Origin: an uncultured Desulfobulbaceae bacterium
Lineage (GTDB): Bacteria > Desulfobacterota > Desulfobulbia > Desulfobulbales > CALZHT01
Direction of reading: 5' to 3'
DNA: 32,913 bases
Assembly: GCA_945787445.1 (NCBI GenBank)
Contig: CALZHT010000035.1
Location: 1-32,913 of the forward strand
Part shown: positions 1 to 32,913 of the stretch, piece after piece
Position numbering within the stretch: position 1 is the stretch's first letter
Layout of the letters: every line of letters starts with the position of its first letter
Program-made: the position numbers and the translations under genes
Notes under the pieces: generated by a model
Seen by the model: the letters and a program-made list of their open reading frames with translations, nothing else
Databases searched by the model: none
What the model was told of the DNA's origin: nothing

Positions 1-3000
1 TCCTTCGTAGAGTGGCCATTGTGACCGGGCAACAGAAAAGTCCTTTTTCAGGGATTTTATCTTCTGAAACTTGCTGAGGTAGAGGGCAACAAGCCCCTTG
101 ATGGTTTTTTTTCTGCTTTCTTCCTCATCGGTCAGCAGTCTGAGCGCCACCGCGCCGTTTTTTTCAACGACCAGGGCAGGAAAGGCAAATCCGCTCAAGG
201 TGTTGTGCGCTGTTTTGAGAGGTATGCGCTGCGGAAGTCCCTCTAGATCGGGAAATGTGATTGTGCTTTTTTCCCATTGCTTCTTGAGTTCCAGTACTAT
301 TTCGTTTTTGGGTGGAGGCGCTGAAATCCCGATAAGGTCGGCAAAATTTCTACTTATTTTCAAAATATTCCCGCGGGAGTCGACAAGACACAATCGCATT
401 CTATATAAATCAGACATTGCAGCGATCGGCCAGGAGTATCGACCTATATGGATCCGAAAACGTTGGTATATGCAATCCTCCAAAACGCTTAACAGGTTGC
501 CCTGGTATGGGCTTATATCGGCGAGCAGAGTTTTGACGGTTTGCGGGATGGGAATAAGGTGTTTGCGGATGTTTTTGGGTAATCCTTTCAAGAGAAAGGT
601 GATTTTTTCAGGGAGAAGACCGGGCACGAGCCAGTCAAAATATTCGGGTGATACATGACCGAGGAGATCCAGGGGAATATGGACGCTGACCCCGTCGTCT
701 TCAGCACCAGGATCAAATCTGTAACTGAGTTGTAGTGAAAATTCTCCTACTCTAAGCTTCTTTGGGAAGTCTCTGAGTCGCTCCTGCTCCGGTGTTTTAT
801 GTACAATATCATCCTCGGTCATGAAAAGGATTTTGTCTGGACCGCTTATTTTGAGAAATCTATGCAGGCTTTGCCTGTCAAGAACATGCTCGGGAAGTCG
901 ATGTTCATAGAACTGGAAGAGGGCGTACTCATCCACCAGGATGCTACGGTCCCGAATGCGATCCTCCATGTCCTGTAAGCGGTTAATGAGCTGCCGGTTG
1001 TGGTCAAGAAAACCATAATGCCTCTGTAATTCACCTTCCACCAGGGCTGTTTGGATAAATATTTCCCGGGCTTCATGAGGATTGATTCCGGCATAGTGCA
1101 CTTTGCGCTGCGGCACAATAACCAGGCCGAAAAGGGTGACCTTCTCAAAGGCTATTACCCGGCCGTTTCTTTTTTCCCAATGGGGTGAAGAAAAGGTGGA
1201 CCTGCAGAGATCGCCGGCAAGGGGTTCAATCCACTCCGGCTTAATATTCGCCACAGTCCTGGCATAAAGTTTTGTTGTTTCAACAAACTCGGCAGCCATT
1301 ATCCACTGGCCCGCCTTGCCGAACTGGTCAGATCCGGGAAAGATCATGATTTCCTTATCCCGCGCACCCCTAAACATATTTTTTTCTTTTTTCTGCGCAA
1401 TATGCCTGAGGCTGCCACTTAAGATAGAGGTGTGCACAGCATCATATTTTGCCGCTCTGGTATTATATGTGAAGCCTTTTTCCTCCTCAAGGACCGAGCA
1501 TATTTGTTTGTGGATATCTCCCCATTCCCGCATGCGTTGGTATGAAACAAAATTCTGTTTGCAGAATTTTCTCACTTTTGACTGGCTGTATCGTTTATGA
1601 ATAAAGATCTGATATGCGTTCCAGAGATTAAGCAATGAGAGAAAATCCGAACCTTCACCAGCATATCGGGCATGGCTGATATCTGCCTCTTCTTCTTTTT
1701 CCGCCGGACGGACTCGCGGATTCTGGATACTTAGCGCTGCGGCAATAACCGATATTTCCTTGAGAGCATTATTGTCTCGTGCTTCAATTATCATTCTGGA
1801 GATTCTTGGATCGAGAGGCAGGCGTGCCATAAGTTTTCCTTTGGCAGTGAGTCGTCTTTTCTGATCCAATGCTCCGAGTTCCTGCAAGAGGGTAAAGCCG
1901 TCTTTGATTGCCCGCGAGGAAGGCGGGTCCACAAATGGAAATTTTGCAGGATTACCGAGATTGAGCGAGATCATGCGCAAGATTACCTCTGCAAGGTTTG
2001 AGCGCAGTATTTCAGGCTGGGTAAACTCCGGCCGGGTGAGATAATTATCCTCAGCAAAGAGCCGGATGCAAATACCAGGTCCTACCCGGCCGCACCGTCC
2101 TTTCCGTTGGTCACAACTTGCCTGTGAGATGGCGGTTACAGGCATCTTTGTTGTGTGCGCGCGGACATTATAGGATGAGATTCTTGCTAAACCGGTATCT
2201 ATTACATATCTGATACCGGGCACAGTTACAGATGTTTCCGCAACATTTGTGGCTACCACGATTTTTAGAGCAGAGGATTTTGCAAATACCTTTGCTTGAT
2301 CCTTTGCAGCGAGACGACCGAAAAGGGGCAAGATGGCTGTTTTTTTTGGCCAGGCAGAATGGCCTTTACTTCCGGGAACTCCCTTGATGGCTTTGTTTAG
2401 GGTATCAATGGTTTCCCTGATATCCTGTTCAGTGGGCATGAAAATAAGGATGTTGCCTGGCTTTTCTTTTCGGCGTAGTTCACCTACGGCCTCAACGGCA
2501 GGATCAACATAAGTTGCTTCATTTTCATCGTTGGTTGTTGCAGGTGATTGATAGCGAACTTCAACCGGATACGTCCGACCGGAAACTTCAATGACTGGCG
2601 CGTTGTTGAATTGTTTCGAAAACTTAACCGTATCTATAGTGGCGGATGTGATAATGACTTTGAGGTCTTTCCTTTTTTGCAACAGAGTTTTGAGAATGCC
2701 TAGGAGAAAGTCGATATTGAGGCTGCGTTCGTGTGCTTCATCAATAATAATCGTGTCATAGTCATGCAGCATTCTGTCGTTCTGTGTTTCGGCAAGAAGA
2801 ATGCCGTCCGTCATGAATTTTATGCGGTTGCTTTTTCTTGTCCTGTCTTGAAAACGGATTTTAAATCCGATTAATTCGGCACCAGCTGCGCAGAGTTCTT
2901 CAGAAACACGCGCTGCCACGGTAATTGCTGCAATTCGCCGTGGTTGGGTGCATCCTATGCGTTTTTTGGAGCCCCTGCCGGCTTCAAGACACATCTTCGG

Positions 3001-3132
3001 AAGTTGGGTTGTTTTTCCTGATCCTGTGTCGCCGGAAATAATGATCAGCGCGTGTTCTCTGATGGCATTGATTATTTCATCTTTGTGTCCGACGATCGGC
3101 AGGTCGGAAGGGTAATGTAATTTATTGCGCAT
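1..3132 (-). CDS. hrpA: ATP-dependent RNA helicase HrpA-like (DEAH box), C-terminus cut by window edge
   Basis: The minus strand is open from the ATG at 3132 to base 1, giving 1044 residues with no stop, so the end of the gene lies outside the window. In-frame TAA codons just upstream of 3132 fix the start. Seen in the translation: Walker A GDTGSGKTTQ at about residues 34-43, the DEAH box at 131-134 in a DEAHERS context, a TSAT motif III about 30 residues later, and the QRKGRCGR motif VI. After the helicase core come the HA2/OB-fold regions and the long HrpA-specific C-terminal part. E. coli HrpA is about 1300 residues, so roughly 200-250 may be missing. The family unwinds RNA, and bacterial HrpA has been tied to mRNA processing and rescue of stalled ribosomes. 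It is divergent from the next gene. HrpB is less likely given the length. Confidence 0.93.
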   Translation of the reverse strand, partial: MRNKLHYPSDLPIVGHKDEIINAIREHALIIISGDTGSGKTTQLPKMCLEAGRGSKKRIGCTQPRRIAAITVAARVSEELCAAGAELIGFKIRFQDRTRKSNRIKFMTDGILLAETQNDRMLHDYDTIIIDEAHERSLNIDFLLGILKTLLQKRKDLKVIITSATIDTVKFSKQFNNAPVIEVSGRTYPVEVRYQSPATTNDENEATYVDPAVEAVGELRRKEKPGNILIFMPTEQDIRETIDTLNKAIKGVPGSKGHSAWPKKTAILPLFGRLAAKDQAKVFAKSSALKIVVATNVAETSVTVPGIRYVIDTGLARISSYNVRAHTTKMPVTAISQASCDQRKGRCGRVGPGICIRLFAEDNYLTRPEFTQPEILRSNLAEVILRMISLNLGNPAKFPFVDPPSSRAIKDGFTLLQELGALDQKRRLTAKGKLMARLPLDPRISRMIIEARDNNALKEISVIAAALSIQNPRVRPAEKEEEADISHARYAGEGSDFLSLLNLWNAYQIFIHKRYSQSKVRKFCKQNFVSYQRMREWGDIHKQICSVLEEEKGFTYNTRAAKYDAVHTSILSGSLRHIAQKKEKNMFRGARDKEIMIFPGSDQFGKAGQWIMAAEFVETTKLYARTVANIKPEWIEPLAGDLCRSTFSSPHWEKRNGRVIAFEKVTLFGLVIVPQRKVHYAGINPHEAREIFIQTALVEGELQRHYGFLDHNRQLINRLQDMEDRIRDRSILVDEYALFQFYEHRLPEHVLDRQSLHRFLKISGPDKILFMTEDDIVHKTPEQERLRDFPKKLRVGEFSLQLSYRFDPGAEDDGVSVHIPLDLLGHVSPEYFDWLVPGLLPEKITFLLKGLPKNIRKHLIPIPQTVKTLLADISPYQGNLLSVLEDCIYQRFRIHIGRYSWPIAAMSDLYRMRLCLVDSRGNILKISRNFADLIGISAPPPKNEIVLELKKQWEKSTITFPDLEGLPQRIPLKTAHNTLSGFAFPALVVEKNGAVALRLLTDEEESRKKTIKGLVALYLSKFQKIKSLKKDFSVARSQWPLYEG

Positions 3133-3475
3133 TTTTTATTGTTAGGAGGTAAATGGAGAAAATATGTTTTTTAGGCTATGAATATTGGGTGTATCTCCTG
3201 AAAAGAATATCGCTAGCTTGATTTGTTAGATCTTGTAATCAGGACAAAATTGCATTGTTGGCTAGTCTAAAAAGGATTTTTATTTCGAAATCGTTTTGTT
3301 AAACCTCTAGAAGTTTTGTTATACTAGACCAGAGTAAATATGCAGTAATTTTACTCCATTTCAATGGAAAATTATGTTTTTCCTCTAGCTCTTTTTAAGG
3401 GCTGGATTTTTCCGCTATCATGGGGTATTGAAGTCAATATTCTGTGAAAATTAGGAAAGGGAACTCTCCAGGAAA
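3133..3475. other. Divergent intergenic region, AT-rich
   Basis: About 340 bases separate the helicase start (minus) from the first plus-strand start. Apart from the promoter-like pair at 3296-3325 I see no coding potential, no strong hairpin and no repeat. Confidence 0.6.
3296..3325 (+). promoter_or_regulatory. Putative sigma-70 promoter for the HDOD/MBL gene group
   Basis: A -35-like TTGTTA (3296-3301) and a -10-like TATACT (3320-3325) are separated by 18 bases, in the gap between the divergent helicase gene and the first plus-strand gene. The leader to the first start would be about 160 bases. This is a consensus match only. Confidence 0.45.
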
Positions 3476-3493
3476 TTGCTGATAAAAAATCAT

Positions 3494-3691
3494 ATGATAC
3501 ATAACGAGAATAACAAGACGTCCCAGCCGGAGGATAATGACGCCATTGAGTCGATCACTCTGCAGGTTCATGACCATCTAAGCAGGGCATTGAAGAGATG
3601 TACCTGGATCGTAACAAATGAAACAGGCCGAAGCCGCTTGGATATAATGAATGAAATGGTTCGTGATTTTTTGGTTAAACATGGCTGCTGA
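3494..3691 (+). CDS. Small ribbon-helix-helix-like protein
   Basis: A 65-residue protein from ATG 3494; an in-frame TTG at 3476 would add six residues, and neither start has a well-spaced ribosome site. The C-terminal 47 residues look like a short strand (ESITLQVH), a helix and a second helix (RLDIMNEMVRDFLVKHG), the order seen in Arc/CopG-type DNA-binding domains. The N-terminal 20 residues are polar and probably disordered. It sits 40 bases ahead of the HDOD gene and is probably co-transcribed, so a regulatory or accessory role is possible. I do not recognise a specific family, and the fold call is only from the residue pattern. Confidence 0.55.
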   Translation: MIHNENNKTSQPEDNDAIESITLQVHDHLSRALKRCTWIVTNETGRSRLDIMNEMVRDFLVKHGC

Positions 3692-3731
3692 GAAATAAAA
3701 CAGAGTAACAGGAAAGAAATATTTCTTTTAC

Positions 3732-4625
3732 ATGACAGAAATTGCCATCTCCACCGAACAGCGCTTCAAAAAGATCCAGAACTATCTTGACCGGATGCCG
3801 AGTTTGTCTACTACGGTTACCAAAGTTTTGGAGATTTGCAACCAGCCAAACACATCCCCTAATGACCTTAATCGAGTAATCTCTCTTGACCCGGTCCTCA
3901 CCGGGCAGGTTCTCAAGTTAATCAACTCAGCATATTATGCCTTGCCAAACCAGATTACCTCTCTGACCCGGGCCATTATTATGCTGGGCATCAATACTGT
4001 TAAGAATTTAGCTTTGAGCACCGCTGTCCTTGGTAATTTCGGCAAGGAGGAAAATTTTCGCTGCCTGTCCATGGACGCGTTCTGGACCCATTCGATCTGT
4101 GTCGGGGTGACTGCGAAGGCGATAGCAACAGAGCGAAACGTGCCGATCACCGAACGGGAAGAATACTTTGTGGGTGGGCTGCTGCACGACCTGGGAAAAA
4201 TCCCATTGAACAACCGCTTTCCTGAAGAATTTGAACAGGCATTGGAACTGGCAAAGATTGAAGAAGGACCACTTAATCGGGCTGAATCGGTAATTATGGG
4301 CTTTGATCATGGCTTGGTGGGTAAAGTGATTGCTGAAAAATGGCAGCTCAGTCAGGCAATTCGGGAGGTTCTTGCATATCATCATGATCCTGGAAATGCC
4401 TCCGAAGAGTGCCGGGATCTGGTATCCACTGTTAGCCTTGCTAATCTGTATGCAAATATATATGATTATGGTTCTGCAGGAGATTTTTACCAGGAGACTC
4501 CGACTATTTATCGTGTTCTTGAAATTGTCGGATTGCAATGGCAGGATATATCCGAACTGCAAGAAAAAGTATCCGTAGAGATAGATAAGGCCCAGATTTT
4601 TCTACAAGTTTCCAGAGAAGGATAG
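3732..4625 (+). CDS. HDOD domain signalling protein
   Basis: 297 residues, nearly all of it one HDOD domain (about 20-230). Visible are the N-terminal LP.LS....V element, LDPVLTGQVLKLINSAYYALP, the GINTVKNLALS segment and a retained HD pair (H152-D153 in GLLHDLGK). HDOD proteins are HD-like regulators found in signal transduction, chemotaxis and stress circuits. Most lack demonstrated nucleotide hydrolysis, so no enzyme activity is claimed. There is no receiver or GGDEF domain attached. The stop is two bases before the next start, which points to translational coupling with the metallo-hydrolase. Confidence 0.9.
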   Translation: MTEIAISTEQRFKKIQNYLDRMPSLSTTVTKVLEICNQPNTSPNDLNRVISLDPVLTGQVLKLINSAYYALPNQITSLTRAIIMLGINTVKNLALSTAVLGNFGKEENFRCLSMDAFWTHSICVGVTAKAIATERNVPITEREEYFVGGLLHDLGKIPLNNRFPEEFEQALELAKIEEGPLNRAESVIMGFDHGLVGKVIAEKWQLSQAIREVLAYHHDPGNASEECRDLVSTVSLANLYANIYDYGSAGDFYQETPTIYRVLEIVGLQWQDISELQEKVSVEIDKAQIFLQVSREG

Positions 4626-4627
4626 TA

Positions 4628-5548
4628 ATGATGAAAATAAATTTTTGGGGGGTGCGGGGATCAATACCTTGTCCCGGTCCTCATACGGCAAAGTATGGCG
4701 GCAATACAGCCTGTATTGAATTGCGGCTTAAGGAACTTAATCGGCTGATAATAATAGACGCAGGTTCAGGAATCAGAGAGCTCGGCAATTTCATGATGGC
4801 AAATGATTTGCCTAACGGGCCTATTGATACGGAAATATTTCTTTCCCATACCCACTGGGATCATATTATGGGCTTTCCTTTTTTTACGCCTATTTATATA
4901 CCTGGAACCAAGTTGAGAATATACGGCCCGGTAACTTATGAGGAAGACACTCTGGAAAAAATTGTCGGGGGCCAACTTACTTACCGTTACTTTCCCGTGA
5001 ATGCCCCCGACCTGGCGGCGGAAATCGAATATATTCATTTAAAAGAAGATCGAAAGGAATTTGACGATGGATTGGTGTTGGTTACCGCATATTTGAACCA
5101 TCCCATTCTCTGCTGCGGCTACCGTTTTGAATATGGTGACAAGATTTTTTGTACCACCTATGACACCGAACCCTTTCGTAATGTATTTTGTACGGATCCT
5201 GAGGATCCTTCCTATGACGAGGCCATGGCTGCGGAGGGCGAACTTGCTACCCAGGAACAGAATGCCAGGATTGAGAAGTTCTTTGCAGGGGCTGATCTGT
5301 TGATTTATGACGCCCAGTATACCGAAGATGAATTTGAAGACTCAAAGTTCGGCTGGGGCCATACCAGCATCGAGTATGCTATTTCCGCAGCCAAGAGAGC
5401 AGGTGTGAAGAATTTAGCTTTGTTTCATCACGATCCCATGCGAACCGATGAGCAACTTGACGCACTTACCGAAAAATACTGTCGCTCTGAAGACTGTGGC
5501 GACCTCAAGGTGTTTTTTGCCCGTGAAGGTATGGAAATAAATTTATAG
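4628..5548 (+). CDS. MBL-fold metallo-hydrolase
   Basis: 306 residues with an N-terminus typical of this MBL group (INFWGVRGSIPCPGP, then KYGGNTACIEL). The metal-binding motif is H74-x-H76-x-D78-H79 (HTHWDH), followed by a distal His in YLNHPILCCGY, an Asp in TYDTEP and a C-terminal FHHDP. These give the set expected for a binuclear metal site. The closest known architectures are PhnP/RNase Z-like and cyclic-phosphodiesterase-like MBL proteins; the substrate cannot be read from sequence. An alternative start is the second Met at 4631. Pairing with an HDOD gene suggests a signalling rather than resistance role, which is inference. Confidence 0.88.
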   Translation: MMKINFWGVRGSIPCPGPHTAKYGGNTACIELRLKELNRLIIIDAGSGIRELGNFMMANDLPNGPIDTEIFLSHTHWDHIMGFPFFTPIYIPGTKLRIYGPVTYEEDTLEKIVGGQLTYRYFPVNAPDLAAEIEYIHLKEDRKEFDDGLVLVTAYLNHPILCCGYRFEYGDKIFCTTYDTEPFRNVFCTDPEDPSYDEAMAAEGELATQEQNARIEKFFAGADLLIYDAQYTEDEFEDSKFGWGHTSIEYAISAAKRAGVKNLALFHHDPMRTDEQLDALTEKYCRSEDCGDLKVFFAREGMEINL

Positions 5549-5737
5549 CAAGTCCTTCCTTTGCTCCGCTTTCCATAGTATTTTTTAGACCTTCTGTTTT
5601 CCTTCATCTGACACGATTTCGTAAAGAAGTGCTCATATCACAAATGAATTGCATCCTGAAAGAACACTGCTATAAGATGAAAAGTACTAAGGCGGATCAT
5701 TCCAGCACATAATCAAAGAGATGCACAGGGGTGAAAA

Positions 5738-6163
5738 ATGCCGGTGTATGAAATAAAAAATCCCAATCCTCTGCCACCCCAAAAAGCTGTCCCTCTCCGT
5801 GAGGACCTTGATCCTGCCGAAAGGGTGAAATATGTTGAACGGGTTGGCAGGTTTAAGACGGAGTGGGCGAGGCGGAGAAAGAAAGAGTTACCTGCCAGTG
5901 GTAGGGTGACATTGTCTTTTGAAGAGGAAAAAGAAGTCAGGTCCATGATTGACAAGGTCAATATGGATCTTGAAAATCATGGCGTTCTCATTCATCTTTC
6001 ACTGGTGCGGGATGAGGATGGTTTTTCTATAGATGTATACGATTGTACCAGTGAAAAAATATGCACAATTGTGCGAGATATTGTGATTGATGTTGGTGAC
6101 CTTCCTTCACTTTTATACAACCTGCAGAAAGAAACAGGATTGATTATCGATAAAGTTTTGTAA
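5738..6163 (+). CDS. FlaG-like C-terminal domain protein
   Basis: 141 residues. The first 75 are charged and proline-rich. The last 70 follow the FlaG pattern: an N-terminal helix (VNMDLENHGV), a strand pair (IHLSLVRDEDGFSIDVYD), a TSEKI element in the place of the usual TGEVIRQIP, and a closing LQKETGLIID. The canonical IRQIP core is missing, so this is a divergent member or a structural look-alike. No signal peptide or membrane segment is visible. It lies 172 bases before the RsbRD-type gene and the dsr operon, with no obvious terminator between them. It may be an unrelated neighbour. Confidence 0.5.
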   Translation: MPVYEIKNPNPLPPQKAVPLREDLDPAERVKYVERVGRFKTEWARRRKKELPASGRVTLSFEEEKEVRSMIDKVNMDLENHGVLIHLSLVRDEDGFSIDVYDCTSEKICTIVRDIVIDVGDLPSLLYNLQKETGLIIDKVL

Positions 6164-6335
6164 ATTTTCCAGCCGGTTGTGTACATTTTCTTTTTTTCTT
6201 TCCCTGTTCTAATTTTTCTTATTGAAAAATGGTTTTAAACATGCTAGGAATGCATAATCATTTCTGAATGGGTATTCATATTTGTTTTTGATTGCTAGTT
6301 ATCTTACGTAGACAAAGGAAGTCACAAGAATTTTT

Positions 6336-6893
6336 ATGCAACTCCAGCAATTCCTAATAGAAAACAAAGAAAACATCCTGAGCAAATGGCGTGACCTGCT
6401 CTTTGGTGCGTATCATCCTGAATCTTTACCATTTTTCAAGAAACAGAAAGACAGATTTGCTAATCCCATCGGTTTTTGCATAAAACAAGGTTTGGCGGAT
6501 TTGTACTCAATGTTGAGTGAGGATTCAGAGAAAGAGACGTTATCTTCAACCGTAATTCAGTTTCTCAAACTTCGAGCAGTCCAGGTCGATTCACCTGCCG
6601 ATGCAGTATCTTTCATTTTCGGGCTAAAGCAGATCGTTTTTGATCAATGCACCAAGGAAGAATTCAGCCCAACCCTCCATGAATGGCGAGAGTTCGAGAT
6701 CCGTTTAGACAATATAGCAATAACTATCTTTAATCAATTCATGGAAAGCCGTGAACGGCTATTCCAAGTGAAAATAAATGAGTTGAGAAGTGGTAATTAT
6801 CTGTTGTCGGAAGGAATGCAATGTCCTTCTGCCATGTTACGAAAAAACTTGGCAAAGAAAACGGAACAAGAAAAATTAAATAATCACAGTTAA
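6336..6893 (+). CDS. RsbRD N-terminal-domain protein preceding dsrM
   Basis: 185 residues that match the RsbRD N-terminal sensor-domain pattern: LIENKENILSKWRDLLFGAYHPES near the start, then DRFANPIG, an acidic helix, and LKLRAVQVDSPADAVSFIFGLK. The STAS domain that follows in Bacillus RsbR proteins is absent. I recall stand-alone RsbRD-N genes beside dsrMKJOP in other sulfate reducers, so a role in regulating or assembling the complex is possible but untested. It ends 22 bases before dsrM and is probably part of the same operon. The ribosome site is weak (AAGGAAG, about 16 bases upstream). Confidence 0.8.
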   Translation: MQLQQFLIENKENILSKWRDLLFGAYHPESLPFFKKQKDRFANPIGFCIKQGLADLYSMLSEDSEKETLSSTVIQFLKLRAVQVDSPADAVSFIFGLKQIVFDQCTKEEFSPTLHEWREFEIRLDNIAITIFNQFMESRERLFQVKINELRSGNYLLSEGMQCPSAMLRKNLAKKTEQEKLNNHS

Positions 6894-6915
6894 ATAAGAT
6901 GCGAGGTAACAGTAA

Positions 6916-7965
6916 ATGAGAATCCTGTATCCGTTTCTAGCGGTCTTGGCACTTGTCCTCATTTCCTTTGTTGGAGCAAAAATGCCAGGTGGGCAAAGCC
7001 TTTTCGGGGTGGTAATTCCATATTTGGCATTTTTCGCCTTCATAATTTTCTTTATCAAGAAAATTATTTACTGGGCAAAATCTCCTGTGCCCTTCCGCAT
7101 CCCCACCACCAGTGGTCAGGAGAAATCCCTACCCTGGATCAAACAGAATAAGACCGATTGCCCTTCCTCAACAGGCGGGGTCATTGGCAGGATGTTCCTT
7201 GAAGTCTTTCTTTTCAGGTCACTTTTCAAGAACACCAAGACTGATGTGGAAGATGGACCGAAACTGGTCTATGGATCCAGTAAGTATCTCTGGCTCTTTG
7301 GTTTGCTTTTCCATTATTCGTTTCTTGTTATTTTTCTTCGCCATTGGCGGCTGTTTACCAATCCGGTCCCGAGTTTCGTTACCAAGCTCGAATTGGCAGA
7401 CGGACTTCTCCAGGTTGGGGTGCCGGTCCTGTATCAATCCGACATTATCCTGCTCCTTGCTCTCACCTTTCTTTTCTTGCGCAGGGTGATCCGGCCGCAA
7501 CTCCGCTATATTTCTCTGGCCTCAGATTATTTTCCTCTGTTTCTTATAATGGGAATCGGCATTACCGGCATTCTGATGCGCTATTTCATCAGAGTGGATA
7601 TTGTAAGTGTCAAGGAGTTGGCCATGGGGCTGGCCACCTTTAAACCGGTAATTAAAGGGGATATCGGCGTACTCTTTTTCATACACCTGTTTCTGGTAAG
7701 TTGCCTCATGGTATACTTCCCATTCAGCAAGCTCATGCATATGGGCGGCGTATTTTTAAGCCCCACCAGAAACCTTGCGAACAACAACCGTATGGTTCGG
7801 CATATCAATCCTTGGAACGATACATCTATCAAACCGCATTCCTATGCAGGGTATGAAGATGAATTTAGAGAATTTATGGTAAATGCGGGATTACCTGTTG
7901 AAAAGGAATTGCCGCCTGCTGCTGAGGAGCCACCAGCTGCAGAAGAGGATAAACCAGCTGAATAA
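6916..7965 (+). CDS. dsrM: DsrM, membrane cytochrome b subunit of DsrMKJOP
   Basis: 349 residues with about six hydrophobic segments (two near 3-50, the rest between about 110 and 290). It has the NarI-like features YSSKYLWLFGLLFHYSF and HLFLVSCLMVYFPFSKLMHMGG, whose His residues are expected to bind heme b. The C-terminal 50 residues are soluble and end in a Pro/Glu/Ala-rich tail. DsrM exchanges electrons with menaquinol and passes them to DsrK at the cytoplasmic face. The GAGGT before the ATG supports this start. It is the first gene of a tightly packed dsrMKJOP operon. Confidence 0.95.
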   Translation: MRILYPFLAVLALVLISFVGAKMPGGQSLFGVVIPYLAFFAFIIFFIKKIIYWAKSPVPFRIPTTSGQEKSLPWIKQNKTDCPSSTGGVIGRMFLEVFLFRSLFKNTKTDVEDGPKLVYGSSKYLWLFGLLFHYSFLVIFLRHWRLFTNPVPSFVTKLELADGLLQVGVPVLYQSDIILLLALTFLFLRRVIRPQLRYISLASDYFPLFLIMGIGITGILMRYFIRVDIVSVKELAMGLATFKPVIKGDIGVLFFIHLFLVSCLMVYFPFSKLMHMGGVFLSPTRNLANNNRMVRHINPWNDTSIKPHSYAGYEDEFREFMVNAGLPVEKELPPAAEEPPAAEEDKPAE

Positions 7966-7995
7966 AACACCACATGACGAGAAGGATGAGATAAG

Positions 7996-9645
7996 ATGGC
8001 AGATCCAAAACCAGATGTATTAGGTGTCAGTGTAGCAAGAGATCCTTCCCTGATGACAGGGGCCGTTCCCAGTAAGGAATGGATGGATGTCCCAGCGGTT
8101 TTCAAACCTGGTAATTACTGCTACCCCGGTAAGAAGAGTATCGTTGAATATCATAGCAAGAATTTTCCAGGCCTGTTCGGGGAACCCCGTGAATGGGAAG
8201 TTGAGAGCGATGATTGGAAACTGCCGGATAACTGGAAGGAAATCATTATCAACGGCATCAAAGAGCGTCTTGATAAATTCCGTTCCTTCAAGATTTTCAT
8301 GGATTGCTGTGTCCGATGCGGAGCTTGCGCTGACAAGTGCCATTTCTTTTTAGGTACCGGTGATCCGAAGAACATGCCGGTCCTCCGTGCTGAATTGTTA
8401 CGCTCCGTGTACCGCAATGAATTCACCAAGGCCGGAAAAATCCTGGGCCGTATTGCCGGTGCCAGGCCCATGACCTTTGGAGTTCTGAAAGAGTGGTTCA
8501 TGTATTACTATCAGTGTACGGAATGCCGCCGTTGTTCTGTTTTCTGCCCATATGGCATTGATACGGCAGAGGTAACCATGATGGCCCGGGAACTGCTTCA
8601 CCTGGTTGGGGTAAACACGAATTGGATCTTGGAACCGGCGGCCAACTCCAATAGAACAGGCAACCACCTTGGTTTGCAGCCGCATACCTTTAAAGATAAT
8701 GCTGAATTTCTGCTTGACGATATTGAAGAAGCTACCGGACTCAAATTGAACAGCCTCACTTTCAATCGCAAGGGCGCTGAAGTACTCTTTATCATCCCAT
8801 CCGCTGATGTTTTCGCCGAACCCGGCATCTTTACCTTCATGGGATATTTGCTGCTCTTCGACCATATCGGTTTGGATTATACAATCTCCACCTATGCGTC
8901 TGAAGGTGGTAATTTCGGTTCATTCACCAACAACGAATTGATGAAAAAGCTGAATGGCAAGATGTATGCCGAGGCGGAGAGACTCGGGGTCAAATGGATT
9001 CTTGGTGGTGAATGCGGCCACATGTGGCGCGTTGTCCATCAGTACATGGACACCATGAACGGTGAACTGCAAAGATCTCTTGAAATGCCTGTTTCACCGA
9101 TTACCGGGACGCGGTTCGAAAATGCAGCGGCATCAAAGATGGTCCATGTCAGCGAGTTTACGGCGGATCTGATCAAGCATGGCAAGCTGAAAATTGACAA
9201 AAGCCGTAATGATCATCGGGTGGTGACTTTCCATGATTCCTGCAATCCGGCCCGCGGCATGGGCATGCTCGATGAGCCCCGCTATATCTTGGAGAATGTC
9301 TGCAACAATTTTTACGATATGCCTGAAAACTGTATTAGGGAGAACACTTTCTGCTGCGGCAGCGGTACTGGCCTGAATACAGGTGAGATTATGGAACTGC
9401 GGATGCGGGGTGGCCTGCCCAGGGCAAATGCGGTCAAATATGTGGAGGACAGACATGGCGTCAATATGCTCTCCTGTGTCTGTGCTATTGACCGCGCCAC
9501 ATTGCTTGCCTTGATGGAGTACTGGAATCCCAACGTTGGTGTATGCGGTGTTTCTGAACTTGTGGGAAATGCCTTGATCATGGATGGTGAAAAAGAAAGA
9601 GAAACGGATCTGCGTTTTGATCCTCTTCCAGGTACAGAAGGGTGA
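7996..9645 (+). CDS. dsrK: DsrK, HdrD-like iron-sulfur subunit of DsrMKJOP
   Basis: 549 residues. Two ferredoxin-type 4Fe-4S motifs are visible: C105-x2-C108-x2-C111-x3-C115 and C174-x2-C177-x2-C180-x3-C184-P. The C-terminal half carries CCG-type elements (HDSCNPARG, FCCGSGTG) like those that hold the non-cubane 4Fe-4S cluster in HdrB/HdrD. DsrK is the catalytic cytoplasmic subunit proposed to reduce the DsrC trisulfide formed during sulfite reduction. A good ribosome site (AAGGATGAG) precedes ATG 7996. The stop overlaps the ribosome site of dsrJ, indicating coupled translation. Length and motif order are normal for the family. Confidence 0.96.
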   Translation: MADPKPDVLGVSVARDPSLMTGAVPSKEWMDVPAVFKPGNYCYPGKKSIVEYHSKNFPGLFGEPREWEVESDDWKLPDNWKEIIINGIKERLDKFRSFKIFMDCCVRCGACADKCHFFLGTGDPKNMPVLRAELLRSVYRNEFTKAGKILGRIAGARPMTFGVLKEWFMYYYQCTECRRCSVFCPYGIDTAEVTMMARELLHLVGVNTNWILEPAANSNRTGNHLGLQPHTFKDNAEFLLDDIEEATGLKLNSLTFNRKGAEVLFIIPSADVFAEPGIFTFMGYLLLFDHIGLDYTISTYASEGGNFGSFTNNELMKKLNGKMYAEAERLGVKWILGGECGHMWRVVHQYMDTMNGELQRSLEMPVSPITGTRFENAAASKMVHVSEFTADLIKHGKLKIDKSRNDHRVVTFHDSCNPARGMGMLDEPRYILENVCNNFYDMPENCIRENTFCCGSGTGLNTGEIMELRMRGGLPRANAVKYVEDRHGVNMLSCVCAIDRATLLALMEYWNPNVGVCGVSELVGNALIMDGEKERETDLRFDPLPGTEG

Positions 9646-9650
9646 TATTT

Positions 9651-10028
9651 ATGTATGATAAAGGAAAAATAATCCCCGGAATCATTGTCTTTGTTTGTTT
9701 GCTGATTTTCCCGATTCTCTATAACTCGGGCAGCGCCGGCGTTTTGCCGAATCCTGAAAAACCGAAAGATCAAAAAGAATGCGTAAAAGATAAACAATAT
9801 ATGCGCACAACCCACATGCAACTTATAAATGATTGGCGTGATGAGGTTCTGCGGGAAGGAAACAGAGAAAAAGTAGTTGTACAGGGCAAAAAATATGACA
9901 AGAGCCTCATGAACGGCTGTATGACTTGTCACACCAATAAGAAAAAATTCTGTGATGAATGTCATGTTTATGCATCGGTATACCCTTACTGCTGGGACTG
10001 CCATTTCGTACCTAAGGAGACGATCTAA
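9651..10028 (+). CDS. dsrJ: DsrJ, triheme cytochrome c subunit of DsrMKJOP
   Basis: 125 residues from ATG 9651, with AAGGGTGA at 9638-9645 as ribosome site; a GTG at 9642 is the upstream alternative. An uncleaved-looking N-terminal hydrophobic segment (about 7-24) anchors it with the rest in the periplasm. Three heme c motifs are present: C90-x2-CH94, C101-x2-CH105 and C114-x2-CH118. Cys44, in KECVKDKQYMRTTHM, matches the conserved cysteine known in DsrJ as the unusual His/Cys ligand of one heme. The stop TAA shares its last base with the dsrO ATG. Spacing and motif set are typical for sulfate reducers. Confidence 0.95.
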   Translation: MYDKGKIIPGIIVFVCLLIFPILYNSGSAGVLPNPEKPKDQKECVKDKQYMRTTHMQLINDWRDEVLREGNREKVVVQGKKYDKSLMNGCMTCHTNKKKFCDECHVYASVYPYCWDCHFVPKETI

Positions 10029-10891
10029 TGGATGACAAGAGAAGAAGATTCTTGAAACTGGCCGGCCTCTCTGCCGTTGCGGGGATCGGAGCACCTTCTG
10101 CGTTTAATTTGTTATTAAAAGGTGAGGTCAATGCTTCGTCTCCGGCCCCTGCAAGTCATGGTACAGAATCACCTGGGTCTGGTCATGGGGAAGCACCGAC
10201 AGGCGTACGCCTAGGAATGGTCATTGATGTTAATAAGTTTGCCGAAAATCCAGGCATGGCACAAAAATGCGTAGACGGATGCCACCAAACCCACAACGTC
10301 CCTATATTTTTGGACTCCAAGGGTCAAGTAAATCCCAAGGATGCAATAAAGTGGATCTGGAAAGAACCATTTGAAAATCTATTTCCTGATCACAGCCATT
10401 ATAGGCGTAATGATGCACTGCACGAACTTCCCTTTCTTGCCCTATGCAATCACTGCGATAATCCACCATGTGTGCGGGCATGTCCGACAAAGGCCACTTT
10501 TAAACAAAAAAACGGGTCGGTTATCATGGACTTCCATCGCTGTATCGGCTGCCGCTTCTGTATGGCTGCATGTCCCTATGGCGCTCGGAGCTTTAATTGG
10601 CGCAGCCCCAGGGAACGTGATGAAAACGGCAATCTTAAATTCATCAAAAATCTCAATGAAAAATTTCCTACCCGTATGCGGGGGGTTGTAGAGAAATGCA
10701 ACTTCTGTGCAGAGCGGATATCCGAAGGATTGCCGCCAAAGTGTGTAGAAGCTACCGGAGATACCGGGGCCATGATTTTTGGGGACATGAATGATCCCAA
10801 CGCGCCGATCTCGCAAGTGCTTAAAAGTACATTTACCATTCAGCGGAAACCTGCCCTGGGGACCCTACCATCAGTTTTCTATATTATTTAA
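10028..10891 (+). CDS. dsrO: DsrO, periplasmic ferredoxin-like subunit of DsrMKJOP
   Basis: 287 residues starting with a twin-arginine signal (DDKRRRFLKLAGLSAVAG) that directs export of the folded protein. The cysteine groups are those of HmcB/NrfC-type four-cluster ferredoxins: C81-x3-C85; C140-x2-C143-x4-C148-x3-CP; C172-x2-C175-x2-C178-x3-CP; C224-x2-C227 with C239. It should pass electrons between the DsrJ hemes and the membrane subunit DsrP. The start overlaps the dsrJ stop by one base (TAATG), so translation is coupled. Length is slightly above the usual DsrO, mainly from a Gly/Ser/His-rich linker after the signal. Confidence 0.95.
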   Translation: MDDKRRRFLKLAGLSAVAGIGAPSAFNLLLKGEVNASSPAPASHGTESPGSGHGEAPTGVRLGMVIDVNKFAENPGMAQKCVDGCHQTHNVPIFLDSKGQVNPKDAIKWIWKEPFENLFPDHSHYRRNDALHELPFLALCNHCDNPPCVRACPTKATFKQKNGSVIMDFHRCIGCRFCMAACPYGARSFNWRSPRERDENGNLKFIKNLNEKFPTRMRGVVEKCNFCAERISEGLPPKCVEATGDTGAMIFGDMNDPNAPISQVLKSTFTIQRKPALGTLPSVFYII

Positions 10892-10902
10892 GGTGAAACA
10901 TC

Positions 10903-12060
10903 ATGATTGAAAAGGCGCTTAAGGGAAGTAACGTATACATAGGTTGGTTAGTCTTCTTGTCCGTTTTAATTCTTGCCGGGGTAGTATCCTATGCCCAACA
11001 GTACCAATACGGTTTGGGCTATACCGGCATGAGCCGTGACGTGAGCTGGGGCATTTATATCTCGCAGTTTACCTTTCTGGTTGGGGTGGCCGCTGGAGGC
11101 GTGATGATCGTCCTCCCATACTATGTGCATAACTTTAAGGATTTTGGCCGCATCACCATTCTGGGTGAGTTTTTGGCCATCGCTTCGGTGGCCATGTGCC
11201 TTCTGTTCATCATGGCAGATCTTGGCCAACCAACCCGTGCTTTGAATGTTTTGCTGCACCCCACTCCTAATTCCATGCTTTTTTGGGACATGATCGTTCT
11301 CAATGGCTATCTCTTTCTTAATATCCTGGTGGGCTGGGTGGTGCTGCACTCGGAATATAAAGGCACCAAGTATCCGAAATGGCTCAAACCCTTTATCTGG
11401 TTATCCCTGCCCTGGGCAATCTCCATCCATACCGTAACCGCTATGTTGTATTGCGGCCTGCCCGGCCGTCATTTCTGGCTCACCGCCATCATTGCTCCCC
11501 GTTTCCTGGCATCAGCCTTTGCCGCAGGTCCATCTTTACTTCTTTTCATAGCCTTGGTGTTAAAAAGGGTCACCAAGTTTGATCTTGGCGACGTTGCCCG
11601 AGATAAAATTATCACCATTATCGGCTATGCCGCTATCTTGAACTTTTTCTTCCTTGGCCTTGAATTTTTTGTGGCGTATTACAGTGATATCCCAGGCCAT
11701 AAACATGCCCTTGATTATCTGTTCTGGGGCCTTGAAGGACATGACAATCTTGTTGGCTTCATGCGGCTCTCGCTCGTTCTTGGCGGTCTGGGCCTGGCGC
11801 TTTTCTGGATACCCCAGACCCGCAGCAATGAAAAAACCGTCATGGCAGCCTGTGTTCTTGTCTTTTCTTCCCTCTGGATCGATAAGGGTCTCGGCTTCGT
11901 GCTTGGCGGATTTGTACCCACGCCGTTGGAATATGTGACCGAATACTATCCGACCTTTGGGGAGATTCTTATTACCATGGGTGTCTGGTCAACAGGGTTT
12001 CTTATTCTCACCATTCTCTACAAGGTTGCAATCAGCGTGAAGCTAGAGAAAGAGTCCTGA
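10903..12060 (+). CDS. dsrP: DsrP, NrfD/PsrC-family quinone-interacting membrane subunit
   Basis: 385 residues, almost entirely hydrophobic, with about ten membrane segments and the NrfD-family features SWGIYISQFTFLVGVAAGG near the N-terminus and ADLGQPTRALNVL in the middle. It is the integral membrane subunit that exchanges electrons with the quinone pool on the DsrJO side of the complex. It starts 11 bases after dsrO and is the last gene of the operon; a strong intrinsic terminator follows within 32 bases of the stop. Confidence 0.95.
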   Translation: MIEKALKGSNVYIGWLVFLSVLILAGVVSYAQQYQYGLGYTGMSRDVSWGIYISQFTFLVGVAAGGVMIVLPYYVHNFKDFGRITILGEFLAIASVAMCLLFIMADLGQPTRALNVLLHPTPNSMLFWDMIVLNGYLFLNILVGWVVLHSEYKGTKYPKWLKPFIWLSLPWAISIHTVTAMLYCGLPGRHFWLTAIIAPRFLASAFAAGPSLLLFIALVLKRVTKFDLGDVARDKIITIIGYAAILNFFFLGLEFFVAYYSDIPGHKHALDYLFWGLEGHDNLVGFMRLSLVLGGLGLALFWIPQTRSNEKTVMAACVLVFSSLWIDKGLGFVLGGFVPTPLEYVTEYYPTFGEILITMGVWSTGFLILTILYKVAISVKLEKES

Positions 12061-12091
12061 TAATAAGCTCTTTCCATATTTCATCAAGACA

Positions 12092-12129
12092 AAGCAAGTT
12101 CCCGTGAGACCGGGAACTTGCTTTTTTTT
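12092..12129 (+). terminator. Rho-independent terminator of the dsrMKJOP operon
   Basis: A perfect 13-bp stem (12092-12104 with 12111-12123), loop TGAGAC, followed directly by a T-run to 12129. It lies 31 bases after the dsrP stop. The arm sequence AAGCAAGTTCCCG makes it also usable in the other direction. Confidence 0.95.
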
Positions 12130-12141
12130 ATTGGCGTGACG

Positions 12142-12164
12142 AAAAAGTGAAAAGTTTGTATAGT
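12142..12164 (+). promoter_or_regulatory. Possible promoter of the cysK-cysS fusion gene
   Basis: A -10-like TATAGT lies at 12159-12164, with a weak -35-like TGACGA (12137-12142) 16 bases upstream, right after the dsr terminator. If real, transcription begins downstream of the GTG at 12163 and therefore favours the ATG at 12214 as the start. Confidence 0.35.
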
Positions 12165-12213
12165 GTCAAGTCTGATAACTTGTGGAAAAAAAACGGAATT
12201 TGAGTCTATTGGC

Positions 12214-14550
12214 ATGTCATACAACAACATCCTTGAAAAAATCGGCAATACGCCGCTTGTAAAAATATCAAGGCTTAATCCTTTTAAAAAGATAGCTCTA
12301 TATGCCAAGCTTGAGTCTTTTAATCCAGGAGGGTCGGTTAAGGACAGGATTGCTCTTTCCATGGTTGAAATAGCCGAAAAAAGTGGAGAGTTGACCCCCG
12401 ACAAAATAGTTCTTGAAGCGACAAGCGGCAATACCGGCATCGGCCTGGCCATGGTCTGTGCTGTGAAAGGATACAACTGCCAGCTCGTTATGCCCGAATC
12501 CGCCAGTATCGAAAGACGAAAGATCATGACCGCCTATGGCGCTGAAATTCTTCTGACACCCGCCAAGAAAAGTACTGATGGAGCTATCGAGCAGGCTTAT
12601 GCCATGGCGCGTGAACATCCGGACCGCTATTTTCTGACGGATCAATTTAACAACGAAGCGAATTGGCTGGCGCATTATAATCACACCGGGCCGGAAATCT
12701 GGGAACAAACAGGAGGAAGCGTTACAGACGTTGTTGCAACACTGGGCACCACCGGTACAGCAATGGGTTTGTGTAAATATTTTGCGGAAAATCATCCTGA
12801 AGTACGAGTGAGTGCCATGGAGCCCTTCTATAAACACAAAATTCAAGGGCTCAAAAATATGAAGGAATCATACAAGCCGGGCATTTTTGATAAAAAACTG
12901 CCCTTTCAAATCATTAATGTTCCGGATGAAGAGGCTTTTGAAAAAGCCAGAATGCTGGCAGGGAAAGAAGGCTTGTTTGTGGGGATGAGTTCCGGTGCTG
13001 CTTTGTGTGCTGCTCTCGCACGAGCCGAGCAGATGAAAGAAGGTGTTCTTGTCGTTATTTTTCCTGACGGGGGTGAAAAATATCTCAGCACCCCCCTGTT
13101 TGCCCGGGAGGAGCGATCTGAGCCCAAGGTTTCACAGTTGCGGTTTCATAATACATTGACAAGGCGTAAAGAGATTTTTAAACCGCTTGATGGGAAGAAA
13201 GTTACTTTCTATGCTTGTGGTCCTACAGCTCATGAAAAGGCCAACATTGGCCATTGTCGCCGATTCATCCTCGCTGATATCATCCACCGACTGCTGAGTA
13301 GCAAAGGATACGATGTTCAGTATTGCATGAATTTCACCGATCTTGATGATAATACTTTACATGGTTCCGCGCTAGCTGGTGAGACACTTGCCGAGTTTAC
13401 CGGAAAATATATTGATGATTTTAAGCGTGATATTGCTTTGTTGGGTGTCAAAGAGGCGACATGTTACCCTAAGGCATCAAGTCATGTTAATTCTATGATT
13501 GATGTTGCTGCAAAACTACTCAGCAAAGGATTTGCCTATGAAAAACATGGTTCCATCTATTTTGATATTTCCAAGTATGCAAATTACGGTCGCCTATCAA
13601 GGGTTGATTTAAGCAAGATCCAATTTGGCAAGACAGTTGATCTAGATGATTATGAAAAGGACAGCCCTGTTGATTTCACCTTACTTAAACGTTCAACCTT
13701 GGGTGAATTGAAAAAAGGGGTATTTTTTGAAACGGAATGGGGAAATGTGCGTCCTGGATGGCATATTGAATGTGCTGCCATGGTACATCATTATCTTGGC
13801 GAGACCATTGATATTCATACAAGTGGTCGTGATTTGATATTTCCACACCATGAAAACGAAATTGCAATATCCGAAGCCCTGACCGGCAAAAAACTCGCCA
13901 ACTATTGGGTTCACAGCGAGCTTGTTCTGGTTGACGGCAAGAAGATGTCGCGGGAACTCAATACATTGGTCACTCTGGAGGATATCTTGAAAAAAGGCTA
14001 TTCTCCTAGGGAAGTGCGTTTCTTTTTTCTGCAAACCCATTATCGAAAACCGATTGATTTTTCCTGCAAGCGGCTTGATGCAGCACGAAAAACCCTGAAG
14101 CGGCTTGATGAGTTTACCCGCAAGCTGCTCTGTCTTCCAGCTGGGTTACCACATCCCAAGGTGGCATCCTATCTTTCCGACATGGAAGAACGTTTTTTTG
14201 CGGCCATGGATGATGATCTCAATATCTCCAAGGCATTGGCAGCGATTTTTGATTTTATTAAGAAAGTCAATCCCATCCTTTATGAAGGAAAGCTGGACCG
14301 TGATCAGAAAAAATATATTATTGAGACTTTGGAACGGTTCAATGGACTCTTGAATGTTTTGAAACTCGAAGAATGCCCCTTGACCCCGGAAATCGATAAA
14401 TTGATTCAGGAAAGGGAAGAAGCGCGGAAGAAAAAGGATTGGAAAAAAGCGGATGGCGTGCGGGAAGAGCTTACCAAACATGGTATAAAAGTAGTCGATA
14501 GTGCCAAGGGCCCAGTTTGGAAGGAGATTAAGAAAAAGAAAGAAAAATGA
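12214..14550 (+). CDS. cysK-cysS: Bifunctional cysteine synthase / cysteinyl-tRNA synthetase fusion
   Basis: 778 residues in one uninterrupted frame. Residues 1-300 are cysteine synthase: N-terminal ILEKIGNTPLV, PLP lysine K43 in NPGGSVKDR, SGNTG at 71-75, a GTTGTAMG phosphate loop and SSGAALCAA. It should make cysteine from O-acetylserine (or a related ester) and sulfide. Residues about 304-778 are class I cysteinyl-tRNA synthetase: zinc ligands C335, C520, H545 and E549 are present, plus FTDLDDNTL and the C-terminal helical domain. Two signatures are altered: HIGH reads NIGH (344-347) and KMSKS reads KMSRE (577-581). The start was chosen because the family begins near MSYNNILEKIGNTP; a GTG at 12163 adds 17 residues. 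The terminator before it makes it a separate unit from dsr, and a tRNA gene follows. Inference: sulfide produced by the Dsr pathway supplies the synthase half. Confidence 0.93.
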   Translation: MSYNNILEKIGNTPLVKISRLNPFKKIALYAKLESFNPGGSVKDRIALSMVEIAEKSGELTPDKIVLEATSGNTGIGLAMVCAVKGYNCQLVMPESASIERRKIMTAYGAEILLTPAKKSTDGAIEQAYAMAREHPDRYFLTDQFNNEANWLAHYNHTGPEIWEQTGGSVTDVVATLGTTGTAMGLCKYFAENHPEVRVSAMEPFYKHKIQGLKNMKESYKPGIFDKKLPFQIINVPDEEAFEKARMLAGKEGLFVGMSSGAALCAALARAEQMKEGVLVVIFPDGGEKYLSTPLFAREERSEPKVSQLRFHNTLTRRKEIFKPLDGKKVTFYACGPTAHEKANIGHCRRFILADIIHRLLSSKGYDVQYCMNFTDLDDNTLHGSALAGETLAEFTGKYIDDFKRDIALLGVKEATCYPKASSHVNSMIDVAAKLLSKGFAYEKHGSIYFDISKYANYGRLSRVDLSKIQFGKTVDLDDYEKDSPVDFTLLKRSTLGELKKGVFFETEWGNVRPGWHIECAAMVHHYLGETIDIHTSGRDLIFPHHENEIAISEALTGKKLANYWVHSELVLVDGKKMSRELNTLVTLEDILKKGYSPREVRFFFLQTHYRKPIDFSCKRLDAARKTLKRLDEFTRKLLCLPAGLPHPKVASYLSDMEERFFAAMDDDLNISKALAAIFDFIKKVNPILYEGKLDRDQKKYIIETLERFNGLLNVLKLEECPLTPEIDKLIQEREEARKKKDWKKADGVREELTKHGIKVVDSAKGPVWKEIKKKKEK

Positions 14551-14647
14551 AGTTGGGGGAAAACCATATTGACTTCTATGCCGGTTCGTTCTATTTTCCC
14601 ATCCACTTTGTCATCATGTTGAAAAACAGGAAAAATTACCTGACCTA

Positions 14648-14677
14648 TTGTCTCAACAAGACAAGGTCGGTTATTAT
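14648..14677 (+). promoter_or_regulatory. Possible promoter of tRNA-Arg
   Basis: TTGTCT (14648-14653) and TATTAT (14672-14677), 18 bases apart, about 20 bases before the mature tRNA 5' end. The -35 overlaps a small hairpin (TTGTCT/AGACAA). This is a weak consensus match. Confidence 0.35.
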
Positions 14678-14697
14678 AAATTATTCTTGAGCAAAAG

Positions 14698-14774
<77 letters not shown>

Positions 14775-15076
14775 AAGATTCCGCATTATATCTTTCTAAT
14801 AGCTTCAATCAAAGATTAAAGACCTATCAACGTCCGGGCAGTGAGCACACAACTCTCCCTGACACACTAGATTTAAACACAAAGGACTAATCTAGAATGT
14901 TGTTTGGTCTTTTGTGTTTGTAATAGTGAATATTTCTTAAGAAATTCTGCTAATCATAATGGCCAGAAACCTATCCGTAAAATAATGGAATGGAAAAAAT
15001 TTATTCGAAGGAATAAAGAGACATTTAACCTTTGAGCGCCTCTTCATAATTGGAATAGCATTTTTTTCCTCAAAAC
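14775..15076. other. Intergenic stretch after tRNA-Arg
   Basis: No gene seen. It contains a near-perfect 13-base inverted repeat (14875-14887 with 14907-14919, one G-T mismatch that would be a wobble pair in RNA), which may end the tRNA transcript although no T-run follows. No integrase or attachment-site duplication of the tRNA 3' end is visible nearby. Confidence 0.5.
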
Positions 15077-15120
15077 ACATAAAACCCGCTGTCAGAGATA
15101 TCTGACAGCGGGTTTTATGT
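15077..15120. terminator. Perfect 20-bp inverted repeat, probable bidirectional terminator
   Basis: Arms 15077-15096 and 15101-15120 are exactly complementary with a four-base loop GATA. It sits 68 bases beyond the stop of the minus-strand lipoprotein gene and in the convergent gap with the tRNA. The arm ends carry AAAA/TTTT, so each strand has a short T-tract at the base of the stem. Confidence 0.75.
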
Positions 15121-15187
15121 GAGTTTTGGGGGAGGAGCTTTACAAGAAAGTTTTGAGTTTTGAAGTATATCCTGTAAAAGTTTTTTT

Positions 15188-15934
15188 CTAAGCAATATCC
15201 AAGGTAAGACTGGTGGAGGTTGTCACGCCGGCGTCATCAATCACCTGCAATGTGACAGTATACTTGCCGGGAGCATATTGGTGCTCAGTTGAAACACCTG
15301 TTGCCTGATTACCGTCGCCAAAAATCCACGTATAGGCTGATATGGAACCGCCGTCATAATCAGTAGAGTCGTTCGCATCAAACTGAACCGTCCTGTTGAC
15401 GCCATCGGCATACATTACAGCAATAGGGGCCTTATTTGCTGTATAAGGAGCGGAATGGGGACTCTCATTTCCGTCAGTATCAAAAGCAGTCATCGTGTAC
15501 GCCATGGGGCCACTGCCCATGCTAACTTGAAAATCTACATGCATACTTGTTGTATCGTTTATCTCTTGAAGCATGCTTCCGGCCTGGTCATATATCCTGA
15601 AACCGGCAAGATTTGGCACTGCACTGGTGTCATAGTCCCACATGATGCAGGCTTCGTTTTGATGCACGGAAGTGCTGCTAACTGAGAAGGAGCCTTCCTC
15701 GGTTGACGGTGGAGTAATAACAGATTCATCCGGTAATTCCGGAGCAGGGGTTGTTGGTTCTAAAGTGACGGGAGGATTAGTATTAATAGGAGTAGATGCA
15801 AGTTGGGATGTTCCCATGTTGCTCCCACCACTACCTCCACAGGCAGTTATTAGAAGACTAATACATAAAGTAATGATTGGAAGACGGAAGTTGGTGTGAG
15901 GTAATCTGCGGTAATACGTTTTGTTTGTTTTCAT
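15188..15934 (-). CDS. Lipoprotein with FnIII-like and PKD domains, under c-di-GMP riboswitch
   Basis: 248 residues from ATG 15934 (GCGAGGA upstream); a longer frame from a GTG at 16009 would start inside the riboswitch and is rejected. The N-terminus has a basic region, a hydrophobic stretch and a lipobox ending LLITAC32, so the mature protein should be membrane-anchored. A Ser/Thr/Pro-rich linker (about 40-85) leads to an FnIII-like domain (ACIMWDYDTSAVPNLAGFRI, then FTAFDTDGNES-type end) and a C-terminal PKD domain (about 165-248) with YTWIFGDGNQATG. Both are surface binding modules with no catalytic residues. It is paralogous to the gene at 16554-16952, which lacks the PKD domain. A sigma-54-like promoter and a c-di-GMP-I aptamer precede it. 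Confidence 0.85.
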   Translation of the reverse strand: MKTNKTYYRRLPHTNFRLPIITLCISLLITACGGSGGSNMGTSQLASTPINTNPPVTLEPTTPAPELPDESVITPPSTEEGSFSVSSTSVHQNEACIMWDYDTSAVPNLAGFRIYDQAGSMLQEINDTTSMHVDFQVSMGSGPMAYTMTAFDTDGNESPHSAPYTANKAPIAVMYADGVNRTVQFDANDSTDYDGGSISAYTWIFGDGNQATGVSTEHQYAPGKYTVTLQVIDDAGVTTSTSLTLDIA

Positions 15935-16003
15935 ATTCCTCGCCCCCAAGGCTAATCTGATTTTTGCCGTGTGGACAAGATCAGCGCCTGAGGGGCTGAG
16001 GCC

Positions 16004-16093
16004 TTCCACCCGGCAGTCCCGCTGCCATATCCGCCTCAGGCGGGGTTAGGCCGGTAACTTTGCGTCCCATCCTTTGGGATGGTTTGCCTTTTT
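16004..16093 (-). promoter_or_regulatory. Cyclic-di-GMP-I (GEMM-I) riboswitch, copy 1
   Basis: The minus strand carries the GEMM-I landmarks in order: GGCAAACC (16088-16081), an ATCC/GGAT hairpin with CAAA loop, GGGACGCAAAG, CCGGCCTAA, a second hairpin CCGCC/GGCGG, then ATGGCAGCGGGACTGCCGGG. These align along the whole length with the Vibrio cholerae Vc2 aptamer. It lies 70 bases upstream of the lipoprotein ATG 15934 and about 40 bases downstream of a sigma-54-like promoter. A nine-base segment after the aptamer (15985-15993) is exactly complementary to 16034-16042 inside it. No terminator follows, so control of translation is more likely than of termination. Confidence 0.93.
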
Positions 16094-16132
16094 CGAGTTA
16101 AAACCAATTTTTTGAACGTGCTCAGTTCAAGT

Positions 16133-16148
16133 AGCAAACATGATGCCA
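16133..16148 (-). promoter_or_regulatory. Sigma-54-type (-24/-12) promoter before riboswitch copy 1
   Basis: Minus-strand TGGCATCATGTTTGCT fits TGGCACG-N4-TTGCW, with the required GG-N10-GC spacing exact. The predicted start near 16121 puts the c-di-GMP aptamer at the beginning of the transcript. I did not find a TGTC-N10-GACA activator site upstream of this copy. Confidence 0.75.
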
Positions 16149-16553
16149 AAAAGGATAAAAAAACAAGAATAGAAACATAACCATATGAAATTGTTTTTTG
16201 TTTTTTTAAAGTTCAAGCATGCTTCTCTTGTTCAAATTCACAGAAGCGATAATTATGCGCTTTTTCCATTAACATAGTTCCTCATAAAGTTAACATTGTT
16301 TACATTAAAGGTAGTTTTCTCAATGTGGAAAAAAATAAGTATATATTATTAATAATAAATTTAGTGTAAATTTGGTTTGCATAATAATCCTGCTAGTAAA
16401 AAACGATCATTTATTTTGACAGAATTATGGTGAAAAATTCATTTTGATTTGACAAACATTATTGATGATTATTCTTAGGAGCGATTGGGATTCATGCTCA
16501 ATATTTCAGAACATCTTAAAATGGAGAAGTCACCATCAGATAAGGCATCTGCA
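16149..16553. other. AT-rich intergenic region between the two lipoprotein genes
   Basis: About 400 bases with no ORF of note and no strong hairpin. It should contain the activator site for the promoter at 16133-16148 and the 3' end of the 16554-16952 transcript. I see no clear terminator. Confidence 0.5.
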
Positions 16554-16952
16554 TCAAGCTTGGATGTTACTCACGGTATAAGGGGCTGAATGGGCACTCT
16601 CGTTTCCATCTACATCAAAGGCAGTCATTGTAAATGTTATAGGGTCATCGCCAATATTTATTGGAAAGTCTACATGCAAAGATGTTGTGTTATGGGTCTC
16701 GTGGACCAGGTTTCCATCACTGTCATAGATTCTGAATCCGACAAGGTCAGGCACTATGCTTGGGTCATAACTCCACATGACGCATGCTTCTTTCGGTTGT
16801 TCCAAATTACTGCTCACATGTTGGGATATTTCTGTAATGTTCCCGCTATCACTCCCACAGGCGGTTAACAAGAAGCTGAACAACAACGTAAAGAGTGCAA
16901 GGCAGATTTTACAGTTAGATAATGTGTAGGAATATTGCCTAGTTTTTTTCAT
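16554..16952 (-). CDS. Small lipoprotein with one FnIII-like domain, paralog of 15188-15934
   Basis: 132 residues from ATG 16952; an ATG two codons upstream (16958) is possible. The lipobox is FLLTAC32, the cysteine falling at the same position as in the paralog. The rest is a single FnIII-like domain: EACVMWSYDPSIVPDLVGFRI, then FTMTAFDVDGNESAHSAPYT. Identity with the neighbour over this domain is well above half by eye. The PKD domain is missing and the gene ends soon after the FnIII-like module. It has its own sigma-54-type promoter and a shortened GEMM-I-like leader. A shared surface role with the paralog under the same second messenger is inferred; the ligand is unknown. Confidence 0.8.
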   Translation of the reverse strand: MKKTRQYSYTLSNCKICLALFTLLFSFLLTACGSDSGNITEISQHVSSNLEQPKEACVMWSYDPSIVPDLVGFRIYDSDGNLVHETHNTTSLHVDFPINIGDDPITFTMTAFDVDGNESAHSAPYTVSNIQA

Positions 16953-17019
16953 GACCATCCGTACCAATGAAATTCTGGTTTTTTGCCATGTGGCTAAGAG
17001 TAGGAACTGATGGAATGAG

Positions 17020-17100
17020 TCTCCACCCGCCAGTTCCGCTGCCATATCCGTCTCTGGCTGTATAATATTGCGTCCATCCTTTGGGATGGTTTGCCCTTAT
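17020..17100 (-). promoter_or_regulatory. c-di-GMP-I riboswitch-like leader, copy 2 (degenerate)
   Basis: The minus strand repeats GGGCAAACC (17096-17088), the ATCC-CAAA-GGAT hairpin, GGACGCAA, GGATATGGCAGCGG and GGCGGGTGG, nearly identical to copy 1. Between ACGCAA and GGATATGG it has 18 bases instead of 27, and the conserved CCGGCCTAA is lost. The last stem also carries a G-G mismatch (GGCAG/CTGGC). CAGTTCC downstream (17003-17009) can pair with GGAACTG in the aptamer (17031-17037). It may be a decayed, altered-affinity or non-binding version. Homology to copy 1 is sure; ligand binding is not. Confidence 0.7.
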
Positions 17101-17158
17101 CGAGAATTTGCTGATGTATAGAGCGAAAAACTACAAATACTTTATTGCACAGCAAATG

Positions 17159-17174
17159 AGCATTTCTTGTGCCA
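17159..17174 (-). promoter_or_regulatory. Sigma-54-type (-24/-12) promoter before riboswitch copy 2
   Basis: Minus-strand TGGCACAAGAAATGCT keeps GG-N10-GC and matches the TGGCAC half exactly. The predicted start is near 17148, about 50 bases before the aptamer. A TGTC-N10-GACA site is centred about 108 bases upstream of that start, the normal distance for a sigma-54 activator. Confidence 0.78.
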
Positions 17175-17247
17175 AATTGACTTATTTCTTGGAAATCAAT
17201 GAGTTAGAAAAAAAGAAGAAGATTTTTTTGGTGATGAGGTTGGATAT

Positions 17248-17265
17248 TGTCTCCATGTGACGACA
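17248..17265. promoter_or_regulatory. Predicted GlrR-type upstream activator site TGTC-N10-GACA
   Basis: TGTC at 17248-17251 and GACA at 17262-17265 with exactly ten bases between. As I recall, this is the site used by enterobacterial GlrR. A GlrR-like activator with a nearly identical recognition helix is encoded at 17598-18974. Confidence 0.6.
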
Positions 17266-17307
17266 CTTAAAATGAAGACAATGTGAAACATATTGATTCT
17301 AATAGTT

Positions 17308-17339
17308 AATTTGCTGTCTCTCATAAGAGACAGCAAATT
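17308..17339. terminator. 14-bp perfect hairpin in the glrR-lipoprotein gap
   Basis: Arms 17308-17321 and 17326-17339 (AATTTGCTGTCTCT and its complement) with loop CATA. There is no long T-run on either side. It sits just upstream of the predicted activator site and could insulate the lipoprotein promoter from glrR transcription. Confidence 0.5.
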
Positions 17340-17562
17340 TAATTGATTGAGAATTTGATGATCCCGTAAAAAGGCAGGAAAGCGGTTAATGTGCCATGTG
17401 ATTTCATCTAGATATAACGCGCCCTGAGCGCAAGAGAAGAAGTCCTATTGGGGGATAATACATCGATGAACTGGCAACAGTTTTGTGAGAAATTCCGGCT
17501 GAACTTATCACCTGTGTCATCACAAGGGATCACAAGGATGTCAAACCGTCCGCGTAGCAGAC

Positions 17563-17582
17563 AAATCGTATTTTTACGATTT
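17563..17582 (-). terminator. Short hairpin just after glrR
   Basis: An 8-bp stem AAATCGTA/TACGATTT with a 4-base loop lies 16-35 bases beyond the glrR stop on the minus strand. It is AT-rich and lacks a clear T-run, so it would be a weak terminator. Confidence 0.4.
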
Positions 17583-17597
17583 CATCAATTTTGGTAG

Positions 17598-18974
17598 TTA
17601 ACTGTCAGATAGGCCGTTCGCGTTTGAGGCGGGATTGAAAAGTTCTGGTTCAATGGTATGACGTTGCAAGAGTTTGTAGAAGTTTGTCCGATTGCGTTTT
17701 GCCAAGCGGGCCGCCTGGCTCACCTTACCTCCGGTGATTTGTAAAAGTTGGCTTAAATATTCCCGCTCAAACCTTCTCTTTGCCTCATCATAGGGAAGTA
17801 TTTCTATTCCAGGATTGCGCAATGCACGTTTTATTAGGGAGGGCGGGATTATGGAGGTAGGTGAAAGGGCTACTACCTGTTCGACAACATTTAGCAATTG
17901 CCTGACATTTCCTGGCCAGGATGCGCTTACTAATAATTCCATGGCCTCTGGAGAAACTTTGAACTTTTTATTGTCCTTTTTGCCTGATTCCTGAAGAAAA
18001 TATCCCGTTAAAAGTGGGATATCTTCACGCCTCTTATGTAACGGAGGTACATCAAGCGATACGACGTTGAGTCTATAATATAAATCTTCTCTGAATGTAC
18101 CATCGGTCATTTCTTGGTCGATGTCTTTGTGGGTTGCTGAAATGACCCGGATATCAACAGAAACGCTTTCTGTACTACCAACGGGCCGCACCGTTTGTTC
18201 CTGCAAAGCCCGGAGCAGTTTGGCCTGAAGAACCAAAGGCATATCGCCAATTTCATCAAGAAAGAGCGTACCACCAGTTGCAGCCTGGATTAATCCTATA
18301 TGGTCTTTTGTTGCCCCGGTAAAAGATCCTTTCCGGTGTCCGAAAAGTTCAGACTCAAGCAGAGGCTCTGGGATCGCGCTGCAGTTGATTGCCACAAAGG
18401 GCTGTTTGCAACGAGGGCTTGCTTTGTGGATGGCTTTAGCAATCAGCTCTTTGCCTGTGCCGCTGGCTCCTGAAATAAATACACTCACATCCCCTTGCGC
18501 TACAAGAAAGGCCTGTTGGAGTAATTCCTCCATGACCGGGCTTCGAGTTACAATTTCTTGTCGCCATTCAGATTCATCCACAGTATCTTTGCTTACTCCC
18601 GAATCCCCGGAGATTTGCAAAGCCTTTTGTATTTGTTCAAGAAGAATTTTGCCATCCACAGGTTTTGACAGAAAACTGAAAATTCCCTGTTTTGTGGCAG
18701 CAACGGCTTCAGGTATGGTGCCATGTCCAGTAAGCATTATTACCGGTAGGGCTGGATTGATTTCATTAATGGCAGAAAATAATGACATGCCATCCATGCC
18801 TTCCATGCGCAGGTCGGTGACAACCACGTCTGGTCGAATTAAGGACACTCGTGACAGAGCTTTTTCGCCACCTTCGACACAGTCAACATCATACCCGGAT
18901 GAGTTTAAGAGGATAGACATTACCCGCAATAATCTGGGATCATCATCTACTATCAATATTCTTGGCTTCTTCAT
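17598..18974 (-). CDS. glrR: GlrR-like sigma-54-dependent response regulator
   Basis: 458 residues. A receiver domain (1-120) with acidic pocket D10-D12, phospho-acceptor D54 in VVTDLRMEGMDG and SKPVDG leads into an AAA+ sigma-54 interaction domain (about 145-385) with GASGTGKE Walker A, GSFTGA loop, GGTLFLDEIGDMP and FREDLYYRLNV. The C-terminal Fis-type HTH (about 410-445) reads QAARLAKRNRTNFYKLLQRH. From memory it follows E. coli GlrR (QseF) closely along its whole length, including SFLSKPVD and the recognition helix. GSFTGA instead of GAFTGA is a known variant. No GlrK-type kinase gene is in the window. It reads toward the two lipoprotein genes, which carry sigma-54-type promoters, so they are its likely targets. 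Confidence 0.9.
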   Translation of the reverse strand: MKKPRILIVDDDPRLLRVMSILLNSSGYDVDCVEGGEKALSRVSLIRPDVVVTDLRMEGMDGMSLFSAINEINPALPVIMLTGHGTIPEAVAATKQGIFSFLSKPVDGKILLEQIQKALQISGDSGVSKDTVDESEWRQEIVTRSPVMEELLQQAFLVAQGDVSVFISGASGTGKELIAKAIHKASPRCKQPFVAINCSAIPEPLLESELFGHRKGSFTGATKDHIGLIQAATGGTLFLDEIGDMPLVLQAKLLRALQEQTVRPVGSTESVSVDIRVISATHKDIDQEMTDGTFREDLYYRLNVVSLDVPPLHKRREDIPLLTGYFLQESGKKDNKKFKVSPEAMELLVSASWPGNVRQLLNVVEQVVALSPTSIIPPSLIKRALRNPGIEILPYDEAKRRFEREYLSQLLQITGGKVSQAARLAKRNRTNFYKLLQRHTIEPELFNPASNANGLSDS

Positions 18975-19736
18975 AATGAAGTAATTCGTAAGTACCTATT
19001 TTAACTAAGATAGCGAGATCAATATATATGAAAGATCCAATTTGCAATCATAAGAAACAATCAAACGTAAGTATTATATATCGAAATTTTTTTTAAGTAT
19101 CTTTTATGATTTGGATACAAAAGTCCGGCAACTATCTATATATTTCTTGTTCGACGGAGATGGAATATCATTCAAATGAGGATAAGAGCTTGTATGATAC
19201 ACCTCTCACGTTAATCTATATTCATTGTCATACTTGGCATGAGGTTTTAATGCAATGTAAACATACCTCTTAAATAATGGTTCCTGGGGATAATGACGTA
19301 AAACCTGGATTGAAACAACGTTTTTATGCTTAAAAAATCATGATACCTGGTAAATTCTTATCATTTCGCAGATTACTATCTTTTAATCTCAAAACTGAAC
19401 AGAGAACCGTGGGGAATACTTATTCGTCCTCGATTGTTTTAATTCAACACCATATACATCCAAATAATGTCAAAAGAAAAATCCTGCCGCTAGCCATGTA
19501 GCTTCGCTCCAGGAGCCAAACGAATACCCAACTATATTTGATTATATTGATTTAACGGGAAATAAAAAATAAAATTTGAATAATTTTGAAATGGCGAGAA
19601 ATTTTTTTAAAGGATATTTTTTTGATTAGCTTAAGGGAAGGAATGATCAGTTTGGAGAGACAGCCCGATTTTAGGGTTGGGAAATTAATGTGCCATAAAA
19701 GGTAGGGAATAAATCATTCTCTGTAAAAAAAGAAAA
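18975..19736. other. Long non-coding gap between glrR and the curli-like cluster
   Basis: About 760 AT-rich bases without a convincing ORF on either strand. It should hold the glrR promoter. I found no riboswitch landmarks and no correctly spaced sigma-54 site (a TTGGCATG at about 19227 has the wrong spacing). A conserved small RNA cannot be excluded by eye. Confidence 0.5.
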
Positions 19737-19758
19737 GGGACGGCTTGGTTGCCGACCC
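19726..19758 (-). terminator. Rho-independent terminator of the curli-like cluster
   Basis: On the minus strand GGGTCGGC-AACCAA-GCCGTCCC forms an 8-bp stem with one T-T mismatch (19758-19737), followed by TTTTCTTTTTTT. It lies 65 bases past the stop of the last cluster gene. Confidence 0.88.
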
Positions 19759-19822
19759 CATCTTTCTTTATCAGAGAGCAAAAAATTGTAAAACAATTAC
19801 TGGTTGTATACATCAACCTCTC

Positions 19823-20674
19823 TTACTTGACCGGAAGGTCAATGCTTTTTTGCTGAATAGCTCCGATGGTCTGCTCTTCAGGGATTACTTCGATTACAGT
19901 TTCATCAGTGTTTTGGATTTCATTTTTACTGACTGTTTTGTTTGCCCGAGCTTCTTTGAAGTCATCGTCCTGGGCGCCAAGTCCTTCAACTTCAAGGACA
20001 TCACCTTCATAGAGTATTCTCTCGCCCAAAACGTTTGAAACCTCGCCGACATTAAGGGACATTTTAACATGGGCATCGCCATATTCATCCCAAAAGTATT
20101 CCGTTACATTGGCGAGATAGATTGTGGCCATTACCTTTGTTTTAATGACGTCTGATTTCAGGATGTAATTTTCAACGGTTGTCTGGCTCTCTAAAGTAAA
20201 GCCAATTATTCGTTCTATAAGCTGTTTATAGGCATCAAGCTCAGCGACGCGGAGGGCCTGGATAGGACCGGCATTGGCTTGGGTTGAGGTGGCAAAGCCA
20301 ACCCGCTTGTACGTTTGATTGCCCAACTCCACGGTATCGCCGTCAATATTGGTAATGCTCTCAAGGGTTACAGAAGCGATGACTTTGGCTATATCTTTTT
20401 CGCGGTCATAAACCACTTCATCATAGACAATACCATGGAGGCTTGCCTGGGTTTTTGATTCTATGCTTCCGACAAAGTTTGCAGCGACGACGTCAACAAC
20501 TTTTTCGCTGGTCTTGACCTTCAAGCCGTGTACTGTTTCTACCAAGGCCCTTTTGGCAACAACCTTTGCCGCCGAGATGGTCATCATCCGTTTATTGCCG
20601 GCCCAGCAGTAAGAGCTGGCAAGAAATAAACTGATCAGAATAAGAGAAATTGTTTTTAGCGTTCTGAGGTTCAT
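19823..20674 (-). CDS. Exported LPP20/FlgT-N-like protein of the curli-like cluster
   Basis: 283 residues with a cleavable signal peptide (hydrophobic 7-20, SSYCWA then GN). The mature part has the pattern of LPP20/FlgT N-terminal domains: a helix AAKVVAKRALVETVHGLKV, strands with VVYDREKDIAKVIASVTLE, then a second helix RVAELDAYKQLIERIIGF and a strand-rich segment ending HVKMSLNVGEV. The C-terminal 60 residues are acidic and unstructured. Such proteins often neighbour CsgG-family genes and are thought to help outer-membrane assemblies; the role here is inferred. It starts 107 bases after the CsgG-like gene, with AGAGG before the ATG, and is followed by the cluster terminator. Confidence 0.65.
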   Translation of the reverse strand: MNLRTLKTISLILISLFLASSYCWAGNKRMMTISAAKVVAKRALVETVHGLKVKTSEKVVDVVAANFVGSIESKTQASLHGIVYDEVVYDREKDIAKVIASVTLESITNIDGDTVELGNQTYKRVGFATSTQANAGPIQALRVAELDAYKQLIERIIGFTLESQTTVENYILKSDVIKTKVMATIYLANVTEYFWDEYGDAHVKMSLNVGEVSNVLGERILYEGDVLEVEGLGAQDDDFKEARANKTVSKNEIQNTDETVIEVIPEEQTIGAIQQKSIDLPVK

Positions 20675-20781
20675 GGGTTTGCCTCTTGAATATCTTAATG
20701 GTTAGTAATGGGTTGACTTTTTTTTACAGACTTCGTATCTGCCTTTTATTTATCTACTGCGGACAAAGGTAAAAGCCCATT

Positions 20782-22119
20782 CTACCAATCACTTTCACTT
20801 AAAATCCTGCCACCGCCGAAGGTACGGACCCGCGGTTTAACTCTCCTTTCCGGCTCACTTGCAGCAACCTCCTCTTCAGCAGCTTCTTGAGGGGCTGCAA
20901 CAGGTTCTTCTGCCGGAGCACTTACAACTGTTGCCTGCATTTCGACAGGAGTCTGTTCCTCTACAACGGCTGTTTGTTCCGCTTGGATGCTTTCTATGAA
21001 TTTGGCAATTTTGGTGCGTTCGCCGAGGGTTTCATCAGTGATAGGGACTGATATGTACAGATTGAGATAGGTATCCTTATCAATAGATGAGCTATCAGCC
21101 TGGAAGTTACTGTCAAATTGTTGTAATGCTGCCACGGTATCAGAATCTAGCTCACCATTTAATGGAGCTTGGTAGCCGTGTAACCTTAAAAGTTCTTGAG
21201 TTCGCACGATTTTTTCCGGTTCAGAGAGGCTGTAATAGTAAGATGTTACTGCTCCAATAATTACAGGATCCTCTTGAGCGCCCGGAATCAAATTCCAATA
21301 CGGCAGAGCAAGATATTTGCTGACGATTTGGATAACGCTTAGCTCAACCAAGAGCCGCACCGCAGCATGCCGTCCCTGAACTTTTTTTACAGTTCCCTTC
21401 AAACCAATGGTAGGACCAAGCAAAGAGAAGCCTATGCTTTCTTGTCTGGTTGCCTTGTCAACCTTAATACTGTTAACAGCCTGCATTCTGGCAATACCGC
21501 TCAGGGTTTGAAAATCTATCAGGTTAAAATCCAGTGTGATTCTGGAGAGTGCTGTTTTTGCTCCTGCACCTGTTTCCAAGGAAATTTTATCTGAAGGAAC
21601 CCATTTTGGAAGACCGCTGACAGAAGCTTCTGCATCAAAATCAGTGTTTTTTCCCCGTGTTTCAAGCCCCCGGTCAAATTCAGTAATAGCTCCGGTCATT
21701 ACAACATCTGGGATTATCTTGTTCTCAAAGGTTGAATAACCGGTCGCATATGTATTCTGAAAGAAAGCAGGATCATATGGAATATAAACAACGTTTCCCC
21801 CAACAGCATTCAGAGTACTTTTAACCATTTCGGTAATATCTCTTGGAATTTCTCCACTAGTAAAGGCCGAGGTCCCCGTCACATCCCCAACATCCTTTGC
21901 CATTATATTCAGGGCCACTGTGTTATAAATCTGTGTCATCTTCCCCAAATCGAGAATTGCCTGGGAAAAAGAAGTTACTTTATTCTCCGGTGCTACTTCC
22001 CTAAGAGAAACATCAACTTTATGAGGATTACCGCACGAAACAAGAAACTGCAAAAGTAGTGATGCAACTAAAATGCTTCGCAGACGTTTATACATATTTA
22101 CCTTAGATGGAACTTTCAT
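20782..22119 (-). CDS. CsgG/HfaB-like outer-membrane secretion lipoprotein with peptidoglycan-binding domain
   Basis: 445 residues. A lipobox FLVSC29 marks a lipoprotein. Residues about 50-285 follow the CsgG fold: an N-terminal helix-strand segment (MAKDVGDVTG...EMVKSTLNAVGG), IIPDVVMTGAITEFD, a channel-loop region, ALSRITLDFNLIDFQTLSG, and GRHAAVRLLVELSVIQIVSKY near the end. Residues about 295-355 look like a PG_binding_1 domain (VRTQELLRLHGY, then LDSDTVAALQQFDSNF). The last 95 are Glu/Ala/Pro-rich. CsgG forms the nonameric curli export channel and HfaB is its holdfast-anchor relative; a fused wall-binding domain would fix the channel to peptidoglycan. A second start (22095) also has a good ribosome site. 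Position behind two exported small or repeat proteins supports an export role. Confidence 0.78.
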   Translation of the reverse strand: MKVPSKVNMYKRLRSILVASLLLQFLVSCGNPHKVDVSLREVAPENKVTSFSQAILDLGKMTQIYNTVALNIMAKDVGDVTGTSAFTSGEIPRDITEMVKSTLNAVGGNVVYIPYDPAFFQNTYATGYSTFENKIIPDVVMTGAITEFDRGLETRGKNTDFDAEASVSGLPKWVPSDKISLETGAGAKTALSRITLDFNLIDFQTLSGIARMQAVNSIKVDKATRQESIGFSLLGPTIGLKGTVKKVQGRHAAVRLLVELSVIQIVSKYLALPYWNLIPGAQEDPVIIGAVTSYYYSLSEPEKIVRTQELLRLHGYQAPLNGELDSDTVAALQQFDSNFQADSSSIDKDTYLNLYISVPITDETLGERTKIAKFIESIQAEQTAVVEEQTPVEMQATVVSAPAEEPVAAPQEAAEEEVAASEPERRVKPRVRTFGGGRILSESDW

Positions 22120-22145
22120 GACGCTCGCCTTTGTTTAGCGTTAAA

Positions 22146-22520
22146 TTATTTTTTTATGTTTGTAGCATTAATATCGCTATCTTTTATAACGATATATATG
22201 TCACCTTTGTGCTTGGCGCCGGCTCCAATATTAACGCCGCCAACATTTACACCGCCACCATCGCCTCCGGAACCTTCATTGACACTATCATGACCAGAAA
22301 CGCCCATCTCGTCCTTTATTTTCTTGGCACCTGCAGAAGCGCGCGCCTGAACCTTTTGTGATATAAACTTTGTATTTTCATTCATTTTGATACTGTCGTA
22401 TCCACTGACATTGTCATCAATGGCAATACCGTCATCCAGGTCGTTTCCCCAACTGTTTTCATAAGCTATGAGGGGAGTGATGGTCAACCATGTTACGATT
22501 AGAAACCATTTGGTATACAT
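22146..22520 (-). CDS. Small exported partner of the repeat protein (candidate minor subunit)
   Basis: 124 residues from ATG 22520, chosen because GGAGGGAGAA stands directly in front. The N-terminus is a signal peptide (about 1-16), followed by a polar mature part rich in Gly, Asn and Asp. The last 45 residues are glycine-rich and then read VNIGAGAKHKGDIYIVIKD and SDINATNIK. This resembles the IG.M.IKNSNVSGK stretch of the large repeat protein next door, so it could play a CsgB-like nucleating or capping role. I do not recognise a named family. It lies 26 bases before the CsgG-like gene and 131 bases after the repeat gene, with a hairpin in between. Confidence 0.7.
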   Translation of the reverse strand: MYTKWFLIVTWLTITPLIAYENSWGNDLDDGIAIDDNVSGYDSIKMNENTKFISQKVQARASAGAKKIKDEMGVSGHDSVNEGSGGDGGGVNVGGVNIGAGAKHKGDIYIVIKDSDINATNIKK

Positions 22521-22585
22521 TTCTCCCTCCTTCAAGATTCAGCCAATGTTGTTTTTTTATAAATTTTCTATTTAGGGGCTGGTGG

Positions 22586-22622
22586 CCCATAAGGCTGTAG
22601 CTTATGCCTACAGCCTTATGGG
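22586..22622 (-). terminator. 15-bp perfect hairpin between repeat-protein and partner genes
   Basis: CCCATAAGGCTGTAG and its exact complement enclose a seven-base loop (22601-22607), 30 bases beyond the repeat-protein stop. There is no T-run, so it may act as a leaky attenuator or 3'-end stabiliser that sets a high ratio of repeat protein to downstream products. Confidence 0.65.
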
Positions 22623-22651
22623 CAGAGATGGCTTGATTATTTAGTCATCTA

Positions 22652-23692
22652 CTATTCAACCTTAACCCCGCCGATTGTTGACTCAGCACCGAGTCCCAGA
22701 GCGGTAGCCTTTGATCTGTTTGCATCAACATTCTGCTTGATATCGCCAGATACATTAGAGTTCTTAATTTCCATTGAACCGATTTTTGCTTCAGCACCGA
22801 GTCCCAGAGCAGTTGCTTTTGACCTGTTGGCCTTGACATTCTGGCTCACTTTACCGGATACATTGGAGTTCTTGATACTCATGTCACCAATGGCAGCTTC
22901 AGCACCGAGTCCCAGAGCAGTTGCCTTTGACCTGTTAGCCTTGACATTTTGTTTTACTTTACCGGATACATTGGAATTCTTGATATCCATGGCGCCGATC
23001 TTGGCTTCAGCACCGAGTCCCAGAGCAGTTGCTTTTGACCTGTTGGCCTTGACATTTTGGCTCACTTTGCCTGATACATTGGAATCCTTGATATCCATGG
23101 CGCCTATCTTGGCTTCAGCACCGAGTCCGAGCGCCGTTGCTTTTGACCTGTTGGCCTTGACATTCTGGTCCACTTTACCTGAAATATTGGAATTCTTAAT
23201 GTTCATATCGCCAATGGCAGCCTCAGCACCGAGTCCAAGCGCAGTTGCTTTTGACCTGTTAGCCTTGACATTTTGTTTTACTTTGCCGGATACATTGGAA
23301 TTTTTAATGTCCATTCCGCCGATTGTTGCCTCAGCACCGAGTCCGAGCGCAGTTGCTTTGGACCTGTTGGCCTTGACATTCTGTTTTACTTTGCCGGATA
23401 CATTGGAATCCTTAATTTCCATGCCGCCAATTGTTGCCTCTGCACCGAGTCCGAGCGCAGTTGCTTTGGACCTGTTGGCCTTGACATTTTGTTTTACTTT
23501 TCCTGATACATTGGAGTTTTTAATCTTCATAGCACCCACATTGGCCTCAGCGCCAAGGCCGAGAGCTGTGGCTTTGGTTCTGTTAGCCTTAACGCTCTGT
23601 TCCACTTTTCCTGATACATTGGATGCTGCAACGGCCAGACCGCTGCTCATCAAGAAGATACCTACTGTTGCTAATGTTACTAATTTTTTCAT
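22652..23692 (-). CDS. Exported protein of nine 36-residue repeats, candidate curli-like fibre subunit
   Basis: 346 residues: a clear signal peptide (1-23, ending GLAVAA) and then nine repeats (eight of 36 residues, the last of 35) with nothing else. The unit runs SNVSGKVKQNVKANRSKA followed by TALGLGAEA.IG.M.IKN; the block ANRSKATALGLGAEA is invariant in repeats 2-8. The first (EQSVKANRT) and last (SGDIKQNVDA) units differ most. The mature chain has no aromatic, Cys, Pro or His. Alternating polar/small residues suggest a beta-solenoid or amyloid. The unit has S-x4-Q-x4-N, close to but not the curlin S-x5-Q-x4-N-x5-Q pattern. AAGGAGG precedes the ATG. With a CsgG-like channel downstream, a secreted fibre subunit is the best guess; an antifreeze-like or S-layer-type solenoid is an alternative. 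Confidence 0.85.
   Translation of the reverse strand: MKKLVTLATVGIFLMSSGLAVAASNVSGKVEQSVKANRTKATALGLGAEANVGAMKIKNSNVSGKVKQNVKANRSKATALGLGAEATIGGMEIKDSNVSGKVKQNVKANRSKATALGLGAEATIGGMDIKNSNVSGKVKQNVKANRSKATALGLGAEAAIGDMNIKNSNISGKVDQNVKANRSKATALGLGAEAKIGAMDIKDSNVSGKVSQNVKANRSKATALGLGAEAKIGAMDIKNSNVSGKVKQNVKANRSKATALGLGAEAAIGDMSIKNSNVSGKVSQNVKANRSKATALGLGAEAKIGSMEIKNSNVSGDIKQNVDANRSKATALGLGAESTIGGVKVE
22655..23623. repeat. Tandem array of nine ~108-bp coding repeats
   Basis: The array encodes the 36-residue repeats. Copies share the protein sequence more strictly than the DNA: the LGLGAEA segment is written with CCCAGAGC or CCGAGCGC variants, so selection on the protein is acting besides copying between units. 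Copy number is likely to vary between strains. Confidence 0.93.
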
Positions 23693-23763
23693 GACCTTTC
23701 CCTCCTTAAGTTATTTGTTGCCAAATGTTTAACTACATTTGCCATTAAAAAACTGAGATTTCA

Positions 23764-23769
23764 ATTATA
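23764..23769 (-). promoter_or_regulatory. Possible -10 box for the curli-like cluster
   Basis: A perfect TATAAT on the minus strand, 72 bases before the repeat-protein start, has only a poor -35 (TTTCAG, 18 bases upstream). No properly spaced sigma-54 site was found in this gap. Confidence 0.35.
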
Positions 23770-23958
23770 ATCTAATAAGTACTGTATCTGAAAGAAAATA
23801 ATTAATTAATTTTTTAAAATGATTTTATACAATTTATTGAACCTTATCGTACAACTTTGCTTTGAATTATTAGCAAGTTATGGAGGTCTGCGGGCTTTCT
23901 TTCCGGGGAAGGGCGCTTGCCACTTCCTGCCTTGTCCGCTTTTCCGAAAGTTTTTATG

Positions 23959-24098
23959 AGATATTTTTTTGTCGCGAGCCCAGGTCGAATCGCATTCGAA
24001 ACTTCCTGTTCTGCATTTGATTTTGTAATTTAGCCCTTTCATTTATTAAGACCTGATTTTTCGCTTTTAAGTTCTTGGTTTTCGCTCTGTCTTTACTG
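23959..24098. repeat. Direct repeat copy B, downstream of the PEP-CTERM gene
   Basis: About 140 bases, close to 90 percent identical by eye to copy A at 24607-24745 and in the same orientation. Shared landmarks include GATATTTTTTTG, GGTCGAATCGC.TTCGAAACT, GTTCTGCATTTGATTTTGT and CCTTTCATTTATTAAGACC. A small conserved hairpin (TCGAA/TTCGA) lies in the first. It ends two bases before the PEP-CTERM stop codon and lies about 270 bases ahead of the repeat-protein gene. Confidence 0.88.
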
Positions 24099-24099
24099 T

Positions 24100-24516
24100 T
24101 TATTTTTTGTTATTTCGTAACCGTCGTAATCCTGCCAAACCCACAAGACCAGTGCCGAAAAGTAACATGGTGGCTGGTTCAGGAACAGGCGCTCCTCCAG
24201 TGCTCTCTGTTCTATTATCAGTCCAGCTCTTTAAACCACCTAAAAAAATACCATCACCACCAAGCCATCCGTAATAATCATCATTATGTTCGGCATCAAC
24301 CATTGACGATCGTAAAGAATTCCATATGGGATAATTACTGCCGTATAAAAAATACTTAATGGTACTTCCTAATTCAGCCTCCTGGATATAAATTGACTCA
24401 CCAGCCGTCAAACCATCGAATGTTATTAATGTGCCATTCGCTTTTGGTGTCGCAAGGACCAGTAGAGCCACAAATGATCCAAGAAAAAGAACAGTTACCT
24501 TCGATGCTTTTCCCAT
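24100..24516 (-). CDS. PEP-CTERM sorting-signal protein
   Basis: 138 residues from ATG 24516 (GGGGTGAGG in front). There is an N-terminal signal peptide (about 8-27, ending PKANG), a short polar middle (LITFDGLTAGESIYIQEAEL) and a classic C-terminal PEP-CTERM tail: VPEPATMLLFGTGLVGLAG followed by a basic cluster. The tail is recognised by an exosortase, none of which is in this window, so the protein should be processed at the membrane and delivered to the surface or extracellular matrix. No catalytic motif is visible in the middle region. Flanking 140-base direct repeats suggest past duplication. Confidence 0.88.
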   Translation of the reverse strand: MGKASKVTVLFLGSFVALLVLATPKANGTLITFDGLTAGESIYIQEAELGSTIKYFLYGSNYPIWNSLRSSMVDAEHNDDYYGWLGGDGIFLGGLKSWTDNRTESTGGAPVPEPATMLLFGTGLVGLAGLRRLRNNKK

Positions 24517-24606
24517 GACCTCACCCCCCTCTTTGTTTTGATTATTGTATTTTCCTACTCCCCTCGGAAATCTCATTCCCAAATGCTGCTGCATCCTGAT
24601 GCAAGG

Positions 24607-24745
24607 AGATATTTTTTTGCTGCGAACCCGGGTCGAATCGCCTTCGAAACTTCCCGTTCTGCATTTGATTTTGTGGTTTAACCCTTTCATTTATTAAGAC
24701 CTGATTTTTCGTTTTTACGTTTGTGGTTTTCTCTCTGTCTTTATT
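24607..24745. repeat. Direct repeat copy A, in the PEP-CTERM leader
   Basis: Partner of copy B at 23959-24098, 648 bases away in the same orientation. It starts about 90 bases upstream of the PEP-CTERM ATG and probably lies in its leader or promoter region. The next bases toward the gene contain TGCATC/GATGCA, another small hairpin. Confidence 0.88.
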
Positions 24746-24772
24746 TAAGTTATAGCATGTCCAAATATCGCA

Positions 24773-24857
24773 ATCAGTGAAGTGTATCTTGTATATTTTG
24801 TGAAATAGTAACTTTGACACCACTTGTTCTTATTTTCGATGTGAAAGCATTCTCACA
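24773..24857. promoter_or_regulatory. Crp-type half-site cluster, PEP-CTERM side
   Basis: Contains ATCAGTGAAGT (24773) and TGTGAAATA (24799), a pair repeated with identical 26-base spacing at 24984 and 25010, plus TGTGA-N8-TCACA at 24840-24857. These are TGTGA-type half-sites in the gap between the divergent PEP-CTERM and Crp/Fnr genes. Confidence 0.5.
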
Positions 24858-25008
24858 AACGCCGTAATTTCTGTTTATTTTCAAAAAAATATTCATTTTA
24901 TGACTCTGAAATACCCTAACAATTTTTACCGGAGTGTCTTTTTCGTTGTGTATAATTTGTAATACCACGTGATGACTTGCGAGATCAGTGAAGTAGGGCA
25001 TGCTTTTT

Positions 25009-25025
25009 CTGTGAAATATTCACAG
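25009..25025. promoter_or_regulatory. Predicted Crp/Fnr-type operator palindrome
   Basis: CTGTGAA-ATA-TTCACAG is a perfect palindrome with 7-base arms, about 185 bases before the Crp/Fnr regulator gene. Further TTTCACA half-sites stand at 25168-25174 and 25195-25201, the latter directly at the ribosome site. The regulator's recognition helix has the Arg-Glu-x3-Arg set that reads TGTGA in E. coli CRP. Confidence 0.6.
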
Positions 25026-25209
25026 TGCGGTATTTATGACATAACTATTTGTTTTAAATTAATAAAATTGAAAAGCAGCTAGAGCAGGCAAAGGGATGAA
25101 AACAAAAAAAATGAAAATTGCTATTGATTAATAAAAATCTGTAATTTATTTAAGTGATTAGATTTATTTTCACACCATTTGGCAGGAGAAATACTTTCAC
25201 AAAGGGAAT

Positions 25210-25926
25210 ATGAATACCTTTTGTGAGGGTACTTATGAATCTCAACGAGGAATGGTCGAATTTATGGGAGCAATGGAGAGAATAAACAACACGCCTCTTT
25301 TTGAATGCCTTGATGAAGAAGAACGGGAAGCACTGGCCCAGGTCGCGATACTGAAGACCTTCCCCAAAAACACAATTCTCTTTAGTGAGGGAGACAGGAC
25401 CGACTCAATTTACATTGTCCACAGCGGCAAGGTTAAGGTGAATATTATTGATCAAAACGGGAAGGAAATTATTCTCTCGCTCCTCGGCCCTGGTGAGTAT
25501 TTTGGAGAAATGGCTGCGCTGGTTGAAGGGGAAAGCCGGTCTGCAAGTGTTATGACCAGAGAAACAACCAAATTGTTTGTCATTTCGCGGAATGATTTCA
25601 AGGAGGTTCTTTCTTCACATCCTGACATGGTATTTAACCTGTTGAAAGGTTCACTTGAACGGCTGCGGGTAGCAAATAAGAATATCGAAAGCCTTGCCCT
25701 TATGGATGTTTATGGCCGCATTGCCCGGCTTTTCATGCAATTAGCCAAATCAACAGCCGATAAGTTCGTGATCGGGGAAAAATTGACCCACCAGGATATC
25801 GCTAACATGGTGGGATCTTCTCGGGAAATGGTCAGTCGTGTTCTTAAAGAATTAACAGTGGGCGGTTATATTTCATCTTCCAAGAAAGTAATCACAATAA
25901 ACAAGAAACTTCCCTATTCCTGGTAG
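25210..25926 (+). CDS. Crp/Fnr-family transcriptional regulator
   Basis: 238 residues. The N-terminal cyclic-nucleotide-binding beta-barrel (about 28-145) has FPKNTILFSEGD, GKVKVNIID and GPGEYFGEMAALVEGESRSASV; the Gly-Glu and Arg-Ser pairs are where CRP holds cAMP. A dimer helix follows (about 145-175), then a winged helix (about 180-235) with LTHQDIANMVGSSREMVSRVLKEL. The recognition helix keeps R, E and R in CRP positions. There is no N-terminal cysteine cluster of FNR type, so it is not an oxygen sensor of that kind. AAGGG before ATG 25210 supports the start; later Mets at 25252 and 25264 are alternatives. Divergent from the PEP-CTERM gene, with TGTGA sites between, it probably regulates itself and perhaps that gene. 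Confidence 0.9.
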   Translation: MNTFCEGTYESQRGMVEFMGAMERINNTPLFECLDEEEREALAQVAILKTFPKNTILFSEGDRTDSIYIVHSGKVKVNIIDQNGKEIILSLLGPGEYFGEMAALVEGESRSASVMTRETTKLFVISRNDFKEVLSSHPDMVFNLLKGSLERLRVANKNIESLALMDVYGRIARLFMQLAKSTADKFVIGEKLTHQDIANMVGSSREMVSRVLKELTVGGYISSSKKVITINKKLPYSW

Positions 25927-25967
25927 GTTTTACGCCTCACGTTTTGGGATTGCAGAGACCGATTCAG

Positions 25968-25993
25968 GGCCTTGCAAATTATTCAGCAAGGCC
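25968..25993 (+). terminator. Hairpin after the Crp/Fnr gene
   Basis: GGCCTTGC and GCAAGGCC form an 8-bp stem around a 10-base loop, 42 bases after the stop. The T-tract after it is short and broken. Confidence 0.55.
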
Positions 25994-26036
25994 TTACTGT
26001 TGACAATGGTTAAGAGGGCCATATATAAATACTACT

Positions 26037-26249
26037 ATGAAATGCCGCGCCTGCCCCTTTTGCCGAGAAAAAATACATTACAACGCTTTGGTCTGCAGAT
26101 ACTGCAAAAGGGACGTGCCCAAACTCAAACCGAGAAAAAAATCCAGGGTCTGGATACCGGCAGTTGCGACAGCAGCAATTCTTGTCAGCGGCTTTGCTTT
26201 TCTTGCCTCCGAGTTTTGGCAAGAGCGCAAGAACTGGTTTGAAAAGTAG
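26037..26249 (+). CDS. Small zinc-ribbon membrane protein
   Basis: 70 residues. The first 28 hold two CxxC pairs, CPFC (6-9) and CRYC (20-23), making a zinc ribbon. A basic stretch (KLKPRKKSR) and one membrane helix (about 38-58) follow, then a short charged tail. The order fits a cytoplasmic zinc ribbon tethered by a C-terminal helix. Function is unknown. No good ribosome site is visible before the ATG. It is convergent with the methyltransferase gene. Confidence 0.72.
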   Translation: MKCRACPFCREKIHYNALVCRYCKRDVPKLKPRKKSRVWIPAVATAAILVSGFAFLASEFWQERKNWFEK

Positions 26250-26292
26250 CTGATATCGAATCTGATTCCCACCACTCCCAGAGTTCAATTAA

Positions 26293-26955
26293 TTATTTTT
26301 TTCCTGCTACAAAAAGGATAAATCCGGCTTCCTTATGCACCCCTTCGTAAGATTTCTCCAATGATGTTATTCTTTCAGGAGGTTGGAAAAGGGCTGATCT
26401 GGTTTCGATCACTGAAAATCCAGATTGTTCCAGCATTTTTTGTATGGTGTCCGGTGTATATAATGTAATGAATCGATACAATAAGTGGCCTTTCTCCTTC
26501 TTTTGGTTGACAGATTTTCCCCATGGGCTTGCAGCGTTAATGATACCAATGACGAGTCGGCCAGTTTCGGCAAGAACTCGGAAACATTCTTGTACAACCA
26601 AATCGGGATTATTGAGGAAGCAGAAGGTAAACAAAAGAAACAACGTGCCGAGGCTTCCGGTTCTAATTGGCATATCTTCACCAATCGCATGACATACCGA
26701 AATCCCCCGTTTATTCGCCAATGCCAGAGAGGCTGGAGATGGATCGATGCCCAGTGGAATGGAAAGCGCGTCTGCAAACCGGCCGGTTCCGATTCCGACT
26801 TCACACTGCGGCTTTAATAAAGGAGTCGAGAGCGCCTTAATCGCAGCAAGTTCAGTGTGGAATACCAGGTTATCTTCATACCATTGATCATATTGATCGG
26901 CATTTTTATGAAAGGACTCCGCAACCTGGCGCCAGTGGGTATTTTGCCTAACCAT
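26293..26955 (-). CDS. Class I SAM-dependent methyltransferase (type 11-like)
   Basis: 220 residues with a Rossmann-type methyltransferase core: motif I reads CEVGIGTGRFA (about 52-62), the acidic end of strand 2 is GIDPS, then GEDMPIRTGSLGTLFLLFTFCFL as motif II region and ECFRVLAETGRLVIGII as motif III. The N-terminal WRQVAESFHKNADQYDQWYEDN is typical of small-molecule methyltransferases of the UbiE/type 11 group. The substrate cannot be assigned. It starts 15 bases after the stop of the M48 protease gene on the same strand, so the two are probably co-transcribed. Confidence 0.88.
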   Translation of the reverse strand: MVRQNTHWRQVAESFHKNADQYDQWYEDNLVFHTELAAIKALSTPLLKPQCEVGIGTGRFADALSIPLGIDPSPASLALANKRGISVCHAIGEDMPIRTGSLGTLFLLFTFCFLNNPDLVVQECFRVLAETGRLVIGIINAASPWGKSVNQKKEKGHLLYRFITLYTPDTIQKMLEQSGFSVIETRSALFQPPERITSLEKSYEGVHKEAGFILFVAGKK

Positions 26956-26970
26956 TGGGAATCAGTTTTC

Positions 26971-28215
26971 CTAAGCCTTTGCAAGAAGTCGCTTGACCCG
27001 ATCGGCCAGTGGGGGGTGGCTGTAATAAAATGAGGAGTATACAGGATGAGGGTGGAGATTTGCCAGATTGTGGCGTCCGAGTTTTACGAGAGCCCGTGCA
27101 AGAGCGCCAGGATTTTCTGTCAGAGTGACGGCATAATTGTCCGCTTCATTTTCATGGCGACGCGAGTAGAGACTCGATAAAGGTTTAAACGGAAAGAGCA
27201 ACAGCGATCCAGCAAATCCGGTAAGCATTAACTTGACCGGCAGAGTTGCCTGGTCGATTGCAAATATGGTTGCGATACTATCACTTTCCACAAGGCGGAA
27301 GACCAGGTAAATGCCGATAAAAGCAAAGATCTCCATGATCGCAATTCTTTTGATGATATGCTTTTTCTTCCAATGGCCGGCTTCATGGGCAAGGATGGCG
27401 ATTAATTCCTCTGATGACGTATCTTTGAGAAGCGTATCAAAAAGCACTATTCGTTTGACGTGGCCAATGCCGCTGAAATACGCGTTGCTGTGGCTGCTGC
27501 GTTTGGAGGCGTCCATCTGAAAGACGCGGGAGATGGAAAGACCTGCTTTTCCCATGACCTGTTTGATCTTCTTTTCCAGGGCTTCATCTTCGATCGGCGT
27601 GAATTTATTAAACAGCGGTTCTATTACATATGGAGAAATATACAAAAGGAAAATGCTGAATATGAATAGAAAGGCCCAGATAGCAAGCCACCAAAGGTGG
27701 GGCAGGGCCTTGACCAGCCAGAAGGCGGCGAGTAGGATAAGCCCGTAAAGTACTGTTGATAATACAAGAGATTTGATCGTGTCGAGGCACCATAATCCAA
27801 AAGTTTGGGTGTTGAAACCATACTTCTGTTCAATATGAAAGGTATTGTACAGAGTGAACGGGATCTTGATGAGTGATTCGCCGTAGGTCAGGAAGAGAAA
27901 AAAAAGTGTGCCTGATAGAACAAAGGGCCAATTATGACCGGTAATCCAATTGTTGTACCAGTTCAATAGCCCCCCAAAGATAAAGATGAGGGTTACAATG
28001 ATATCAAAGAAGGTAGTTATGTAATTGAATCTGCCATTCTCAAGGGTATAGTCGCGCATCTTGACGAGGGTATCCTTGTCAACCTGATTTTCAAAGCCCA
28101 AGGGAATTTCGGCGCCATGTTTTTCCAGATATCTGAGGTTGAAAAAACATAAAATATTTTCAAAAGCTTGTATGAAAAGGTATCCTAAAAGTATTGCTAG
28201 CAAAAGGGGGTGCAT
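26971..28215 (-). CDS. M48 family (Ste24/CAAX-type) membrane metalloprotease
   Basis: 414 residues with several membrane segments and the zinc motif H277-E278-A-G-H281 in LAHEAGHWKKKH; the third ligand is expected in SRRHENEADNYAV. The sequence just before (SSHSNAYFSGIGHVKRIVLFD) is typical of Ste24-type M48A proteases, and the N-terminal 200 residues match the Peptidase_M48_N region. These enzymes cut membrane-associated substrates; bacterial members act in protein quality control. Length is normal for Ste24. It is divergent from metF. Confidence 0.94.
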   Translation of the reverse strand: MHPLLLAILLGYLFIQAFENILCFFNLRYLEKHGAEIPLGFENQVDKDTLVKMRDYTLENGRFNYITTFFDIIVTLIFIFGGLLNWYNNWITGHNWPFVLSGTLFFLFLTYGESLIKIPFTLYNTFHIEQKYGFNTQTFGLWCLDTIKSLVLSTVLYGLILLAAFWLVKALPHLWWLAIWAFLFIFSIFLLYISPYVIEPLFNKFTPIEDEALEKKIKQVMGKAGLSISRVFQMDASKRSSHSNAYFSGIGHVKRIVLFDTLLKDTSSEELIAILAHEAGHWKKKHIIKRIAIMEIFAFIGIYLVFRLVESDSIATIFAIDQATLPVKLMLTGFAGSLLLFPFKPLSSLYSRRHENEADNYAVTLTENPGALARALVKLGRHNLANLHPHPVYSSFYYSHPPLADRVKRLLAKA

Positions 28216-28403
28216 TGGCGTTGTTTCCTCACTGTTTATTGAAAAAAATCATATGGTGGGGTAATGGATACTCGAAAGCAACTTCCTTGTCCAAGATTTA
28301 TTTAATGAAGACATGCTCCTCATTTTCTGTCTTCTCAGCTAAGATATCCTGTAGTGAAATAGTAACGTTTGCATAATATCTCCCATATGAGGGCTTTGCC
28401 ATA

Positions 28404-29957
28404 GTGAAGAAAGTTTTGAGCCGTTTCCATAAATCGCTTTTTGATAAAGATGAATTCACCCTGACCTTCGAGCTTGTTCCCAGTCGCGGAGGAAGGAGCA
28501 AGGAGCATACGCGAACACTTGCCCTGGCGCGTGAATTGGCTGAGGACGGGCGATTCCAAGCAGTGAGCATCACCGAAAATGCCGGGGGGCATGCAGCGCT
28601 CTCTCCGGAGGTTTTGGGGGCCGAGATACGGACGATGGGTCTTGATGTCATCGTTCATTTTTCATGTAAGGACAAGAACCGCAACCAGATGGAAAGCCTT
28701 CTTTTTGCCTGGGATCGTATCGGGCTCAGAAATTTATTGGTCATAACAGGCGATTATCCCAAAAAGGGTTATCTGGGTCACCCGAAACCTGTATTTGACC
28801 TTGGTTCTGTTCATGCCCTTGATTTAATTTCCCGCATGAATAAGGGAAAATTCACGGAGAGAAGGAAGAAGCCCCTGGCCTGTCCTCCTAAGCCGACCAA
28901 GTATTTAAAGGGGGTGGCAATATCTCCGTTCAAGAGGCTCGAGTCGGAACTTGCGATGCAATATTTTAAGCTGCACAGGAAATTTGTCGCAGGCGCTGAT
29001 TATGCTATCACCCAGGTTGGTTATGATGCCCGTAAATTCCATGAAGTTCTGCTGTATACCAAACAAAACCATCTGAAAATGCCGATCTTGGGCAATGTCT
29101 TCATTCCCAACCTTGCAGTGGCGGATTTCATGTATAGGGGCGAAGTGCCGGGGTGTGAGATTCCGGAAAAATTATACAATCTCCTCCATGAGGAGGCAAG
29201 GTCGCCTGATAAAGGGAAAAAGGCTCGTCTGGCAAGAGCGGCCAAACTTCTCGCAGTGCTCAAAGGAATGGGGTATGACGGTGCCCATATCGGCGGCCCG
29301 GCACTGAGCTTTGAAGACCTGGACTTTGTCCTGTCCCAGGCCGACGAACTGGAATCCAGCTGGCATGATTTTGTCGAAGAATTATCCTTTTGGCACGAGG
29401 ACGGATTTTATATTTATGAAAAAGATGCTACATCGGGCCTCAATATCCCCGCACTTTCAGAACGGCCGGGAGATGTTAAAGGTGTGGACTTCATGTATGC
29501 ATTGGCCAAGATTTTTCACAACCTGATGTTTGAAAAGAGCGGCGCCCTCTACCGGCCCATGAAAAGCATGTGTCTCTCAACTGATGAAAGCCGTCTGGAA
29601 CCTTTCTTCACTGAAAGCGAGCATTTTATAAAGTTTCTCCTTTTTGGCTGTAAAAATTGCGGCGACTGTACCCTTGCCGACCTTGCCTTCCTCTGCCCGC
29701 AGTCGGGGTGCGCCAAATACCTATTTAACGGACCATGCGGCGGCAGCAGGGACGGGTGGTGTGAAGTGTATCCCGGAAAAAAGAAATGCCTCTTTGTGCG
29801 ATTATATGACAGATTGAAAAAACAGGATGATACAGAGAAAATGAAAACCGGTTTTATCCCACCGAGGGACTGGTCTTTAAACGCAACTTCCTCCTGGATT
29901 AATTTTTATAGCGGAAGGGATCATTCTCATTTTGATGATTCTGATACGCCTGGGTGA
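28404..29957 (+). CDS. metF: Methylenetetrahydrofolate reductase with MTHFR_C (MetV-like) C-terminal domain
   Basis: 517 residues from GTG 28404. The N-terminal 310 residues are an MTHFR (MetF) barrel: FTLTFELVPSRGG, VSITENAGG, LLVITGDYPKKG, QYFKLHRKFVAGADYAITQVGYD and GAHIGG. The C-terminal part (about 410-490) is Cys-rich: CKNCGDC, FLCPQSGCAKYLFNGPCGG and KKKC. It corresponds to the MTHFR_C domain that exists as separate MetV in some anaerobes. The enzyme reduces methylene-THF to methyl-THF for methionine synthesis and the methyl branch of the Wood-Ljungdahl pathway. No other pathway gene is adjacent. The 3' end overlaps the convergent gene by 59 bases. Confidence 0.93.
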   Translation: MKKVLSRFHKSLFDKDEFTLTFELVPSRGGRSKEHTRTLALARELAEDGRFQAVSITENAGGHAALSPEVLGAEIRTMGLDVIVHFSCKDKNRNQMESLLFAWDRIGLRNLLVITGDYPKKGYLGHPKPVFDLGSVHALDLISRMNKGKFTERRKKPLACPPKPTKYLKGVAISPFKRLESELAMQYFKLHRKFVAGADYAITQVGYDARKFHEVLLYTKQNHLKMPILGNVFIPNLAVADFMYRGEVPGCEIPEKLYNLLHEEARSPDKGKKARLARAAKLLAVLKGMGYDGAHIGGPALSFEDLDFVLSQADELESSWHDFVEELSFWHEDGFYIYEKDATSGLNIPALSERPGDVKGVDFMYALAKIFHNLMFEKSGALYRPMKSMCLSTDESRLEPFFTESEHFIKFLLFGCKNCGDCTLADLAFLCPQSGCAKYLFNGPCGGSRDGWCEVYPGKKKCLFVRLYDRLKKQDDTEKMKTGFIPPRDWSLNATSSWINFYSGRDHSHFDDSDTPG

Positions 29958-30471
29958 TCTGATTGAGTTTGAAGTACATGTCCAGGATATCGAATGCAAT
30001 GCAGGGATGATTCATGTTGAGGATTTTTTCAGGTATCCACATGCCGAAATACAACATGGCATTGACATCAACCTGCAGTAGAACGCGGTCATTGGTAAAC
30101 ATCACAGAGTCGATGATATACACCTTGTCGTTCCCTTCACCATGCCTCCCAATGTCTCCATCTTCATGAACATCAGTATAAAAAGGATAACGGGCCTTGC
30201 CGCTCTGGATCGCATAAAGTATCTGCTTGGGATTGTCCGGCGCCTCAACTTCAGGCAGCAGGATATACCGTTGGTTATTTAAAGCAGGACAGGATCGGCC
30301 CTGGGTAATGATTGATCGAAGTGTATCCCAGTCATCAACCGGATCATTTGCCTTATAGAGATTCCATCCCTTCTGCGAAAAAAGATCGGCAAAGTCAATG
30401 CCGAGTTTGGCCAAGCTCGTCTCCCTGTCTGAGAACGATTGAAAAGTTTCATAGCAATGCATAGGTTTCAT
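29899..30471 (-). CDS. Conserved-looking protein of unknown function
   Basis: 190 residues from ATG 30471, chosen because GGAGAAGG stands four bases in front; a longer frame opens at 30519. I do not recognise the family. It is soluble, without signal peptide or membrane segment, and rich in Asp/Asn. Segments with defined character include LGIDFADLFSQKGW, DDWDTLRSIITQG, QRYILLPEVEAPDNPKQIL and VDVNAMLYFGMWIPEKILN. Codon-like base use and the well-placed ribosome site argue that it is real. Its last 59 bases overlap the end of metF in the opposite direction. Confidence 0.72.
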   Translation of the reverse strand: MKPMHCYETFQSFSDRETSLAKLGIDFADLFSQKGWNLYKANDPVDDWDTLRSIITQGRSCPALNNQRYILLPEVEAPDNPKQILYAIQSGKARYPFYTDVHEDGDIGRHGEGNDKVYIIDSVMFTNDRVLLQVDVNAMLYFGMWIPEKILNMNHPCIAFDILDMYFKLNQITQAYQNHQNENDPFRYKN

Positions 30472-30504
30472 GGCCTTCTCCAACGCTTGGACTTTGGAAC
30501 AATG

Positions 30505-30733
30505 TTGATGGCGTCGCAAAAAATCCTATCTACTGCGTCGTAGTGTGTTCTCGGGTGCTTGACATGCCTGATGTATGCACCCCAAGGGCATTCGTTTCAC
30601 AGCACCTCCGCGCCCTCGACACCACTATTTATACCCCCTTGCGGGGTGCTTCTTGTACCCCAAGGGCACTTCCTACGGGGCGTATATCGAATTTTTTGCT
30701 TAGCCATCCCGTGACTTTTTGCGAGTTTATCAA
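30505..30733. mobile_element. Putative miniature inverted-repeat element
   Basis: Ends carry imperfect 21-base inverted repeats: 30505-30525 (TTGATGGCGTCGCAAAAAATC) versus 30713-30733 read on the other strand, 16 of 21 matching. The inside holds repeated CCCCAAGGGCA blocks (near 30581 and 30658) and ACCCC/GGGGT hairpins. No transposase is encoded. Base composition is richer in GC than the flanks. It lies between the unrecognised minus-strand gene and purF. Confidence 0.5.
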
Positions 30734-31151
30734 TGTTGTTTCTTGTAATTTCTTATCGGCACAATCCCGGATTGTTTGAACAAAGTTTCGGGAAAATTGT
30801 ACAAGGTACTATCAGGGCAGATTTTAGAATCAGGGCGCACATCGGAGAATTATCGCTCGGGGATCGTGTTTTATATAAGGAGGTTTTGCGGATTTATTGA
30901 TTCCGGCAAAGCTTTAATGCTTTCGTGTGAGTATGAATATAATTAATAATTTTAATATATTACAGGTGTATCCCCCTTGGGGACCCATATATAAAAAGTT
31001 ATTTCATTCATTGTCAAAAAGAGGTATAGTCATTACTTTTTTCTCCGTGTTACGCATAATTGGTACATCGAGGTGCGCCACAAGAATTATGCACGATCGA
31101 ATATATACCCCTAATTGTGCAAAGGGTTTGTTTGTAAGTAAAGGATAAGGT
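30734..31151. other. Upstream region of purF
   Basis: About 420 AT-rich bases. I see a small CCCC-TT-GGGG hairpin near 30972-30981 and TATA-rich stretches but no recognisable purine riboswitch core or repeat-rich operator. A TATAGT at 31024-31029 could be a -10 box without a well-placed -35. Confidence 0.4.
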
Positions 31152-32570
31152 ATGCAAATTATGCCGCATAAAGAAGCTGTCCTGCGTCCGCGTGAAGAAT
31201 GTGGTGTCTGTGGAATTTTTGGCCACGAGGATGCTGCAAAGTTGACTTATTTCGGCCTTTACGCCCTCCAGCACCGGGGGCAGGAGAGCGCCGGGATTGT
31301 CGCATCGGATGGCAATCATATATCACAGCACAAGGCAATGGGCCTTGTTTCCGAAGTATTCTCTGAAGAAGTACTGCAAACCCTGCAAGGCCATCTCACC
31401 ATCGGTCATGTCCGTTATTCAACCACAGGTGCTTCAGTTGCAGAGAATGCTCAGCCTTTTATCGCCACCCACCGAGGGTGCACCATGGCCGTTGCCCACA
31501 ATGGCAACCTGGTAAATATCAGGGTGTTGCGTGATGAACTTGAAAAACAGGGCTCCATTTTCCAATCTACCATGGATAGCGAGGTCGTGGTCCACCTCCT
31601 TGCCCGTTATTCAAGCCTCGGTCTTGAAAAAGCCATTGTAGAGACGGTCAAGCAGCTTGCCGGCGCCTATTCCATGCTGCTGATGACCAAAGATAAGCTG
31701 GTCGCCATTCGTGATCCGCAGGGGTTTAGACCGTTATGTCTTGGAAGACTTAACGGCGGCGCCTATATTGTGGCCTCGGAAACCTGCGCCCTTGACCTTG
31801 TCGAAGCCACCTATGTCAGGGACATTGAACCGGGTGAAATCCTTATTATCGATAATAACGGCCTGAAATCGATCCTTCCGGAAAAGAAGGAGAAGCAGAG
31901 TTATTGCATATTTGAGCATGTTTATTTTGCCCGGCCGGACAGCGATATTTTCGGGTTTAATGTCTATGAAAGCAGAAAAAGGATGGGCAACATTTTGGCA
32001 GAGGAATGCCAATTGGACGCAGACTTTGTCATGCCCTTTCCCGATTCAGGGAATTATGCAGCCATCGGCTATTCCCAGGCCTCCGGCATTCCGCTGGAAA
32101 TGGGAGTTATCCGTAACCATTACGTGGGTCGCACCTTTATCCAGCCCACCCAGTCCATGCGGGATTTCTCGGTGCGGGTCAAACTGAATCCGGTCAGCTC
32201 TTTTCTGAAGGGCAAAAAGGTGATCATTATTGAAGACTCGATAATCAGGGGGACGACGGCGCGGAGCAGGGTGCGCTCCCTGCGGGCTGCCGGGATCAAG
32301 GAAGTGCACATGCTTATCAGCTGCCCCCCCACCCGGAATCCATGTTATTACGGCATTGACTTTCCCACTGGCGGGGAATTGATCGCAAGATCCAAGTCGG
32401 TAGAGGAAATCCGTGATTATTTGGGATTGGACACCCTGTATTACCTGAGCCTTGAAGGCATGGTGCGGGCCACCGGTCAGCCCATGGATTCGTTCTGCCT
32501 GGCCTGTTTTAACGGAGTGTATCCTGTGTCGCCTGATCCCCAGTTTCATAAGCTGGCCTTGGGATGCTGA
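31152..32570 (+). CDS. purF: Amidophosphoribosyltransferase (PurF), 4Fe-4S type
   Basis: 472 residues. It catalyses the first committed step of purine synthesis, PRPP plus glutamine to phosphoribosylamine. The N-terminal Ntn-type glutaminase domain has a short propeptide and catalytic C17 in REECGVCGIFG, exposed after cleavage, followed by LQHRGQESAGI and GHVRYSTTG. The C-terminal phosphoribosyltransferase domain has the PRPP loop VIIIEDSIIRGTTA. Four cysteines, C252, C398, C449 and C452, match those that bind the oxygen-sensitive 4Fe-4S cluster in Bacillus PurF, fitting an anaerobe. AAAGGA before ATG 31152 supports this start; ATG 31161 is the alternative. Confidence 0.97.
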   Translation: MQIMPHKEAVLRPREECGVCGIFGHEDAAKLTYFGLYALQHRGQESAGIVASDGNHISQHKAMGLVSEVFSEEVLQTLQGHLTIGHVRYSTTGASVAENAQPFIATHRGCTMAVAHNGNLVNIRVLRDELEKQGSIFQSTMDSEVVVHLLARYSSLGLEKAIVETVKQLAGAYSMLLMTKDKLVAIRDPQGFRPLCLGRLNGGAYIVASETCALDLVEATYVRDIEPGEILIIDNNGLKSILPEKKEKQSYCIFEHVYFARPDSDIFGFNVYESRKRMGNILAEECQLDADFVMPFPDSGNYAAIGYSQASGIPLEMGVIRNHYVGRTFIQPTQSMRDFSVRVKLNPVSSFLKGKKVIIIEDSIIRGTTARSRVRSLRAAGIKEVHMLISCPPTRNPCYYGIDFPTGGELIARSKSVEEIRDYLGLDTLYYLSLEGMVRATGQPMDSFCLACFNGVYPVSPDPQFHKLALGC

Positions 32571-32620
32571 CGGCAAGTACCTCATGGCTTGGTACATGTA
32601 TGAGCAAATATTGTGATGTT

Positions 32621-32702
32621 TATTTTCACACGAAGGACACGAAGAAAAGTGTTATTATCTGTGAAGAACCTTAGTGCTCTTCGTGGGTTTCATGGTTTAT
32701 CA
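32621..32702. repeat. Degenerate palindromic intergenic element (CACGAAG type)
   Basis: Begins TTTTCACACGAAGGACACGA and ends with CTCTTCGTGGGTTTCATGG, so the two ends are imperfect inverted copies of ACGAAGGACACGAAG. This is the look of a small non-autonomous palindromic repeat. It follows purF. Confidence 0.5.
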
Positions 32703-32827
32703 CAGCAGTAAGTAATATTAAACCTTCAGCTATGCTGATGGTTAAGGCTTTGCTATGCGTTCCACTGGGAGATTTTCAAAATAATTTACTTTTATGATTA
32801 TTTTGAGCATGCAATCTATATCAATCT

Positions 32828-32862
32828 GTTCTTTTTCTTTGCTTGCCCGAAAGAAAAAGAAC
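32828..32862. repeat. 13-bp perfect hairpin
   Basis: GTTCTTTTTCTTT and AAAGAAAAAGAAC enclose a nine-base loop GCTTGCCCG. Purine/pyrimidine arms of this kind occur in a dispersed intergenic repeat. A further AAAGAAAGG follows. No coding potential is seen from here to the window end. Confidence 0.6.
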
Positions 32863-32913
32863 CAAAAAGAAAGGGCAGCCGTTCACTTGGTCCCGCGTTG
32901 CGTGACTACCCTG

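Follow-up and report, generated by a model that had tools for sequence, protein, structure and literature searches.

Curlin units measure 23 +/- 5 residues, and curli polymerise as open-ended solenoids without caps (PMC10192328). CsgE and CsgF are missing from some alphaproteobacterial curli systems (PMC3521004). The CsgG-like protein HfaB is required for the surface placement of the non-classical proteins HfaA and HfaD, which sit outside the cell without forming long fibres (PMC6707917). In the Fap system, FapC has one long repeat per beta-solenoid layer (PMC12392863), and in the basal disk of Campylobacter FlgP is arranged in concentric rings with an HtrA-like partner, PflC (PMC12222027). 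Here we analyse a contig of 32,913 nucleotides (hereafter the window) from an uncultured Desulfobulbaceae bacterium, part of a 4.46-Mb assembly of 227 contigs. According to its list of open reading frames, the minus strand carries four predicted exported-protein genes between positions 23692 and 19823. We propose that they encode a type VIII-like system for secretion and assembly, in which a variant of CsgG exports an end-stacking solenoid fibre. We give this reading a probability of about 0.68; export, polymerisation and amyloid character are inferred. The initial annotation had already read the cluster as a type VIII-like system whose repeat protein is not a curlin, and this remains the best-supported reading given the channel homology, the gene order and the failure to find CsgE, CsgF or curlin repeats in seven genomes. 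A literature search, which did not cover preprints and most subscription papers, found no published description of the cluster, which is conserved and apparently undescribed.

The features of the locus are listed in Table 1. That four genes lie on one strand, with a 9 x 36-residue repeat protein among them, was confirmed by the open reading frames and by TRF. The strong terminator reported at the end of the cluster is credible: the minus strand reads GGGGTCGGCaaccaaGCCGTCCC and then TTTTCTTTTTTT, and the region folds better than its own shuffles (z -4.3). The open reading frame of the small protein spans 22535-22146, and we prefer the ATG at 22520, which lies right behind a GGAGG. A large antisense open reading frame (22737-23732) is an apparent by-product of the repeat. 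No sigma-54 promoter was found near the repeat gene, in a scan that gave no excess over chance, and scans for sigma-70-type promoters and simple terminators likewise showed no enrichment.

Table 1. Features of the cluster, with positions in the window and the evidence for each.
Feature	Position	Strand	Description	Evidence
Repeat protein	22652..23692	-	346 aa; signal peptide and nine 36-residue units	ORF, TRF, unit analysis, relatives, AF2
Stem-loop	22585..22623	-	perfect 16 bp stem, between repeat gene and small gene	inverted repeat, folding
Small exported protein	22146..22520	-	DLDDGI motif, C-terminal GAG..GDI element	GGAGG-ATG start, family alignment, adjacency to CsgG-like gene
CsgG-like lipoprotein	20782..22119	-	445 aa	hhalign, AF2, Foldseek, VIA, PG_binding_1 match within family
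FlgP/LPP20-like protein	19823..20674	-	283 aa, two domains	profile matches, relatives at equivalent position
Intrinsic terminator	~19724..19759	-	closes the cluster	sequence, folding of the region

The repeat gene has a period of 108 bp in TRF, with 8.8 copies and 83% match, and the DNA of its units is 65-92% identical. Codon differences between units average 11.2 synonymous against 5.6 non-synonymous per 35 codons, an excess from which we conclude that the protein repeat is under selection and is not merely the result of recent DNA copying. The nine units account for the 324 residues behind an AVA|A site. Across the window and four other genomes there are 9, 7, 5, 4 and 2 units, and the mature proteins have 324, 252, 180, 144 and 72 residues, each exactly n x 36. 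These lengths assume cut sites of the type AxA, or VMA in locus L004, and their exactness depends on the signal-peptidase site chosen, as alternative candidates exist. All five mature proteins lack cysteine, proline and aromatic residues. Among their 27 units, G6, A21 and G23 are invariant, and A28 and G31 are kept in 26. The window protein is strongly basic (net charge +29) and contains no QxGxxN curlin motif. Hence, the description of a 36-residue unit that lacks aromatics and does not fit the curlin consensus was correct. No N-terminal export signal of the CsgA kind is visible apart from the signal peptide, directly after which the repeats begin. More Asn/Gln-rich versions of the repeat, with a period of around 35-39, could be read by eye in Desulfobulbaceae loci and in L014. 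The Pfam matches of the repeat protein (G-patch_2 at E 5e-11, GLUG) were set aside as apparent artefacts of repetition or composition, since its relatives match different, unrelated families.

Structure prediction, which the initial annotation had proposed as a check, returned a continuous beta-solenoid for the window protein (AF2, pLDDT 91, pTM 0.88). We treat this fold as a prediction, because AF2 may be over-confident for near-identical repeats. Foldseek gave no significant match to the model. VIA retrieved generic beta-helices, including autotransporter passengers, and the comparison with Pontibacter CsgA (8c50) reached Z 17.1 but with an rmsd of 8.6. The repeat profile found nothing among PDB sequences, FapC-type matches included, in a search that did not address Fap genes directly. 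Against the curli proteins, hhalign gave this profile 0.2% for CsgA and 0.9% for CsgB.

The third gene had been annotated as a CsgG-like lipoprotein. It carries a lipobox, LVSC, whose Cys29 is invariant across 12 aligned relatives, and we take it for an outer-membrane lipoprotein on this basis, although its localisation is untested. The Pfam family CsgG (PF03783) does not match the window protein at cut-off and reaches only one of the 12 relatives, at E 0.011; PDB sequence searches did not retrieve CsgG either, whether run with the single protein or with a profile. The label thus rests on profile-profile and fold evidence, which upholds it. A channel profile of 18 relatives aligned by hhalign with CsgG plus homologues at a probability of 96.5% (P 9.7e-10), and with E. 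coli CsgG alone at 85.4%, while CsgA, B, D, E, F, YcdX and YcdY obtained 0.1-0.5% each. The 25 best Foldseek matches of the AF2 model (mean pLDDT 71) were all CsgG chains (E 1.4e-9), and VIA scored CsgG at Z 15.3 against 11.8 for the next-best other fold; FlgT is also a fold match (Z 11.4). Long strands are predicted at residues 139-166, 178-202, 207-233 and 238-246, with low confidence at the tips, and in the model they correspond to the barrel hairpins of CsgG. Judged from these profiles and models, the window protein is a remote but clear homologue of CsgG.

This channel differs from E. coli CsgG in the spacing between D.TG and the next [I/V]P, which is 13 residues in the latter and 8 in 15 of the 18 aligned relatives. 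The 13-residue stretch of E. coli CsgG holds the constriction residues Tyr, Asn and Phe, and we infer from its shortening that the pore opening is wider. Residues ~283-360 resemble a peptidoglycan-binding domain, with a Pfam E-value of 0.019 in the window protein and a best value of 3.3e-4 for PG_binding_1 within the family. By VIA this tail matches AmpDh2 at Z 7.8, with 23% identity over 73 residues. The channel sequences of L038, L039 and L040 are more divergent.

The small protein has no match to anything known. It had been called Gly/Asn-rich, a label that we would replace, since what its family alignment conserves is the DLDDGI motif and the C-terminal GAG..GDI element. We consider it a candidate channel partner or nucleator. 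The idea that it is a truncated repeat unit was rejected, as the window protein did no better than shuffles (80/200); only 4 of 13 family members reached <=4/200, and hhalign gave P 0.09. By eye, the small protein and the repeat unit have a common pattern, SV..I..G...G.I. At the level of sequence their likeness is suggestive only. Both halves of the fourth protein contribute to the matches of its profile with FlgP-type chains (best E 9.8e-6), whereas Pfam LPP20 gives E 0.045 only, and its relatives at the equivalent position are 49-56% identical. It had been annotated as LPP20-like; the lipobox is absent, and FlgP-like is the better name. It is a candidate for a periplasmic ring or brace, where ring assembly is inferred. 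The clusters of L034, L036 and L053 also encode HtrA-like proteins. That these cluster proteins have a function in common with the FlgP/HtrA-like disk is an analogy and no more than speculation.

The stem-loop behind the repeat gene folds at a dG of -39.8, against -19.4 for shuffles (z -6.9). A strong hairpin lies behind the first repeat gene in all ten loci tested (the window, L034, L004, L037, L008, L012, L013, L033, L014 and L040; z -2.7 to -6.9), with sequences that are mostly unrelated between loci. In L036 the gap behind the repeat gene measures only 26 bp. The window hairpin is likely an mRNA end or an attenuation signal, and we infer that it keeps the mRNA of the subunit above that of the exporter.

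A profile made of the nine window units only was searched against 1,311 open reading frames of 21 loci. It gave three matches (L004, L034, L037), each directly upstream of the small and CsgG-like genes. A second round added L036, with seven units at the equivalent position and a second repeat protein in the cluster. The order repeat, small, CsgG-like is thus also found in four other genomes bearing the 36-residue unit. The general order continues from the CsgG-like gene with a GNK protein, the FlgP-like protein, a GRYQ protein, a DUF2807 protein and an HtrA-like protein, of which the window has only the FlgP-like one; the others are missing from some further loci too. The small gene immediately precedes the CsgG-like gene in 17 of the 17 close-family loci that have this flank (the window, L004-L010, L012-L015, L033, L034, L036, L037 and L053), ten of which had contributed sequences to the small-protein profile. 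In the divergent loci L038, L039 and L040 no such gene was detected, and in L003, L011 and L035 the locus is cut off and the flank missing. The initial annotation held that its reading would fall if no relative conserved the order of the cluster; the four genomes, and the 17 loci for the small and CsgG-like pair, show that it is conserved.

In the phylum, nine of 395 genomes encode the CsgG-like protein, and the repeat protein is confined to six of these nine. Four of the six served to build the repeat profile, which leaves G246 and G295 as independent cases; the chance of co-occurrence for these two is ~5e-4 by hand calculation. G295 has a Desulfobulbus-type cluster. In G246 the repeat forms the tail of a FecR-domain protein on a contig other than that of the CsgG-like gene, which suggests that the 36-residue repeat may have other uses. 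The contig with the CsgG-like gene starts too near it to reveal an upstream repeat gene. Phyla other than Desulfobacterota were sampled solely through the related-locus search, and presence outside Desulfobacterota rests on the MAG contigs L003, L004 and L014, whose binning was not checked.

The pairing of a curli-type export pore with a protein that consists of repeats for almost its whole length suggests that the cluster probably builds a surface fibre other than curli, with the repeat protein as the candidate major subunit. This protein would cross the inner membrane by its signal peptide, stay unfolded within the periplasm and leave through a ring of the CsgG-like lipoprotein. Outside the cell it would fold as an uncapped beta-solenoid, and such subunits would stack end-to-end into a fibre. 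The DLDDGI protein might be a partner of the channel, comparable with CsgF or CsgB. Anchoring or bracing of the pore could fall to its peptidoglycan-binding-like tail and to the FlgP-like protein, and the hairpin would permit more subunit than exporter to be made.

Export and fibre formation are supported by the channel homology, by the linkage recovered with a blind repeat profile, and by conserved order and co-occurrence. The subunit itself looks fibre-like, inasmuch as a predicted solenoid can support this, in its exact n x 36 design with variable n, its lack of caps and its lack of cysteine, proline and aromatics. The hairpin in ten of ten loci fits the expression of a major subunit. By analogy, HfaB with HfaA and HfaD would be a precedent for CsgG-type export of non-classical subunits. 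On the other side, there are no experimental data, a net charge of +29 is unusual for close stacking, AF2 may be over-confident, Foldseek found no significant match and no separate export signal like that of CsgA is seen. The dependence of the n x 36 lengths on the chosen cut site and the occurrence of the repeat in the FecR-domain protein of G246 also count against this reading. The same charge would suit the binding of acidic polysaccharide, if the exported protein were a surface anchor as in Caulobacter HfaABD, forming short oligomers that hold exopolysaccharide or another layer to the outer membrane. Unit counts as low as two agree with this, as does the CsgG-like HfaB, whose HfaA and HfaD remain outside without long fibres (PMC6707917). 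We nevertheless find an anchor unlikely, as we recognised no polysaccharide genes, of the Hfs type or any other, next to the cluster in the window, and exact whole-number uncapped units with a hairpin better fit an abundant polymer.

It is harder still to argue that the repeat protein is not exported by the pore and stays in the periplasm or under the outer membrane, with the CsgG-like and FlgP-like proteins building a ring, periplasmic or in the outer membrane, that serves some other purpose. Across the entire channel domain nothing matches better than CsgG, four long barrel-type strands are predicted, and order and co-occurrence tie the repeat gene to the channel. What keeps this option alive is the divergence of the channel with its shortened constriction-loop stretch, the fact that FlgP-type proteins and FlgT belong to periplasmic rings, and the HtrA-like proteins of several clusters. 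An ordinary curli system with parts too divergent for family models to recognise would also place a CsgG homologue next to an exported repeat protein, and the Asn-rich repeats of the Desulfobulbaceae versions look more curlin-like. This seems to us very improbable: in seven genomes (that of the window and six relatives) there is no match to CsgE, CsgF or the curlin repeat (Curlin_rpt, PF07012; X6QXGX2NX10), in agreement with the annotated absence of CsgE and CsgF, the repeat profile has next to no affinity with CsgA and CsgB, and its unit is 36 residues long instead of 23 +/- 5 (PMC10192328).

We thus retain the reading of a type VIII-like exporter that serves a new family of solenoid repeat proteins, in which export, polymerisation and amyloid character are inferred. 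If true, the range of CsgG-type channels extends past curli and Hfa to a further repeat-protein family, in Desulfobacterota and, on the evidence of one MAG, in Nitrospira. The subunit is unusually simple, with 36-residue units in 2 to 9 copies and no caps or linkers, so that one can test directly how length affects solenoid assembly and export; it might also serve as a protein material. The small partner, kept despite the missing CsgE and CsgF, offers a way to study how cargo is selected by such channels. A bolder idea, which we hold only tentatively and think somewhat doubtful, is that of a separate class of fibre machine beside curli and Fap. It would combine whole-number 36-residue uncapped subunits, a CsgG-type pore that is anchored to peptidoglycan and lacks the curli constriction loop, a DLDDGI partner and an FlgP-type periplasmic ring, and its pore may hold or let through a solenoid that is already folded, rather than thread an unfolded chain.

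Set against known systems, the cluster resembles Pseudomonas Fap in its long repeat, one per layer of the predicted solenoid as in FapC, and differs in that its units are contiguous without linkers and no FapF-type porin was seen (without a direct Fap search). With FlgP/LPP20 proteins and the Campylobacter basal disk it has in common the FlgP-type domain sequence and, in some relatives' clusters, an HtrA-like PDZ protein, whereas the window protein has two domains, lacks a lipobox and lies away from flagellar genes. As in curli, a CsgG-fold outer-membrane lipoprotein channel adjoins an exported repeat protein for which an open-ended solenoid is predicted, and the gene of a small exported partner lies beside the channel. 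Unlike in curli, the unit of 36 residues has no Gln ladder or aromatics, the curlin repeat, CsgE and CsgF were not found in the seven genomes, the channel family carries a peptidoglycan-binding-like tail and a constriction-loop stretch of 8 residues in place of 13, and an FlgP-like protein is added. Caulobacter HfaABD likewise couples a CsgG-like protein with non-classical exported proteins, although we did not compare the Hfa sequences, and the window cluster is set apart by its regular 36-residue repeat and by the absence of recognised holdfast genes nearby. As a precedent for the surface placement of other proteins by a CsgG-like protein, HfaABD comes closest.

Further repeat proteins were found at two loci sharing the order of the cluster. 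Near the Nitrospira cluster (L004) lies a gene for a repeat protein different from the 36-residue-repeat one, on the strand opposite to the cluster and incomplete, as it runs off the end of the locus. At the far end of the other cluster (L036), the gene for a second 36-residue-repeat protein comes after that of an HtrA-like protease.

Two 36-residue repeats also form the C-terminal end of a FecR-domain protein in genome G246 (locus L052). Its gene lies apart from any CsgG-like gene on its contig, and the protein is possibly a passenger or an anchor joining the inferred fibre.

In the window, the inverted repeat preceding the repeat gene may be a regulator site, and no connection between the PEP-CTERM gene and the cluster is apparent. 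An ORF that looks like a fusion was recognised elsewhere in the window.

Coordinates of the additional features
Feature	Location	Strand	Remarks
Short PEP-CTERM protein gene	window 24100-24516	-	Pfam PF07589; upstream of cluster
Inverted repeat GCCAAATGT..ACATTTGCC	window 23720-23743		near-perfect; directly upstream of repeat gene; by eye
Apparent cysteine synthase-cysteinyl-tRNA synthetase fusion	window 12163-14550	+	single 795-residue ORF; by eye
Second repeat protein	L004:9751-10509	-	GAVTNVGIGQNTKANLASTNLEGS units
Second 36-residue-repeat protein	L036:2548-3513	-	
FecR-domain protein	L052:6966-7847		

In the Desulfobulbaceae-type clusters (L005-L013 and L033), extra genes surround the CsgG-like gene, encoding a GRYQ-type small protein, a VWA protein, an FHA-ABC transporter, a Ser/Thr kinase, and an FHA sigma-54 regulator. 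Two Asn-rich repeat proteins are found in these clusters. The CsgG-like loci L039 and L040 (genomes G154 and G180) are more divergent, with small repeat proteins of a different kind and adjoining ABC-transporter-like genes, and could represent a sister system.
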